Shown one piece after another: positions 1 through 64,000 of a stretch of DNA of 64,000 nucleotides. The notes under the pieces were generated by a model. The model saw only the letters and a list, made by a program, of their open reading frames with translations. It was not told where the DNA came from and ran no database searches. This DNA comes from Lebetimonas sp. JH292 (GTDB lineage: Bacteria; Campylobacterota; Campylobacteria; Campylobacterales; Nautiliaceae). How positions within the stretch are numbered: position 1 is the first letter of the stretch; each line of letters begins with the position of its first letter. Made by a program: the position numbers and the translations under genes. The stretch covers positions 124,001 to 188,000 of the forward strand of contig NZ_ATHQ01000001.1 in the NCBI RefSeq assembly GCF_000523275.1, in the 5' to 3' direction.

Positions 1-11
1 AAAATATTTAA

Positions 12-1160
12 TTAATCAAAAAAATTTTTATTAAAATATTTTCCTAAATTAATTTCGTAAATTTTTTTATTTTTATACATTTTCTCAAGTTCTGTTATTG
101 CAATTTCAAGCTCATGAGATTTTATACCATAATGAATACTCATATAACTTTCCACAAAAGCTCCGAAATGATCGGCCGCTTTAATAAAATTTCCATCCAC
201 TGAATTTGCAATATTTTTAATTTCTTCAATATTTTCAACAATTTTATAACATCCGTCTTGAATAATTTTATTTTTAAATTCATCTTTTAAATAGATATTC
301 ATTATTTTTTGCATATTTTTAGGAAGCAGGGGTAAAATTTTCTCATCAATTAAAAAATGCTCATAACTTTTAAGTATTTCATCAAGACCTTTTACCTTAT
401 GTTTAACGGGGGCGATAATATCTCTCGTAAGGGCTTCCGGCAGGTCATGAAAAAGGGCTGTAAAAAAATTGTTAATTATCTTTTCTTTAATAAGCCCGGC
501 CTCTTTTGATAGAAAATATGTAACCACTGCCACAAAAAGCATATGCCCAAGAACTGAAGTTTCAGGAACTCTCGGAGTATTTGCCCATCTTTTTTGAAAT
601 CTCATATTTCCGCATAAAGAGATAAAATCATAACTTTTTCTTTTAAGACTAAGTATCCTCACACCCTCTAAGTCATAAAAATCCTCAAGTTCGTTTTCTA
701 TATTGTTTTTAATCTCATCCATTCCATATATAAAAGGGGCTGTGTTGTAAATAATGTCAAATTCCCATTTTGTGGCGATAAAACTTGCTGCTGAATGGAG
801 TCTGTTTTCTATTGAATCATCTTTTTTTAAAATTTTTATATATTCTATCAGTTCATCACTGATTTTTCCCCTAAGCTGATTTATTACAAACTCGTCAAGT
901 TCTTTTCCTCTTTTTTTTCTTAAAAAATGATAAACGGGAGACTTTAAATCGGTAAGAACCGCCCTGTATAAAAGATTGGCAATTCCCAGATTTATAAATT
1001 TGTAATAATCTATATCTTTTTCAAAAAAACTGATTAAATAAGCTATTATAAATTTGTGTGCCTGTTTGTCAAGTTCAATAAATTTGACAGGACGTGGCAA
1101 ATCGTTCCATCTTTCAATTGTAAATGCGGTAAAAATAAGTCTAATAATTTCGGCATTCAT
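12..1160 (-). CDS. HD-domain phosphohydrolase family protein
   Basis: A 382-residue protein whose middle and end look like a metal-dependent HD hydrolase. Visible metal-ligand candidates are His206 (in VLGHMLF), the HD pair at 238-239 (FHDLPEA) and an Asp near 329 (AADHFGAF). The arrangement resembles YfbR-like 5'-nucleotidase/HD_3 proteins, which dephosphorylate nucleotides, but the substrate cannot be read from sequence. The first 190 residues are helical and unassigned. The start ATG is preceded by AAAGGC and follows the stop of the small upstream gene by one base, so the two are probably co-transcribed. Family confident, exact role unknown. Confidence 0.75.
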   Translation of the reverse strand: MNAEIIRLIFTAFTIERWNDLPRPVKFIELDKQAHKFIIAYLISFFEKDIDYYKFINLGIANLLYRAVLTDLKSPVYHFLRKKRGKELDEFVINQLRGKISDELIEYIKILKKDDSIENRLHSAASFIATKWEFDIIYNTAPFIYGMDEIKNNIENELEDFYDLEGVRILSLKRKSYDFISLCGNMRFQKRWANTPRVPETSVLGHMLFVAVVTYFLSKEAGLIKEKIINNFFTALFHDLPEALTRDIIAPVKHKVKGLDEILKSYEHFLIDEKILPLLPKNMQKIMNIYLKDEFKNKIIQDGCYKIVENIEEIKNIANSVDGNFIKAADHFGAFVESYMSIHYGIKSHELEIAITELEKMYKNKKIYEINLGKYFNKNFFD

Positions 1161-1161
1161 T

Positions 1162-1362
1162 TTATGCCTTTATATCAAGCAGACTTTTAAACATTTCATC
1201 CTCTGTTTTTATGGGTTTACTCTGGGCTTCAAAAGCTTTTGCATTTACATTTTCTTCTATTAAATTTTTGGCTAAATCTTTATTTTTGGCAATATTTTCA
1301 GCATTTTTATTAAATTTATCTGCATAATAATTCATGGCACTTATATTTGCATTTATTCTCAT
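1162..1362 (-). CDS. small hypothetical protein, flagellar-rod-like N-terminus
   Basis: A 66-residue product. I place the start at 1362 (MRINANISAM) because AAAAGGA lies just upstream; an upstream in-frame ATG at 1386 has no such site. The N-terminal segment, with alternating hydrophobics followed by NAENIAKN, is reminiscent of the N-terminal helix of flagellar rod/hook proteins, but the protein is far too short to be one. It lies directly before the HD protein gene and divergently from argH. No function assigned. Confidence 0.55.
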   Translation of the reverse strand: MRINANISAMNYYADKFNKNAENIAKNKDLAKNLIEENVNAKAFEAQSKPIKTEDEMFKSLLDIKA

Positions 1363-1403
1363 AATATTCCTTTTTGTATTCAACATTCATAATTCATAAT
1401 TTT

Positions 1404-1425
1404 ATTATACCACTTTTGTTATAAT
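1404..1425. promoter_or_regulatory. divergent -10 elements between small gene and argH
   Basis: A perfect TATAAT at 1420-1425 points to argH (start 1445). A second TATAAT on the minus strand (plus-strand ATTATA, 1404-1409) points to the small gene starting at 1362. The -35 boxes are not convincing. Confidence 0.5.
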
Positions 1426-1444
1426 TTCACAAAAAAGGTAAATA

Positions 1445-2827
1445 ATGAAACTTTGGGGCGGAAGATTTTCCAAACAGGCTGCAAAAATACTTGATGAATT
1501 TAACGCATCACTTCCTTTTGATAAAAAGCTTTATCTCGAAGATATAGAAGGCTCAATAGCACATTCTCAAATGCTGGCAAGTCAGGGAATTATTACACAA
1601 GATGAAGCTGAAAAAATAAAAAAAGGTTTACTTCAGATAAAAAAAGAAATAGAAGAAGGTAAATTTCACTGGGATATATCCGATGAAGATATACATATGG
1701 CTATTGAAAAAAGACTTATTGAATTAATTGGGGATACAGGAAAAAAACTGCATACTGCAAGAAGCAGAAACGACCAGGTGGCGGTTGATTTTAGAAGATG
1801 GGTATTAAAAAGAAACATAGAATTTTCTGAAAAAATAAAAGAGCTTATTGAAGTTTTTATTAAATTAGCAAAAGAAAATACTGACACAATAATGCCCGGG
1901 ATGACACACCTTCAACACGCACAGCCAATTAGCTTTGCTTATCATATGCTGGCATACGCCTCTATGTTTAAAAGAGATTATGAAAGATTTATTGATAGTT
2001 TCAATAGAAACAACAAAAATCCGCTTGGATGCGCGGCACTTGCAGGCACACCGCATCCGATAGACAGATTTAAAACTACAAAAGCCCTTGGGTTTGATGA
2101 ACCAACAATTAACTGCTTAGACAGCGTAAGTGACAGGGATTTTGCACTTGAGATATTATTTAATATTGCAATGCTTATGATGCATGCAAGCAGAATCAGT
2201 GAAGAGCTTGTTCTCTGGTCAACAAGCGAATTTTCTTTTGTTACTTTAAGCGATGAATACTCAACCGGAAGTTCTATAATGCCGCAGAAAAAAAACCCTG
2301 ATGTGCCAGAACTCATTAGAGGAAAAACAGGAAGAGCTTATGGAAATTTAATGGCGCTTTTAACTGTTATGAAAGGACTTCCGCTTGCATATAATAAAGA
2401 CACTCAGGAAGATAAAGAAGGTGTTTTTGACAGTGTAAAAAATGGACTAATTTCTATTGAAATACTTAAAGAAACACTAAAAACCATGAAAGTAAATAAA
2501 GGAAATATGTATAAAGCCTGTAAAAAAGGCCATTTAACTGCTACTGATTTAGCAGATTATTTAGTAAAAAAAGGAATTCCGTTTAGAGAAGCACACCACA
2601 TAACAGGAAAAGCAGTAGCATTAGCGGAGAGCAAAGTAGTTGATTTAAGCGATTTAAGTATTGAAGAATTAAAACAAATAGATGAAAGAATAGATAAAGA
2701 TTTAGATTTATGCCTTGAAAATTCAATGAATTCCAGAAAAAGTTTTGGAGGCACAGCCCCTGAGAGTGTAAAAAAACAAATTGAGTATTTTGAAAAGTTT
2801 TTAAAGGAGCATAATGATAAAAATTAG
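1445..2827 (+). CDS. argH: argininosuccinate lyase
   Basis: Cleaves argininosuccinate to arginine and fumarate, the last step of arginine synthesis, in the cytoplasm as a tetramer. The 460-residue length is normal. The fumarase/aspartase superfamily signature [12 protein letters not shown] is at 275-286, TARSRND at 104-110 and HLQHAQ at 155-160 supply substrate and catalytic residues. RBS AAAAAAGG precedes the ATG. The 3' end overlaps the following OsmC-family gene by 14 bases, so the two are translationally close. No sign of damage. Confidence 0.97.
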
Positions 2828-3287
2828 ACATATAAATAATCATATTTACGAAGCTACAAATGGAAAAGATATAATAATAATTGATCCTAAAAAATACACC
2901 CCTGTAGATATGTTTATAACAGGTCTTGCAAACTGTTCGGCATATGATGTTGTAGAACTTTCAAAAGCAAAAGGAGAAATAGAAAATTTTACTTTGGAAG
3001 TTGAATATAAAAGAAAAGAAATTTATCCCAAAATTTTTACCGAATTTCATTTTATTTACAGTTTTAATTCAAAAGCGGATAATATGACAGCAAGAAGATG
3101 GGTATTAAGTTCACTTGAAACATACTGTTCAACAATCAATACTGTTCGAAATACAAGCAAAATTTATTATACTATTAAACATAACGGAGAAACTATAGCT
3201 TTTAAAGAAAGTATATTATCTGGACAAACACACAAACATAATAATGAAGATTTTGAAGAAGATGATGGATTTGGGTGTATAGCCTGA
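2814..3287 (+). CDS. OsmC-family protein
   Basis: A 157-residue protein with the OsmC/Ohr fold pattern: early beta-rich part, then Cys41 ([12 protein letters not shown]) at the head of the long helix and Cys105 ([11 protein letters not shown]). This cysteine pair is the peroxidatic/resolving couple of OsmC/Ohr thiol peroxidases that reduce organic hydroperoxides. The C-terminal 25 residues are His- and acid-rich and end in GFGCIA, outside the usual domain. The start overlaps argH by 14 bases. Confidence 0.8.
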
Positions 3288-3300
3288 GGAGGATAAAAAG

Positions 3301-3315
3301 GGCTTCGTTGAAGCC
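3301..3315. terminator. short hairpin between OsmC and Sel1 genes
   Basis: GGCTTC-GTT-GAAGCC forms a 6-bp stem just after the OsmC stop. No T-run follows on the plus strand (the next bases are AAAACATT); on the minus strand CTTTTTA follows. It may be a weak terminator or an mRNA processing hairpin. Confidence 0.35.
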
Positions 3316-3350
3316 AAAACATTTCTCAAAATCAAATAAAAGGAAGAAAA

Positions 3351-3755
3351 ATGAAAAAATTAATATTGGTTTTAATAGCTGTTTTTGCCTTCGCAAAACA
3401 TGGCCAGACTAACGACCCTGCCCTTCAGGAAGCACTGCAGGGACATTACATAAAAGCATTTAGAATGTTTGATAAAAGATGCAGTGAAAATGACGGATAT
3501 GCCTGCGGAATGGTTGCATATTTTTATAACAAAGGTTTAGGTGTAAAAAAAGACTTAAAAGCTGCAATTGATTATTATACAAAAGGATGTGCCCTAAACG
3601 ACAATGACAGCTGCACTATTTTGGGATATTACTATTATAAAGGAATAGGTGTAAAAAAAAATTTAAACAAAGCTGTAACTTTACTTAAAAAAGCGTGCAA
3701 CAACAATTCAAAAGACGCATGCAATTATTTAAAAGAAATTGCCAATATAAAATGA
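3351..3755 (+). CDS. exported Sel1-repeat (Hcp-like) protein
   Basis: A 134-residue protein starting with a signal peptide (MKKLILVLIAVFAFA). It then carries at least two Sel1-like repeats of about 36 residues with the paired cysteines seen in Helicobacter cysteine-rich proteins (YACGMVAYFYNKGLGV; SCTILGYYYYKGIGV). Such repeats are helical protein-interaction modules and this copy is expected in the periplasm. RBS AGGAAG precedes the ATG. The stop overlaps the next start as ATGA. Confidence 0.8.
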   Translation: MKKLILVLIAVFAFAKHGQTNDPALQEALQGHYIKAFRMFDKRCSENDGYACGMVAYFYNKGLGVKKDLKAAIDYYTKGCALNDNDSCTILGYYYYKGIGVKKNLNKAVTLLKKACNNNSKDACNYLKEIANIK

Positions 3756-4438
3756 AATACGTCATTTACGGCGATATTCATGGATGTCTGGAAGAATGGG
3801 AAGAGCTTAGAAAAGAAATTCCAAAAGGGGCTTTTGAAATAAGTGTTGGAGACATACTTGATAAAGGGCCCTATCCTGTTGAAGCTTTGCGTTATGCTAA
3901 AAAAAACAAAATTTTTACAATTATGGGAAACCACGAATATAAACATTTAAGAAAATTTTGGGGGAGAAAAGTTCATTTGGATGAAGACCAGCAAAAAGTA
4001 TATCCCAAACTTAAAAAAGATGATTTTGACTTTATCTCTTCTATGCCTTTTTTTTTGAAATTAAACCATTTAACAATTCTTCATGCGGGCATTACAAACA
4101 GAATTTATCTAAACAATCCACCTTTAAATATTATGACACTGCTTTTATTTTTAAGGGAAGTGGACGAAAACGATAAATTTTTACCTTTAGACAATAATAA
4201 TCCAAATGCAAGATACTGGGCAGATACATACAATGGACACGAAGGATTTGTGGTATATGGACACAATCCTTTTTTAAATCCCAAAATCAATAAACACGCC
4301 ATTGGAATAGATACAGGCTGCGTCTATGGAAACAAGCTCACAGCAGCAATTATCGAAGACACCGTAAAGATAAAATATTCAATTATTCAGGTAAATGCAA
4401 AACAAAAATATACCGAGCCTCATGTTCCTTTACAATAA
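3752..4438 (+). CDS. calcineurin-like metallophosphoesterase
   Basis: A 228-residue phosphatase of the PrpE/ApaH-like superfamily. The two-metal motifs are DIH (8-10), GDILDKG (33-39), GNHE (59-62), LHAGI and YGHNPF. I chose the ATG at 3752, which overlaps the Sel1 stop and puts the first metal-binding beta strand (MKYVIYGDIHG) at the N-terminus. A longer reading from 3695 would run inside the Sel1 gene. Substrate (protein phosphate or diadenosine nucleotide) not determinable. Confidence 0.85.
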   Translation: MKYVIYGDIHGCLEEWEELRKEIPKGAFEISVGDILDKGPYPVEALRYAKKNKIFTIMGNHEYKHLRKFWGRKVHLDEDQQKVYPKLKKDDFDFISSMPFFLKLNHLTILHAGITNRIYLNNPPLNIMTLLLFLREVDENDKFLPLDNNNPNARYWADTYNGHEGFVVYGHNPFLNPKINKHAIGIDTGCVYGNKLTAAIIEDTVKIKYSIIQVNAKQKYTEPHVPLQ

Positions 4439-4457
4439 ATGGAAAATGTAAAATGGG
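4437..4457. repeat. heptamer tandem array, AAATGNN x3
   Basis: Three consecutive 7-bp units (AAATGGA, AAATGTA, AAATGGG) begin at the phosphoesterase stop codon. The core AATGGAAAATGTAAAATG recurs, inverted, inside the SF1 helicase gene at 21331-21358. Confidence 0.6.
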
Positions 4458-4487
4458 TTTTGCCCATCTGGCTGCTTGAAAAGCAGC
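4453..4487. terminator. two adjacent hairpins between convergent genes
   Basis: ATGGG-TTTTG-CCCAT (4453-4467) is followed by a 7-bp perfect stem GCTGCTT-GAA-AAGCAGC (4471-4487). They lie between the phosphoesterase and the convergent LysE gene, where a bidirectional terminator is expected. Neither side has a clean T-run. Confidence 0.45.
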
Positions 4488-4543
4488 TATAATGATAAAA
4501 ATGTTGAAATAATGTACATTTTAAATACTTTAAAAATTTGCTG

Positions 4544-5143
4544 TTAATTCAAAATTGATAAAATAATTTCAATATTTTCAATAGCAAACAAAAATAATTT
4601 TACTCCAAAAAAGAAAAATAAAACACTGGCAAACTTATTTATGGCATTTAGCCAATTATTCTTTATTTTAATTTTAGAGCTCACTATTGCCCCAAAAACA
4701 AATGCTGCACAAATTCCTAAAAACAAACTCACACAACTTAACATAATATTTTTACTCATAAAAGGAGTAATAATAACCGCAAAAAATATCATAGCTTTCG
4801 GGTTTGAGAGATTAAGCAAAAGTGCTTCTTTATAAATATCTTTTGAATTTTTACAGACTAAATTCAAGTGAACTTTTTCCTTAAAAATAATTATAGAGAT
4901 TCTAAATAGATAAATACTACCTAATATTCCCACAATTATTTGGAAATATATATTTTTACCGATGCTGCTAAGCCCAACGGCCACAAGTGTTAAATAAACA
5001 ATATTTCCTGTAAGTATTCCGGCAACCGCCGTTAGTGAACTTTTAAGACCATGACAAAGTCCCTGCCTTATTACATAAAATATATCCGGTCCGGGAGTTA
5101 ATGCAGCAACAAATCCAATACTTGCTAAAATTAAATATTCCAA
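4544..5143 (-). CDS. LysE/RhtB-family amino-acid exporter
   Basis: A 199-residue membrane protein with about six hydrophobic segments and the family motif ALTPGPD (15-21) in the first helix, as in RhtB/LysE. This family exports amino acids such as homoserine, threonine, lysine or arginine; the substrate here is unknown. It is transcribed towards the phosphoesterase and divergently from the aminotransferase, which may share its regulatory region. Confidence 0.85.
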   Translation of the reverse strand: MEYLILASIGFVAALTPGPDIFYVIRQGLCHGLKSSLTAVAGILTGNIVYLTLVAVGLSSIGKNIYFQIIVGILGSIYLFRISIIIFKEKVHLNLVCKNSKDIYKEALLLNLSNPKAMIFFAVIITPFMSKNIMLSCVSLFLGICAAFVFGAIVSSKIKIKNNWLNAINKFASVLFFFFGVKLFLFAIENIEIILSILN

Positions 5144-5184
5144 ATCTTTCCTTTTTGATAAAATTATATAAAAAAAGAGGTCAA

Positions 5185-6258
5185 ATGAAACCGTTTATTG
5201 TAATGGATATTGTAAAAGAAGCTCAAAAATATGAGAATGTTATTCATTTAGAAATTGGAGAGCCTGATATACTGCCCTCACCTAAAATTAAAAATGCCGC
5301 ATTGAAAGCTATCGAGGAAAATAAATTTTTTTATACAGAGTCTAAAGGATTAAAAAAATTAAGAGAAAAAATTGCAGACCATTATAAATGTTTTTACAAT
5401 GCTGAGGTAAATCCTGAAAATATAATTATTACCACCGGAACTTCCACTGCTTTTTTAATTGCTTTTTATTTCAGTAAAATTATAGCAACCCCCACTCCCG
5501 GATATCCTTGCTATGAAAATTTTGCCGAGCTTGAAGATAAAAAATTTATAAAAATACCTACTAAATTTCCCAACTATGAAATTGATTTAAAAACATTAAA
5601 AAATATGGATTTTGATACATTAATGATTTCAAGCCCAAATAATCCTACAGGAAGCGTAATTGAATCTAAAAAACTAAAAGAAATTTGCAAATTTTGTGAA
5701 AATAACAACAAACTTTTAATAAGCGACGAACTATATCACGGATTTGTTTATGAGAAAGATTATACAACAGCCTTAAAATTCAATAAAAATGCAATTGTTA
5801 TTAATGGATTTAGTAAATATTTCTGTATGCCAGGCTTTAGAATCGGATGGATAATTTTACCTGATGATTTAATAAGAACTGCCGAAATAATAGCTCAAAA
5901 CATCCTAATTTCAGCCCCTAGTGTTTCTCAGTATGCCGCACTTGAAGCTTTTAATTATGAATATCTTGAAAATACAAAAACTGAATTTAAAAAAAGAAGG
6001 GATTTTTTATATAATGAATTAAAAGATGTTTTTAAAATAGCAAAACCTGACGGGGCTTTTTATTTATGGTGCGATGTTTCAAAATATTCAGATAATTCTT
6101 TTGAATTTGCAAATAAGCTTTTAAAAAATACAAAAGTAGCCGTTACACCTGGAATAGATTTCGGTGAATTTAAAAATTTTATTAGAATAGCTTATACAAA
6201 AGAAATAAAAGATTTAAAAAAAGCTCTAAAAAGAATTAAAAATTTTTTAAAAATTTGA
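5185..6258 (+). CDS. class I/II PLP-dependent aminotransferase
   Basis: A 357-residue fold-type I aminotransferase, probably aspartate- or aromatic-type. The early GEPD motif, SPNNPTGSV and FSKYFCMPGFRIGW (with the Schiff-base lysine) are all present. I place the start at 5185 after AAAGAGG; the longer reading from 5101 would run into the divergent LysE gene. The gene ends 16 bases before tRNA-Leu(GAG). Exact substrate not assignable. Confidence 0.88.
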   Translation: MKPFIVMDIVKEAQKYENVIHLEIGEPDILPSPKIKNAALKAIEENKFFYTESKGLKKLREKIADHYKCFYNAEVNPENIIITTGTSTAFLIAFYFSKIIATPTPGYPCYENFAELEDKKFIKIPTKFPNYEIDLKTLKNMDFDTLMISSPNNPTGSVIESKKLKEICKFCENNNKLLISDELYHGFVYEKDYTTALKFNKNAIVINGFSKYFCMPGFRIGWIILPDDLIRTAEIIAQNILISAPSVSQYAALEAFNYEYLENTKTEFKKRRDFLYNELKDVFKIAKPDGAFYLWCDVSKYSDNSFEFANKLLKNTKVAVTPGIDFGEFKNFIRIAYTKEIKDLKKALKRIKNFLKI

Positions 6259-6264
6259 TATAAT
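6259..6264 (+). promoter_or_regulatory. -10 element of tRNA-Leu(GAG)
   Basis: TATAAT overlaps the end of the aminotransferase gene ten bases before the first tRNA base. The -35 is not clear in the T-rich upstream. Confidence 0.5.
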
Positions 6265-6274
6265 TACACTCCAC

Positions 6275-6363
6275 GCGGCGGTGGCGGAACTGGTAGACGC
6301 GCAAGATTGAGGGTCTTGTGGGCGAATAAGCCCGTGGGGGTCCGAGTCCCCCCCGCCGCACCA
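6275..6363 (+). tRNA. tRNA-Leu (anticodon GAG), island attachment site
   Basis: Full class II tRNA with encoded CCA. The acceptor stem is GCGGCGG/CCGCCGC. The anticodon stem CAAGA/TCTTG encloses TTGAGGG, giving GAG for codons CUC/CUU. A long variable arm (GGGCGAATAAGCCC) and TTCGA-equivalent GTCCGAG T-loop follow. Its 3' end is repeated at 11536 and 19411, so it is the integration site of the two islands downstream and remains intact. Confidence 0.97.
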
Positions 6364-6364
6364 G
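6349..6364 (+). repeat. att copy 1 (tRNA 3' end, left end of island A)
   Basis: The 16 bases CCCCCCGCCGCACCAG within and just past the tRNA are repeated exactly at 11536-11551 and partly at 19411-19424. Integration at a tRNA 3' end is typical of tyrosine recombinases, and remnants of two such integrases precede the other two copies. Confidence 0.8.
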
Positions 6365-6461
6365 CTTACCTCAAATCCCAATAAATGCCTTATAAAGAGA
6401 AAAAATAGAAGTAAATTGAAGTACTAATTAGTTTTAATTATCAAATAAGAATTTTGCAAAC

Positions 6462-6725
6462 TCATCTTATTCTTGGATTTGCAATTGGATTTCCGCTTGA
6501 ATTTTCAATAACTCTTCCTTGCTCTATTAAAGCAGCTTCTGCTTCATTCCATTCTTGAAAAGCAAGTGCATAAGCTCTTATCTCAAAATCGCTCAATACG
6601 CCATTTTCTTCCAATAAATTAACAATTCTTTGCTCTTCTTTTTTACCAATTTTATTCAATTTAGCTAATCCATTAACTCTATTAAAAATCTTTTTTCCAG
6701 CTCCTGGTCTTGCTCCACCTCTCAT
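6462..6725 (-). CDS. phage small terminase-like protein (P27 family), short
   Basis: An 87-residue product starting MRGGARPGAGKK, the Gly/Pro-rich opening typical of P27-family small terminase subunits. It ends with a segment like their conserved tail (EQGRVIENSSGNPIANP). The family is usually 120-160 residues, so this copy is shortened at the C-terminus or is a truncated pseudogene. The small terminase recognises phage DNA for packaging. It is the gene nearest the left att site of island A. No large terminase or capsid gene is nearby. Confidence 0.6.
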   Translation of the reverse strand: MRGGARPGAGKKIFNRVNGLAKLNKIGKKEEQRIVNLLEENGVLSDFEIRAYALAFQEWNEAEAALIEQGRVIENSSGNPIANPRIR

Positions 6726-6738
6726 TTATACTCGTTTG

Positions 6739-6778
6739 AAATTAGTTTTTGTTTTTTCGCGACTCGGCCGCCGACTGA
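6739..6778. repeat. 40-bp GC-rich direct repeat, copy 1
   Basis: An exact 40-base match to 17928-17967 in island B. It contains a GC-rich imperfect inverted repeat (ACTCGG-CCG-CCGACT) beside an A/T tract, in otherwise very AT-rich DNA. It lies 14 bases upstream of the small-terminase start. Confidence 0.85.
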
Positions 6779-6849
6779 CCGCTTTTGCCTAAAAAATTTC
6801 AAACCCGCCCCTCCCGTTATTAGATATACAATTATATAATATTATCCTT

Positions 6850-7154
6850 TTAATTTTTCGCAATAGCTTTTTTATATTCATTCAAATAGTTTTCTTTTTG
6901 TTCTTTTTCTCTACTGACATATAATTAATAAGAGTCTTTAAAGTATTATATTCATCTTCTGGATATTTCTCGCCAAGTATTCTATAAGCCGCTAATTTCA
7001 ATAATATCCAATGGTCTACTTATTCCTATTAGATTTAATTCTTTAGTCCCAATTCCTCAAAAGCTTCTATTATTGGCCTAATTTCTTCTTTTATAGCCTT
7101 TTTACTTTTATTTGTGATTTGAGACATCATATTAACTGCTTGATATATATTCAT
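6850..7154 (-). pseudogene. small island gene remnant, unknown
   Basis: Opens with RBS AAAGGAG and MNIYQAVNMMSQITNKSKKA, then changes frame near 7020 to continue VDHWILLKLAAYRILGEKYP and ends EYKKAIAKN. Joined, it would be about 100 residues, helical and soluble. At least two frame changes are needed. I recognise no family. It lies between the primase-proximal genes and the small terminase. Confidence 0.45.
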
Positions 7155-7164
7155 TTTCTCTCCT

Positions 7165-7549
7165 TTATTAAATTGTGTTTTTTTAAAAACATTTTTTAAT
7201 TCTTCAAAATCTTTTTTTGTTTTTGCTTTGAAGTTTTCATCTTTTTTGCTTAAATTCTGTTAATTTTTTTTTATACTTTTAATCTTATTAATCAATTCAT
7301 TTGCCTCATAAGAGATAATTTGTAAATCAGCTCTTGGGTCAACACTAATTAAAGTCCTAAATAGGCCTTTTTTATGGTTTCTTTATCACAATCTTTATAA
7401 ATTTCTTTAATTTTTAAAAATGTTTCTGATTCATATAATAATTTTTGCAAAATAGCCCCGTGAGATATACCTGTTGCTTCTTTTATTCTTTATAAGACAT
7501 TCATATCCTCCATATCTAAATAAGGTCTGTATCTGATTTTATAACTCAT
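7165..7549 (-). pseudogene. small island gene remnant, unknown
   Basis: Starts at 7549 after AAGGAGC with MSYKIRYRPYLDMEDMNVL. It continues in shifted frames as RIKEATGISHGAILQKLLYE, then SVDPRADLQIISYEANELIN and a Lys-rich tail ending near 7165. The reconstructed length is about 130 residues. GISHGAILQKLL resembles a ribbon-helix-helix or HTH turn, which is only suggestive. Three or more frame breaks make it non-functional. Confidence 0.45.
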
Positions 7550-7591
7550 TTCTGCTCCTTAAAAGTTTTAAAAAAAATTTTTTTTGTTTTT

Positions 7592-7688
7592 TTTGTCGAT
7601 TTGTCGACAACCCTATTAAAAGCCCGTATTTATGGAGGTTTGAGTGTCGACAATTCTAAAAAGAAATGTCGTAAAAAAGTCGACAAAA
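7592..7688. repeat. cluster of TTGTCGAC-type palindromic motifs
   Basis: Within 100 bases there are TTGTCGACAA (7601-7610, perfect palindrome), TGTCGACAA (7645-7653), GTCGACAAAA (7679-7688) and the half-sites TTTGTCGAT and TGTCGT. They sit between the primase remnant and the next gene, where a replication origin or operator would fit. Related half-sites occur at 11042-11056. Confidence 0.5.
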
Positions 7689-7714
7689 AGTCTTTTTATA
7701 TACCCTAATGCTTC

Positions 7715-8680
7715 AAGTCTTTTAGAAAATTCCCTTTTCCCTACTGGTCTAATACTTTTCTAATTTGATTTCTTGTTATAAACAAATACAGCTTCATTGG
7801 TATTGTCCTTTTAAAAGGAATGATTAAAAATCTTCTAAAAAAGCCGTCAGTATATTCAATTTCTTTAAGTTTCATTTGATTAACCGCAAATATTAACCTC
7901 GCATAATTTTCCATTGTGAATGGTTTTTGCCTTGCCCCAATCGGTTCTCCACTTGCTAATTTTTTAAATGTATCGCTTTGAAGTTTTTTAGTATTGTTTT
8001 CACTTCCAAAATGCTCTGTAATGCTCCTGCATTAAATCATCTAATGAATAAAAGCTGCCCCAATACTCCCGCAATTACTTCCATTACTACGCTTTTACCA
8101 TTTGCACCAAAAATCTTTATAATCAACTTTTAATCTTTTTGTGTAAGAGGCAATGGTTCTCCATCTTTATTATAACTTGGAATATATCCAAGTTTCTCTT
8201 TTGCATAATCAATAATATTAATTTTTTTTACATTTCCTATAAGTGTGCTTAAAAATTCTTTTTGTTTCATTAACATTTTCTAAATTTTCTCTTCCCACTG
8301 GCTCTAATTGCTGAATCAAATTAATGATATTTTGCTGCAGTTCTTTTTTTAATTTTTTATAACTTTCATCTTGTTCGTTTTTATAATCTAAATCTACAAT
8401 ATAATGCCATTTATTTTATTAGCTTGTGTTTTGGATAATGCTTTCCATTTTATACCTCCTTTTCTTCTGTGTCTGGCTTTTTTACTATCTAACGCATAAA
8501 GAGGAATAAAAGAATCCCAAATTTTTCTTAATTCCTCTTGTGTTCTATATCTGTCTCTTCATCTCCATTGAATCCAGTTCCAAAATCTTTGATTCTAATG
8601 CTCCCGTCTTTTGCCTGATATATACGTATTGATATAACCTCTTCTTTGGTTAAATATTGTTTAATTGCTGCAATTTGCAT
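7715..8680 (-). pseudogene. P4-type phage/plasmid primase-helicase, decayed
   Basis: Several frames read together give a recognisable D5/P4-family primase C-terminal part. From the start at 8680 (MQIAAIKQYLTKEEVISIRI) it runs through KEKLGYIPSYNKDGEPLPL, a Walker A trace (GANGKS), LQSDTFKKLASGEPIGARQK, then TMENYARLIFAVNQM and DGFFRRFLIIPFKRTIP, the family's conserved FxxATN/RR-IPF block. At least six frameshifts are scattered through it. Intact relatives are 450-800 residues and initiate replication of satellites and plasmids. Confidence 0.75.
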
Positions 8681-8815
8681 TTTTCATCCTTTGCAAATGT
8701 TTTTTTATTTTTGCAATTTGCCTTTTAGAAATAATAGTAAGTTTGAATATGTTTAGTCTGCACGCTTTAACTTTTGCCTCAATTTCATCTTTTGCACTGA
8801 TTACAATTCCAACTT
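8661..8815 (-). pseudogene. short open remnant upstream of primase
   Basis: An open stretch reading KVGIVISAKDEIEAKVKACR and then LNIFKLTIISKRQIAKIKKH ends at the primase start region. It has no start codon in frame, so its 5' end is lost. Function unknown. Confidence 0.3.
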
Positions 8816-8829
8816 TTCATTTTTTTACT

Positions 8830-9036
8830 TTAAAGCGGAAGTATTAAGCTTAATTTTCCACTTATGATTAAAATCTCAACCTGTGCTAAACCTTTTTGCA
8901 ATACTTCCCAGCCTTTATCTGTAAATTCTAAAATATTTAAATCATTAAAAGTCAATTTATGTTCTTTTAAATAATCTTGAAGTCTTTTATTATTTAATGC
9001 TTTTTCTCTTATTGGAATAAGTTTTGCTGTTTTCAT
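8830..9036 (-). CDS. small island protein, unknown
   Basis: A 68-residue open frame with a good RBS (AAAAAGGAG) before MKTAKLIPIREKALNNKRLQ. The C-terminus turns hydrophobic (EILIISGKLSLILPL), which may be a frameshift product rather than a natural end. No family recognised. It is in line with the other minus-strand genes of island A. Confidence 0.4.
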   Translation of the reverse strand: MKTAKLIPIREKALNNKRLQDYLKEHKLTFNDLNILEFTDKGWEVLQKGLAQVEILIISGKLSLILPL

Positions 9037-9334
9037 TTAATACTCCTTTTTAGCGATTATATATTAAGTTCATTAAATATGTTTAGTAACATATATAATA
9101 AAGGCTTTTTATGAAAATTTTCTGATACTACCAACGATTAAATTTTTATCTCTAATTCTTTTATATCTTAACGCTGTTGCATTTTTTTCTATTTTAAGTA
9201 TAATCATATTGCTAAACCTTTTAAATGCTATTGAATCACTTTATTTTTATTGCCTTGTAAAAGAAGATGGACTTGTTTTTCTTTTATAAGGCTTTACCCA
9301 TTGGCTTCTTGAAAATTAATCTTTTTATCAGTTT
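9037..9334. other. non-coding or eroded stretch in island A
   Basis: No start-to-stop gene is visible. A minus-strand fragment reads SNMIILKIEKNATALRYKRI and stops near 9112; it is probably the tail of a lost gene. Confidence 0.3.
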
Positions 9335-10345
9335 TTAAAAATTCATCTTTTGCTTCTTTGAAATAATTAGTATTGTCAAATATCCATAACCTGCTGTTCT
9401 TTTTGCTAAATATTCCTCAAATGCTTTTTTGTTGATTAAAGTTATTTTCGGACTTGGTTTAAGTGGCTTTGGGAATTCTTTATCATTTGATACAATGCAA
9501 TTATGAGGGGAAAAGAAAAAATTAAGGTAAAAATTTCTATCATAGATAGCTTTTTTTACCAAATAAAAAAGTAAGGAAAAATAACGATTTTATGGGAGTT
9601 TTATGTTTTTTAAAAATTTCTTTGAAATATTTATCAGTATTTATTTTTTTTCATAATATATTATTATATGCTGGAGTATTTTTTGTGATATAGAAAACTT
9701 TTTTTAATTCATCTTCATTTTTACATCTATAAACTATATCATTAAATGTAATATTTTTAATTTGCAGTGCAAAATCGTATATTTGATAAAATTTATCATA
9801 ATAAATTTTTCTATTAAAATATAAAAAAATTTTTTTGGGTTTAAAAATTAATTTTTTCTTAAGAAAAGTAATTTATACAGTTTCATTTTTAGTTTTATCA
9901 AATTCTTTAAAATTTTTTTTATAGTTCTTGTAATGTTTTTTTCATATTATTTAATTTATCTTCAAATGTAATATTAATTGTTTTGAAATTATTATTTTTT
10001 CAGGATTTTATTAATATTATTAATTTTCAAATGAAAATCTTCATTTAATATATGGATTATAAAAGAGGATTAATCAGTAATTAATTTTTCTAACTCATAT
10101 ATATAATAAGATTTTTAACATTTTCTTTTCTCATTTCAAGATAAATTAAGCTCTTTTTTAGATTTTTATTTAAAAGTTTTTCAATATAAAATTTAAGCTC
10201 GATTATTTCTTCTACTAATTTATCAAAATTTTTATTTTTTAAATTCCTCTAAATTATCATTAAGTATTCTTATATTTTTTCTAATAGCTATTAGCCTACT
10301 TCTTACAAACTCTTTAACTATTATTCAATACTGCTTGCATTTTTT
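9335..10345 (-). pseudogene. decayed island gene(s), coiled-coil-like, unknown
   Basis: A kilobase of minus-strand coding remnants with many stops. Open pieces include VKEFVRSRLIAIRKNIRILN, a stretch with CKNEDELKKVFYITKNTPAYN-type sequence near 9690 and a 75-residue open end (9335-9562) beginning MVKKAIYDRNFYLNF. Composition is Lys/Ile/Asn-rich and helical. I cannot name a family or tell whether it was one gene or two. Confidence 0.35.
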
Positions 10346-10475
10346 CACGCTCCTGTTTTTGAGTAATACAATTATAGCATTTATTTTGATAGTATATTTA
10401 TTTATTTTAATTTAATAATTTTACACCTTAAAGAAATACCGTAATTTAGGGGTTTTAATTAATTTAGGGAAAGCC

Positions 10476-10490
10476 CATAAATAGGGGATT
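10476..10490. repeat. CATAAATAGGGGATT, copy 1
   Basis: This 15-base string recurs exactly at 18081-18095 in island B. Related sequences (AAAAGCYCGTATTTATGG) are at 7620 and 11012. Confidence 0.5.
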
Positions 10491-10558
10491 AAATTTAAAA
10501 AATTTTAAAACAAAAAATTATAAAATAATCCTTTTAAAAAGCAAAAAAACAAATATTT

Positions 10559-10651
10559 TTAAATGTACCTCTCTTTTAAATCTGGGTGCTTTTTTAAAAA
10601 TTTAGCACTCTTTTTTATAAATTTATCATCATATATTAATTTATAACTCAT
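10559..10651 (-). pseudogene. RelE/ParE-like toxin, truncated to 30 residues
   Basis: Begins MSYKLIYDDKFIKKSAKFLK, the usual opening of RelE/YafQ-type toxins, overlapping the antitoxin 3' end by 11 bases as in a normal operon. It stops after HPDLKERYI, whereas the family needs about 85-95 residues with catalytic Arg/His/Tyr near the end. The toxin is therefore inactive. Confidence 0.7.
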
Positions 10652-10883
10652 TCTCTATTCTCTTAATAAGCTCGTCTGCACCTGATACAAAAGCTTCGTT
10701 TTTTTCTTTTTTTGCTTTTAGCTCATTATAAGCTTTATCAAGCATAATTTTTTCATATTCTTTAATTGGTAGCATTACATAAGCAGGTTTGCCTTTAAAG
10801 GTAATAATGGCTCTGTTTTCTTTTTTAATCTCCTCTTCTATTGCTTTAATTCCTCTTTTTCTTAAATCAACTACATTTATCAT
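10641..10883 (-). CDS. Phd/YefM-family antitoxin
   Basis: An intact 80-residue antitoxin. The N-terminal MINVVDLRKRGIKAIEEE and KPAYVMLPIKEYEKI match the DNA-binding Phd/YefM fold (type II toxin-antitoxin). The C-terminal half, rich in Lys/Glu, would neutralise the toxin. Antitoxins of this family also repress their own promoter; a minus-strand TATACAT lies about 25 bases upstream. Its partner toxin (10559-10651) is truncated, so this is an orphan. Confidence 0.8.
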   Translation of the reverse strand: MINVVDLRKRGIKAIEEEIKKENRAIITFKGKPAYVMLPIKEYEKIMLDKAYNELKAKKEKNEAFVSGADELIKRIENEL

Positions 10884-11010
10884 ATGTATCCTTTAATGTA
10901 TAGTAAGATATACATATTATAACACATATTTTTGTGAAATATCTTATAAATTTATACTTTTTTTATGAAAGCGTAATTTTGGTGTCAATGATGCGACAAA
11001 ACTTACTACA

Positions 11011-11038
11011 AAAAGCTCGTATTTATGGGCTTTTTTTT
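11011..11038. terminator. Rho-independent terminator, bidirectional
   Basis: AAAGCTC-GTATTTAT-GGGCTTT forms a 7-bp stem with one G-T pair, followed by eight Ts on the plus strand; the minus-strand reading ends in TTTTTG. It lies between the antitoxin promoter and the integrase remnant of island A. Confidence 0.65.
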
Positions 11039-11114
11039 CTTTTTCCGACAAATCGACATAAAAAAAATAAAAAAAAAATAAAAATATTCCTTTTAAAAGG
11101 CAAAATTAAAAATT

Positions 11115-11500
11115 AATTAAAAACTCTTCCCACCATTCAAGCAATTTTCTTCTCTCTTTTAAAAAATCGCTTCTCATATAAGCAATTTTTCTTCTTTAAA
11201 TTTATTAGGTTTTAAAATCTGTAATACTTCTTTTGCTTTATAAGTTTTATTTGTGCTTCTTGTTGCATTAGGTAATTTAATTTTGTTTAATGATTTCAAT
11301 AATATCAGTTCTTGTTATTTCATTAATTTTTTTATTGCCTATAAATGGTTGAATATAATGAATATATGTTCTTTTTTCTTTAATTCTAAATCTGTTTGCT
11401 TTAAGAGACAGGTTTCTTATTTCATGTGCTATGTTTACCCACTAAATTATGAGTTAGATAACATAAGAGAAAGATTGAGACAATAAATTTTTATAAATCC
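11115..11500 (-). pseudogene. tyrosine recombinase (integrase) remnant, island A
   Basis: Reading across frames on the minus strand gives RTYIHYIQPFIGNKKINEIT, the core-binding domain signature of phage-type integrases, then RTDIIEIIKSLNKIKLPNAT and a Lys-rich end. The catalytic domain (Arg-His-Tyr) is gone and several stops interrupt the rest. It lies just inside the second att copy, where an integrase gene is expected. Confidence 0.65.
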
Positions 11501-11535
11501 CTTAATTTCGTTATTTTGTGATACATACTGAAACA

Positions 11536-11551
11536 CCCCCCGCCGCACCAG
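11536..11551 (+). repeat. att copy 2 (junction of islands A and B)
   Basis: CCCCCCGCCGCACCAG is identical to 6349-6364 at the tRNA-Leu 3' end. Only the tRNA tail is present, not a second tRNA. The flank GTGATACATACTGAAAC just upstream resembles GTGATACAATCTGAAAC before copy 3, as expected of right ends of related elements. Confidence 0.8.
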
Positions 11552-11638
11552 TTTATCTTATTAAAATCCCTTAAATTCATAGCTTAAAATTAAGTTTCTT
11601 TGATAGTCCATCTAACAGTCCAAAAATTAAATTTTATT

Positions 11639-11850
11639 TTACATCGCTTTATTACTGATAAGCTTAATGCTTCTTGCCAATAAATACCAGGCAAAAAGAG
11701 GGCCGAACATTATTCCGTAAGCTAATCTTGAAGCAAGTCTAACTCCCTGTTTTTGAAATATTTTTTTCATTGCAATGGCCAAACTAATGCAACTGAACTC
11801 ATTGTAACTCCGGAAACTACTACTTCAGTTTCATTTACAGGCTCTATACT
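11639..11850 (-). pseudogene. small membrane protein remnant, unknown
   Basis: Two frames join to a roughly 70-residue product: EPVNETEVVVSGVTMSSVAL then SLAIAMKKIFQKQGVRLASR and an end GIMFGPLFAWYLLARSIKLI with stop at 11639. One hydrophobic segment is clear. The frame break near 11785 and the lack of an obvious start mark it as decayed. Function unknown. Confidence 0.4.
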
Positions 11851-11856
11851 CTCTAT

Positions 11857-12840
11857 TTATTTAAATTTTCTTTTGCAATTTTTCCCAAATACTTTATGGG
11901 CATATTCAGGATTATGTTCAAAATAGTCTGAAATTTCTTTTGTAGTTAAGATGGGGGTATCTGGATAATTTAATAATGCATGTTCAATAATTTCAGGATT
12001 ATGCGTAGCTTTTAGGGAGAGTGCAATTTTTTCTCCTGTATCTGTATTTGTAAAAATTATATCAGAATCGGGATGTGATTCATTTGTAAACCCTTCTAAC
12101 TGCTCTGGGGAATATTCGGAAAATTTTTTTGCAATTTCTTCAATTGGGGTATTTTCATCATCTAAGTCTGATAGCCTCTTCAAAAATTTTTCCCAAAGGC
12201 CCTTGCAATATATCATAATGACCGCTTAAAAGATAAGCCATAGCAGCTGAAGCAAAAATTTCATCTATTATTTCTTTAGTGTCGTAAATATCGCCATTAA
12301 GCCACATTTTAAGTCTATTGGCTACTTTTTTTAAGTTTTCAGTATTAAAAGTATTTTTTAAAATACTTAATTGATGAATATACAAATTTTTTGATTTATT
12401 AAAAATTTCAAACCATAAGATTGGTAGTAAATATTTCTGCTAATATCAAAGGATTAAGACCTGGAATTATAGAAAAAAGAGAAAAAGATAAACTGAGATT
12501 TGTTTTAAAAATAAATAATCCACTTCCCCAATATATTTAAAAATTTCAGTAGGTCTTAAAATACTTATGCCTACATGTCTTGCTATGACATATCCCATCC
12601 AAGCCTCAAATGCAATAGATACATAAACCCCAACTCCGAGCTGTCCTGGAAGGCCTGCTAAAATTGCATTTATTATTATAAAATATGTTTTTTTAAAGTT
12701 TTATCAGGATAATAAAATACTTCTTTAAAAGATTCAAATATAAAATCTCTTAATTTTATATCTTCAAACAGAGCTGAAACTTTATTTATATTATTAGAGA
12801 GCCACTTATTTATATATAAAAGAATTTTTTGCTCCTATGC
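11857..12840 (-). pseudogene. membrane protein with unusual C-terminal domain, decayed
   Basis: Pieces in different frames align into one gene: a hydrophobic part (LPGQLGVGVYVSIAFEAWMG; SIIPGLNPLILAEIF), a helical part (IHQLSILKNTFNTENLKKVA; FASAAMAYLLSGHYDILQG), a frame change near 12180, and a soluble C-terminal part. The latter contains SHPDSDIIFTNTDTGEKIAL followed by SLKATHNPEIIEHALLNYPD and ends in a basic tail. The spacing D-I-I-F ... S-L-K resembles a restriction-nuclease-like core, which is only an impression. No family named. Confidence 0.45.
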
Positions 12841-13039
12841 CAGAAATATAAGGTTTTTATTTTTCTTTAGAAAAGATTTTTAAGTGCACTTAGTTTTTTT
12901 TAAATAAATTTTTTTTAATATTATTTTTTCTATTTTTATTTAAATTTATGTTATAATTACCTTGCAATATTTCTTTTTTATTATTTGTGTCATAATTTTC
13001 AGTAAAGTAATATACATATGCTTTTTCTAAAATTTATAA
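12841..13039. other. AT-rich gap, nothing identified
   Basis: No open frame, hairpin or repeat that I can support. It separates the membrane-protein remnant from the helicase remnant. Confidence 0.3.
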
Positions 13040-15240
13040 TTAATAATTGGTCTTTTTTTTCTTGAATATCAAAAGATTTATATCACTTAATCCTAGTTCC
13101 AAAATCATTTCATTCGGCTCTTTATATGAATTTTTATTGAATTTGTATAATTCATTATTTTTCGCAAACTTATTAAAAAAATAATCATGATTTGTATAAA
13201 TAAATAGATTTTTTTTAGCCCTTGTTATTCCTACATAATATCTTCCCAAGCTTTTATGTAAAATCTTCCTTACTTCTTAAAAAGTTTATTAATTAAATCT
13301 TTTTTATAAGGTTTTTTAATACATTATTATGAGTTAAAACAGCAATTTCATTGTCAATTTCCCCAATTTCTATTATTTTTTTAATTACTGGATCATAAAG
13401 ATTTTTTCCTTTTTTTTAATTTTTCAATTAATTCATAAGCAAAACAACAATTTCTTTAATTTCTCCGTATTTTATTAGTTCATTTATTACTTCAAAAGTA
13501 TTAGGACTTTCTCTTTCTCTATTTTTAATCAAATCTTTATTATTTTCTCCTAAAATATAATACAAATAGGAATGAAATGTATGAATATCCAATTTGTAAA
13601 TATCACTCCCTATTAAATTATATAATCTATCTTTAAACTACAATTCAGGATTAACTTTTTCGTTATTTAAAATTAGATTGGCTATTTTATTAACAAGGGT
13701 TTTTGCAGCACCAGCTAAAATTAAAAATTTATTATATTTATCTTTATTACTTTTCTCATTAGTATATTGATTTACAAATCTTTTAATTTTTAAAACATAT
13801 TGAGGATAATAAATTATAACTCCATCAATTAAAGTAATAAATTTGCATATATACAAGATAATCACTTATTTCTTTTTCTTTCAGTTCGGGAATTGTATTT
13901 CGTATTTCCGATAGTTTTATTTCATTTTCATCTTTTAAACATTCTTTACATAATTTATATTTATTTTTTTATCTAATCTATTATCTTTATAAATTCTTTC
14001 AAATCATTTAATTTTTTCTTGATTTTCTTCTTGTATGTTTAATTTTTGAGCAATTTCAAATTATTCCTTTTTCTTTTTTATTGTTTTTTTTGTTAAAAAT
14101 ATTTGTTTCTCTTTCAATTAAACCTTCTTCGACTAATTCAGCAATAATATCATCAAGTTTATGCTCATATTCATTATTATTAACATCAATACTAAGTTTC
14201 GATTTTATAGCTAAATCTACTGGGGTTATATATATTCTATATTTATTGAAAATCTTTTCATCTCTTCCTGCCCTTCCAGATTCTTGCATATAATCTTCAA
14301 TATTTTGGGAAGAAGCAAAATGAATAACACTTTCAATATCAGGCTTATCAACTCCCATACCAAATGCAGTAGTAGAAACAATAATATCAATATAATTATT
14401 AATAAAATTTTGCAAAATTTCTTCTTTATATTCTTTTTTTGAATGAAAACTCTCAACCCTATAACCAGTTTCAATATTTAATTTATTAGAATACATTATT
14501 TTAATTTGCATTTAATTATTATATCATCTTGATACATTTCTTTTAAAAAATCTCCAATATATCTGTAATCAGGCCTAAAATCTTTAAAATTATTTCATAT
14601 ATAATAAACTAACTTTCCCGCTTTTATTGATGTATTGTATTTTGAATTAAATCCATCTATCTGGTCTTTCATTAAACTTCTTAAAGGAGAAATGGGCTTA
14701 AATTGTCTTAATTCAAATTCATCATTATTTGATAAGGTTTTTATATATGATTTCTTTAAAATTAATTCTTTTATTAATTTTTTTAAATTTTCAATGGGAA
14801 CAGACTTGTTGAAATATTTTGATAAAAAAATAATTGCTATTTCAAGAGGATATTTATTTATATAATCTTTATCTAAATTAAAACATTGATTTATTGATTA
14901 TTTTTTAAAAGATAAAACAATGAGCATTTAATATTTTTAGGTAATACTTTAAAATTAGTACATAATTCTGAAAAAATAGCTAACGATTCTTCTGCATTCA
15001 TATGTGTTGTTTCCTTGATTATATAGTAATTGAGGTATATCATAATTTACAATATTATGTCCACCTATAAAATTTATATTTTGATTTTTTAAAAATTCAG
15101 TAAATTTATCAAGAGTAAATAAATGACGGCTGAACTCCTGCTCTTTTTTCAACATTAATTGTAACAATATCAAAAAAAATCAAATTATAATTCAATACTT
15201 TGAATATATTTAATTATAATTTTTATCAAATACTTCTTTT
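13040..15240 (-). pseudogene. exonuclease-RecQ-UvrD fusion helicase, decayed
   Basis: Ordered remnants of one very large protein. N-terminal DnaQ-like exonuclease: FFDIVTINVEKRAGVQPSF (15180-15130), where the usual DIET glutamate is changed, and FIGGHNIVNYDIPQLL. RecQ helicase: ISPLRSLMKDQID, FRPDYRYIGDFLKEMYQDD and a 151-residue open block (14056-14511) with STTAFGMGVDKPDIESVIH and YMQESGRAGRD. UvrD-like part: ILAGAAKTLVNKIANLIL (Walker A, damaged), TFHSYLYYI, and a C-terminus GRYYVGITRAKKNLFIYT at 13249-13040. About ten frame breaks are required. Fusions of this plan are known as about 1600-residue RecQ-family helicases. Confidence 0.7.
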
Positions 15241-15559
15241 GAATTATCTATATTTAATTAGATTACAAGTTATTATGAATATAATCACTGATATATCCAC
15301 CGCTTATAAGCCTTGTCAAATCTTCTTTGTTTCTAAAAAATGTCCCTTCATATTTTTTGAAAAGTTCATCAAGATAACTTTCTGTCATAAAATTTTTAAG
15401 TTATAGATAAAGACTTAGTCTCTATTTCAATATTAAATCCGTCTATCGAATGATAATTAATTTTAAAAAAAATTTTATTTCTTTAACTAAATCATCAAAA
15501 AAAGGATGTAAATGATATATATTCAAACCTAAAAGAAGGATATTTTTCTTTTGTTTTTA

Positions 15560-16350
15560 AATTATTTAATTTTTTTTTATTATTTCATTTTGCAAATATT
15601 CAAAATATTCTTATATATTCTTTAATAAAACATTTTAGAAATTCTTTTTCAATCTTCTCAGTAATTTTAATTCTTTTCAAGAATTTTTCCTTAGTATTTC
15701 CAATCTAATTTCATCTATTTCATTAACTTTTGATAATCTTTTACTGTAATCAATTTTTGATTTTTCATTATTAAGATATTTAATATCTTTTCTTTTGCAA
15801 AATCGCCAATAAGTCCATCTTCCATAAAAAATGCATGCGAAAGTAAAGTGAACAAAAGGATTTATATTCATTTCAATATTCTTCCCATCTTTTAAAAAAA
15901 TATAAATTTTCTTTTGGGATGTCTGAAAGTAAAAAAGGTGAGTGTGTAAGAAAAAATAGATTTATCTTTTTATTGAATATCTTTATTAAATTTTTCAATG
16001 ATATCTTTTAAATATTTTATTTAAATTATTTAATTTTTCCCCTTCAAAAAATTCAGCTTCAAGCCACCCAGGAAAATAAGAGACAATTTTTTAATAAATT
16101 TTTAAATTAATTTCAAAACTGTTTATCATATTTTCAAAATTTTCAATCTTATTTTTATATATTTTCTTTTTTTAATAAGATTTAAATTAGAAATATAGTT
16201 AATTTAACTTTTTATTATAGATTATATTCAAATATCAAATATATAATCTTTTTTATAATGAATATAAATCCTTTTATTCACTCTCAGTTTTAAAAATTCA
16301 TTTTTATCTTTTATAAAAAAATACAAATAAATTTATATAGATTGATTCTT
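15560..16350 (-). pseudogene. SMC/RecF-like AAA ATPase, C-terminal remnant
   Basis: Joined frames read WLEAEFFEGEKLNNLNKIFK, then FFLTHSPFLLSDIPKENLYF (the D-loop/H-loop region of AAA ATPases of the OLD/AAA_15 kind), FFKDGKNIEMN, and HAFFMEDGLIGDFAKEKI. The Walker A half is missing; the remnant ends abruptly where the sigma-like gene begins. Such ATPases often work with helicases or nucleases in defence modules, and this one lies directly upstream of the exonuclease-RecQ fusion on the same strand. Confidence 0.65.
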
Positions 16351-16437
16351 CATTAGTTGTTAATTCTTATATATTCTCTAAAGTATTTTTGTCAAAGTAT
16401 ATATAAAGTCTCTAAAATATTAAAAAAAGGGGAAAAG

Positions 16438-16695
16438 ATGAAAAAACATCATCCAAAAATTGAAATCTTAAAACAATATTACGATAAATATAAAAGCTAT
16501 GACAAAGCTACCTTAAAAATGTTAGAAGAAGGAAAAATAGAAGATATAAGAGAAGTAAAGGGTCTTACCCTTGAAGAAACAGGCTATATTTTAGGAATTA
16601 CACGAGAGAGAGTCAGACAGTTAGAAAGCAATGCCATTAAAAAACTAAAACAAATAGTTCTTAAAGAAAAAAGAGATTTAAAAGAATTCGCATAG
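16438..16695 (+). CDS. sigma-70 region 4-like DNA-binding protein
   Basis: An 85-residue open gene with RBS AAAAGGGG before the ATG at 16438. The second half (LTLEETGYILGITRERVRQL, then ESNAIKKLKQI) is an excellent sigma region 4 helix-turn-helix, which in RpoD contacts the -35 box. No region 2 or 3 is present, so it cannot be a complete sigma factor. It may be a phage-type transcription modulator or a stand-alone regulator. It is one of few intact frames in island B and the only one on the plus strand. Confidence 0.7.
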   Translation: MKKHHPKIEILKQYYDKYKSYDKATLKMLEEGKIEDIREVKGLTLEETGYILGITRERVRQLESNAIKKLKQIVLKEKRDLKEFA

Positions 16696-17085
16696 TTAAT
16701 ACAAAAACCCAAACAGCCAAAGAGGAATTTCATCAAATCCTATTTCAATATTATCTTTTATAATATATGCATTTTCAAGATTTTTGATTTGTTTTTTGGT
16801 TTTATTTTTTCCTCCTATTTCAAATACATAATTATCATCCACTATATAATCCCCCTGTTTTAAATATCTGATTTTATGTTTAAAAAGCTGTGATACAAAA
16901 AATGATTCTCTTATTGCTCCTTTATTTTGATTTGAACATAAAACATTAAAAAGATTTGGATTATCTAAAAGAATTTTATCTGGCTTTTGAAAAAGGGCAT
17001 TTCCTTTTTTATTATAATAAAGAAGATGTATTAATTTTCCTCTTAAAAGAGCCTCTATATAGTTTAATTTTATCTGTTAACTTTT
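16696..17085 (-). pseudogene. AAA ATPase DUF4143 C-terminal remnant
   Basis: A 125-codon open stretch without a start. It reads ILLDNPNLFNVLCSNQNKGA, IRESFFVSQLFKHKIRYLKQ, YVFEIGGKNKTKKQIKN and ends EIGFDEIPLWLFGFLY at 16696, abutting the sigma-like gene stop. This is the characteristic DUF4143 tail of AAA_14 ATPases. The N-terminal ATPase domain is absent; the break is next to the repeat array at 17076. Confidence 0.7.
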
Positions 17086-17210
17086 TTAAAAGCTGTTTAG
17101 TTTCTGTTTAGTTTGTTAACTTTTGTTTACTTTTTAAATTACTTGTAAACTTTTGGAAACTTCAAAAAAGAAACTTTTAAGACTTGTTTCCTTTTGTTTC
17201 CTTTTTAATC
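17076..17210. repeat. iteron-like array of GTTWACTTTT-type repeats
   Basis: At least nine related 10-11-base units occur in 135 bases: GTTAACTTTT (twice), TGTTTAGTTT (twice), GTTTACTTTT, GTAAACTTTT, GAAACTTTT and GTTTCCTTTT (twice). Spacing is irregular. Plasmid and phage origins use such iterons for initiator binding, but no Rep gene is next to it. Confidence 0.5.
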
Positions 17211-17342
17211 TTTTCTATTAGCAGAATAGGAAAAATCAAGGTATTTTTTTGCAAAAAAGTGTTGCTTTTGTATTTTTTAAAAGCTCTTAAATCCCCTGTA
17301 AAAGGGAGCTAATGAAGTTTTTTACCTGTTGCATAAGTGTTG

Positions 17343-17612
17343 CTATTTAAAAAGCTGTGAGTGAGTTCCAATTCTAACAAGGATTAATTCTTCGTCTGTT
17401 TTGATGTATATAACTAATAAATCTCCTCCTATATGAAACTCTCTTGTATCACTCCATTCACCTGTTAATGAATGGTCTTTTGCTTCTGGCGGAAGTTCTT
17501 CATTATTTAATAGCAGAGAAATATAATTGATAAATTTTTGAAACTGAGTATCGCTTATTTTAATTTTCTTCATATCTTTTATGAATTGCTTATGCCTTTT
17601 TAGTTTAAGCAT
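17343..17612 (-). CDS. yafQ: YafQ-family type II toxin (mRNA interferase)
   Basis: A complete 89-residue toxin: opening LKRHKQFIKDMKKI, then DHSLTGEWSDTREFHIGGDL, LLVIYI, and the C-terminal VRIGTHSQLF, which carries the conserved His and Phe of YafQ. Ribosome-dependent mRNA cleavage is the known activity of the family. The start overlaps the DinJ stop by 8 bases, the usual coupled antitoxin-first order. Length and motifs suggest it is functional. Confidence 0.9.
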   Translation of the reverse strand: MLKLKRHKQFIKDMKKIKISDTQFQKFINYISLLLNNEELPPEAKDHSLTGEWSDTREFHIGGDLLVIYIKTDEELILVRIGTHSQLFK

Positions 17613-17856
17613 TAGCTAATCTTTTAAGCTCATCTATACTTGTTTTTTCCACATTTTTACCTGCTCTTGCTTCTTTAATAGCTTTTTGAGTAGTTTCATT
17701 TGGAATTTTTACTTCAAAAGGCAGTCCCTTATGCTTCACTATCATTGCAGTGAAAATATTAACTGCTTCTGAATAGCTCAATCCTACCTGTTTTAAAATT
17801 TCTTTTGCTTCTTCAAAATATTCTTTTTCAATCCTGATACTTGTTTGAGTTTTCAT
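17605..17856 (-). CDS. dinJ: DinJ/RelB-family antitoxin
   Basis: An 83-residue antitoxin with the ribbon-helix-helix opening TQTSIRIEKEYFEEAKEILK and GLSYSEAVNIFTAMIVKHKG, as in DinJ. The C-terminal region (PNETTQKAIKEARAGK) would wrap the toxin. RBS AAAAGGATTG precedes the ATG. A -10 and an imperfect palindrome lie just upstream, consistent with the autorepression known for this family. Confidence 0.9.
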   Translation of the reverse strand: MKTQTSIRIEKEYFEEAKEILKQVGLSYSEAVNIFTAMIVKHKGLPFEVKIPNETTQKAIKEARAGKNVEKTSIDELKRLANA

Positions 17857-17879
17857 ATCAATCCTTTTTTTTATTATTT

Positions 17880-17902
17880 ATTATACACCATTTGGGATAT
17901 AA
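17880..17902 (-). promoter_or_regulatory. dinJ-yafQ promoter and candidate operator
   Basis: Minus-strand TATAAT (plus ATTATA, 17880-17885) overlaps an imperfect palindrome TTATANNCCA-TNNGGNNTATAA at 17881-17902. This is where DinJ-type antitoxins bind to repress their operon. Confidence 0.5.
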
Positions 17903-17927
17903 AAACAACTATACCCCCACCCCCCTA

Positions 17928-17967
17928 AAATTAGTTTTTGTTTTTTCGCGACTCGGCCGCCGACTGA
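17928..17967. repeat. 40-bp GC-rich direct repeat, copy 2
   Basis: Exact match to 6739-6778 in island A, in the same orientation. Here it lies 72 bases upstream of dinJ. A TACACCCTAA motif follows it and recurs at about 18043. Confidence 0.85.
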
Positions 17968-18080
17968 TACACCCTAACGCCCTGAAAAGCCCATAATTTC
18001 GGCATTTTCTTGGGGTGTAAACCCTTGAAATGCTTACACTTACTTACACCCTAATTATTTATTAAATACTCTAAAACTCT

Positions 18081-18095
18081 CATAAATAGGGGATT
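18081..18095. repeat. CATAAATAGGGGATT, copy 2
   Basis: Identical to 10476-10490 of island A; it precedes the eroded minus-strand gene end at about 18100. Confidence 0.5.
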
Positions 18096-18097
18096 TT

Positions 18098-18270
18098 GAT
18101 ATGTTTATGTCCCTTTAATAGTAAGTAACTTAAAAACTCCGGGTCAATTGCTTTTAATTCCTCTAATAGTTTTTGAGCTATGATATTTTTTTGATACATT
18201 GCATTAAAAAGTCTTGTAACTAATGGTCTTTTTATTTTCCCCTCTTTAAAAGCTTATTTTCCTTATTCTG
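18098..18270 (-). pseudogene. fragment of a small island protein, unknown
   Basis: A minus-strand open piece reads GKIKRPLVTRLFNAMYQKNI, then IAQKLLEELKAIDPEFLSYL and LLKGHKHIKI before a stop. The N-terminal side is lost in frameshifts near 18260. It is helical and unrecognised. Confidence 0.4.
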
Positions 18271-18329
18271 ACATTCAGAAATGCACAGTTCATCTTCTTC
18301 TTCCGTCAATAAAATTGTGATACTTTTGA

Positions 18330-18520
18330 AAAAGGATTATCTATTTTTCAGACTGAAATAATTGAAAAATTTAAAAATCACTATCCGACTTATATCAAAT
18401 ATCTTAATTCAAAAATAGAAGAATTTTTAGCTTTTTTAAAATATCCCGAAACTATTAGAAAACTTATCAATTCAACAAATGCTGTGGAATCCGTTCATTC
18501 TACATTTGTATTTTTAATTT
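18330..18520 (+). pseudogene. IS256-family (Mutator) transposase fragment
   Basis: A plus-strand piece reads TEIIEKFKNHYPTYIKYLNS, then FLAFLKYPETIRKLINSTNA followed by VESVHSTF. This matches the conserved C-terminal block of IS256-family transposases (yP..iR..iyTTNaiEs.n), with the second Thr changed. Only about 60 residues survive and no terminal repeats are recognised. Confidence 0.6.
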
Positions 18521-18649
18521 TGCTCTTTTTATCTAAAAGAGATGAATTTAAATTTTTTTATGATTTTTGAATATGAAGTATGGATGAAAAGTATTTGATA
18601 TCACAGACACAAAATTAATGGTATGTCTCAATTTTTTTAAAGTATTGAA

Positions 18650-19233
18650 GTATATTAAGCAGTGTTATCCGTTAAAGGAAGTCTAAAAGGCTCTTTATTA
18701 TCCTTATATGTATTTGGAGGATAAATAATAATCTTTCTTTTAAAATCAATATACTCCCACTTTAAGCGGTAAAGTCCTATTTTTCTGTTTTTTCTCTTCT
18801 ATTCCGTAAGCTGGATTATATTCTATAAGTCCTAAATTTAACGCATAATCAATGCAGTTTATTAGATAATTAAATACCTATTAAATCATATCTTGTAATT
18901 TTGTCTATCTTCTTATAACCCATAAAAGGAATAGCATATTTTTTAAAAGCTCTTAAATAATTGCTCTTAAATCTTTTATTGCTAACACTTCCTTTTTTTA
19001 ATTCTAAAAACTCATAAGCTATTGTCTTAAAAGTCTTTTTTTTCTTGCTCCCTTTTAACGGCTTCTTGCAATATCTCTGGCTGTCTTTAAAGTAATATCA
19101 GGATAATTTCCTATTTTAAGGCTTGTGTCTTTTTTAGTTCAAATATTTGTATATCTAAACTCCCAAACTATACTTTTATTTTTTTTAACAAGTCTCAAAC
19201 ATTAATTGCTGTTTGAGTTAAAACTATACTCAT
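18650..19233 (-). pseudogene. P4-type integrase remnant, island B
   Basis: Starts at 19233 after AAAAAGGAG with MSIVLTQTAIN, the usual opening of P4/DUF4102 integrases. It continues LKIGNYPDITLKTARDIAR, KKYAIPFMGYKKIDKITRYD (core-binding domain) and RLKWEYIDFKRKIIIYPPNT ending near the active-site region. Many frameshifts are present and the gene is about half the normal 1200 bases. It is the integrase that would have inserted island B into tRNA-Leu. Confidence 0.75.
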
Positions 19234-19277
19234 ATTAAACTCCTTTTTAATGAAATATGGTGCGGTTAAAAAACCGA

Positions 19278-19297
19278 CCCCACTACTGACCCCACTT
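19278..19297. repeat. paired GACCCCAC direct repeats upstream of integrase
   Basis: Two copies of GACCCCAC separated by TACT lie upstream of the island B integrase start. A similar pair, AGTCCA-TCTAAC-AGTCCA, is near 11607 at the left end of island B. They may be arm-type integrase or excisionase sites. Confidence 0.35.
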
Positions 19298-19410
19298 TTT
19301 TTTGTGCTAATATGATACAACTAAAACTAATAAAAACAAAAATATCCCGATATTTCATGGTAATATTTCAAAAGAAGTGATACAATCTGAAACTGAGAAA
19401 AACCTACGCA

Positions 19411-19424
19411 CCTCCGCCGCACCA
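19411..19424 (+). repeat. att copy 3 (right end of island B)
   Basis: CCTCCGCCGCACCA matches the tRNA-Leu 3' end with one mismatch (13 of 14). Chromosomal tpx sequence begins about 100 bases beyond. The upstream arm GTGATACAATCTGAAAC resembles that of copy 2. Confidence 0.7.
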
Positions 19425-19483
19425 CTATCCTTCTATAAATTTTTCTCCAAAAGAATTTCATATTAAAATTTAATTTTAGTATG

Positions 19484-19500
19484 TGTAACTTTTTGTTACA
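19484..19500. promoter_or_regulatory. palindrome TGTAAC-N5-GTTACA upstream of tpx
   Basis: A perfect 6-bp inverted repeat with a TTTTT spacer, about 40 bases upstream of the tpx RBS (AAAAAGGAGAC). It could be an operator of a stress regulator. Confidence 0.45.
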
Positions 19501-19540
19501 TTACATTTTTATCTTTTTTATTAATAAAAAAAGGAGACAA

Positions 19541-19855
19541 CTTTATGGGAATCAAGTAAATGTTGGAGATAAAGCTCCTGTTGTAACCCTGCCAAATAAC
19601 GCACTTGAAGAAATAACAATTGGTGGAGCTCAGGGAAAAGCTCAGTTAATTATGATTTTGTTCAACTGAAGGAATTGAAAATCTTCAAGTATTAGAAAAA
19701 TGTTTTAGTGTAAATTATGGAACTTTAATTGCTGAAGGTCCACTTAGAGGTCTTAGTGCTAGAGCAATATTTGTAGTAAACAAAGAAGGAAAAGTAACTT
19801 ATAAAGAATTAGTTCCTGAAATCACTGAAGAACCAAACTATGAAGCAGCTCTAAA
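19541..19855 (+). pseudogene. tpx: thiol peroxidase, internally deleted
   Basis: Recognisable Tpx ends without a middle. The first part reads YGNQVNVGDKAPVVTLPNNA and [17 protein letters not shown], then shifts frame at about 19665. The second part reads [40 protein letters not shown] and [11 protein letters not shown]. About 50 residues including the peroxidatic Cys segment (normally DTPVC) are missing, as is the first strand after the RBS. Tpx normally reduces hydroperoxides in the periplasm or cytoplasm. The gene runs into the convergent helicase without a stop of its own. Confidence 0.85.
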
Positions 19856-21786
19856 TAAACAGTTTTATAAATCCCTTCTTTTTTTATATATTCAATCAAA
19901 TTTTTATAAGTTTTATTTATTCTTAATGTTTTAGCATCACCTATTATAACAAGTTTTCTTTTAGCCCGTGTTATTGATACATTCAGTCTTCTTATATCCT
20001 TTAAAAACCCGATTTCTTCATTTTCATTTGCCCTAACAAGACTTAAAATAATTATTTCTTTTTCCCTGCCCTGAAAACCGTCCACAGATTTCACTTCAAC
20101 TGAGTTTTTCATTATTTTTTTTATATATTCTTCATGGTCTTTATAAGGGGTAATTACTCCGATATATTCTTCTTTAGCCCCGTTTTTTATTAATTTTTCA
20201 ACTATTTTTTTTACATACTCGGCTTCAAGTGGATTATATTTTGAAAAACTTCCGCTTTTTGATTTTTCTATAAATTTTCCTTTTGTATCTATAAAAACAA
20301 TTGGCGTGTATCCTCCATAAATTTCATCTTCTAAAATTCCTAAATCTTTAATTGTTATATTTTTAATTTTTTCATATGTTTTTACCCTGCATTCATAAAA
20401 CTCACAGCTTACAAAATCATTTATTTTTTCATTCATTCTGTATTGAATACCCAGGGTATAATAAATATTTTTATATAAATATGTAAATCTTTCAAAAAGT
20501 GAAACCATAAGTCTTGTATCATTGCTCAAAATTGTTGGAGGCAACTGTTTATGGTCACCCGCAAAAACAGCTTGCTTTGCTTTTATTAAAGGAATCAGCG
20601 TTGATGGCTCCATTGCCTGAGCTGCTTCGTCTATAAAAACAACATCAAATTCTTTTGTTTCCAAAAATTCGCCGCCAGCCCCTGAATTGGTTGCAAAAAT
20701 AATATCTACATTATCTAAAATATCATTCATAATAGTTTCTATTTTTTTATTTTTTTCATCATAAAGTTTATTTATATTTTTTTGCAATTTCAGCCATTCT
20801 GCCATTTCTTTTATCCACTCGGCCTTAATACCTCTTTTTGCTTTTCCTTCTTTTGCTAATTGTAAAATCTCCTCATCGCTCATCCCTCTTCTTCTACCGG
20901 GAGTCGGTTTTTTGCATCTTTTTTCCTGCATATGTTTTAAATCATCTATTTTTTTATTAATTTTTTCAATTTCTTTATATCTTTTATCCCTTCTTATTCT
21001 TACATCCAGAGAAAATTTCATAAGTTTGGAATCAATTTTTGCAGGATGACCGATTCTTACAATATTAAATTCCTCCAGTTTTTCCATAACATTATCAACC
21101 GCCACGTTACTGTCTGCCGTAACTAAAATTCTTTTTCCTATGTGCTTTTTTATAACTTCAGCCAAAGTGGTGGTTTTTCCTGTTCCCGGAGGACCGTGAA
21201 TTAAAAAAACATCTGAGTTAATACACTTTCTAAGAGCAGCATTTTGACTTTCATTTAAAATATCGCTTCTTTCATCAACTTCAATAATTTCCGGGGCTTT
21301 TTTACCTAACAATACATCAATACAATTTTTCATTTTACATTTTCCATTTTTCATTTCATCTAACGCTTTTATCATTCTTTTAAATGTAATATCATTAACA
21401 TACAAATCAAGTCTGTATAATTTACTTCTGAATATTGCTTCTTTTGAATAAACTTCTATAAAATTTTTGCCAACACTGCTAACGGTTGCTTCTTTGGAAA
21501 ATTTTAAAGGCTCCCCCCTGCTCACTAATACAATATCCCCTACTTTAATTTGGTGTTCGGGCATATTATTTCTGTTGAACATGTATATTTTAAAATCTAA
21601 AAACTCTCCTATATATTTCATTTTAAGCCCGAGCAGTGCCCTGCCTTTTTTTTGTCTCTCTTGTGGCGTTAGTTTTTTTATTTCATTTAAATAAAATTCT
21701 TTTTCTGCTTTTCTTTCTTTTTCAATTAACTCACTAAAATATTTTTTATACTCTTCAATATTTTCAAATTTATACATTATTTTCAT
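19822..21786 (-). CDS. SF1 DNA/RNA helicase, SMUBP-2/HCS1-like
   Basis: A 654-residue superfamily 1B helicase: N-terminal beta-barrel region, Walker [10 protein letters not shown] at 198-206, Walker [13 protein letters not shown] near 390, [28 protein letters not shown] and [14 protein letters not shown]. It belongs to the UPF1/IGHMBP2 group. Two oddities: residues 144-155 ([12 protein letters not shown]) are encoded by a 7-bp tandem array, and the last 12 codons overlap the damaged tpx on the other strand, so the natural stop was probably lost in the same deletion. Confidence 0.88.
21331..21358. repeat. heptamer tandem array inside the SF1 helicase gene
   Basis: Four consecutive units CATTTTA, CATTTTC, CATTTTT, CATTTCA. 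The reverse complement contains AATGGAAAATGTAAAATG, identical to the array at 4439. The frame is kept. Confidence 0.65.
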
Positions 21787-21800
21787 TTAATATAACCTTT

Positions 21801-23006
21801 TTAAATTTTTATTAAAATAACTATCAATGCAAATAAATTTATACCATAAAAAGCCCACTTTCTGTAATAAGCAAAAAAACTTAAAGATAAAAAAAATAAA
21901 AGTATCCAAAAATCTACATTAACATAATAATTTTTCTCTCCCATATTAAGATACCACTGTATAACTTTATCAAACAATCCGCCAAACCCTGTTAAATGCA
22001 AAAATATACTTACAGGATAAAAAACAGAAAACAATATGTTTACAACAGGTGAAAAAAATGAATAAAAATTGAAATTATAAAAAAAATAATGCCCCAATAT
22101 AAACATAACCAAATACATATAAAAGCTCAAAATCAAAGAATTGACAAAAGTCGGTTTAAAATATTTAAAAAATAAAAATATATAATATACACCCATAAAG
22201 CTTAAAAAATATCCGATACTGAAAACTTTTTCAAAAAATATTAAAACACTTATTAAAAATGTCCATATTAAAACACTCAAAGGCTCTTTTTCCAGATAAA
22301 TAAGACTTATAAAAATAACCGTTTCCATAACAAAAGCCCTGACAAGCGATGAAGGAAAATTAGTAAAATAAAGATATAAAAATTCTGTTGTTAAAATAAA
22401 AATACCCAAATCAAAATATCTGTTTCTATACGGAAAAAAACGGCTTTGAAAAAATTTATAAACAGGATTTAACATAAAAAACAAAATTGCGCTTAAAAAG
22501 CCTAAATGAAGTCCGCTTAATGCAAAAAGATGACTTATTCCAAGAGTCGAAAGGTCTTTTCTTGTGCTAAAATCAATAGATTTGCCAAAATACAAAGCTT
22601 TGTATAAATTTGTTATTTTTATATTTTTATGCTGATTTTCAACATATTTTTCAATTTTTGAAGGTTCTTTTAATTTCAAATCAAAACTTGGGGCAAAAAA
22701 TCCGAAAAGATAATTTTTAAAAGAGATATGTTTGGTAAAAATTTTAACAGAGACATCTTCATTCAAAAGATTTTTTAAATCATCCCTGTTTATTGTATAA
22801 AAAGTTAAATTTTTTGATTTTATCTTCAATACATAGTAATTTTTCTTTTTATACTGATTTGCGACAAACCCGTCTATTTTAACCACTTTTTTTGAAATAA
22901 AATTTTTATATAAAATATAAGAAAAAGCCCCTCTTAAAAACAATAAAAAACTAAATAGTAGGAAGGTCAATATGAGCTTCGGTATGCTCAACTTCTTTAA
23001 CCTCAC
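21801..23006 (-). CDS. comEC: ComEC/Rec2-family competence channel protein
   Basis: A polytopic membrane protein of up to 401 residues with the Competence-domain motif HLFALSGLHLGFLSAILFF. ComEC forms the inner-membrane channel for single-stranded DNA uptake. It is short, lacking the C-terminal metallo-beta-lactamase domain, as is common in Campylobacterota. The first ATG would overlap dnaB by 56 bases; a TTG at 22970 (390 residues, starting at LTFLLFSF) reduces this to 20 and is a plausible alternative. Confidence 0.85.
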   Translation of the reverse strand: MRLKKLSIPKLILTFLLFSFLLFLRGAFSYILYKNFISKKVVKIDGFVANQYKKKNYYVLKIKSKNLTFYTINRDDLKNLLNEDVSVKIFTKHISFKNYLFGFFAPSFDLKLKEPSKIEKYVENQHKNIKITNLYKALYFGKSIDFSTRKDLSTLGISHLFALSGLHLGFLSAILFFMLNPVYKFFQSRFFPYRNRYFDLGIFILTTEFLYLYFTNFPSSLVRAFVMETVIFISLIYLEKEPLSVLIWTFLISVLIFFEKVFSIGYFLSFMGVYYIFLFFKYFKPTFVNSLILSFYMYLVMFILGHYFFYNFNFYSFFSPVVNILFSVFYPVSIFLHLTGFGGLFDKVIQWYLNMGEKNYYVNVDFWILLFFLSLSFFAYYRKWAFYGINLFALIVILIKI

Positions 23007-24351
23007 TTAATTTATCGGAGAATTTGGTGTATTTTTTATGAAACAGCATTTCAACGGTGCCAGTCGGTCCGTTTCTTTGTTTTCCGATGATTATTTCCGC
23101 ATCTTCTATTTCCTTTTCATTATATGTCACTTCCGCAGCTTTTCCTTTTTGAATTGCTTCTTTTTGTTTCTGTCTGGCTTCCAATGCTTTATATACGTCA
23201 TCACGATAAATAAACATTATAATATCTGCATCCTGTTCTATTGCGCCTGATTCTCTAAGATCACTCAGCATCGGTCTTTTGTTAGGCCTGCTTTCAAGTG
23301 CCCTGTTTAGCTGGGAAAGGGCAATTATGGGTATTTGAAGTTCGCGCGCTAAAAGTTTAAGACTTCTGCTAATCTCTGCAATAGCCAAATGCCTTTCTTT
23401 AATATCTGAATTTATCAACTGAAGATAATCCACAATTGCAAGAGAAATATCTCTGTTTTGAGCTTTTAATTTTCTGAGTTTTGCCCTTATTGTATGAATA
23501 TTGACACTTCCCTCGTCATCCACAAAAAGAGGTTTTTCGCTTAAATAATCACTTACCTCGGTAAGTTTGGACCATTCTTCATCATTTAAATTCCCCCTTC
23601 TTAAGTCCTGGAGAGGAATATCGCTTGCCGAACTTATCATTCTAAGCATCAGCTGCTCCGCCGGCATTTCAAGTGAAAAAATTGCCACCCCTTTATCCTG
23701 CCTTAATACATTAAATGCCAGGTTCAGTGCAAAAGCCGTTTTACCCATAGAAGGCCTTGCGGCAATTATTATCAAATCGCCTTCTCCAAATCCGCTTGTT
23801 TTTCTGTTAAGTTCAACAAATCCGGTATCAAGCCCTGTTACAATTTTATTTTGCTTTGATACCTGTTTTTTAATATAATCCAAAGTTTCGTTTATTATTT
23901 TGTTTGAATCTTTAAAATCCCCGGAAAGATTGGATGTTGCGATGCTGAAAAGTTTACTTTGAATCTCTTCAACCTCTTCAACAGCCCTTTTGTCTTCTTG
24001 CAAAACTGTTTTTTTAATTTCTGTTGAAAGATGTATAAGCTCTCTTTTTACCGATAAATCTTTTATCTCTTTTGCATAAATTTCTACCGCTTCTATCGGG
24101 GCGGTTCCCAAAATTTCTAAAAAAAGCTCTTCATCAAATTTGTTTTTTTTATTTAAAACATCCCTTAAAAAAATTTCATCAATAGGCATATCTTTATGAT
24201 ACAACTCTTCCATAGCTTCGAAAAGATATTGATGAAAAGGAAGGTAAAAATCTTTAGGGCTTAAAATAGCCGCCACATCTTCATATACTTTCCCGTCAAA
24301 AATAACAGCACTCAATATTCCCCTCTCAATATCCAAATTATATAAATCCAA
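22951..24351 (-). CDS. dnaB: replicative DNA helicase DnaB
   Basis: Hexameric helicase that unwinds the chromosome at the replication fork. The 466 residues include an N-terminal DnaB_N domain, Walker A ARPSMGKTAFA near 197-207, SLEMPAEQLMLR, IVDYLQLI and the C-terminal KQRNGPTGTVEMLFH. The gene is intact and overlaps comEC. Confidence 0.97.
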   Translation of the reverse strand: MDLYNLDIERGILSAVIFDGKVYEDVAAILSPKDFYLPFHQYLFEAMEELYHKDMPIDEIFLRDVLNKKNKFDEELFLEILGTAPIEAVEIYAKEIKDLSVKRELIHLSTEIKKTVLQEDKRAVEEVEEIQSKLFSIATSNLSGDFKDSNKIINETLDYIKKQVSKQNKIVTGLDTGFVELNRKTSGFGEGDLIIIAARPSMGKTAFALNLAFNVLRQDKGVAIFSLEMPAEQLMLRMISSASDIPLQDLRRGNLNDEEWSKLTEVSDYLSEKPLFVDDEGSVNIHTIRAKLRKLKAQNRDISLAIVDYLQLINSDIKERHLAIAEISRSLKLLARELQIPIIALSQLNRALESRPNKRPMLSDLRESGAIEQDADIIMFIYRDDVYKALEARQKQKEAIQKGKAAEVTYNEKEIEDAEIIIGKQRNGPTGTVEMLFHKKYTKFSDKLSEVKEVEHTEAHIDLPTI

Positions 24352-24390
24352 TTTTACTCCTTATGTTATAATTATAAAAAAGAGGATTAA

Positions 24391-24642
24391 ATGTATGTAA
24401 AAATCACATATCCTTTCAAAGACACACCGGGTTCAATCCAGTTAAAAGATATTTATATACAAACCCACGATACAGATTTGGTTCATCAGTTAAAAACAAC
24501 AAACAATCCTGTCGAAATTGGTATTATTTTATCTGAAAACGAAGAAAAATACAAAATTACAAATCCCCAAAAAGCAGATTTACATATTGAAATTGCCGAT
24601 GTATTAATGGATTCGGAGCTTAGAAAAAAATTTAAACCTTAA
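24391..24642 (+). CDS. small hypothetical protein
   Basis: An 83-residue acidic soluble protein with TATAAT at 24367-24372 and RBS AGAGG before its ATG, divergent from dnaB. It opens MYVKITYPFKDTPGSIQLKD and has no recognised family. It converges on, and overlaps by 11 bases, the membrane protein gene at 24632. Confidence 0.6.
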   Translation: MYVKITYPFKDTPGSIQLKDIYIQTHDTDLVHQLKTTNNPVEIGIILSENEEKYKITNPQKADLHIEIADVLMDSELRKKFKP

Positions 24643-24922
24643 AATGTTCTTTTACACCGTTTATAACATCTCTTACATCCTGAGATTCAAAAAGCGTTTT
24701 TAATTTCATTTTTGTTTTATTGTCCAAACTTCTTATAATTTCTTTCATTTCTTTTTCATTTTCAGCATTTTTTAGTTTTTCAATTATTTCTTTTTTCAAT
24801 ATTTTTTCAAGCTTTTCTTTAGTTACCTTATTTGGTTTAATTACCATAATCATAAAAATAACCGCCAAAGAAACAATAGTTAAAGCGACTGCATAAATTA
24901 AAGCGGGTGTATTCATTTGCAT
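24632..24922 (-). CDS. single-pass membrane protein, unknown
   Basis: A 96-residue protein with one N-terminal transmembrane helix ([20 protein letters not shown]) followed by a Lys/Glu-rich helical cytoplasmic part. The start may be the second ATG (MNTPAL), two codons downstream. It overlaps the ispG stop by 10 bases and is probably co-transcribed with it. No family named. Confidence 0.65.
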
Positions 24923-25971
24923 TCCTTTACATATTTATTTATCTCCTCCAAAAATTTAGGAAGCAGTTCTTTTTCTTTATATTTCCCTATTATTTCACCT
25001 TTTTTAAGTATAAGACCGTATCCTTTTCCGCAGGCTATTGCCAAATCAGCTTCTTTTGCCTCACCGAGAGCGTTTACAACACAGCCCATAACAGAGAGAT
25101 TAAGAGGCACTTTTATATTTTTCGTTGCTTTTTCAACCTCTTCGACAATAGGAGGCAGGTCAACTTCTATTCTTCCGCACGTAGGACATGAAACTATATT
25201 AACTCCTTTAATAAGTCCCAAATCCTGTAAAATTGCACGCCCCACCCTAATCTCTTCTTCAAGTTCACCCGTAATGGAAACCCTTAATGTATCCCCTATT
25301 CCTTCAAGTAAAAGTGCTCCAAATGCCGCAGCGCTTTTAATAGTAGCATGGAATTTAGTCCCTGCTTCCGTCACTCCCAAATGAAAAGGATAATCCACTA
25401 AAGGTCTTAACATTCGATAAGCCTCGACCGTTCTTATAACATCGCTTGCTTTAAGTGAAACTTTTATATCAAAAAAATCCAAATCTTCCAAAAATTTAAT
25501 ATGCCAAAGCGCACTTTCAACCATTGCTTTAGGACTCTGTCCGTATTTTTTTTCCAGATGTTCTTCCAAAGAGCCGGAATTTACCCCTATTCTTATGGGC
25601 AGATTCCTTTGCTTACACGCTTTTACAATTTCTTTTATTTTTGTCTTTCCCCCTATATTTCCAGGATTAATCCTAAGTGCATCCACATATTCTGAGGCCA
25701 TTAGCCCTAATTTATAATTAAAATGAATATCGGCAATAATTGGCAATGGAGATTTTTCTACAATTGTTTTTAGTGCTTTTGCATCTTCTTCATCAAGCAC
25801 TGCAACCCTTACCAAATCGGCCCCTGCAAAATAGAGCCTGTTTATCTGCTCAAGTGTTGAATTTATATCTTTTGTTTTTAAATAGGTCATTGACTGAACG
25901 CTAATCGGGGCATCCCCTCCTATTTCCACGTTTCTTATTTTTATTTTTCTTGTGGGATATCTTTTAATCAT
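24913..25971 (-). CDS. ispG: 4-hydroxy-3-methylbut-2-enyl diphosphate synthase
   Basis: Penultimate enzyme of the non-mevalonate (MEP) isoprenoid pathway, a 4Fe-4S protein. The 352-residue length is typical of the bacterial short form. Seen: N-terminal TIM barrel ([18 protein letters not shown]), cluster cysteines in SCPTCGR and [16 protein letters not shown]. dxs of the same pathway is at 35545. It overlaps the tlyA end by 8 bases. Confidence 0.96.
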
Positions 25972-26683
25972 TATTTTCCTTTATAAAATGGTAAATATAT
26001 TCAATATTTCCTTCTTTTCCCCTAACGGAACTCTCTTCACTTCTTAATAATTTCCACCCTGCATTCTTACAATTGATTTCAAATTTTCTTCTTGCTTTCT
26101 CTATTGCAATTGTATCCAAAACAACACCTTTTTTATCTCTTTTTGCGTTTTTTCCCACTTCAAATTGAGGTTTAAACAAAAGTATAATATCTTTTTTAGC
26201 ATATTTATTTATATTTTCTATTAATTTATTAAGTGAAATAAAACTTACATCACTTACAATACAATCAAATTTTTCCAAATATTCAAAATCTCTAAAATCA
26301 GTCTTTTCGAAACTTTCTATTTTTGGATTTTCTTTTAATTTTTTATCAAGCTGATTAATCCCAACATCCACAGCAACTACTTTTTTAGCACCTTTTTCAA
26401 GGCTAACCTCACTAAAACCTCCGGTACTTGCTCCAATATCTAAAACAATTTTTCCTTTAAAATCTATTTTATATTTTTCCAAATAATTTTTAAGCTTCCA
26501 TGCCGCTCTGCTTACATAAATTTTTTCTTCTAAAATTTCAATTTTATCCTTTTCATCTACTTTAAAAGAAGTTTTATTTACTATTTTACCATTAATTTTT
26601 ACTTTATTGTTATTAATAAGCTCGCTTGCTTTGTTTCGTGAGGTTACAAATCCTTTTAAAAACAAAAATTTATCAATTCTCAC
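25964..26683 (-). CDS. tlyA: TlyA-family rRNA 2'-O-methyltransferase
   Basis: A 239-residue protein with an N-terminal S4-like RNA-binding domain ([20 protein letters not shown]) and an FtsJ-like Rossmann methyltransferase domain with [14 protein letters not shown] as the SAM loop. The known role is 2'-O-methylation of 16S/23S rRNA cytidines. It overlaps ispG by 8 bases. Confidence 0.9.
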
Positions 26684-26747
26684 ATAAAACCTTTTTGATT
26701 ATTATATTAAATTTGTTATAATTTTTAAAACAAAAAAAGGAGACGTT

Positions 26748-26843
26748 ATGGGATTTAGCGGATTTATAGCATTATTGTTATGTGTAGTGGCAACAGGGGC
26801 TATGCTTTGTATAGCATTAGATGCAGCAAAAAAAGCTAAATAA
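26748..26843 (+). CDS. 31-residue membrane microprotein
   Basis: ATG at 26748 follows a strong RBS (AAAAAAAGGAGA) and a TATAAT at about 26717, divergent from tlyA. The product is one hydrophobic helix (GFIALLLCVVATGAMLCIAL) ending in a short basic tail DAAKKAK. Its stop overlaps the convergent gpsA stop by 8 bases. The clean promoter, RBS and transmembrane helix favour a real gene. Function unknown. Confidence 0.65.
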   Translation: MGFSGFIALLLCVVATGAMLCIALDAAKKAK

Positions 26844-27720
26844 GCAAATCTTTTAAAGATTCAGCCGGTTTTTTACCGGTATAAATTATTTTATAAACTT
26901 CATTTGCTATAGGTGTGTAAATATTATATTTCTGAGCCAATTTATAAATAGCTTCGGTGGTGTAAACTCCTTCGGCAACTTCTCCAAGTTCATCCAAAAT
27001 ATCTTTAAGCATTTTGTTTTTAGCAAGATTAAGTCCGACCCTGTAATTTCTGCTCATTGTAGAATTTGCCGTTAAAAACAAATCCCCTGCACCTGCAACA
27101 CCTAAAAAGGTATCCTTTTTAGCACCGAAAAACTCTCCAAATCTTGCCATTTCAACAAGACCCCTGCTGATTAATGCGGCTTTTGCATTATTTCCAAGAT
27201 TAAGCCCTTCGCAGATTCCTGCGGCAATTGCTATTACATTTTTATATGCCCCCGCCACTTCTACTCCCTGAACATCATTATCAATATATATTTTTAAAAA
27301 ATCCGGAAAAAATTTTTTAAATTCATTTGCCAAATTTAAATTTTTAGAAGCTATAACCAAAGCGGTCGGTTTGTTTTCTTTTACCTCTTTTGCAAATGAG
27401 GGACCTGATATAAACGCTAAATTTTCAGTTTCAATATATTGTTCGAAAATTTCATTCAAAAATTTTAGCTCATCTTTATCTATTCCCTTACTTGCAACTA
27501 AAATTTTTTTACCCCTCAAATCATATTTTTTTAAAAAATCTTTTATAGCCTGCGCTGCAATAACAATAATTATATATTCATTTTCTAAAACTTTTTCAAT
27601 ATTTACAAAGTTTTCTATATTTCTTTTTCTTCTCGAAGTAATTACAGCATCTTTATATTTTTGTTTTATGGCATGATACAAAGCGCTTCCCCAGCTTCCC
27701 GCTCCTATTATTCCTATCAT
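26836..27720 (-). CDS. gpsA: glycerol-3-phosphate dehydrogenase [NAD(P)+]
   Basis: Reduces dihydroxyacetone phosphate to sn-glycerol 3-phosphate for phospholipid synthesis. The 294 residues carry the Rossmann GAGSWG at 6-11, ISGPSFAKEV, and the catalytic-lysine region GVEVAGAYKNVIAIAAG. The start overlaps the RCK-protein stop by 4 bases (ATGA-type coupling). Confidence 0.95.
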   Translation of the reverse strand: MIGIIGAGSWGSALYHAIKQKYKDAVITSRRKRNIENFVNIEKVLENEYIIIVIAAQAIKDFLKKYDLRGKKILVASKGIDKDELKFLNEIFEQYIETENLAFISGPSFAKEVKENKPTALVIASKNLNLANEFKKFFPDFLKIYIDNDVQGVEVAGAYKNVIAIAAGICEGLNLGNNAKAALISRGLVEMARFGEFFGAKKDTFLGVAGAGDLFLTANSTMSRNYRVGLNLAKNKMLKDILDELGEVAEGVYTTEAIYKLAQKYNIYTPIANEVYKIIYTGKKPAESLKDLLI

Positions 27721-28409
27721 TGTCTCCCTTTAAATATTTCCAAATCTCTTTTAAACCTATCTATTTCATCTGTATCACCCACAGCCACCAAAATATCGCC
27801 TTTGTTTAAAATATGATTTATACCTCTAACTATAAATATAACATTTTCACTTATTTCTTTATCCACTATTCCAATAATCAGTAAATTATATATGCTTGTT
27901 ATCTCTTTATACACATCCTTTATTGCTTTACCTTCCAAAAAAGAATTTTCCGGAATTTCAATTTCTGCAAAAGAGAGCTTATTATCTTTAAAAATAATTT
28001 CTTCTATAACTTTTAATGTTAAAGGTTTTTTCAAAATAGTCATTATTCTGTTTGCTATAATATCAAAAGGGTTCAATAATTTATTTGCACCGGCCAATTT
28101 ATATTTATATTCGTTTTCTTTATTGCTTATTTTAACAACAATTTTTAATTCAGGAAACAGTTCTCTAAGAGACAACACCAAAAACAGATTTTTTTCCTCA
28201 TCTTTTAATGTACACATTGCATATTCTATATTTTCTATCTTTTGCAACTCTTCATCATTGATTTCGTTAAGTTTAATTACGTCAAAAAATTTTTCTTTTG
28301 CTTTTTGTTCTTCATTTTCATCAAAAACAACAATTATAACATTGGATTTTTTTAATGTAGCTGCGATTTTTTCCCCGTATTTGTCAAATCCGAAAATAGC
28401 TATTTTCAT
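27717..28409 (-). CDS. TrkA-type RCK domain protein
   Basis: A 230-residue cytoplasmic protein: N-terminal Rossmann-like RCK_N ([20 protein letters not shown]) and C-terminal RCK_C (GDILVAVGDTDEIDRFKRDL). Such subunits bind nucleotides and gate K+ channels or transporters. It overlaps the K+ channel gene by 4 bases, so it is probably a partner or second regulatory layer for that channel. Confidence 0.8.
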   Translation of the reverse strand: MKIAIFGFDKYGEKIAATLKKSNVIIVVFDENEEQKAKEKFFDVIKLNEINDEELQKIENIEYAMCTLKDEEKNLFLVLSLRELFPELKIVVKISNKENEYKYKLAGANKLLNPFDIIANRIMTILKKPLTLKVIEEIIFKDNKLSFAEIEIPENSFLEGKAIKDVYKEITSIYNLLIIGIVDKEISENVIFIVRGINHILNKGDILVAVGDTDEIDRFKRDLEIFKGRQ

Positions 28410-30001
28410 AAACTACTCTTTTCTATATGATATTTAAAATAATTTATGCTTACGCTGTATCCCATTACAACAATAATGTCTCCGGCTTCAAGTCTTAAAT
28501 CAAAAGGCGGGTTAAAATAAAAATGGCCTCTGCTAAGAGAAAAAGTTTTTTCAAGCATTTGGGATTCTTTGTCTTTTAAAACGCCGAAAAGCAATATTTT
28601 ATATTTGTCAAAATCAATCTCTCCTATCAGTTTCCCATCAAGTATTGAATTTTCAATAACTTTTATTTCATCAATAATTGCATTTTTCTTTTCACTCAAA
28701 ATTGCGTCAATTACGGCAAATGTAATGGGGCTTCCTATATAAACACTTGCAAGAAGAGCAGTGGCCTTGGTAGGAACTACAACATAATCAGCCCCTACTT
28801 TTTTAAGTTTTGAAATATTTTTTTCATCATTGGCTAGGGCAATAATTTCAGCTCCTTTTGAATATGCCCTTAAAGTCAATGTTATAAACGTATTGGTAAC
28901 ATCCGAGTTTGTCAATACAAAAATTTTGGTAATTTTTTTAAAATGGAGATTTTTCAAAAAAATTTTTTGGGTAATATCTCCTTTAACTGCCTCATATCCT
29001 TTTAATGCAGCTTTTTCAACCCTGTTTTCATCAGTATCGACGATTAAAAAATCTTTTTTTTCTTTTATTAATTTTTCTCCTAAAATTTCTGCTTCATCCG
29101 AAAAACCGCAGATTAAATAAATTTCATTAAAATGCTCAATTTCCCTGAAAACTTTTTCACTTTTTAATTCATGCAGTTTCTCGGTAAATGCACTTGCGAT
29201 AATGGAAGTGGTAAATGAAATAATACTGACTCCAGTAATAATTAATAGCATTGTAAGGGTTTTACCTTCATTTGTTACCGGCGTTATGTCCCCGTAACCA
29301 ACGGTAGATATGGTAATTAAAGCCCAATAATATGAATCAAACAGATTTTTTATTTCAGGATTTGTATGAGCTTCAAACACATAGATAACTGAACCTCCAA
29401 TAAAAACAATAAAAACAACAGCTAATAATACAATTAATAATTCAAATTTTTTACTTCTTAAAACATCTAAAAATATATTGACGTTTTTTGTATATCTTAA
29501 TATTTTTATAAGTCTGAATATTATAAAAATTCTAAAAATTCTAAGAGTTCTAAAAGCAGGTAAAATGGCAAGTAAATCTATAATTGCAAAAGGCGTGCTC
29601 ATATATTCAAGTTTTGTTTTAATAATTTTTATTAACACATTTTTTAAATGAAAATTTCTGCCTAAAAAATTAGATTCCTCGTATTCTTCTAAAATTATTT
29701 TATGAATATCATTATAAACCCAGACCCGAAAAATATATTCAATTACAAAAATAGTGGTAATTACATAAAAATCAAATTTTTCAAAAAACGGATTTACATT
29801 GTGTTTTATATCATAAAGGAGTATGGCAACGCTTAAACTTACCATAATTAGCATAAAAATATCAAATATTCTGTTACCTATATAAGAAGTGTCATTAAGA
29901 AGCCTGTCAATTTTTCTTTTAAATTTTATATATTTTTCACTGCCATCTAAATAAAAAGCAAAAGCAACTAATGCTTTTACTATCTTAGATTCTTTCTTCA
30001 A
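28406..30001 (-). CDS. six-helix voltage-sensor-like K+ channel with RCK domains
   Basis: A 531-residue ion channel. Membrane helices span about 45-260, with an S4-like segment (151-169) where Arg/Lys recur about every third residue ([19 protein letters not shown]), and the selectivity filter TVGYGD at 233-238. The C-terminal half has a RCK_N ([17 protein letters not shown]) and a RCK_C ending in GDIIVVMGY. It is coupled by 4-base overlaps to gatB upstream and to a separate RCK gene downstream. Confidence 0.9.
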
Positions 30002-31419
30002 GAAAGCTTACTTTTTAAGATTTTATTTACAACCTGAGGATTTGCTTTACCGCGACTTGCTTTCATAACCTGTCCGACAAAAAAGCCGAATAATTTTTCT
30101 TTTCCGCCTTTATATTCAGCAACTTTATCTTCATTGGCGCCCAAAACATCATCCACTATTTTTTCAATAGCGCCTTCGTCACTTACCTGTTTAAGGCCCA
30201 ATTTTTCAATTGCCTCGTCAACTTCAATATCTTCTTCCATTAACAAATCAAGCACTTTTTTACCCCCTGCTCCGCTGATTACAGCTTCTTTTTCCCTAAT
30301 GGCAATAAGTGAAAGTTTTTCGGCAGGCACAGGAGAATTTTCAATTAATATATTTAATTTATTAAGTCTTCCCAAAAGTTCAATTGCAAGCCATCTGTTT
30401 GCAGCGTTTGGTTCAACCCCCCTTTGAACCATTTCTTCAAAAAATTTGGCAAGTTCAGGCTCACTTGTAAGTACTCCCGCATCATATTCTTTTAGGTTAA
30501 ATTCTTTAATATAACGTTCTTTCTTTTCATCGGGTAATTCGGGAATTTCAATATCAAAAAATTCATCAGGCACTTCAAGAGGCAAAAGGTCAGGATCTGG
30601 AAAATATCTGTAATCCGCACTTTCCTCTTTTCCTCTCATACTTCTTGTTTCGCCAGTTTTAGAATCAAAAAGCCTGGTTTCCTGAACAACTTCTTTTTCA
30701 TATTCATTATATTCATAAGCTTCTATTTGCCTCTCAATTTCATATTCAATCGCCTGTTTTACAAATCTGAAAGAGTTTATATTTTTAAGTTCAACCCTTG
30801 TGCCGAATTCTTTTTGTCCTACAGGTCTAACTGATACATTTGCATCACATCTGAAACTACCCTCTTGCATATTGGCATCGCTGATTCCTAAATACTTAAC
30901 AACAGAATGGAGTTTTTTAAGATATGCAATGGCTTCATCGCTGCTTCTCATATCCGGTTCGCTTACAATTTCAAGAAGAGGGGTGGAGCATCTGTTTAAA
31001 TCTACTTTAGAATATTCGTCTTCATGGATGTTTTTACCTGCATCTTCTTCCAGATGAGCCCTTGTTATTCCTATTCTTTTGGTTTTTCCGTCCGCTTCAA
31101 TAAATAATTCTCCATGTTCTACAATCGGAATTTCAAACTGGCTTATTTGGTATCCTTTTGGTAAATCAGGGTAAAAATAATTTTTTCTTGCAAAAATACT
31201 TCTTTTATTAATGGTCGCATTAACAGCTTTACCAAACATTACAGCCTTTTTAACGGCTTCTTTGTTCATTACAGGCAAAGCCCCCGGAAGTCCAAGACAT
31301 ACGGGGCAAGTATTTATATTCGGTTCATCTCCGAAACTTGTTGCACAACTGCAGAAAATTTTGGTTTTTGTATTCAACTGCACGTGAACTTCCAATCCTA
31401 TTACTACTTCATATTTCAT
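29998..31419 (-). CDS. gatB: Asp-tRNA(Asn)/Glu-tRNA(Gln) amidotransferase subunit B
   Basis: The tRNA-binding kinase subunit of GatCAB, which makes Gln-tRNA and Asn-tRNA in bacteria lacking direct charging. The 473 residues begin [20 protein letters not shown] with zinc cysteines [16 protein letters not shown], then [16 protein letters not shown] and [13 protein letters not shown], and end in the YqeY-like tail. Intact. Overlaps the channel gene by 4 bases. Confidence 0.97.
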
Positions 31420-31428
31420 TAATTCTCC

Positions 31429-32637
31429 TTATTGAATTACAAATTTATATTTATTTTTGTGAAGCGCCCTTTTAATGGCTTCCTGATGTTCAAATCCTCT
31501 TGTTTCAAGTGCTATTGTCACATTTGCATCACCAATTGCCAAATTAAGATCTGTTCTGTCGTATCCTATTTGAACAATATTTGCTTTTTGCTCAGTTAAG
31601 ATTTCAGTCAGTTTCATAAGTGAACCCGGTTTATCTATTAAAGTAACTATCAATTTCATTTTTCTGTGTGATTTTAAAAGACCTTTTTCTATAATTAAGT
31701 TAACCATTGTTACATCAATATTTCCGCCGCTTATTACAACTCCAACTTTTTTTGGAGCACTAAAATTTATTTTATGATGTAATAATGCGGCCACACCGAC
31801 TGCCCCCGCACCTTCCACAACAACCTTTTGTCTTTCCATTAAAAATAAAATTGCATTGGCTATTTCTTCATCATCCACTTCCACAATATCATCAACCACT
31901 TCTTTTATTATATTATAGGTTACAGGGGAAGTGTCTCTGACGGCTATGCCGTCTGCAATGGTTTTTACAAAAGCACTGTCCTGAACTGAACCGCTGAGAA
32001 AACTGAGTCTCATAGCAGGTGCACCCGCCGCTGTAACACCTATTACTTTTATTTTAGGATTAATCTGTTTTGCCGCAGAGGCTATACCGCTGATTAACCC
32101 CCCTCCTCCTACAGGAACCAATATATAATCCAAATCAGGAACAGCTTCGAGCATTTCAAGGGCTATTGTCCCCTGACCCGCCATTACATCAAAATCTGCA
32201 AACGGGTGAATAAATTCAAGTCCTTTTTCTTTTGCCAAATTTACGGCATATTCATATGCTTCATCATAATTGTTTCCAGCCAAAACAACCTCACCGCCAT
32301 ATTCTTTGACACCGCTGACTTTTGTAAGAGGAGTGGCCTCAGGCATTACTATAACTGAAGGCACATTAAAATAACTTGCCGAATACGCTACCCCTTGTGC
32401 ATGATTTCCGGCACTGGCGGCAATTACTCCTTTTTTTCTCTTTTCATCCCCAAGTGCGGCAATTTTATTAAATGCGCCCCTTAATTTAAACGCACCTGTA
32501 ATTTGCAGGTTTTCTTTTTTTAAATATATTTCGTTTCCCACTTTTTGTGAAAGTGTGGGTGCATAAGCAAACGGTGTTTTATAAATTACCTTATTTACCC
32601 TATTTTGGGCTTCTTTTATTTTACTGAGTTCAATCAT
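31429..32637 (-). CDS. ilvA: threonine ammonia-lyase
   Basis: Deaminates threonine to 2-oxobutanoate, first step to isoleucine. The 402-residue PLP enzyme has the Schiff-base Lys51 (GAFKLRGAFNKI), the PLP phosphate loop VGGGGLISG and a C-terminal ACT domain (about 330-402) for allosteric control. The length matches the short TdcB/IlvA form with a single ACT domain. Overlaps the CoA-binding gene by 4 bases. Confidence 0.93.
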   Translation of the reverse strand: MIELSKIKEAQNRVNKVIYKTPFAYAPTLSQKVGNEIYLKKENLQITGAFKLRGAFNKIAALGDEKRKKGVIAASAGNHAQGVAYSASYFNVPSVIVMPEATPLTKVSGVKEYGGEVVLAGNNYDEAYEYAVNLAKEKGLEFIHPFADFDVMAGQGTIALEMLEAVPDLDYILVPVGGGGLISGIASAAKQINPKIKVIGVTAAGAPAMRLSFLSGSVQDSAFVKTIADGIAVRDTSPVTYNIIKEVVDDIVEVDDEEIANAILFLMERQKVVVEGAGAVGVAALLHHKINFSAPKKVGVVISGGNIDVTMVNLIIEKGLLKSHRKMKLIVTLIDKPGSLMKLTEILTEQKANIVQIGYDRTDLNLAIGDANVTIALETRGFEHQEAIKRALHKNKYKFVIQ

Positions 32638-33080
32638 AACAATCCTTCGTTTTTACATCTTTTGTGTTCAACCATAATACATTTATCTTCCACATAAAAA
32701 ATTTCTGCATTTTGGGTTATTTTTTTTGAATTTTCATTTTTTATACCTTCTTGTAAAAAAACACATTTTACTCCGGGAAGCTTGATGGCTTTTTCCACTA
32801 TCGGCGGAGTATCTTCACTTTTTCTGAAAATATCAACAATATCTACTTCAAAATCTATTTCTTCCAAACTTCTGTAAACTTTTTCTCCCAATATTTCAAT
32901 TTCTCTGGGATAAACAGGAATAATCTTATATCCGTTTTCCTGCATATATTTTGCCACCTGATTTGAAGCCCTGTGAGGCTTTGGAGAAAGACCGACCACA
33001 ACAATAACTTTTGAATTTTTTAATACACTGCAAATAGATTTGTCGGCATTTTTTGCCGTAGGCAACTCACAAGAGAGCAT
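32634..33080 (-). CDS. CoA-binding domain protein (YccU-like)
   Basis: A 148-residue protein with a single CoA-binding Rossmann fold: VVVGLSPKPHRASNQVAKYM, GYKIIPVYP and FLQEGIKNENSKKI. Family members bind CoA but have no settled role. It forms a two-gene unit with ilvA (4-base overlap). Confidence 0.85.
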   Translation of the reverse strand: MLSCELPTAKNADKSICSVLKNSKVIVVVGLSPKPHRASNQVAKYMQENGYKIIPVYPREIEILGEKVYRSLEEIDFEVDIVDIFRKSEDTPPIVEKAIKLPGVKCVFLQEGIKNENSKKITQNAEIFYVEDKCIMVEHKRCKNEGLL

Positions 33081-33184
33081 TTTTTACCTTTTTTTACAAA
33101 ATTATATCAAAAAAAGCCCTAAACACTTGATTTTTAATAAAAAAAAAGAGTAAAATTTTTTGTAGACTAATTTAAGGAGGAAAA

Positions 33185-33460
33185 ATGAAAAAATCAGAAC
33201 TTATCGCCGCTGTGGCAGAAAAAACAGGTTTAAGCAAAAAAGATACTAACGCAGTGATAGATGCAACTATTCAAACAATTGAAGAAGCGTTAAAAGCTGG
33301 AAAAAAAGTTAGTTTTATAGGATTTGGAAGCTTTGAGAGTGTCACAAGAGCTCCAAGAACAGCAAGAGTGCCGGGAACAGGAAAAGAAATCAAAATTCCT
33401 GAAACAAAATCTGTAAAATTCAAAGTAGGGAAAAAACTAAAAGAATTATTAAATAAATAA
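33185..33460 (+). CDS. hup: HU-family DNA-binding protein
   Basis: A 91-residue nucleoid protein: MKKSELIAAVAEKTGLSKKD, then GFGSFESVTRAPRTARVPGT with the DNA-intercalating arm (here RVPGTGKEIKIP). Strong RBS AAGGAGG. It stands alone, divergent from the ilvA unit and just upstream of tRNA-Leu(CAA). Confidence 0.96.
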   Translation: MKKSELIAAVAEKTGLSKKDTNAVIDATIQTIEEALKAGKKVSFIGFGSFESVTRAPRTARVPGTGKEIKIPETKSVKFKVGKKLKELLNK

Positions 33461-33482
33461 TTCTTTTTTTTCTTTTTTTTGA

Positions 33483-33488
33483 TATAAT
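33483..33488 (+). promoter_or_regulatory. -10 element of tRNA-Leu(CAA)
   Basis: TATAAT ends 10 bases before the tRNA start; a T-rich tract precedes it, without a clear -35. Confidence 0.45.
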
Positions 33489-33498
33489 TTCATTCCAA

Positions 33499-33584
33499 GC
33501 CGGCGTGGCGGAACTGGTAGACGCGTCGGACTCAAAATCCGATGAGCTCTGCTCATGTGGGTTCGAGTCCCACCGCCGGTACCA
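33499..33584 (+). tRNA. tRNA-Leu (anticodon CAA)
   Basis: Class II tRNA with encoded CCA. Acceptor GCCGGCG/CGCCGGT (one G-T pair), D-arm TGGCGGAACTGGTAGACG, anticodon stem TCGGA/TCCGA around CTCAAAA giving CAA for UUG, long variable arm TGAGCTCTGCTCA, T-arm GTGGGTTCGAGTCCCAC. Unlike the GAG tRNA at 6275 nothing is integrated here. Confidence 0.97.
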
Positions 33585-33609
33585 TTTTAATAATTTATAC
33601 TTTTCAAAA

Positions 33610-35229
33610 TTATTTTTGTTTTATAATGGCAAGAATCAGCAATACCCCCAAAACAAATGCAAAAACAAATCCTCCAAGCCCTAAAATAGAAATATGCCCC
33701 ATCATAGGCGGAACATAAAAAGATAAAAGCATTGAAGAGCCTATTAAAATAGAAGCTATAATAACTGCTAAAGAGAGTCTGTTGAAAGAATTCTTCATAC
33801 TTTCTTCTATTTCATCTAAACCGACATGCTCAAATTCTATTTTTAATTCGCCGTTTTTAACTTTATCTATTATTTCATTTATATTGGAAGGGGTTTTTTG
33901 GAAAAATTCCATTATAGAAAGATTTAATTCATGTGATTTTTTAAAAATATTAAAAACAGAAAAAATTTTTTTATATGTTTTTATAATAAACGGTTTAATT
34001 TCTTCGGCGGCGTTAAATTCAGGATATAATTTTTTACCTACCCCCTCCATCGTCACCAAAGATTTTAAAAGTAAATAATTGTCTTCTTGTAAAAAAATTT
34101 TATATCTGTTCATGATTCTAAGCAAATCTTCCATTAAAGATTTTAATTCTATATTTTTAAGTGAAGAATAAAAATATGTAGATATTATGTCAGCCGCCTC
34201 TTTTTTAAAAGATGAGACATCAATTTCTTTTGGAACTTTAGAGAGTTTTAAAACATATTCAGCCGCTTTTTCTTCCTCATTTTTTATTACATAATAAATA
34301 AGTTCTATAAAATATTTCCTATCTTCTTCGCTTAACCTTCCCATAATTCCAAAATCCAAAAATACAATTTTATTCTTATACACCATTAAATTTCCAGGAT
34401 GGGGATCTGCATGAAAAAATCTGTGTAAAAAAATCTGCTCACATATTAAATCAAAACCTTTTTTTGTAATTTCTTTTAAATCATAACCGGATTCTTTTAA
34501 TTTTTTTATATCTGAAATTTTAATTCCATCAATATATTCCATAACAAGTAGTTTTTTTGAAGAAAAATAGAGCTTTGGAATTTTTATATCGTTATTACCT
34601 TTAAAATTAGCGCTGAATCTTTTCATATTAAGAGATTCTAAATTAAAATCAAGTTCTTTTTTTATAGATTTTGCAAACTCTTCCACTATTCTGACACTGT
34701 CTATTCCGTAAATTAAAAGCCGACTTCTTAGAATTTCAGCCAATCTCTGCAAAATGGCAATATCCAATAAAATTTTATCCTCAATACCAGGTTTTAATAC
34801 TTTTACAGCTACAATTTCACCTGTTTTTAAAGTAGCTTTATAAACCTGACCAATTGATGCACTGGCTAATAGAGTAAATTCACCTTCAAAATAATCTTCT
34901 ATTTTTTTATTTAATGCCTCTTCAATAACACTTTTTATTTTTTCAAAAGGCATAGGAGAGACATTATCCTGAAGTTTTTCAAATTCTTTGGCTAAATCTA
35001 TCGGTATTAAATCTGGACGCAAAGAAAGAAGTTGGGCCATTTTTATAAAAGTAGGTCCTAATTCTTCTATTGCTTTTCTAATTCTTTCATTTCTGGATAA
35101 TTTCGACTTATTTTTTTTGAAAGGGACAGGAACACCTAAACTCTCTATTATATCTCCAAATCCATACTTTGCAAGAACAAAAATTATATCTTTTGTTCTT
35201 TTTAATTCATAAATACTATTTTTTAACAT
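33610..35229 (-). CDS. ubiB: UbiB/ABC1-family atypical kinase
   Basis: A 539-residue protein of the ADCK/UbiB family: RPDLIPIDLAKEFEKLQDNV (KxGQ-type region), ASIGQVYKATLKTGEIVAVK with the ATP lysine, FFHADPHPGNLMV and VFLDFGIMGRL as the catalytic and metal sites, and C-terminal membrane helices (about 495-537). UbiB supports quinone synthesis or transport; in menaquinone users the role is less clear. It overlaps the phasin-like gene by 14 bases. Confidence 0.88.
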   Translation of the reverse strand: MLKNSIYELKRTKDIIFVLAKYGFGDIIESLGVPVPFKKNKSKLSRNERIRKAIEELGPTFIKMAQLLSLRPDLIPIDLAKEFEKLQDNVSPMPFEKIKSVIEEALNKKIEDYFEGEFTLLASASIGQVYKATLKTGEIVAVKVLKPGIEDKILLDIAILQRLAEILRSRLLIYGIDSVRIVEEFAKSIKKELDFNLESLNMKRFSANFKGNNDIKIPKLYFSSKKLLVMEYIDGIKISDIKKLKESGYDLKEITKKGFDLICEQIFLHRFFHADPHPGNLMVYKNKIVFLDFGIMGRLSEEDRKYFIELIYYVIKNEEEKAAEYVLKLSKVPKEIDVSSFKKEAADIISTYFYSSLKNIELKSLMEDLLRIMNRYKIFLQEDNYLLLKSLVTMEGVGKKLYPEFNAAEEIKPFIIKTYKKIFSVFNIFKKSHELNLSIMEFFQKTPSNINEIIDKVKNGELKIEFEHVGLDEIEESMKNSFNRLSLAVIIASILIGSSMLLSFYVPPMMGHISILGLGGFVFAFVLGVLLILAIIKQK

Positions 35230-35500
35230 TTAAATTATCAAGTTTTTCTTCAATTCTTTTAATATCTTCTTTTGTTGCAACACCTATTTCGGATAATTCT
35301 TTTTTTACTTCTTCTTTTATCAATCTTTTGATTTCTTCCATTTTTTGCTCGGATTCTTTTTTCATCTCATTTATAAGTTCACTGGCTTCTTTTTCGCTAA
35401 GTTCTCCCCTCTTTTTAGCTTCTTCAATTAATTCTTCCATTTTCTCTTTTGCCAAAAAAACACTTCCTATACCAAATTTAACTAAATCTTGAATATTCAT
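35216..35500 (-). CDS. phasin-like coiled-coil protein
   Basis: A 94-residue, strongly helical, charged protein (MNIQDLVKFGIGSVFLAKEK then heptad-rich Glu/Lys repeats), resembling short phasin/PhaF-type proteins, which often precede ubiB homologues. RBS AAGGAGGG is strong. Nothing indicates polyhydroxyalkanoate synthesis in the window, so it may be a UbiB-associated accessory protein instead. Confidence 0.65.
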   Translation of the reverse strand: MNIQDLVKFGIGSVFLAKEKMEELIEEAKKRGELSEKEASELINEMKKESEQKMEEIKRLIKEEVKKELSEIGVATKEDIKRIEEKLDNLNVKK

Positions 35501-35522
35501 ACATCCCTCCTTTTTTTTATTT

Positions 35523-35554
35523 ATTATACTACATTTTTATTATACTACATTTTT
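35523..35554 (-). promoter_or_regulatory. tandemly duplicated -10 region for phasin-ubiB unit
   Basis: A 16-base unit (plus-strand ATTATACTACATTTTT) is repeated exactly at 35523-35538 and 35539-35554. On the minus strand each copy carries TAGTATAAT, giving two possible -10 boxes 16 bases apart upstream of the gene at 35500. The second copy runs into the 3' end of dxs. Confidence 0.6.
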
Positions 35555-37359
35555 ATTAAAATTTCATTAGCAATAGAATTTTCATCCACTTCCAAATATT
35601 TTTCAACTTCTTTTACAGTCCCATGAGGAATAAAAATATCCGGATATTCAAAACTTTCAATTTCAACATCCAAATTTTGTTCATTTACAAATTCACTGAG
35701 CATTTCAGCAATTCCGCCTTTTTTTGCATTATCACTGATTACATACCATTTTTTGGCTTTTAAACTTCTTAAAAGCTCTTTATCAAAAGGTTTTACAAAT
35801 TTTAAATCAACTATTCCACTCTCTATTCCTTTTTCTTTTAACAGTTTATAAACTCTATAAGCTTTCCCCACACCGTTTCCATAAGCAATCAGCATAATAT
35901 TTTCACTGTCAATTAGAATTTCGCCTTTTCCAAGTTCAAAATCTTTTGGTTCAAATATATTATCTTCAAGTTCAAACGCCCCCCTCGGATATCTAAACGC
36001 ACAAGGAGAGCTGTTAAATTTATAGGCAAATTCCACAGCCTTTCTTAATGTATTAAAATCCCTCGGTGCAAAAAGGGTCATATTTGGAATTATTCTTAAA
36101 TACCCCACATCAAAAACACCCTGATGTGTTTCCCCGTCGGCTCCTACAATTCCAGCCCTGTCTATCGCAAACCTAACCGGATAATTATCAAGACATACAT
36201 CGTGAATTACCTGGTCATACCCTCTTTGTAAAAAAGTAGAATAAATTGCAACAAAAGGAATAAAACCTTCTTTTGCCATAGGGGCCATTGAAGTTACCGC
36301 ATGCTGCTCTGCAATTCCCACATCCCAAAACCTTTCGGGAAATTCTTTCATTAACTCTTTCATTCCTGTCCCACTCGGCATTGCGGCGGTAACACCGACC
36401 ACTTTTTCATCATTTTTGGCTATTTCAAGCAAAGCATCGGCAAAAACTTTGGTGGCGTTAAGTGAGCTTTTTTTAAGAGGCTCACCGGTTGCTATATCAA
36501 AAGGAGATACGCCATGCCAGTGTTCATAATAGCCTTCAGCCTGTTTATATCCCTTGCCTTTTACCGTTTTAGCATGGACAATAACAGGTTTTTTAAGTTC
36601 TTTTGCTATTTTTAACATTTCTATTATTTCTTCAATATTATGCCCGTCAATAGGGCCTATATATTCAAGCCCCATTTCTTCAAAAAAGATACCGTTAACA
36701 CTGAAAAACTCTTCCATTTTTTTAGCTGTAAATTTTACATCTTCGGGCATAAAATTGAGTATTTTTTTAAATTTGTCTTTAAAATTCTGATAATGTTTTT
36801 TGGCTTTTAACTTTGTCAGATATTTACTAACTGCCCCTATAGGTCTTCCTATGCTCATTTCATTGTCATTTAAAATAATAACAACAGGAAGTTTCAAATA
36901 TCCTAGTTCATTCATTGCTTCATACACCATTCCGGCACCCATAGCACCGTCGCCAATTAATACTACAGGGATTCTTTCTTCTTTTTTTAATTTTATGGCT
37001 TTCGCCGCTCCAAGTGCCACTGAAATAGACGTGGATGAATGCCCCGCACTGAAATAATCATATCTACTTTCTCTTGGTTTTGTATACCCGCTTATTCCCC
37101 CAAACTGCCTTAAACTCTCAAATTCTTCCCATCTGCCGGTTAAGAGTTTATGTGCATATGCCTGATGTGAAACATCAAAAATAAAAGGGTCTTTTTCAAC
37201 GTCAAAAACATAATGCATTCCTATAATTAAATCTACAGCCCCAAGGGTAGAGCTTAAATGACCCCCTTTTCTTGAAACAATATCAAGTATCCTCTCTCTT
37301 ATTTTCTTGGCTAATTCATTCAATTCTTCTACACTCATTTTTTTAACATCAATTTTCAC
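35545..37359 (-). CDS. dxs: 1-deoxy-D-xylulose-5-phosphate synthase
   Basis: Thiamine-diphosphate enzyme condensing pyruvate and glyceraldehyde 3-phosphate, first step of the MEP pathway that also uses ispG. The 604 residues include GHSSTSISVALGAA, GDGAMGAGMVYEAMNE and the transketolase central and C-terminal domains (GIAEQHAVTSMAPMAKEG). The start overlaps fliH by 11 bases; a dxs gene at the end of the fliFGH run is typical of Campylobacterota. Confidence 0.97.
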   Translation of the reverse strand: MKIDVKKMSVEELNELAKKIRERILDIVSRKGGHLSSTLGAVDLIIGMHYVFDVEKDPFIFDVSHQAYAHKLLTGRWEEFESLRQFGGISGYTKPRESRYDYFSAGHSSTSISVALGAAKAIKLKKEERIPVVLIGDGAMGAGMVYEAMNELGYLKLPVVIILNDNEMSIGRPIGAVSKYLTKLKAKKHYQNFKDKFKKILNFMPEDVKFTAKKMEEFFSVNGIFFEEMGLEYIGPIDGHNIEEIIEMLKIAKELKKPVIVHAKTVKGKGYKQAEGYYEHWHGVSPFDIATGEPLKKSSLNATKVFADALLEIAKNDEKVVGVTAAMPSGTGMKELMKEFPERFWDVGIAEQHAVTSMAPMAKEGFIPFVAIYSTFLQRGYDQVIHDVCLDNYPVRFAIDRAGIVGADGETHQGVFDVGYLRIIPNMTLFAPRDFNTLRKAVEFAYKFNSSPCAFRYPRGAFELEDNIFEPKDFELGKGEILIDSENIMLIAYGNGVGKAYRVYKLLKEKGIESGIVDLKFVKPFDKELLRSLKAKKWYVISDNAKKGGIAEMLSEFVNEQNLDVEIESFEYPDIFIPHGTVKEVEKYLEVDENSIANEILIKM

Positions 37360-38116
37360 TGTTTCTCTCCTCTAAAATCGACTCTTTTATAGCTTTAAAC
37401 CTGTTAATTATTTCTGCGTCAATATTTCCTATGTCGCTTATTATAACAACCCCGCCTTCTTTTATAGCGGGATCTTCAATAATTTCAACATTTTTTAAAT
37501 CTTTGTTTTTTAGAAATTCAGCATCTTTTGGATTAACTTTTATTTTTATTTTTGTAGCATCTTTTACCTCATCCATTAAAGATTTGGCCAAGTTATAAGC
37601 TATTTCTTTAGAATTTTCACTGATTTCTTTTTGGATTACCTCTTTTGCTATATCGAGTGCTACAGAAATAAGCTCTTTTTCAATAGACACTATTTTCTCT
37701 TCAAACGTTTCATTTATTTTATCTATTTTTTCGATTGAAGTTTCCAATAATTTCATTTTTTCACTGAAAATATCTTCAATCTCTTTTTTACCCTCCCGGA
37801 TTCCTTTTTTGTACCCTTCTTCAAAAGCTTTTTGTTTTTCAATATCCGTCTGTTTTTTACATTCATTTAACTGATTTTGAAAACTGTTTTCAATATTTAC
37901 AATATTATTACTCATCTCTTCAATTTTAGCGAGCAGTCTTTCTATCAATTCATTGCTTGATTTCGTGTTTTTTTGCATATTAATTTCTTCCTTTACAATT
38001 TGCTCATCTTTTTTTTCAATTATTACTTCTTCCGTTTCACTATTATCTAATTCTTTAAATTTATAAGGTTTGACAATATGTTTATTAGAATTTTCATTAG
38101 AAATTATTTTACTCAA
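37349..38116 (-). CDS. fliH: flagellar assembly protein FliH
   Basis: Regulator of the flagellar export ATPase FliI. The 255 residues start with a variable charged part, then a long coiled coil with GxxxG-like spacing (FEEGYKKGIREGKKEIEDIF) and the C-terminal FliH/YscL domain (VKVNPKDAE-type: KIKVNPKDAEFLKNKDL, IDAEIINRFKAIKESI). Overlaps fliG by 8 and dxs by 11 bases. Confidence 0.88.
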   Translation of the reverse strand: MSKIISNENSNKHIVKPYKFKELDNSETEEVIIEKKDEQIVKEEINMQKNTKSSNELIERLLAKIEEMSNNIVNIENSFQNQLNECKKQTDIEKQKAFEEGYKKGIREGKKEIEDIFSEKMKLLETSIEKIDKINETFEEKIVSIEKELISVALDIAKEVIQKEISENSKEIAYNLAKSLMDEVKDATKIKIKVNPKDAEFLKNKDLKNVEIIEDPAIKEGGVVIISDIGNIDAEIINRFKAIKESILEERNSEN

Positions 38117-39134
38117 TTACCTCCTCCTCGGCACCCACTGCTATTTTACCTTCTTCAGCAAGTTTTTGTACAATTTCAACTATTTTTCTCTGTGCTGCTT
38201 CAACATCTTTTACTTTGACTGGCCCCAAAAACTGCATCTCTTCTTCGAAAGCCTGGGAAGCACGTTGAGACATATTGGACAAAAATTTTTGCTTAAGCTC
38301 TTCAGGTGCACCTTTTAGGGCAATCATCAATGTATTTTTATCTGCCTCTTTTAAAATTTCCCTTATAGCGGTATTATCGAGTTTAAGTATATCTTCGAAT
38401 GTAAACATTTTTTCTTTTATCTTTTCAGCCAGATCAGAATTAATCTGTTCAATATATTTTAATGTATCTTTCGCAGCTTTCTGACCAAGTCTGTTGAATA
38501 TTTCAGCAACAAATCTTACACCTCCGATTTCCACTTTATATCCTGTAAGTGATTCAAGTTTAGTTTCAAGAATAGCACTTACTTTTTTAATTATCTGAGG
38601 AGAAATATCCCCTAAATTGCTCATTCTGATTAATACTTCTGCTCTTAATTCATCGGGAAAATAACTGAGAGTTTCAGCCGCACTTGTTGGATCCATATGA
38701 GCCAAAATCAAAGCAATCGTCTGAGGATGCTCATTTACAGTAAAATCTGCAAGCTGTTGGGGTTTTACTTTTTGTAAAAAACCAAATGTCTGCTCACTTT
38801 GAAGGGATTTGGAAAGCTTATCCAAAACTTTTTTGGCTTCTTCAGGACCTAAAGCTTTATAAAGAATTTCTTTTGCATACTCAAGACCGCCACTCGCAAT
38901 ATATTGATTGGATTGAAATATTACATAAAATTCTTCTAAAACAGCGGCGGCGACAGCTTTATCTATAGCTTTCGCTGTTGCTATATATTTACTAATTTCA
39001 GTGATTGAATCAACATCCATATAAGAAAAAATCTGAGCTGTTAAATCTTCGCCCAGTTGAATCAATAAAATAGCTATTTTTTCAGGCATTGATAATTCAT
39101 CTAAAATCGCCTGCTGCTGGGGTGTTAGTGCCAT
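38109..39134 (-). CDS. fliG: flagellar motor switch protein FliG
   Basis: C-ring rotor protein that contacts the stators. The 341 residues hold the FliG_N, middle (HPQTIALILAHMDPTSAAE) and C-terminal domain (DILKLDNTAIREILKEADKN; QRASQAFEEEMQFLGPVKVK). A typical length and no damage. Directly follows fliF. Confidence 0.95.
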   Translation of the reverse strand: MALTPQQQAILDELSMPEKIAILLIQLGEDLTAQIFSYMDVDSITEISKYIATAKAIDKAVAAAVLEEFYVIFQSNQYIASGGLEYAKEILYKALGPEEAKKVLDKLSKSLQSEQTFGFLQKVKPQQLADFTVNEHPQTIALILAHMDPTSAAETLSYFPDELRAEVLIRMSNLGDISPQIIKKVSAILETKLESLTGYKVEIGGVRFVAEIFNRLGQKAAKDTLKYIEQINSDLAEKIKEKMFTFEDILKLDNTAIREILKEADKNTLMIALKGAPEELKQKFLSNMSQRASQAFEEEMQFLGPVKVKDVEAAQRKIVEIVQKLAEEGKIAVGAEEEVIE

Positions 39135-40820
39135 TTATATTCCTTTTTGCTCTTCTTCCTCTTTTAATAAATTTTCAAGTACTTTAGCTATATCTTGCGT
39201 TTTATCCTCCACCATTTTTGTAATTCTTTCAAGCAAAACATCATATTTTAATTCTTCTTCATCAATATTTGAAGATATTCCAAGCTGTGTTTCAACTTTT
39301 TCTTTAAGTTCTTTTATTTTATCGTATGTATTCTCTTCTTCCTCTTCTTCAATTTCAAGTGTTTTTTTAGGTTTTTTAATTTCTTCTTTCGATTTGACTT
39401 CTAACATTTTTTGGGAAAAAGGGGCAATTACTTTTTTATAAAAAACAAACAACACAATTAACAAAATCAAATATTTTATTATATTTTCAACCGGTCCCAA
39501 ATATACTTGCACATTATCCATTATATTTTCCACTGATGATTTTTTTTGAGAATTCAGATGATTAAACTGAAAACAGCTGACGCTTACACTATCCCCTCTT
39601 TTTGAATCAAAGCCTATAGTATTTTTAACCAGATTATTAATATTTGCCAGTTCTATTTTATCCAACGGTACAAACACAATTTTGCCGTTTTTGTCTTTTT
39701 TATAATTTCCGTCCACCACTACGGCTGCGGTAACCCTTTTTATCTTTGCAAGAGGTGCTATTGTGTCTTTTATAGTGGTTGATATTTCATAATTGGTGGT
39801 GTCTTCACTTTTTGTATATTTATTTTTGATTTGATTGGATTTACTTCCCTGAACCGGCCCGATATTACTTACTGCCCCGGGAACTCCCCCTACTTTTTTT
39901 TCTCCGTATCCTGTTTTTTCTTCGTCTACAGTCTGTTCGCTTCTTACAACATTGTCCGGGGAATAAATGGTCGAATGCGATTTTACTTTGGAAAAATCAA
40001 TATCCAGATTGACTTTTGCCACAATTTTATCATCTCCCCCTACAACAGGGGCAAGAATGGAAGTTATTTTATCTTCAAGTTCTTTTTCAAGTCTTTTTTT
40101 ATATAATATTTCTGTTTTCAAAAGCTCATTATTAGAGCTTAATTCATCATTTTCACCAAGTAAATTCCCGTACTGGTCTATAATTTTTACATTTTCAGGT
40201 TTAAGTTTAGGAACTGCGGCGGCAACTAAATATTTAATACCTTTAATCTGTTTGGGGGTTAATATCATATTCGGCTTTAATTTAATCATTACAGATGCAC
40301 TCGGAGGAGTCTGTTTGGAAACAAAAACACTTTCTTTTGGAAGTGCAATATTTACTTTTGCCTCTTCCACCGCATCTATTGCTTCAACAGTGTTGGCAAG
40401 CTCCCCTTCAAGAGCTCTTAAGTATTTAATCTTTTCTTCAAAAGCAGTTGCCCCAAAACTGTTTTTATTAAACAGTTCAAAACCTACATTGCTCGCTTTC
40501 GGGAGACCCTGAGCTGCAATTTCAATTCTTAGTTTTTCCACTTTGTCTTTCGGAACTTCTATAATTCCGTCGCTTGGAATAACATATGAAATTTTTTTCT
40601 TATCTAAATATTGGGCAATTAAAGCAGCGTCTTTTGGTTTTAAATTTTCAAAAAGAATACTGTAATTATCTTTTTTTAAAGAAGTCGAAGAATTATAAAC
40701 AACCAAAAAAGAAATCAATAAAACAAAAGCGCCTATTGTTATACCGATAACAATTTTCTGTTTTTTATTTAAATTTTTGCTAAAAGCAATTATTTGTTTA
40801 AATAATTCTTCAAAATTCAA
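39135..40820 (-). CDS. fliF: flagellar MS-ring protein FliF
   Basis: Builds the membrane-embedded MS ring, first structure of the flagellum. The 561 residues show two transmembrane segments (about 23-43 and 438-458), the YscJ-like ring domain ([40 protein letters not shown]), the SpoIIIAG-like ring and a C-terminal FliG-binding tail rich in Glu. Overlaps hisC by 4 bases. Confidence 0.95.
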
Positions 40821-41890
40821 TTAATCAAACCTTTTAATAAATTTAAAACTTTTTCATTTTCTTCTTTTTTACCTATCGTAATTCTTATTGCATCAAAGCC
40901 GTAACTGGCCATATCTCTTACAATTATACCTTTTTTTAGCAGATTATTGGCAACTGATGTAGAATTTTTTATAAATAAAACAATAAAGTTTGTATAACTT
41001 TCAATAAAATTCAAATTATTTTCTTTTGCGAAAATTTCATATCTTTTCATTTCTTCAAAATTAAGCTCAATTCCCATTTTCACAAATTCTTTATCCTTCA
41101 AAGCTTCTATGGCAGCTTTAAGCGAAAGCGTGGTAATATTAAAAGGGGGTCTTAATTTATGAAGGTTTTTTATAATAAATTCATTGGCAATTCCGTATCC
41201 AACCCTCATACCGCCAAGTCCGTAGGCTTTTGAAAAAGTTCCGGTGTATAGCACATTTTTATATTTTAAAATTTCTTTTGGTTTTATTTCTTTGTTTTTA
41301 TCTTTGAAAGAGGCATATTCCTGATATGCCCCGTCTATTATTATTAAAGTATCATCATCTATTTTTTCAATAAAACTAAAAACATCCTTGGCATCTATAC
41401 ATTCCCCCAAAGGATTATTAGGAATACATAAAAATATAATTTCCGGATTTTGTTGTTTATAGATTTCATAAAACTCTTCTAAATTATGTTTATCTGATTT
41501 TGTTTTTAATATTTCAGCCCCGAACTGTTTTGAATAAATTTCATACATCGCAAAAGTAATTCCCGCCATTAAAACTTTTTTTGGTAATATCGCATGAATT
41601 GCAAATTCCAAGATTTGATCGCTTCCTGCCCCTATAATTATATTTTCATTTTTTATATCAAATCTTTTAGATAAAGTGTCTTTTAATTCATAATAACTGT
41701 CGTCAGGATATCTGTGCATATTTTTAGCTGTCTTTTTTACGGCTTCTATCGCCATAGGGGGAGGACCGTACGGATTTTCATTACTTGCAAGTTTTATTAT
41801 TTCCGAAGGCTTTATACCGTATTCCCTCACCACCAATTCTATAGGCTTTCCAGCTTCATATGTTTTTAAATTATTTAAATTTTCAAACAT
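40817..41890 (-). CDS. hisC: histidinol-phosphate aminotransferase
   Basis: PLP enzyme of histidine synthesis. The 357 residues show [17 protein letters not shown] and the catalytic-lysine block [17 protein letters not shown]. It could also act on aromatic amino acids given its place behind pheA. Position before fliF is a conserved Campylobacterota arrangement. Confidence 0.93.
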
Positions 41891-41924
41891 TTTCTTCCTT
41901 TATTATCAATATTTTCTATTCACA

Positions 41925-41979
41925 ACTCACCACCCCGCCTCTTTGCAAGCGGCCGGACAGGCTCACCACTCACTATTTT
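41925..41979. repeat. GC-rich palindromic element, copy A
   Basis: ACTCACCACCCCGCCTCTTT, then GCAAGCGGCCGGACAGGCTC, closing with ACCACTCACTATT. About 50 of 55 bases match 43551-43605. It lies between pheA and hisC and partly overlaps the pheA stop. Both edges carry 7-bp repeats (ATTCACA/ACTCACC; GCTCACC/ACTCACT). Confidence 0.75.
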
Positions 41980-43039
41980 AACATTCCCTAAGATAACTGC
42001 CGAGCCAAAGCATATTTTCCTCTTCTATTAAGTTTTTAACAGCTTTATCTTCTATATGTCCTTCAAAATCTATATAAAACCATGTATTAAATGTATCGTC
42101 TTTATTAGGTCTGCTTTCTATTTTTAAAAGGTTTATGTTCTTATCTTTAAATTTTTTAAGCAAATTAAACAAAGCCCCTGTTTTATGGGAAGTTTTTGCA
42201 ATTACACTTGTTTTGTCATTTCCACTTTTTTGAGTTTTAAAATCGCTTATTATTATAAATCTCGTTCTGTTTGCCAAATTGTCTTCTATTTTTTCAAAAA
42301 GTAAAGGAACATTATAAAGTTTAGCCGCAATTTTTGAACATATAGCCGCACTTTTTTCATCTTTGCTTGCCAGTTCAGCTGCTTTTGCCGTTGACTCGGT
42401 CGGAATAAATTCAACATCCAAAAGTCCATGCGTTTCAAGAAAATTAAGACACTGATTATAACCCTGCGGGTGTGAATACACTCTTTTTATATTTGCAAGT
42501 TCGTCCTGAACAGAAGCAAAAGAGTGATGAATGTCAAGACAAACCTCTGAAACTATTTTTACATTATATTTTTTAAGTGAATCAAGAGTTATACCCACAA
42601 CACCTTCTGTATTGTTTTCGATAGGCACAACCCCGTATTTAGCCTCTTTATTGTGTACGGCTTTAAATACGGCTTCTATATTAAGTAAAGGCAGATATTT
42701 GGCGTTTGCCCCGAATTTATGTTCCGCCGCCTGATGTGTATATGTTCCGACAGGGCCTAAAAAAGCAATTCTTTCACTTCTTTCAAGCATTCTGCTTATT
42801 GCAAAAATTTCCAAAAATATCGCCTCTATATGTTCTTTTTTTAATATTCCGTTTTGTGCTTGGCTTAATCTGTTTAATCTTTCTATTATTTCCTTTTCTC
42901 TTTCCGGCCTGTATACAGGGGTATTAGAAGAATTTTTAATCTCTCCCACTTTTTTGACAATTTCCATTCTTTTATTAAGAAGTTTTAAAACATTATCATC
43001 AATTTTATCTATTCCTTCTCTTAATTTTTTTAAATCCAA
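41978..43039 (-). CDS. pheA: chorismate mutase / prephenate dehydratase
   Basis: Bifunctional enzyme making phenylpyruvate for phenylalanine. The 353 residues comprise an AroQ chorismate mutase (1-90, LREGIDKIDDNVLKLLNKRM), prephenate dehydratase (FLGPVGTYTHQAAEHKFG; VPIENNTEGVVGITLD; ANRTRFIII) and a C-terminal ACT domain (KTGALFNLLKKF; ESRPNKDDTFNTWFYIDFEG). It overlaps the HAD gene by 10 bases. Confidence 0.96.
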   Translation of the reverse strand: MDLKKLREGIDKIDDNVLKLLNKRMEIVKKVGEIKNSSNTPVYRPEREKEIIERLNRLSQAQNGILKKEHIEAIFLEIFAISRMLERSERIAFLGPVGTYTHQAAEHKFGANAKYLPLLNIEAVFKAVHNKEAKYGVVPIENNTEGVVGITLDSLKKYNVKIVSEVCLDIHHSFASVQDELANIKRVYSHPQGYNQCLNFLETHGLLDVEFIPTESTAKAAELASKDEKSAAICSKIAAKLYNVPLLFEKIEDNLANRTRFIIISDFKTQKSGNDKTSVIAKTSHKTGALFNLLKKFKDKNINLLKIESRPNKDDTFNTWFYIDFEGHIEDKAVKNLIEEENMLWLGSYLREC

Positions 43040-43599
43040 AATTCTTTCCTTTTTAAAAATTCTCCAATATTTTCGGCTATAAAATCCACTTTTTGACTTA
43101 TTTCATCTGACTTTTTAATTTTACCGCTTAAAACCAAAGCCGTTTTCATACCAAGTTTACCGGCCGGCAATAAATCTCCTATTAAATCATCACTAATTAT
43201 GGTAATTTTATCATAATTTAAAGAAATTTTAATTCTTGCAGCTTCAAAAAAATTTAAACTTGGTTTTCCAACAACCTCATAATTTTTGTTTATGGTATAT
43301 TTCAGCATTTCCAAAATTGCCCCGAGTCCCGGATAACGCTTATTGTTTTTACGGTAAAGTGAAGTTTTATGCATTCCTATTAAATTGGCCCCTCTTATCA
43401 AATATTCAATAATATCTGCAATTTCATCTGAAGAATAGACTTTTATTCCCAAAATTACATTATCAGGATTATCAAAATCAATTTTAAAATTTTTTTTCAT
43501 TATTTTAACAAATTCACTGTTACCAAAAGGAGCAATACTGCCGTTTATAAACTCACAACCCCGCCGCTTTGCAAGCGGCCGGGCAGGCTCACAACTCAC
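43030..43599 (-). pseudogene. HAD-family phosphatase with 5' end replaced by a repeat
   Basis: The open frame gives 189 residues from a GTG. The first 17 (SCEPARPLAKRRGCEF) are encoded by the GC-rich element 43551-43605. From INGSIAPFGNSEFVKIMKKN the sequence is a HAD-IIA phosphatase: late motifs are present (VVGKPSLNFFEAA with the Lys; TIISDDLIGDLLPAGKLGMK), but the N-terminal DxDxT nucleophile motif is missing. The normal enzyme is about 250 residues, so about 60 are lost and activity is unlikely. Its position between lysA and pheA matches the HAD gene of Campylobacter. Confidence 0.75.
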
Positions 43600-43611
43600 T
43601 ATTCACTATTT
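43551..43611. repeat. GC-rich palindromic element, copy B, with heptamer edge
   Basis: ACTCACAACCCCGCCGCTTT, then GCAAGCGGCCGGGCAGGCTC. It contains the hairpin CCGCTT-TGC-AAGCGG. The right edge is a 7-bp tandem GCTCACA, ACTCACT, ATTCACT. It matches copy A at 41925-41979 and forms the first codons of the HAD open frame. Confidence 0.75.
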
Positions 43612-43612
43612 T

Positions 43613-44818
43613 TCACTTCTTCAAATAATCAATTTCACATGCTATTAAATCCTCAAAAGTTTCCCTTCTTCTAATAAGCCTGTCTTTCCCATTAATCACC
43701 GCAACTTCCGCTGCTCTGGGTCTTGTATTGTAATTACTGCTCATTGAAAAACCATATGCCCCGGCAGAATGTATTAAAACCAAATCCCCGGGATCTGTTT
43801 TGGAAATTTCTATATCTTTTGCAAAAAAATCTCCGCTCTCACAAATCGGGCCCACAATGTTAGCCTTGCTTTTTTCTTTATTTTCATTTAAAACCTCAAT
43901 TTTATGATATGCCCCGTACAGGCTTGGTCTTATTAAATCATTCATAGCCCCGTCAACAATTACAAATCTTTTATCCCCATTTCTTTTTTCATATAAAACT
44001 TTAGTTAAAAACCATCCCCCGTTTCCAACTAAAAATCTTCCGGGCTCACAAATTATTGTCACATCAAGTCCGCTAAGGGTAGAAAGAACCGCCTGGGCAT
44101 AATCGTAAGGCTCTATTAAATTTTCATCTTTATATTTTATGCCGAGTCCTCCTCCAACATCAAAAAATTTAATATCAATATTTATAGCTTTTAAACTCCT
44201 TACTAAATCAGCAACTATATGACTAGCCTCTTTAATAGGCTCAAGTTCTGTTAACTGGCTTCCTATATGAAAATGAATTCCTATCGGATTTAAATTTTCA
44301 CTTTTTTTAGCATAAATATAAAGCTTTTTAGCTGTTTCTATATCAACGCCAAATTTATTTTCGTGAAGCCCCGTTGATATATATGGATGTGTTTTTGGGT
44401 CTATGTTTGGATTTACTCTAATGCTAATTCTTGCAACTTTTCCTAAATTTTTAGCAATTTCTTCAATTCTTTTTAATTCCGCCTCGCTTTCAATATTGAG
44501 CATTAAAATATCTTTTTCCAAAGATTCTTTTATCTCATCATCCCTTTTTCCCACGCCGCTGAAAATTATTTTATATTTATCTATTCCCGCAAGCAAAGCT
44601 CTTTTAACTTCGCCTATACTGACACAGTCCGCCCCGCTTCCAAGAGAGGCAAAATGATTTATTACACTTAAGTTTGAATTGGCTTTAACGGCATAGGCTA
44701 TAATACTTTTTCTTGCTTTAAAAGCTTTTTTTAATTTGTTGAACTGCTCGCTAAAATAATTAAAATCATATACATACAAAGGTGTGTCATATTTTTTTGC
44801 CAAATATTTAAAATTCAT
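43613..44818 (-). CDS. lysA: diaminopimelate decarboxylase
   Basis: Last step of lysine synthesis. The 401-residue PLP enzyme has Lys45 in AYAVKANSNLS, GIHFHIGSQL, FDVGGGLGI, CEPGRFLVGNGG and GPICESGDF. The start overlaps the lptG stop by one base (TAATG). Confidence 0.97.
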   Translation of the reverse strand: MNFKYLAKKYDTPLYVYDFNYFSEQFNKLKKAFKARKSIIAYAVKANSNLSVINHFASLGSGADCVSIGEVKRALLAGIDKYKIIFSGVGKRDDEIKESLEKDILMLNIESEAELKRIEEIAKNLGKVARISIRVNPNIDPKTHPYISTGLHENKFGVDIETAKKLYIYAKKSENLNPIGIHFHIGSQLTELEPIKEASHIVADLVRSLKAINIDIKFFDVGGGLGIKYKDENLIEPYDYAQAVLSTLSGLDVTIICEPGRFLVGNGGWFLTKVLYEKRNGDKRFVIVDGAMNDLIRPSLYGAYHKIEVLNENKEKSKANIVGPICESGDFFAKDIEISKTDPGDLVLIHSAGAYGFSMSSNYNTRPRAAEVAVINGKDRLIRRRETFEDLIACEIDYLKK

Positions 44819-45837
44819 TAATTCTCCTTTTTAATAACATAAATATCCAATACTAACACAAAAAACAGAGGCAAAGTCAAAATAAAGGGGTTTATCACAC
44901 CCTGTTTTACAAATTTATAAAGAAGTAAATTTGCCCCCCATAAAAATACGGAAAAGAAAACTGATTTTATCAAAAAAAATGAAATTGAAGAAATTCTCTG
45001 ATGCACAGGCGCACTATACATTAAATATATCAAAAACAGTATTAAACTCATAGGGGTTAATATCTTAAACATTAAGATTGATATTATTTTATTTAATTTT
45101 ATACTTTTGAAAATTTTCATAGCCAAGAGAGCATCTTTTATAGAAATTGATTCCAGTTTTTTCAAATTCGATAATACAAGTGGCTCAAAATCAGTTAAAA
45201 CATTTAAATGTTTTTCTTTTTTTACAATAAGTCTGTTTTTATCAAACATTTTAACTGTCACATTGTTTCCCATCCATTTATTGTTTTTATATTCGGCTTC
45301 TTTTATATTTATTATTTTTTTTACTTTCATCCCCTCCAAAGTAAATATTTTAACACAGTAAGCTTTTTTCAAAAGAGGTTTTAATTCTTTTATGTACACA
45401 ATACTGTTTTTATATTTTAAAAAAAGATTTTCTTTTTTTAATTTTTTATTCAACAGAATATTTTGGGCCTTTTGATTAAAATAAACATAATTTGTATTAT
45501 CTAAAACAATAAATATAAAATAAACAGATAAAGAAAAAATTAAAAACACAAACAATATTTTATTTTTAGAAAATCCAAAAGAATAAAAAGAAACCAATGT
45601 ATTGAATTTTATAAAATGATAAATAGTATATAAAAAAGAAAAAATCAGAGCCAAAGGATAAAAATTTTCAAATGAGTAACTGATAACATATACGCTGTAT
45701 AATATTAGCAAATTTGAAGAATGAGGCAGTTTTGAAAAATTACCTATTAAATCCAGTAAAAGATATAAAAAAGAAAGACTGAATAAAAACAGAAAAAAAT
45801 TTCTGGAAAATCTTTTCAGAATATATAAAAAAAACAT
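44818..45837 (-). CDS. LptF/LptG-family LPS export permease
   Basis: A 339-residue YjgP/YjgQ protein: N-terminal helices starting FFLYILKRFSRNFFLFLFSL, a periplasmic beta-rich middle (about 110-240) and three C-terminal helices. It would transport lipopolysaccharide with LptB and LptC. Whether it is LptF or LptG cannot be settled here. Linked to pth and lysA by one-base stop-start overlaps. Confidence 0.85.
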   Translation of the reverse strand: MFFLYILKRFSRNFFLFLFSLSFLYLLLDLIGNFSKLPHSSNLLILYSVYVISYSFENFYPLALIFSFLYTIYHFIKFNTLVSFYSFGFSKNKILFVFLIFSLSVYFIFIVLDNTNYVYFNQKAQNILLNKKLKKENLFLKYKNSIVYIKELKPLLKKAYCVKIFTLEGMKVKKIINIKEAEYKNNKWMGNNVTVKMFDKNRLIVKKEKHLNVLTDFEPLVLSNLKKLESISIKDALLAMKIFKSIKLNKIISILMFKILTPMSLILFLIYLMYSAPVHQRISSISFFLIKSVFFSVFLWGANLLLYKFVKQGVINPFILTLPLFFVLVLDIYVIKKEN

Positions 45838-46373
45838 TAACAGGATTTCCTTGTATATTTTGAAGCGGCATTTTCAATATCTTTTACGGCTTCTTTAATC
45901 ACGGGAAAAAGCTTTTTAATACATTCTACTTCATCATTTTTAAAATCGCTAAGCACGTAGTTTACAACTTCTTCTTTTCTCTCAGGCCTGCCTATACCAA
46001 TTCTTACTCTGTAATAATCATTTCCTATAAATTTATCAATGGATTTTAATCCGTTATGACCGCCGTTGCCACCGCCTCTTTTAAATTTAAGCACACCCAG
46101 TTTCAAATCCAGATCATCATGAATAACAATTATATTTTTATTGTCCAATTTATAAAAGTTTTTAACCAAAACAACGCTTTCACCGCTTAAATTCATATAT
46201 ATTGAAGGTTTTAAAAAAAGAAAATCTTCTGATTTAAAAAGTTTACCCTTAAAATTACCGTTTTTGTAGGCGTTAAATTCGTTTATAAGATAATCAACCG
46301 CAAAAAAACCAACATTATGACGATTAAGCTCATATTTTTTACCAGGATTTCCAAGTCCTACAATAAGTTTCAT
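45837..46373 (-). CDS. pth: peptidyl-tRNA hydrolase
   Basis: Releases tRNA from peptidyl-tRNA dropped by ribosomes. The 178 residues carry VGLGNPGKKYELNRHNVGF with catalytic His19, KPSIYMNLSGESV and HDDLDLKLG, RGGGNGGHNGLKSI. The length is standard. It lies between rplY and the LptF/G gene as in relatives. Confidence 0.96.
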   Translation of the reverse strand: MKLIVGLGNPGKKYELNRHNVGFFAVDYLINEFNAYKNGNFKGKLFKSEDFLFLKPSIYMNLSGESVVLVKNFYKLDNKNIIVIHDDLDLKLGVLKFKRGGGNGGHNGLKSIDKFIGNDYYRVRIGIGRPERKEEVVNYVLSDFKNDEVECIKKLFPVIKEAVKDIENAASKYTRKSC

Positions 46374-46389
46374 TTTTTACTTTTCTTTT

Positions 46390-46415
46390 ATTTTTTATTC
46401 CCCTAAAGGGGAGAA
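46390..46415. terminator. CCCC-TAAA-GGGG inverted repeat between rplY and pth
   Basis: A 4-bp GC stem (CCCCTAAAGGGG, about 46400-46411) sits just after the rplY stop. On the minus strand AATAAAAAATAAAAG follows, not a T-run. It may slow or stabilise the transcript rather than end it. Confidence 0.3.
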
Positions 46416-46417
46416 GA

Positions 46418-46954
46418 TTATTTGGCTTTAATAACTCCAACTACCGGAATAGAAGGATTTAAGAAACATTCAACTCCGTCAGGCATTTTAATATCTCTTA
46501 TTAAAATATTGTCCCCAACATCAAGATTGCTTATATCAAGTTCGAAGAAATCCGGTAAATTTTCTGGTGCCGCTTTAACTTTGATTCTTCTTCTGTGATA
46601 AATTAAAACACCTTTGTTTTTTAAACCTACAGGTGTTCCTTTTACTCTGATAGGAACATGGTAATATGATTTTACACCTTCTTGCGCAACCAACAAATCA
46701 ACATGCAAAAGTTCGCCTGTTACAGGATGTTTCTGATATTCCTGAACAACAACTTTTAATTCTTTATCTCCCAATTTGACAGGAAAAATTAAATGTTCTT
46801 TATTTTTCATATATTTAATAAAATCACCCATTTTGAATGCAGCATTTATGTTTTCGATTCCTTTTCCATAAATGTTTGCAATCAGATAACCATCCCTCTT
46901 AAGTTTTTTGGTTTCTTTTTTTGAGGTACTCTCTCTGATAATTCCTTGTAACAT
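46418..46954 (-). CDS. rplY: 50S ribosomal protein L25 (CTC type)
   Basis: A 178-residue two-domain L25: N-terminal 5S-rRNA-binding part ([39 protein letters not shown]) and the C-terminal TL5/CTC beta domain ([20 protein letters not shown]). RBS AAGGAG. Followed by pth. Confidence 0.95.
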
Positions 46955-47001
46955 TTTAACTCCTTAAATTTTTTGAAAGGAAATTATAACAAAAAATTCA
47001 A

Positions 47002-48126
47002 TTAATTGCTATCTTTTAAACCTATTTTTGCGTCATTTACCACTTCTAAACCTTTTTCAAGTTTTGCTTTTCTGAGTTTAAGAAGAAAATCATCCCTGCT
47101 TGATGCATATTCTATTGCCGTTTTTTCATCAACTCTTCCTTCGATAACCAAATCAACAAGATGTTGGTCAAAACTCTGAGTACCGTAAATATTTTTACCT
47201 TCTTCAATAGTGTCCTTGATTTCTTCATCCCTTCCTTGAAAAATAAGTTCTTTTACCCTCGGTGTTTTTATCATTATTTCCATTGCAGCCGTTCTTTTTC
47301 CATCAACAGTAGGAACAAGCCTTTGAGATATGACCCCTTCAAGTACGCTTCCAAGCGTCATTCTGATTCTATGCTGTTCGCTTGGCGGAAAAACACCTAT
47401 AACCCTGTTTATTGTCTCTTTTGCATCCAACGTATGAAGTGTCGAAAAAACCAAATGGCCTGTTTCAGCTGCATGAAGGGCTATTTCCATAGTTTCCAAA
47501 TCCCTCATTTCCCCCACCAAAATAATATCAGGGTCTTCTCTTAAAGCGGCACGCAGGGCATTGGAAAAGCTTAATGTATCCTCACCTAGACTTCTTTGAT
47601 TAATTAAACATTTTTTATCTTTATGGACAAATTCAACAGGGTCTTCTATAGTAATAATATGTTTTGCTTTTTTATTGTTTATTTCGTCTATCATTGCGGC
47701 AAGTGTCGTAGATTTACCGCTTCCTGTAACACCTGTTACCAAAACAAGGCCTCTTTCAGATTCAGTAAATTTTTTTATAATTTGAGGCAGCTTTAATTCC
47801 TCTATAGTGGGTATATTAAGAGGAATTGTTCTAAAAACAAGACTCGGTCCGTCTATTTGAAAAAAGGCGTTACCCCTGAAACGGTAATTTTCATTCAACT
47901 TATAGTTAAAATCTATCTCTTTTTTTCTAACCATTTCCTCAAATCTGTTTCTTAAGATTTCTTTTAATAATTCAACAATGCTTTCCCTTGTTAGTTTTGG
48001 ACTCTCAACAGGAATAAGTTTTCCCTGAATTCTCATTCTTATCCCGTCTCCAGCTTTTATATGTAAATCACTTCCTCCTTTACTGACCAAAAAGCTAAGA
48101 TATCTTACTAACTCTTCTCTTGTCAT
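47002..48126 (-). CDS. pilT: PilT-family retraction ATPase
   Basis: A 374-residue hexameric ATPase: Walker A GVTGSGKST (132-140), Asp box IITIEDPVEFVH, GEMRDLETMEIALHAAETGH, HTLDAKETINR and the C-terminal motif TMLGSVLEGVISQ-like MTLGSVLEGVISQRL. PilT powers type IV pilus retraction. No pilin or pilus assembly gene is in the window; its partner may be a competence or pilus system elsewhere (comEC is at 21801). Confidence 0.93.
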   Translation of the reverse strand: MTREELVRYLSFLVSKGGSDLHIKAGDGIRMRIQGKLIPVESPKLTRESIVELLKEILRNRFEEMVRKKEIDFNYKLNENYRFRGNAFFQIDGPSLVFRTIPLNIPTIEELKLPQIIKKFTESERGLVLVTGVTGSGKSTTLAAMIDEINNKKAKHIITIEDPVEFVHKDKKCLINQRSLGEDTLSFSNALRAALREDPDIILVGEMRDLETMEIALHAAETGHLVFSTLHTLDAKETINRVIGVFPPSEQHRIRMTLGSVLEGVISQRLVPTVDGKRTAAMEIMIKTPRVKELIFQGRDEEIKDTIEEGKNIYGTQSFDQHLVDLVIEGRVDEKTAIEYASSRDDFLLKLRKAKLEKGLEVVNDAKIGLKDSN

Positions 48127-48127
48127 A

Positions 48128-49072
48128 TTATTCCTTTATAGAATCAAGCATATTATTAAATGCATTTCCAAAAGCTTCAACACCCTCGTCAAACAATTCC
48201 TGATAAATTTTTTGCATATTAATTCCAGCAGGTGTCAAAAACCCAAAAAACGCATCTATATGTTTTGTCTGAAAATGAAATGATTCTTCAAGTTCTTTAT
48301 CCTTAATGGCTTCTATTACATCAAGAGGCAATGTTAATACTGAATTTGGCAAAAATAAATTTTGCACATAATAATCCTTAGGCAAATAGTTTTGTTTTAC
48401 ACCTGTTGATGCAAAAAGTGTTTTAATGTTTTCACTTTTTTCATTTTCTATCATATTATATATTTTTATAGCGTTAAAAAAACCGATTCTGTCCTGCGCC
48501 AAATTTAAAGAAGCAAGAACAGGATTTAATTTTCTGTCAAATCTGCTTACAAAAACGGATATTACCCCTTTCACATTCCCTTTATCAATAGCTTCAAAAG
48601 CTCTCATCGCCTGATTCGGGGAAAAAACAAGAGTAGCGTTTATATTTATACTTTTTTTTGCAAGTTCTTCCATCGCTTTATATCCGGTTTCATTTGCTGG
48701 AATTTTTATCATTACATTTTCCCTCTCAATTTTATCATACAGTCTTAAAGCCTCATCTATTGTGCCTTTTGTATTGTTAATAAGTCTCGGGTCAACTTCA
48801 ATACTTGCAAAACCGTCGTTATCATTTTCAAAATTTTCTTTTAATATATCGCAGGCTTTTTGTATATCTTTAACAGCGTTTTCTTCATAAATTTCTTTTG
48901 AAGAGTTATCTTTTAAATTTTCTATATCATTTTTGTAGATATTTTTTTTCATGGCATTTGCAAAAATCGAAGGATTGCTTGTAAGACCGTTTACCAAGCC
49001 GCTCTCAACCATTTCTTTAAATTCACTCTCCAAAAATTCCCTGTCTAAATAATCCACCCATATACTCGTCAT
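48128..49072 (-). CDS. tal: transaldolase
   Basis: Pentose phosphate enzyme of 314 residues. GLTSNPSIFANAM opens the barrel; the catalytic lysine is in ENVMIKIPANETGYKAMEEL, and NINATLVFSPNQAM and FVSRFDRKL follow. It matches the longer TalB-like class. Lies between serB and pilT. Confidence 0.93.
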   Translation of the reverse strand: MTSIWVDYLDREFLESEFKEMVESGLVNGLTSNPSIFANAMKKNIYKNDIENLKDNSSKEIYEENAVKDIQKACDILKENFENDNDGFASIEVDPRLINNTKGTIDEALRLYDKIERENVMIKIPANETGYKAMEELAKKSININATLVFSPNQAMRAFEAIDKGNVKGVISVFVSRFDRKLNPVLASLNLAQDRIGFFNAIKIYNMIENEKSENIKTLFASTGVKQNYLPKDYYVQNLFLPNSVLTLPLDVIEAIKDKELEESFHFQTKHIDAFFGFLTPAGINMQKIYQELFDEGVEAFGNAFNNMLDSIKE

Positions 49073-49081
49073 ATTCTCTCC

Positions 49082-49702
49082 TTAAATAAATTCCAAAATT
49101 TTTGTTAAATCTTTTTCTTCTATTATAATATTTGCTTCTTTTTTCAAAATTTCTTTTGCACAAAAAGCAATTTTTGTTTTTGCGTATTTAAACATACTCA
49201 AATCATTAGCACCGTCCCCTACAACCATTGTTTCATCAGAAGAAACCCCTAAAATGTTTTGTATCCTCTTTAACATATCACCTTTTGAATGGGAAAACAT
49301 CATTTCTCCCCCCACAAGACCGGTTAATATACCGTTTTTAGAATGAAGAGTATTGCTAAAATCGGCATCAAATCCCAAAACTTTTTTTGCATAACCTGTA
49401 GCATTTCTAAAACCTCCACTGAAAACAACTATTATAATATCGTCTTTTTTTAAAGCTTTTATAGTTTCTTCAGCCCCCGGCATAAAAGGAAGATTATGAC
49501 ATATTTCATTAACTTTTAACTCTTCCAGACCTTCGAGAAGTTTTACCCTCATTACAAGACTCTCAAAAAAATCAAGCTCACCTTTCATAGCCATTTCGGT
49601 AATTGCTGCCACTTTATCTTTAAGCCCAAGCGGTTCAGCTAAAAAATCTATTGTTTCCCCGTCCATCAATGTTGAATCAAAATCAAAAACAGCTAATTTC
49701 AT
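49082..49702 (-). CDS. serB: phosphoserine phosphatase
   Basis: Last step of serine synthesis. The 206-residue HAD enzyme shows FDFDSTLMDGE with Asp7/Asp9, VFSGGFRNATGYAKKV (motif II), KGDMLKRI (Lys) and VVGDGANDLSMF (motif IV). A minimal form without the N-terminal ACT domain of E. coli SerB. Divergent from tatA. Confidence 0.93.
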   Translation of the reverse strand: MKLAVFDFDSTLMDGETIDFLAEPLGLKDKVAAITEMAMKGELDFFESLVMRVKLLEGLEELKVNEICHNLPFMPGAEETIKALKKDDIIIVVFSGGFRNATGYAKKVLGFDADFSNTLHSKNGILTGLVGGEMMFSHSKGDMLKRIQNILGVSSDETMVVGDGANDLSMFKYAKTKIAFCAKEILKKEANIIIEEKDLTKILEFI

Positions 49703-49777
49703 AATTTCCCTTTATTTTTACAAAATTTTATCAAACTTTTGTAAATTTATGCTAAAATTTTGCAAAAAGGATTTATT

Positions 49778-50017
49778 ATGGGAATTGGTACTTGGCAAAT
49801 AATTGTAATTTTAATAATTGTTTTATTGCTTTTCGGAGGTAAAAAAATTCCGGAACTGGCAAGCGGTCTTGGCAAAGGTATTAAAAATTTTAAAGACGCA
49901 GTAAAAGAAGGTGAAGGTAAAGAAGAAAATCAGAATGTAGAAAAAATAGAAGAAAAAGATACTGATGTTAAAGACGCTACGGTTGAAACAACAGAAAAAA
50001 AAGATGTAAATGCTTGA
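49778..50017 (+). CDS. tatA: twin-arginine translocase subunit TatA
   Basis: A 79-residue protein with one N-terminal helix ([20 protein letters not shown]), the [17 protein letters not shown] amphipathic region and an acidic tail. The start at 49778 follows AAAAAGGAT; an upstream ATG at 49760 would overlap that site. Overlaps tatC by 8 bases. Forms the Sec-independent export pore for folded proteins. Confidence 0.93.
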
Positions 50018-50735
50018 AGAATTAACACCTCACATAGCTGAGCTTAGAAGCCGGCTTATTAAAATAGTTGTTGTATTTTTCATACTTTTTATTTTATCTT
50101 TTCTTTTTTGGAAAGATATTTTTGTTATTTTGGCAAAACCTGCAACAGATGTTTTACATACTTCCAGCAATTCAGAAATGATATTCACCAACCTGGTGGA
50201 GCCTTTTATGACAGCTGTAAGAGTATCACTCTATACGGCTTTTTTTGCATCTTTACCTGTCATTCTTTACCAATTATGGAAATTTATAGCCCCGGGACTT
50301 TATGACAATGAAAAAAAACTGGTTTTACCATTTGTTGTATTCGGTACGATAATGTTTTATTTGGGGGCTGCATTTGCATATTTTGTAGTTTTTCCTATCG
50401 GATTTAAGGTATTAATCAATTTTGGCGGTAAAAATTTTGTTGCAATGCTAAAAATAAGCGAATATGTAAGTGTTGCGCTTAAAATAATGATTGGTTTTGG
50501 AATAGCATTTGAACTTCCCGTACTTTCGTATTTCCTGGCAAAATTAGAACTTATTACAGATAAAACACTAAAGGATTTCTTCAGATATGCTGTTGTTATA
50601 ATATTTATAGTAGCGGCTGTTTTAACTCCTCCCGACTTGTTTTCCCAACTTGCAATGGCCACACCTCTTTTAATTCTTTACGGATTATCTATCTGGATAG
50701 CGAAAGCTGTAAACCCTTATAAAGAAGAAAATTAA
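50010..50735 (+). CDS. tatC: twin-arginine translocase subunit TatC
   Basis: The 241-residue receptor subunit of the Tat system with six helices, opening [19 protein letters not shown], with [19 protein letters not shown]-like [20 protein letters not shown] and the [13 protein letters not shown] segment. Starts within tatA. No tatB gene is adjacent, usual for minimal TatAC systems. Confidence 0.95.
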
Positions 50736-50847
50736 TTTTTTTTCTTTTTCTGCAATATTATTAAAAAAATACAAACAGTTATAAAACATATAAATATTTA
50801 GATTAATAAAAATGATAAGTATAAATCTATATCTAAGTTTAGTTATA

Positions 50848-50876
50848 TTGACTAAGTTTTTTTGATTTGTTATAAT
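50848..50876 (+). promoter_or_regulatory. near-consensus sigma-70 promoter
   Basis: TTGACT (50848-50853), a 17-base spacer and TATAAT (50871-50876), followed by AGGAGG at 50893-50898 and the ATG at 50906. By far the closest match to consensus in the window, so the next gene is expected to be strongly expressed. Confidence 0.75.
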
Positions 50877-50905
50877 TACAAAAAATAAAAACAGGAGGCG
50901 CAAAG

Positions 50906-52756
50906 ATGATTATAAAAAAAGATGCAGCTAAAATTATCTTAGAGTTATTAAAATCAGATACAAAAACAATAAAAACTGAAGCACTTAATAATGAAGCATT
51001 AAAAGAGTTAATCTTAAGCGGAATTATAAGATTTCCAATGCCAGCGGTTGCAGAATTTACATATGGAGGTTCAATAGTAGCTGAAGTATTAAATAAAATA
51101 AAGAATATTCAAGCAACTGATGAATGGAAAGATGATTTTAAATGGGTTAGCAGTGAAGTAATTGCAATGATAGATGCAAGTATTAAAAATAAAAACAAAA
51201 CTACAAAAATAACTAATGAAGAACTAGAAAAAAGAGGGTTTGCCAAAAACGGAGAATTAACCCAGGAGGCAATAGATTTATATGAAGCATACAAAGTAAT
51301 TAACCCAGAACTTGCAATAGATGCAAAACTTGCTGAATATATCAGAAAAACACCTATAGGACCAACAGACGTTCATTTTTTACCTATTGAAGAGAACAAC
51401 AAAGATTTACTTGAAGCTATGAGACTTATAGCATATTCAATTCCAGTTGGAGAATATTTTACATTTACAGAACTTGGCCAGGCTATAAAAGAGACCTTAA
51501 CTTACGGTGGTTGGGCAAATGAAGGAAGTGTACTTGATTTATCAATTTTAGAAGATATTGCAAAAGTGGCTGACGGCGAAGAAATTGACATTGATTCACT
51601 TACAGACCTTGAATCCCTTGGATATGTTACAAATATAGACGAATTAACAAAAGCTGGAGAAAAAGCACTTGAAGTTTATAGAATTTATAGAGATAAAACT
51701 CAAAAACCGCTAAAAACATTTGCTATTGAAAAAGAAGAAATCCAAACTCTAAAAACAATTCAAAAAATCTGGGAGGAAAAAGCCCCTGAAAATCCTGAAG
51801 AAACACCTACATTTGATGAAATAAAAGCACAATTATTAGAAAGAAAAATTAAAGAATATAAAAAATTCATTGAAAAATATGGCAGAAGACTTGATGAAAT
51901 GCCAAAGAAAAAACGAGAAATTGTCAAAAAATTTACAGATTTAGAAAATGAGAAAAAATGGTTTGAAGAAAATTTTGATTTAAGAGAATATTTATATTCA
52001 TTGGAAGCTTTCGGATTAATAGAAGAAGGTGTTGATGAAAAAGGAAAAGCAGTATATTTTGTTACAGAAGATGGCAAAAAAGTACTGCAAGACCAAAAAG
52101 ATGAAAGAGCGATTCACAGTTGGTCGGTTAAAACTTTAGCAATTTCAAATAAAATGTTTAGTGCACCAAACAGAGAATGGGTTGAAGAGGCTAGACGTGA
52201 AAGAATTTTAGGCACATATGAACCTACAAAATCTGGTTTGATGTATGAAGAAATTGCAACTCATAAAAAGTTACCATTTATAACAAAATATGAAATGGAT
52301 ATTTTCAAAATAATTCCAAATAACGGAATTGCATGTGAAGATATTTTAAAAGGAAAAAGTGAAGAAGAAAAAACAAGAATTTTTGAAGCAATAGATAAAT
52401 TAGAAGCAAAAGGATTTGTTGAAGTATTGCCTGATAGACATATTATAGAAACTGAATATGGAAAAATGATGGATGAAGCTATAAGCTCAGTTCCTGAAGG
52501 ATTTGGAGCGCCTATTAATCCGACAATTTACAGAGTTGTAAAAGCTATAGCTGAAACTGGCAGTATGTATGTTAAAGAGAAAAAAATAAGAATACTTCCT
52601 GAAAATATAAAAGAAGCTGTTAAAAAATCAAATCTTGGTAAAGAAAGCTTTGAAAAAGCATATATTGCTGCAAGAGAAGCTAAATATTTAGGAAGAAACA
52701 GCGTAAACGAAGCAGGCTTACTTATGCTAAAAGCCGTTGAGATTTTCAACGGTTAA
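50906..52756 (+). CDS. large hypothetical protein, DUF505-like
   Basis: A 616-residue, acidic, soluble protein with no signal peptide or membrane segment. It appears to consist of repeated winged-helix-like units of about 100-150 residues, recognisable from recurring phrases such as [40 protein letters not shown] and [20 protein letters not shown]. This resembles DUF505 proteins of thermophiles, an assignment from memory. Strong promoter and RBS suggest an abundant protein. It converges with mutS, overlapping it by 4 bases. Function unknown. Confidence 0.6.
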
Positions 52757-55506
52757 TTTTTTTCTTCCCAATGAAGTTCTATTCCTTTTGAAGTGGTTAC
52801 AAATCCGGTTATTCTTATTTTTCCAACATGCACCATTTTATGATGCTTTTTACAAAGAGGAATTAAATTAAATTTATGATTTACGGGAACATGGTCAATA
52901 AATCCTTTTTCTGCCTGTTCTTTTGGGAAAATATGATGTACATCATCAACCGGTGCCCCGCATATTGCGCATGTTGTAACAATTACTTTTTTATTATATC
53001 TGCTTTTTCTTTTTTTTATTAAAAGTTCAAGTTCGCTGTATTCTTCATTTAATTTTTTTCTTATATTTTCTGCAGTTTTTAAAAATTCACTGTCCAAATA
53101 AATTGATTTTGCAAATTCAAGCCCGTATATGCTGCTACCGCTCCCCTCTTTTAGTTTTCTGTCGTATATTAATTTTTCACCGTCAAAATAAACTTCCAAA
53201 TGCCTGGCGACGACATTGGGCAAATTTTTTATTTCTTCTAAATCCATCAACTGATGCAGATGTGTTGCAAATAAAAAATTTATATTCTTTTTTGCAAGCT
53301 TAATTACAGCACTTGCGACAATGGACATAGCAGATAAAGTTTCTGTTCCATGTGCTATCTCATCACCTAAAACAATGGAATTAGAATCGGCTCTGTTGAA
53401 AATATTTTTAAGTTCAAGCATTTCTACCGCAAAAGTAGAAAGTCCTTTTGAGAGATTATCTTTTGCTTCAATTCTTGTAAAAATTCCGTTTATCGGTTTA
53501 AATTCCATTTTGGCAGGGACAAAAAAACCGCTTTGAGCCAAAAAAATGGCTATTCCTACACTTTTCATAAGAGAGCTTTTTCCAGAGCTGTTAATTCCAT
53601 ACAAAAGCATTCCGTCATATTCATTGAAATCTATATCGTTTGGAATATAAATTCCGTTTTCCTGATTCACTTCTATTAACGGATGCCTTAAATCCCTAAA
53701 AATTGGTCTAATATTTGAAATTTTAGGCATAAAATAATTAAATTGTTTTGCAACCTTGGCACTGCTGACCGCTACGTCTATTTGTGCGATTTCATCCGAA
53801 AGAGATTGTAAAACATCAAATTCCCTTGATATTTCATCCAATTTTTTTAAATATAATTTTGTAGTTTTTTTTATTATTTTATTATCAAGAGTTATAATTT
53901 TATCGCTTATTTCTTCTATAATCTCTCCTGAAATTTTCACACTGTTAGTTAAATTTTTAATCCTAAAATCTTTAAAAAAAACATTTTTACCGTTTATTTG
54001 TGTAAACGTATTTAAAAATTTATCTTTTATTAAATTAAATCTTGTTTTTGTCAGGCTCAAATAATAACCTTCTTTCTCCAATTGAGAAAGTTCTACTTTT
54101 ACATCACCCAATTTTTCTATTTCTTCTTTGATTTTTACAAGTTCATTAATATAATGTTTTTTTTCTTTATTCAATTCATCAAGCTCTTTATTTATACCCT
54201 CGTTAAAAAAATTTTCTTTTATATCTTCAATTTTTACATTTATTTTGTTTAAATCAAAATGCCTTTCAATATAATTTAAAAAATTATCGATTTTTAAAGA
54301 TTTCTTTTTAAGCAGAAGATAAATTTCGCTGCATGATTTGAGGGAACTCACTAAAAAACTTAGCTCAAACGGATGAAGTCGTTTTAATTTTATTTTTCTG
54401 TCTATTTTTTCCAGATCATATATGTCTTTAAGTAATTCTTCAAATTTCTTAAACCTGTTAAGCATAAAATTTACGGCTTTATACCTTTTTTTTAATTCTT
54501 CTTCATCTTTTATGGGATTAAAAAGCCTTTCTTTAATTAGCCTTTTTCCCATTGGGGTTTTAGTTTTATCTATTAATTTTAAGACTTTACCTATTTCAAG
54601 CTGTTTGATGGGATTGTTTCCTAAATATACAAATTTTTCATCTTCTATAAGTTCAGGAAATTTAATGTGTTTAATCAAATCTTTATTGTGGGAAATGACA
54701 AATTCAAGCAAAATACCCAAAGATTCTGTAATTAACGGATATTTTTCCAAATTCATAATTTCAATGGGAGTTAAAAGCGAATGTATTTTATAAACTCTTT
54801 TAAAAATTTCATTTTGATAATTTATGTTCATTCTTGTTCTGTTTATAATTATATTTTTACCGTCAAGTTCCAAATAATTCACAATTTCATCACAATCAAC
54901 ATTTTTTAAAGTTAAAATGATTTCGTTTGATTTATATGTCTGAAGAAGTCTAAACAGTTCATCCAGGGCAAAACTAACGTCATCTTTTGTAGAATAGTTT
55001 TCGTATATGTAACTTTTTCCTGTATTTATATCAATATTTGCATATCCTACATGAAAAGCATTGTATTTTTCGACAATTATGGAAGTTACATAATTTTCAT
55101 ACGTTTTTGAATATTCTAAATTTACCCCTGGTGAAATTATTTCAGGAAGATATCTTTTTACATTAGGAGGTGTACCTTTTTGTTTTATAAGAATCAGGGT
55201 GTATTTATTTTCTTCTATTAATTTTTCTAAATATCTGTCAAGTGCATGATTTGGAAAACCAGCCATTAAAGGATTTTTCACATCAATATTGGGTACTGAC
55301 TTATTTTTTTTGGTAAGTTGAATATTTAAAATATTTGCTATTTCTCTTGCTTTTCCGATTCCATCTGTTTCATATGTTTCAAAAAAAGTTCCGACTTCCA
55401 TTAAAACAACGGCATTTGGATACAAATTATCATAATATTTTTGAAGTTCAAAATATATTTCAGTTAAAAGTTTTCCTTTTTTATTAAGGGATTTATTAAT
55501 ATCCAT
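52753..55506 (-). CDS. MutS7-type mismatch repair protein with C-terminal HNH nuclease
   Basis: A 917-residue MutS homologue: mismatch-recognition domain I near 35-120 ([16 protein letters not shown]), core and clamp domains, ATPase with Walker [29 protein letters not shown], Walker [12 protein letters not shown] and ATHLHQL. Residues 846-895 add an HNH nuclease domain: two CxxC-type cysteines (CAIC; the other pair at C885), [10 protein letters not shown] and [16 protein letters not shown]. This architecture defines MutS7, known from Campylobacterota, giant viruses and octocoral mitochondria. A minus-strand TATAAT lies at about 55526-55531. Intact. Confidence 0.88.
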
Positions 55507-55547
55507 TATTACCTTTTTTATGTATAATTATATCAAAAAGGAAACAA

Positions 55548-55779
55548 TTGAAAAAATTAATTTCTATTATTATTTTTGCAAATTTTGCCTTGGCAATAAA
55601 CTGGAACACAATAGTAGGGGTTTTTAAAAAAACTGTTAAAACTATCTCTTATACACCCGAGAGTTTATGAATTTGACACTCAGGGATTTCCAAAAATGCA
55701 TTGTATTGTTATTTTCGCTATGCAGTGTGTTGAAACAAAACCTGAATATATAAAATTAAACAAAAAATTAGCAAAATGA
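55548..55779 (+). pseudogene. small exported protein with a frameshift
   Basis: A TTG start after AAAGGAAAC gives a signal peptide (KKLISIIIFANFALAINW), then TIVGVFKKTVKTI and a stop at about 55670. In the +1 frame HPRVYEFDTQGFPKMHCIVI continues through FAMQCVETKPEYIKLNKKLA to a stop overlapping the marC start (ATGA). One missing or extra base therefore splits a 75-residue periplasmic protein with two cysteines. Unknown function. Confidence 0.55.
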
Positions 55780-56351
55780 TTGTAAAAATAACCCTTACAC
55801 TTTTTTTAATAATGGATCCATTTGGCAATTTACCGGTTTTAATATCTTTATTAAAAAATTATGATAAAAAAACAAAAATTAAAATTCTTATAAGAGAATT
55901 ATTAATATCACTCTTTTTAATTTTTATTTTCATATTATTTGGAAAGCAAATTTTAGAGCTTTTTGGACTCAGTGAAGCGTCTGTTTCAATTGCAGGCGGA
56001 ATAATTTTATTCTTAATAGCATTAAAAATGATTTTTCCATCAAATGAAACAGAAAATACGGATAAAACCGATTTATTAATAGTACCGATTGCCATTCCAA
56101 TGATTGCCGGGCCGTCACTGCTTGCCGTTCTTTTATTGTTATCAAACAGTTACAATTTTCATATTTTATTTACTGCTTCTATCATCTCATGGGCTTTAAC
56201 ATCATTTATAATTATATTTTTTACCTATTTGGCTGAATTTATTCCATATAAATTTTTCAATGCTGCAGAAAAACTTATGGGAATGTTGTTAATCGCCCTT
56301 TCAGTTCAAATGTTACTTGATGGAATAGCTAATTATCTACATTTAAAATAA
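55776..56351 (+). CDS. MarC-family integral membrane protein
   Basis: A 191-residue protein with six hydrophobic segments: ITLTLFLIMDPFGNLPVLIS (the family's DPFGN-P motif), VSIAGGIILFLIALKMIFPS and PIAIPMIAGPSLLAVLLLLS. MarC/UPF0056 proteins have no established transport substrate. Start overlaps the preceding remnant by 4 bases; the end overlaps prmC on the other strand. Confidence 0.88.
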   Translation: MIVKITLTLFLIMDPFGNLPVLISLLKNYDKKTKIKILIRELLISLFLIFIFILFGKQILELFGLSEASVSIAGGIILFLIALKMIFPSNETENTDKTDLLIVPIAIPMIAGPSLLAVLLLLSNSYNFHILFTASIISWALTSFIIIFFTYLAEFIPYKFFNAAEKLMGMLLIALSVQMLLDGIANYLHLK

Positions 56352-57114
56352 TTTCAACTCCTCTTATATTTCCAGCTAAATCTTTAAAAAATTCAAACTT
56401 TTTTATCCCTTTTTCTTCTAAAAATTTGCTTAAAATCTCTTTTTGATTATACCCTATCTCAATTATAGCATAAGGAATTTTAAATTCAATTGCCTTATTA
56501 ATAAGTTTTTTTACAATATCAAGCCCATCACTCCCACCATAAAATGCCTCATCAGGTTCAAATTTATTTGGTTTAGGATAAGAATTTTCCACATACGGAG
56601 GATTAGCAATAAGTAAATCGGCTTTTTCATTAAATAAATCACATTTTTTAAACTCAATTTCTACATTATGTAGCTTTGCATTTTTTTTAGCAACTTCAAT
56701 GGCAATTTTATTTATATCAGTTGCTATCACTTCAGCCCATGTGTGTTTTTTAATCTCAATTGCAATTACCCCGCTTCCCGTGCAACAGTCAATAACTTGG
56801 AACTTGGTACTTGGTACTCGGTGCTTGGCAACTTGGCAACTTTTTATTAGTTCAATTGCCCTATCAACCACAACTTCCGTATCATCCCTTGAAATTAAAA
56901 CCCCCTCACTGATATAAAATTTATCTCCGTAAAAATAAACCTCTTCAAAAATATATTCAATCGGATACCCATTTTTTACTTTTTTCTGAATTTCAAAAAA
57001 TTCTTCTGGTACTTTCAAATCATCATTCAAAAAAAGCCATGCTTTATCTTTGTTTAAAAGTTTTTCTAAAATATAAACACTCTCAGGAAATTTTATAACA
57101 TCTTTAATCCTCAA
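56329..57114 (-). CDS. prmC: release factor glutamine methyltransferase, with repeat insertion
   Basis: Methylates the GGQ glutamine of release factors. The 261 residues show the N-terminal helical domain, the SAM loop CCTGSGVIAIEI and the catalytic NPPYVENSYP. Between ELIK and DCCTGSG lies SCQVAKHRVPSTKFQVI, encoded by a tandem array of 7-bp units (56795-56837). Relatives have about 3-6 residues here. The frame is kept and all motifs remain, so the enzyme may still work. It overlaps the YhiN-like gene by 11 bases. Confidence 0.88.
   Translation of the reverse strand: MRIKDVIKFPESVYILEKLLNKDKAWLFLNDDLKVPEEFFEIQKKVKNGYPIEYIFEEVYFYGDKFYISEGVLISRDDTEVVVDRAIELIKSCQVAKHRVPSTKFQVIDCCTGSGVIAIEIKKHTWAEVIATDINKIAIEVAKKNAKLHNVEIEFKKCDLFNEKADLLIANPPYVENSYPKPNKFEPDEAFYGGSDGLDIVKKLINKAIEFKIPYAIIEIGYNQKEILSKFLEEKGIKKFEFFKDLAGNIRGVEIILNVDN
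56795..56837. repeat. heptamer tandem array inside prmC
   Basis: Units ACTTGGA, ACTTGGT, ACTTGGT, ACTCGGT, GCTTGGC and (after one extra A) ACTTGGC. It lies in frame within the coding region, just before the SAM-binding loop. Confidence 0.75.
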
Positions 57115-58246
57115 TTGTTAACCTTTTTATTAAGTTTAAATAAACACTGTAAGCACTGCTAAAAGCCCATTGAAAATTATAACCCCCAAGCTCACCTGTC
57201 ACATCTAAAACCTCCCCTACGAAATAAAGTCTTTTTTGAAATTTACTTTCCAAAAATTCATTTAAATCATTTGTATCAACTCCACCTTTTGTAACTTCAG
57301 CTCTCTCAAATCCAAAAGTTCCGGCCGGGGCAAATTCATAATTATTTAAAAGTTTAAGTTTTTCTTTTTCAAATGATTTTAATTCTCTTACTTTCTTATC
57401 TTTAAGATTCTTGGCATTTAAAAATTCTTTTACAAATCTTTTTGGAAGTGAAAGCTGGGTAGAAATCTGTTTATTTGGGTTTTTAAGAAAAGTAAATACA
57501 TCTTTTTTTAAAAAACCGATACTTATTTTACCTTTATCCCACCATAAAGATACATTTAATACTGCAGGACCGGTAATTCCCCTGTGAGAAAAAAGAATAT
57601 TTTGCCTAAATTTTTTCTCACCTTCTTTTACAACAGATTCAAATGAAATACCGCTTAAATTCTTAAACCAGCTTTCACTTTTTTGCACTGTAAGTCCTAC
57701 AAGCGCCGGACGCAGAGGAGTAATTGAATGTCCAAAATTTTTGGCTATTTTATATCCAATATCGCTTGCACCAAGTTTTTTATAGCTTATCCCCCCTGTT
57801 GCTACAACCACATTTTTAGCATAAAAAAACTGTTTATCAGTAATAATTTTAAATCTGTCCTTTTCAAATTTAACCTCAATAATTTCTGCTTTGAGTATCT
57901 TTTTTACATTTCTTTTAAAAAAATTAAGTAATATTTCACTGCTTTTAAAAAAATATTGATTTTTTTTAGCTTCAACTATTTCTAAATTATTTCTTTTCAG
58001 CCAACTAAGTAAATCTTTATTTGAAAATTTTTTTAAAACTTTTCTAACTAACTCTTTATCGCCTCTGTAATTATTTTCGGTTACTATTTTATTGGTAATA
58101 TTGCATTTTCCACCGCCGCTGATTCGTATTTTAGCTCCGATTTCTTTATTATGCTCAATAATTAAATAATTCTTTTTTAAAAGACTTCCCAGAAAAAGAC
58201 CGCTTGCCCCTCCTCCTAAAATTGCAGTATCAATCAATCTCGACAT
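57104..58246 (-). CDS. YhiN/HI0933-family flavoprotein
   Basis: A 380-residue NAD(P)/FAD-dependent oxidoreductase: FAD-binding AILGGGASGLFLGSLLKKN, KIRISGGGKCNITN, VVATGGISYKKLGASDIGYK and C-terminal FVGEVLDVTGELGGYNFQWA. The family is widespread; its reaction is not well established. It overlaps the SDR gene by 17 and prmC by 11 bases, forming a tight three-gene run. Confidence 0.87.
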   Translation of the reverse strand: MSRLIDTAILGGGASGLFLGSLLKKNYLIIEHNKEIGAKIRISGGGKCNITNKIVTENNYRGDKELVRKVLKKFSNKDLLSWLKRNNLEIVEAKKNQYFFKSSEILLNFFKRNVKKILKAEIIEVKFEKDRFKIITDKQFFYAKNVVVATGGISYKKLGASDIGYKIAKNFGHSITPLRPALVGLTVQKSESWFKNLSGISFESVVKEGEKKFRQNILFSHRGITGPAVLNVSLWWDKGKISIGFLKKDVFTFLKNPNKQISTQLSLPKRFVKEFLNAKNLKDKKVRELKSFEKEKLKLLNNYEFAPAGTFGFERAEVTKGGVDTNDLNEFLESKFQKRLYFVGEVLDVTGELGGYNFQWAFSSAYSVYLNLIKRLTIED

Positions 58247-58890
58247 TTCTTATATCTATAAAACTACCACTTTCAAATTTATCTAAATTATCAAAAAGTT
58301 TAACAAGTTTTCTCACACCTTCATTTAATTCAATTTTACTTTTATCAACTCTCTCAACTGAGCTAAATTTTTCCCTCTCAGCTGAAATTACTTTTCTTAC
58401 CATATCTGTATCAATTACCCCTGGAGCTACGGCAAAAACAGGAGTATTAATTTCTTTTGAATATATACTTACCATCATATTTAAAACACACTTACTAAGA
58501 GCGTATCCTCCCCAGCCGGGATTTCCGTTTACTGCAGCACCGCTGCTGATAATTACAATTTTTTTAGCCCATTTTTCAAGCAAATCTATTAAAACTTTAT
58601 TAGCCCACACATTTACTATGAAAATGTCATTAAGTTCTTTTACACTCCATTCTTTCATTAATTTAATTTCACCCAATATCCCTGCATTTAAAATAACTAA
58701 ATCAAAATCAGTGTTAAATGCTTCAACTGCTTTATATAAATTTTCAATATTTGATAAATCAATTTTATAAAAAGGAATGTCAAAAGGGCAGCTTCTCCCA
58801 ATCCCATAAACTTCATCACTTCTTTCAAGATATTCATTTAACCAATCCATAACCTATTCCTCTGTTTATTCCTGTAATTAAAATTTTCAT
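58230..58890 (-). pseudogene. short-chain dehydrogenase, 5' frameshift
   Basis: From ATG 58890 the frame reads MKILITGINRGIGYGLVK and stops. The rest continues one base off as NEYLERSDEVYGIGR, VILNAGILGE, VIISSGAAVNGNPGWGGYAL with the catalytic YxxxK (YALSK) and VAPGVIDTDMV. One extra A in GTTAAATGAA explains it. A 206-residue frame starting at 58850 lacks the TGxxxGIG cofactor loop. Without the shift it would be a normal SDR of about 220 residues. A sequencing error in the A-run is also possible. Confidence 0.75.
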
Positions 58891-58904
58891 TTTTGCCCCT
58901 AAAT

Positions 58905-59695
58905 TAATTCAATATAGATTTAAAAAATCTTTTTAATGAAATTTCTTTATTTATTAATGCAATAGGTAAAATTGAATTTTCATACATATTGCATTTTAAA
59001 GTTTGTATTATATTCAATATCTCATTTAAATTAACAAAATCTTCAACATTAGGATTTTTTATTGTATCATAATTTCTAATTGGTATAGTATATAAATTAA
59101 TATTTATTTTCATCATTATATACATATTGGTTTTTCAACTCCAATAATATTTAACTCAATTCCTTTTAATAAAAAATATACTATCATCTCTCTCATAGGT
59201 TTATGTAAATTTGCAGTCTGTCCAAAAAATGCTAAAGGTCTATAAAAATTCGGATAACTTAGATGGATTTCTTGTATATATTTAATTTTTTATTTTTAAT
59301 ATTAGGATTTATAGGATGAGTAGCTAAATTCCACTCATTTTCAGGAATATCACGAAACTCTCTAAAAATTAACCACTTTAAAGCTGATGCAAGATTAAAA
59401 TTTTCTTTCTATTCTCTTTTAAATTTTAAATCTTTTTTAGAATAAATAAAGCCCCTATTTTTATAGCTACTAACTTTGAACTTGGAAATTTTTTTGCTGT
59501 TATGGAAGACAATCCACCATCTATTGCAATTACATATTTTATATTGCTATCTTTTTCATCTAAAGCATTAAATAAATTACTGAAATTATTTAAATCAAAA
59601 TTTTGCTGAGGTATATAACAGTGTGATAAAAATTTTTTACTTTCTTCATCTATAAATTCACTATGTCCTGTTTTACCTGCAAATTCTATAGGTTA
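58905..59695 (-). pseudogene. NurA-domain nuclease, decayed
   Basis: Fragments in several frames: PIEFAGKTGHSEFIDEESKK, CYIPQQNFDLNNFSN, IKYVIAIDGGLSSITAKKFP (the NurA catalytic IDG strand), SSKLVAIKIGALFI, REFRDIPENEWNLATHPIN and PNFYRPLAFFGQTANLHKPM ending in IIGVEKPICI, then an open end 58904-59125. NurA is a 5'-3' exo/endonuclease working with the HerA translocase, whose remnant is directly upstream. Many stops, so non-functional. Confidence 0.6.
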
Positions 59696-60440
59696 TAAAC
59701 CCATTTTGATTTTCTTTTTTAAATTCATCTATTTGCACAGGTATTACAAAAGGATTAGATAATAATTTCATTCTTACAAATCCTTTATCAGTATCAACAC
59801 TAAATTTTTTTAAAGAATTTAAAAAATCTTCAAAATCATAAAATTTTTTTATTTCTTTTAACTCATCTTCATTATTTAAATTTAATATATTTGAACTAAT
59901 CTTCTTTTTTTGGAAACGATAAATCAATTATAACTATTTTTCCTTTTCTAAGATTTTTTAGAATCTCTAATTCAAAAGATTCTTTCAAAGTATTTGTATG
60001 ATATTTTGCCATTGGTCTAATTTTTAAAAAACCACTAATTGAATTATTAGAACCAGGTTTATTAATCTTTGTCAGCATTCTTAAAATCGATTGAATATCT
60101 TCATCAAAATATTCTTTTCCTTCTTTTTTCTTATAGTTAGAAAAAAACTCCCATTTATTGTTTTACAAGTTCATTAATTTTTTCCTTTCCTGGAAACTTA
60201 ATTTTATTTTTATAAGATTTTAAATCTGTCTCTTATACAACATACATTTATATGCTGCTATTTTTCTATCATATCTTGTTTTTATACTATGATTTTCATC
60301 ATAATCATCTGGTTTCGTTAAATCTATTGATCACCACTTTCTTCAAGAAATTTTTTAATTAAAGAAAAACCCTCTTTTACAAGACCAATTCTTTTTTATG
60401 TAAAGCATAAAAATCATTTTAAATAAGGTTTTAGTTTGTT
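59690..60440 (-). pseudogene. HerA-like ATPase, distal part
   Basis: Reading across frames: EGFSLIKKFLEESGDQ, KFPGKEKINELVK, RMLTKINKPGSNNSISGFLK, EILKNLRKGKIVIIDLSFPK (the Walker B strand of HerA) and FLNSLKKFSVDTDKGFVRMK. It continues the gene whose first part lies at 61330-62124 beyond the transposase. Frame breaks occur near 59930, 60150 and 60330. Confidence 0.6.
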
Positions 60441-60448
60441 TTCGAAAA

Positions 60449-61328
60449 TTATACAAATTGAAAATAATTTATTTTAGCCATTTTTTTTAACTTATCCTCA
60501 TTAAATCCTCCTTTCGTTTTAGTTATTTTTCTAACTTGTCTGTTAAATCCTTCAACAGTATTGGTAGTGTAAATAATCCTTCTAATAGGTTCTGAATACT
60601 CAAAGTAAGTTGATAATTCTTCCCAGTTGTTTTTCCAAGAATTAACAGCTATAGGATATTTATCTCCCCATTTTTCTTCAATATTGTCAAGTTCAGTTTC
60701 AGCCTGTTCTTTGGATATTGCCTGATATACTTTTTTTAAATCTTTCATAAACTCTTTTTGGTACTTAGAACCAACATATTTCATTGAATATCTAATTTGA
60801 TGAATAATACACCTTTGTACTATAGTTTGAGGAAAAACAGAGTTTATTGCTTCACTAAATCCTTTTAATCCGTCAACAGAAGCTATTAAAATATCCTCTA
60901 CTCCTCTGTTATTTAAATCTGTTACAATGTTTAACCAAAATTTTGCACCTTCATTCTCTGTTATCCCATACCAAGTAAATCTTTTTTGCCTTCTAAATTT
61001 ATTCCTATTACAAAATGTAATGCTTTGTTTTTATAAAAACCGTTATCATCTTTTATTTTAAACACCATAGCATCCATATATACTATTGGATATATGGGGT
61101 CTAATGTCCTATTTTGCCACTCTCTTATTCCAGGAGTAATTTTATCTACTATTCTTGAAATTAAGCTATCACTCATTTCTACATTCTCATCTTCTGTCCT
61201 ACTGCTTTTAGCATATTCTCTATCATATTCTTCATAAATTCTTTTGTTAATTTTGATATATCTTCTTGAGTTTTACATTGTTTGCTTAATTCTTTAAAAT
61301 CTATATTTAATACCGCTTCTTTTCTCAT
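60449..61328 (-). pseudogene. IS256-family (Mutator) transposase, degenerate
   Basis: Start MRKEAVLNIDFKELSKQCKT at 61328, then a deletion of about 110 residues near 61178. It continues MSDSLISRIVDKITPGIREW and YPIVYMDAMVFKIKDDNGFY with the first catalytic Asp. A one-base loss at about 60966 (LGMWITENEG became LGMG-stop) shifts the frame to ILIASVDGLKGFSEAINSVF, with the second Asp, and RRIIYTTNTVEGFNRQVRKI. The C-terminus is missing. It sits inside the herA-like remnant. Terminal inverted repeats not identified. Confidence 0.8.
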
Positions 61329-61329
61329 A

Positions 61330-62124
61330 ATATATCCTTTCATTTTATTTTTTTTTACATTTTCAAAAAAGTTAATTTTTAATACTTTAAAATTTGGCTT
61401 ATCAACAACACTATATCTCATATCATCTTCTTTCATTTTTACCGTATTCGACTTACCGGTTCTAGTCATACCAAATAAAGCAGTTCTTGTTCCAAGAAAA
61501 TCCTTAGAAGAAATATAAGCAGGAACTTTTGATTCTTCTTGTTGAAACCTTTGTGTATTCCTGATTCACTCTCATTATAAATAAATTCTTTCATTCCTTG
61601 ATTTACTATAAACTTTAAAATCTCACTATTAGCTTTATAAACTTTATAATTATTCAATATCAGCTCCAAATCTTACTTTTCCTTTTTTATATTTATAAAA
61701 AACTCCTAATATGCGACATTACAATACCAAGAAAAACTTAATTCATATCTTGTATATGGGTCTAATTTACTCTCTTTTTTTGAACCTTCTCTACCTGTTA
61801 TATCTTTATCTTCTTTATAATATGCTATCATAGTAGTGATAATTTCAATATCCATAGGCAATTTTGTTGGATTTATAACTCTTAATAATAAAGCCTCTTT
61901 ATTTTCTTTTTCTGCTTCACCTTTATAAAAAAGCTAAAAAGAAAACACCCTTTTGGAATACCTTTTACATTACATTTCCAAAAAATCACAAGTTAATAAT
62001 TTAATAGTTTCATAGTCTATATAAAATGGATTTCCAACAAAAAAATTCTTCTTTATTGCCCTCTTTTAAAACTGTCAATTGAAACAATTTCATCTAATTT
62101 ATCAAATAAACTACTTATACTCAT
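61330..62124 (-). pseudogene. HerA-like ATPase, proximal part
   Basis: Start MSISSLFDKLDEIVSIDSFK at 62124. Fragments then give an N-terminal HAS-barrel-like region (DFWKCNVKGIPKGCFLFAF; RVINPTKLPMDIEIITTMI; KESKLDPYTRYELSFSWY), NYKVYKANSEILKFIVNQGM and the P-loop RTALFGMTRTGKSNTVKM (61500-61435). After FFENVKKNKM the frame meets the transposase gene. HerA is a hexameric DNA translocase that drives NurA. Confidence 0.65.
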
Positions 62125-62127
62125 TGT

Positions 62128-62850
62128 TTATTCCTTTATTATGTTTTCAAACCTTAGTTTAGATTGCTCAACATATTCCTTTTTTAACTCACAAATTATC
62201 CATCTTCTATTAAGCTTTTCTGCTACAAATCCTGTAGTATTACAAAAATTCTACAAAAAAAGAAACTATACCTGGATAATGCCAAGTTCTCTACATTTTT
62301 TTAAAAAAGAATCATTAGACGATATATTAGAAAAACTTAATACATTATAAGGCAATCTAACTTCTCTATTTTCATCCAATGGCTCTAATTCAAACAAATT
62401 ATGAGAAATACTTCCCCCATTATTTTTAAGAAAACTTTTTTCGCTTATATTATGTTCTGATGGTCTTTTTCCTGAATTATAATTTTTTCTTTTTAATAAA
62501 TTTTTCATACTTTTACTATAAGGTCTTAAAACTTTTCTATTATCTGCTTTTGGAAAATCGCTTAGTGCGAATTCTATTTACTGTTACCCATTGTGCTGGA
62601 GATGGTAATCTTGAAGGATTATATACTATAAATTCCTGAATAAGCCTTAAATTTGCTTTTTCATTTATTACTAATCTTAATAAAGCTTCAAAAGGTAATA
62701 AAGAATGAACTGGTCTTTTCTCTTCCCACGAATTTCCAATTTCAATTACTAAAGAACCATCTTCCTTTAACAAATCTTCAAAAATAGGTGCAAGAGATTC
62801 AAATTTTAATTTTTTTCCCCTTTTAATATTTCCATACTTTTTTTTATTTA
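62128..62850 (-). pseudogene. site-specific DNA methyltransferase, decayed
   Basis: C-terminal two thirds of an N4-cytosine/N6-adenine-type methyltransferase of restriction-modification systems. Visible: DLLKEDGSLVIEIGNSWEEK, IVYNPSRLPSPAQWVTVNRI, a deletion and frameshift at about 62580, KNYNSGKRPSEHNISEKSFL, VLSFSNISSNDSFLKKCREL, then a gap where the FxGSGTT SAM loop should be and [20 protein letters not shown] to the stop. The N-terminal DPPY/SPPY motif is lost. It ends four bases before the herA-like start. Confidence 0.75.
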
Positions 62851-62910
62851 TTTTTATAGTTTTTTTTTAAATAAATTATCATATAAACAAACATTTTACC
62901 TTTTATAGTT

Positions 62911-64000
62911 TTATATGAAAAACTCATACTTTATCTTCCTTATTTCAAGTTTTTCCAATCTCTCTAAAATCGGTGGATGAGAATAATAAATAAATGAATA
63001 TAATTTGCTTACATGAGGAAAATGTTTGTTTTCTGCTACGAGCTTTTTAAGAGCGCTTGCCAAGTCTTTTTTGCTAACCAATTCACTTCCCATTTCATCT
63101 GCACCAAATTCATTTTGTCTGCTTATTAAATTAACAAAAGGCTGCAATATAAACATAATCATATCCATAAATAATAATGCCAAAATAATTATATTTACCC
63201 CGTTTTTAGGTACATGAATCTCATTAAACAAATTATCAGGTAAATTCCCAAAAACAGCAAAAATTATAAAAAGCATAATTCCAACAACCGCAATATTTTT
63301 TAATATGTCTTTGTGTTTAAAATGCCCAAGTTCATGCCCAAGCACTGCCAAAATCTCATTTTTATTCAGTTTTTTTAAAAGCGTATCAAATAAAACAACT
63401 CTTTTACTTTTGCCAAGCCCTGCAAAATAGGCATTAAGTCTTGTATCTCTTTTGCTTGCATCCATTACAAAAATACCGTTGCTTTTAAAGCCGACTTTTT
63501 CCATCATATTTTCAATATCGGTTTTAAGTTCTTCGTCTTGTAACGGCTCAAATTTATTAAAAATACTTGCAAATATAGGATATAAAACATTTATCAAAAT
63601 CACTACCAAAAATGTAAAACCAAACCCTATAATCCACCAGTATTTAAAATGTTCTATAAAATAAATCAACCCTGCAAAAAATACCCCGCCTAAAATTAAA
63701 AACAGGACTATTTTTTTAAATTCATCCACAAAAAAAAGTTTCCAAGGTGCTACATTAAAACCAAATTTTTTATCAATATGTTTTTCCCAAATATTTATAG
63801 GAAACGTTAAAATATAATTTACCGCAAAAAAAACAAATAAAACTTCCAATTCACTAAGCAATGTATTTTTACAAAGTAAAAAATTTATAATAAACAATCC
63901 TCCGCTCATCCAAAACACAACTAAAAACATACTTATTAATGCGTTAAAAATATTAAGAGTATGTTTATAAATAGCATAAAATGCAGAATTTTTATACTCT
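62911..64000 (-). CDS. M48-family (Ste24-like) membrane metalloprotease, 5' end outside window
   Basis: The frame is open from the window edge (YKNSAFYAIYKHTLNIFNAL) to 62911. It has several membrane helices, the zinc motif HELGH in LAVLGHELGHFKHKDI and the downstream zinc Glu in NEFGADEMGSELV. Related to CAAX prenyl protease 1/Ste24. An internal ATG at 63930 would give 339 residues, but Ste24-type proteins are about 400, and the upstream reading fits their N-terminus, so the true start is beyond 64000. Confidence 0.88.
   Translation of the reverse strand, partial: EYKNSAFYAIYKHTLNIFNALISMFLVVFWMSGGLFIINFLLCKNTLLSELEVLFVFFAVNYILTFPINIWEKHIDKKFGFNVAPWKLFFVDEFKKIVLFLILGGVFFAGLIYFIEHFKYWWIIGFGFTFLVVILINVLYPIFASIFNKFEPLQDEELKTDIENMMEKVGFKSNGIFVMDASKRDTRLNAYFAGLGKSKRVVLFDTLLKKLNKNEILAVLGHELGHFKHKDILKNIAVVGIMLFIIFAVFGNLPDNLFNEIHVPKNGVNIIILALLFMDMIMFILQPFVNLISRQNEFGADEMGSELVSKKDLASALKKLVAENKHFPHVSKLYSFIYYSHPPILERLEKLEIRKIKYEFFI

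Follow-up and report, generated by a model that had tools for sequence, protein, structure and literature searches.

Imperfect heptamer arrays within a predicted loop of PrmC and in other core enzymes of Nautiliaceae

The window analysed here, a stretch of 64,000 nucleotides from Lebetimonas sp. JH292, contains two housekeeping genes in which short runs of imperfect 7-base repeats lie within the reading frame: prmC and a gene for an IGHMBP2-family helicase (Table 1). The organism belongs to the Nautiliaceae, a family of hydrothermal-vent bacteria. The identity of prmC is supported by the PrmC/HemK model TIGR00536, whose cut-off is exceeded, and by TIGR03534 (3.4e-57), where 193.8 bits is just short of the 199.1 cut-off. 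The nearest solved structure is Thermotoga maritima HemK (1sg9; phmmer, 2e-31), and PrmC matches were found in 56 of 60 related genomes. The product has an N-terminal helical domain, the catalytic motif NPPY and the glycine loop of motif I, DCCTGSG.

Table 1. Features of the two array-bearing genes in the window
Feature	Coordinates	Strand	Details
prmC (peptide chain release factor N5-glutamine methyltransferase)	56332..57114	-	261 aa, TTG start
Heptamer array in prmC	56794..56842 (end about)	-	coding-strand unit CAAGTNC; five 7-base and two 8-base units
7-base units of the prmC array	56794, 56801, 56808, 56815, 56822	+	AACTTGG, AACTTGG, TACTTGG, TACTCGG, TGCTTGG
8-base units of the prmC array	56829, 56837	+	CAACTTGG, CAACTT(TT)
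DNA for strand beta-1 and SAM-binding motif I (VIDCCTGSGV)	56767..56796	-	from alignment; overlaps last bases of array
IGHMBP2-family (Upf1-like) helicase gene	19894..21786	-	TIGR00376, 637.7 bits
Second in-frame heptamer array of the window, in the helicase gene	21325..21356	-	AAAATGN type; TRF, period-7 scan, orthologs

The prmC array is a 49-base direct repeat (TRF score 54) with a G+C content of 49%, compared to 29% for the window. Sixty order-3 Markov copies of the window yielded one period-7 segment of equal strength and none that was comparably G+C-rich. The array encodes residues about 93-107 (CQVAKHRVPSTKFQV), which run into strand beta-1 directly before DCCTGSG; the segment is 9 residues longer than in T. 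maritima HemK. A preliminary description of this DNA had reported six ACTTGGN-type units at 56782-56845; the array is real, but it is slightly smaller and consists of five heptamers and two octamers. The same description held that the insertion keeps the frame and the catalytic motifs and that the array stands immediately before the SAM-binding loop, and both statements agree with the open reading frame, the intact NPPY and DCCTGSG motifs and the motif I DNA that directly follows.

An AlphaFold2 model built from an alignment of the window PrmC and 11 relatives has a mean pLDDT of 91.4 and sets the array-encoded segment between a helix (residues 79-96) and a strand (residues 106-110). Residues 99-101 are the sole reported stretch of at least three residues with a pLDDT below 50, and the loop has the lowest internal confidence of the model; it is thus predicted to be flexible. 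The exposed loop that had been expected from structure prediction is found as a loop between these two elements, and its predicted flexibility together with the fold suggests that it is also exposed.

PrmC orthologs were compared between fixed anchors in 14 Nautiliaceae genes, with the nearest relative among the genomes compared being 72% identical. The anchor-to-anchor segment ranges from 7 to 32 residues and varies in sequence too; it measures 12 residues in five genomes and seven in G009, and the loop is short in genomes of other families. Heptamers occur at the same codon position clearly in nine of the 14 orthologs (identity at shift 7 of 0.61 to 0.83) and weakly in two (G012 and G017, with a value of 0.55 that is hardly over the 0.50 of short loops). 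The units themselves differ: CAAGTNC in this genome, AAATTGA/AAATGGA in G001, AAAGTGN in G003, G005 and G008, a mixture of AAAATGN and AAAGTGN in G007 and G020, AAAATGG in G006, and a long mixed array in G002. G015 has a long loop with no clear period, and the loops of G009 and G004 are short. In the orthologs read, no array interrupts the reading frame. Since the majority of relatives have an array in this position, the PrmC site is old and the unit type changed here; judged from the ortholog sequences, the loop appears to be an old tolerant site at which units have been replaced, even between this genome and its nearest relative. Variation in length and sequence, with a short segment in other families, is what had been anticipated for such an alignment; in place of conservation across the order, position is kept within one family and sequence is not. 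The proposal that arrays expand into essential genes survives in that the loop tolerates an array, but not as a new expansion in this genome, since relatives carry the same site. A second PrmC loop, before the strand that leads to NPPY, is up to about 40 residues longer in G006 (L027) and G009 (L029), both of genus g2, and has no obvious heptamers there.

Three further genes with arrays, those for RNase HII, the IGHMBP2-family helicase and CmoB, were followed through the family; they were picked since one genome had an array, a choice that does not affect the remaining genomes, and unit classes were assigned by eye from ortholog sequences. The RNase HII site, after AGPxVxAG, holds CAAGTTC in G003, AAAGTGN in this genome (G000), G007, G008 and G020, AAAATGG in G002, G011 and G015, AATTGAG in G005 and G018, and a drifting array in G001; eight other genomes have no array. 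The helicase array of the window lies at a first site, which holds AAAATGN/AAAATTG types and at which relatives carry other units. The site spans 19 residues, and neither the register nor the length of its arrays changes from genus to genus, a constancy that a single old insertion followed by substitution would give equally well. At a second helicase site, AAAGTGN occurs in G005 and G007, CAAGTTC in G015 and reversed units with an 8-base step in G008; G003 has an irregular run there that is related to the last. CmoB has CAAGTTC in G000 and G015 and other units in other genomes. Unit class is scattered on a helicase and CmoB tree, whose deep nodes are weakly supported, and sisters differ (this genome and G001; G005 and G008 at RNase HII). 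In-frame AAAGTGN arrays translate as K-V-[NAA]-S-[GNA]-K-[TGN], and the TGN codon in open genes is TGT or TGG, as is needed for the frame to stay open.

Arrays were also seen in other genes. In a gene of this genome that we take to be truB from our own reading of its sequence (about 1093850 on C1; the 3' half matched no family), the two halves lie in different frames at a CAAGTNC array, and it may be a broken gene, a switchable gene or an error of sequencing or assembly near a run of eight A. BioA (L046 1196-2869, - strand) has an insert of roughly 60 residues in which heptamer arrays flank a stretch encoding LCSSGYLKSCHDE that resembles palindromes adjoining intergenic arrays. The murE gene of G015 (L078) has an in-frame array of AAAATGG type and a second, also in frame, in which CAAGTTC is read in reverse (TWNLDLGTWN).

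These arrays belong to a larger population. A 464-kb sample (the window plus 20 spaced 20-kb stretches) holds 53 period-7 segments scoring at least 15. A Markov control gave 2, and 400 kb of the control genome G028, which belongs to another family, gave 1. For periods that are not multiples of 7, counts are near the control-genome level, and a 21-base superperiod was rejected since at period 21 the excess over the control genome is not clear (23 vs 13). AAARTG arrays number 161 against 15 for the reversed pattern, and the pooled unit over arrays is [AG][AT][AG]A[AG]T[GTA]. Intergenic DNA is preferred, though many arrays stand in frame within housekeeping genes. By simple ORF picks, coding sequence makes up about 85% of bases but only 18 of the 53 arrays overlap an ORF, and the purine-rich strand is sense in 13 of these 18. 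Over the first 640 kb, almost every array has its purine-rich strand on minus; a replication-strand effect was set aside as inseparable from gene direction, because genes and GC skew run the same way. Unit similarity within arrays drops with distance (5.1, 4.4, 3.9 and 3.6 matches of 7), the value at distance 1 being inflated by a scan that selects for neighbour similarity. Among 397 genomes of the phylum, 8 of the 9 Nautiliaceae have an AAAATGG array, as does 1 genome outside the family; the repeat population is nearly confined to Nautiliaceae within Campylobacterota as sampled.

CAAGTNC arrays at unlinked loci of this genome have a common leader, AGT[AT]GCCAAGTTCC, with an 8-base first step. 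The leader AGTWGCCAAG occurs 12 times at nine places in the 464 kb, with none in the reversed control and none in G028, and it also stands in a gene of G019, of another genus, which from our own reading of the sequence is presumably UbiD-like. Several composite arrays pass from GTGAGTN to CCAAGTN and then to AAAGTGN or AAAATGG, in similar order at separate loci. The common leader and this order suggest that sequence is copied between arrays besides growing locally, so that the expansion first proposed would cover only part of the process. No reverse transcriptase (RVT_1) match was found in this genome, and no inverted repeats were found around three composite arrays at the settings used. Viral contigs gave no match to the CAAGTTC leader and two matches to AAAATGG arrays. 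This genome and 17 of 20 relatives in the family have a Y1_Tnp match, as do families that lack arrays; a comparison of five family genomes showed one and the same gene downstream of Y1. In this genome (C1:926000-929500, L228), the Y1 transposase-like gene is closely preceded by a self-complementary heptamer array. The G+C-rich palindrome GCCCGGCCGCTTGCAAAGCGGCGGGGTT adjoins GTGAGTTGTGAG heptamers at 43557-43606 and 41919-41973 on the - strand of the window, and near-identical copies of it stand beside arrays elsewhere in the genome.

Taken together, the array and its frame, the predicted loop, the genome-wide population, its restriction to one family and the occupation of the same sites by different units are best explained by a dispersed Nautiliaceae heptamer population that grows in 7-base steps, is copied between sites and is tolerated in disordered loops when its length is a multiple of three; we put the probability of this reading at about two in three. 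An array would grow by slippage, or by unequal exchange among adjacent units, while its units drift; copying of array sequence between unlinked sites would account for the unit types and leaders (AGTAGCCAAGTTCCAAGT) shared by arrays throughout the genome. We infer neutrality for arrays that have no obvious function and are in the majority intergenic. Within genes, survival would require that an array encode a disordered loop, have a total length divisible by three and contain no unit that introduces a stop codon. The PrmC loop before strand beta-1 would have been occupied since early in the family, and CAAGTNC units would have replaced an earlier array in the lineage of this genome.

Much of this pattern could also arise by slippage alone, with 7-base duplications at each site and a likeness among units that reflects base composition and a polymerase's preferred 7-base step. 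That account is possible, although we consider it unlikely. It suits the decay of unit similarity within arrays and the missing reverse transcriptase match, and in many bacteria the long simple repeats found most often have 7-base units, for which an interaction with the polymerase has been proposed as the cause (Mrazek 2007, in the account given by PMC4679880). It does not readily explain why the leader with its 8-base step recurs at unlinked loci and in another genus, why composite arrays show similar unit-type order at separate loci, or why CAAGTNC units are about half G+C in so A+T-rich a window. It seems improbable that a RAYT-like tyrosine (Y1) transposase, present as a single copy, moves the arrays together with the palindromes that adjoin some of them. 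The Y1 gene is widespread in the family with a constant downstream neighbour, has the self-complementary array upstream of it in this genome, and heptamers flank palindromes such as GCCCGGCCGCTTGCAAAGCGGCGGGG; but the same kind of protein occurs in other families without arrays, G009 has Y1 with few arrays, G019 has arrays with no Y1 match (in an assembly that is 70% complete), and G005, G008 and G013 have no array upstream of the gene. Of REP/RAYT features, a Y1 gene and palindromes beside some arrays are present, while the prmC array has no palindrome. Neither a Y1 transposase nor a reverse transcriptase is established as the agent. We give a low probability to a dedicated Nautiliaceae process that would write or rewrite arrays of the pooled unit at set sites, with orthologous loops repeatedly erased and refilled with the unit that the genome favours at the time.

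Two further readings concern the gene product. PrmC is important for normal translation termination, as for hemK/prmC of Escherichia coli, so switching it off should be costly; this counts against a contingency locus in which a one-unit change shifts the frame and the array switches or tunes PrmC. The out-of-frame truB in the assembly of this genome, the sole such gene seen, would fit such a role, which is nevertheless very improbable given the open PrmC frames in orthologs, the imperfect units, which should slip less, and affected genes with no bias to surface antigens. An ordinary lysine-rich loop under protein-level selection, with heptamers as a by-product of codon use, is barely credible and already largely refuted. 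In its favour, many genera agree in the position and approximate length of the segment, as with the 12-residue PrmC segment of five genomes and the 19 residues of the first helicase site. However, the peptides are wholly different (CQVAKHRVPSTKFQV, NKLKIENGKLK and NEKCKVKSEKYK), the same units occur between genes and in reverse at one helicase loop and in MurE, and the segment is missing in other families and predicted to be flexible.

Repeat units not divisible by three are expected to be absent from essential genes; the PrmC, RNase HII, CmoB and helicase loops carry heptamers across much of the family, and unit type shifts between sister species. These loops provide a natural series for studying the origin and spread of heptamer arrays and the way protein structure filters them. 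They also caution that a loop peptide such as NEKCKVKSEK may reflect a DNA repeat instead of what the protein does. With closely related isolates, the unexplained abundance of 7-base repeats in bacteria becomes testable.

Several known repeat systems resemble these arrays in part. Rickettsia palindromic elements are dispersed and lie in frame in housekeeping genes whose products tolerate the extra peptide; they are palindromes, whereas the arrays here are tandem heptamers and no palindrome was found at the prmC array. Cyanobacterial STRR heptanucleotide repeats are likewise short, degenerate heptamer arrays dispersed in the genome, known from intergenic DNA, and we know of no report that they recurrently occupy protein loops. 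The open-access literature yielded no description of such arrays in Nautiliales and no report of arrays with changing units at the same internal loops of core enzymes. Heptamer tandem repeats as such are known; that they repeatedly occupy internal loops of core enzymes, with one unit type exchanged for another, is undescribed as far as could be found. The prmC array qualifies as a heptanucleotide tandem repeat (LSSR), its tandem 7-base units exceeding what chance would give. In most genomes surveyed by Mrazek (2007, as described in PMC4679880), heptanucleotide arrays outnumber every other kind of long simple repeat, and the present arrays resemble them in being 7-base tandem arrays, far over expectation and lineage-specific. 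In that survey, as PMC4679880 relates it, the units of repeats in coding regions are mostly divisible by three in length; here, it is the total length that keeps the heptamers in frame, and they sit in internal loops of core enzymes and have imperfect, drifting units. The TAACTGA repeats of marine Beggiatoaceae, with 169 sets in one draft genome, are also mostly intergenic, taxonomically patchy and unexplained in origin (PMC4679880). Identity with them was rejected, as the units here are CAAGTNC, AAARTGN, GTGAGTN and others. TAACTGA has stops in all frames in one direction and is therefore mostly found at protein ends (PMC4679880). It is one fixed unit, whereas the Nautiliaceae arrays comprise many interchangeable, stop-free units that lie in frame in internal loops, with other units in the orthologous loops.
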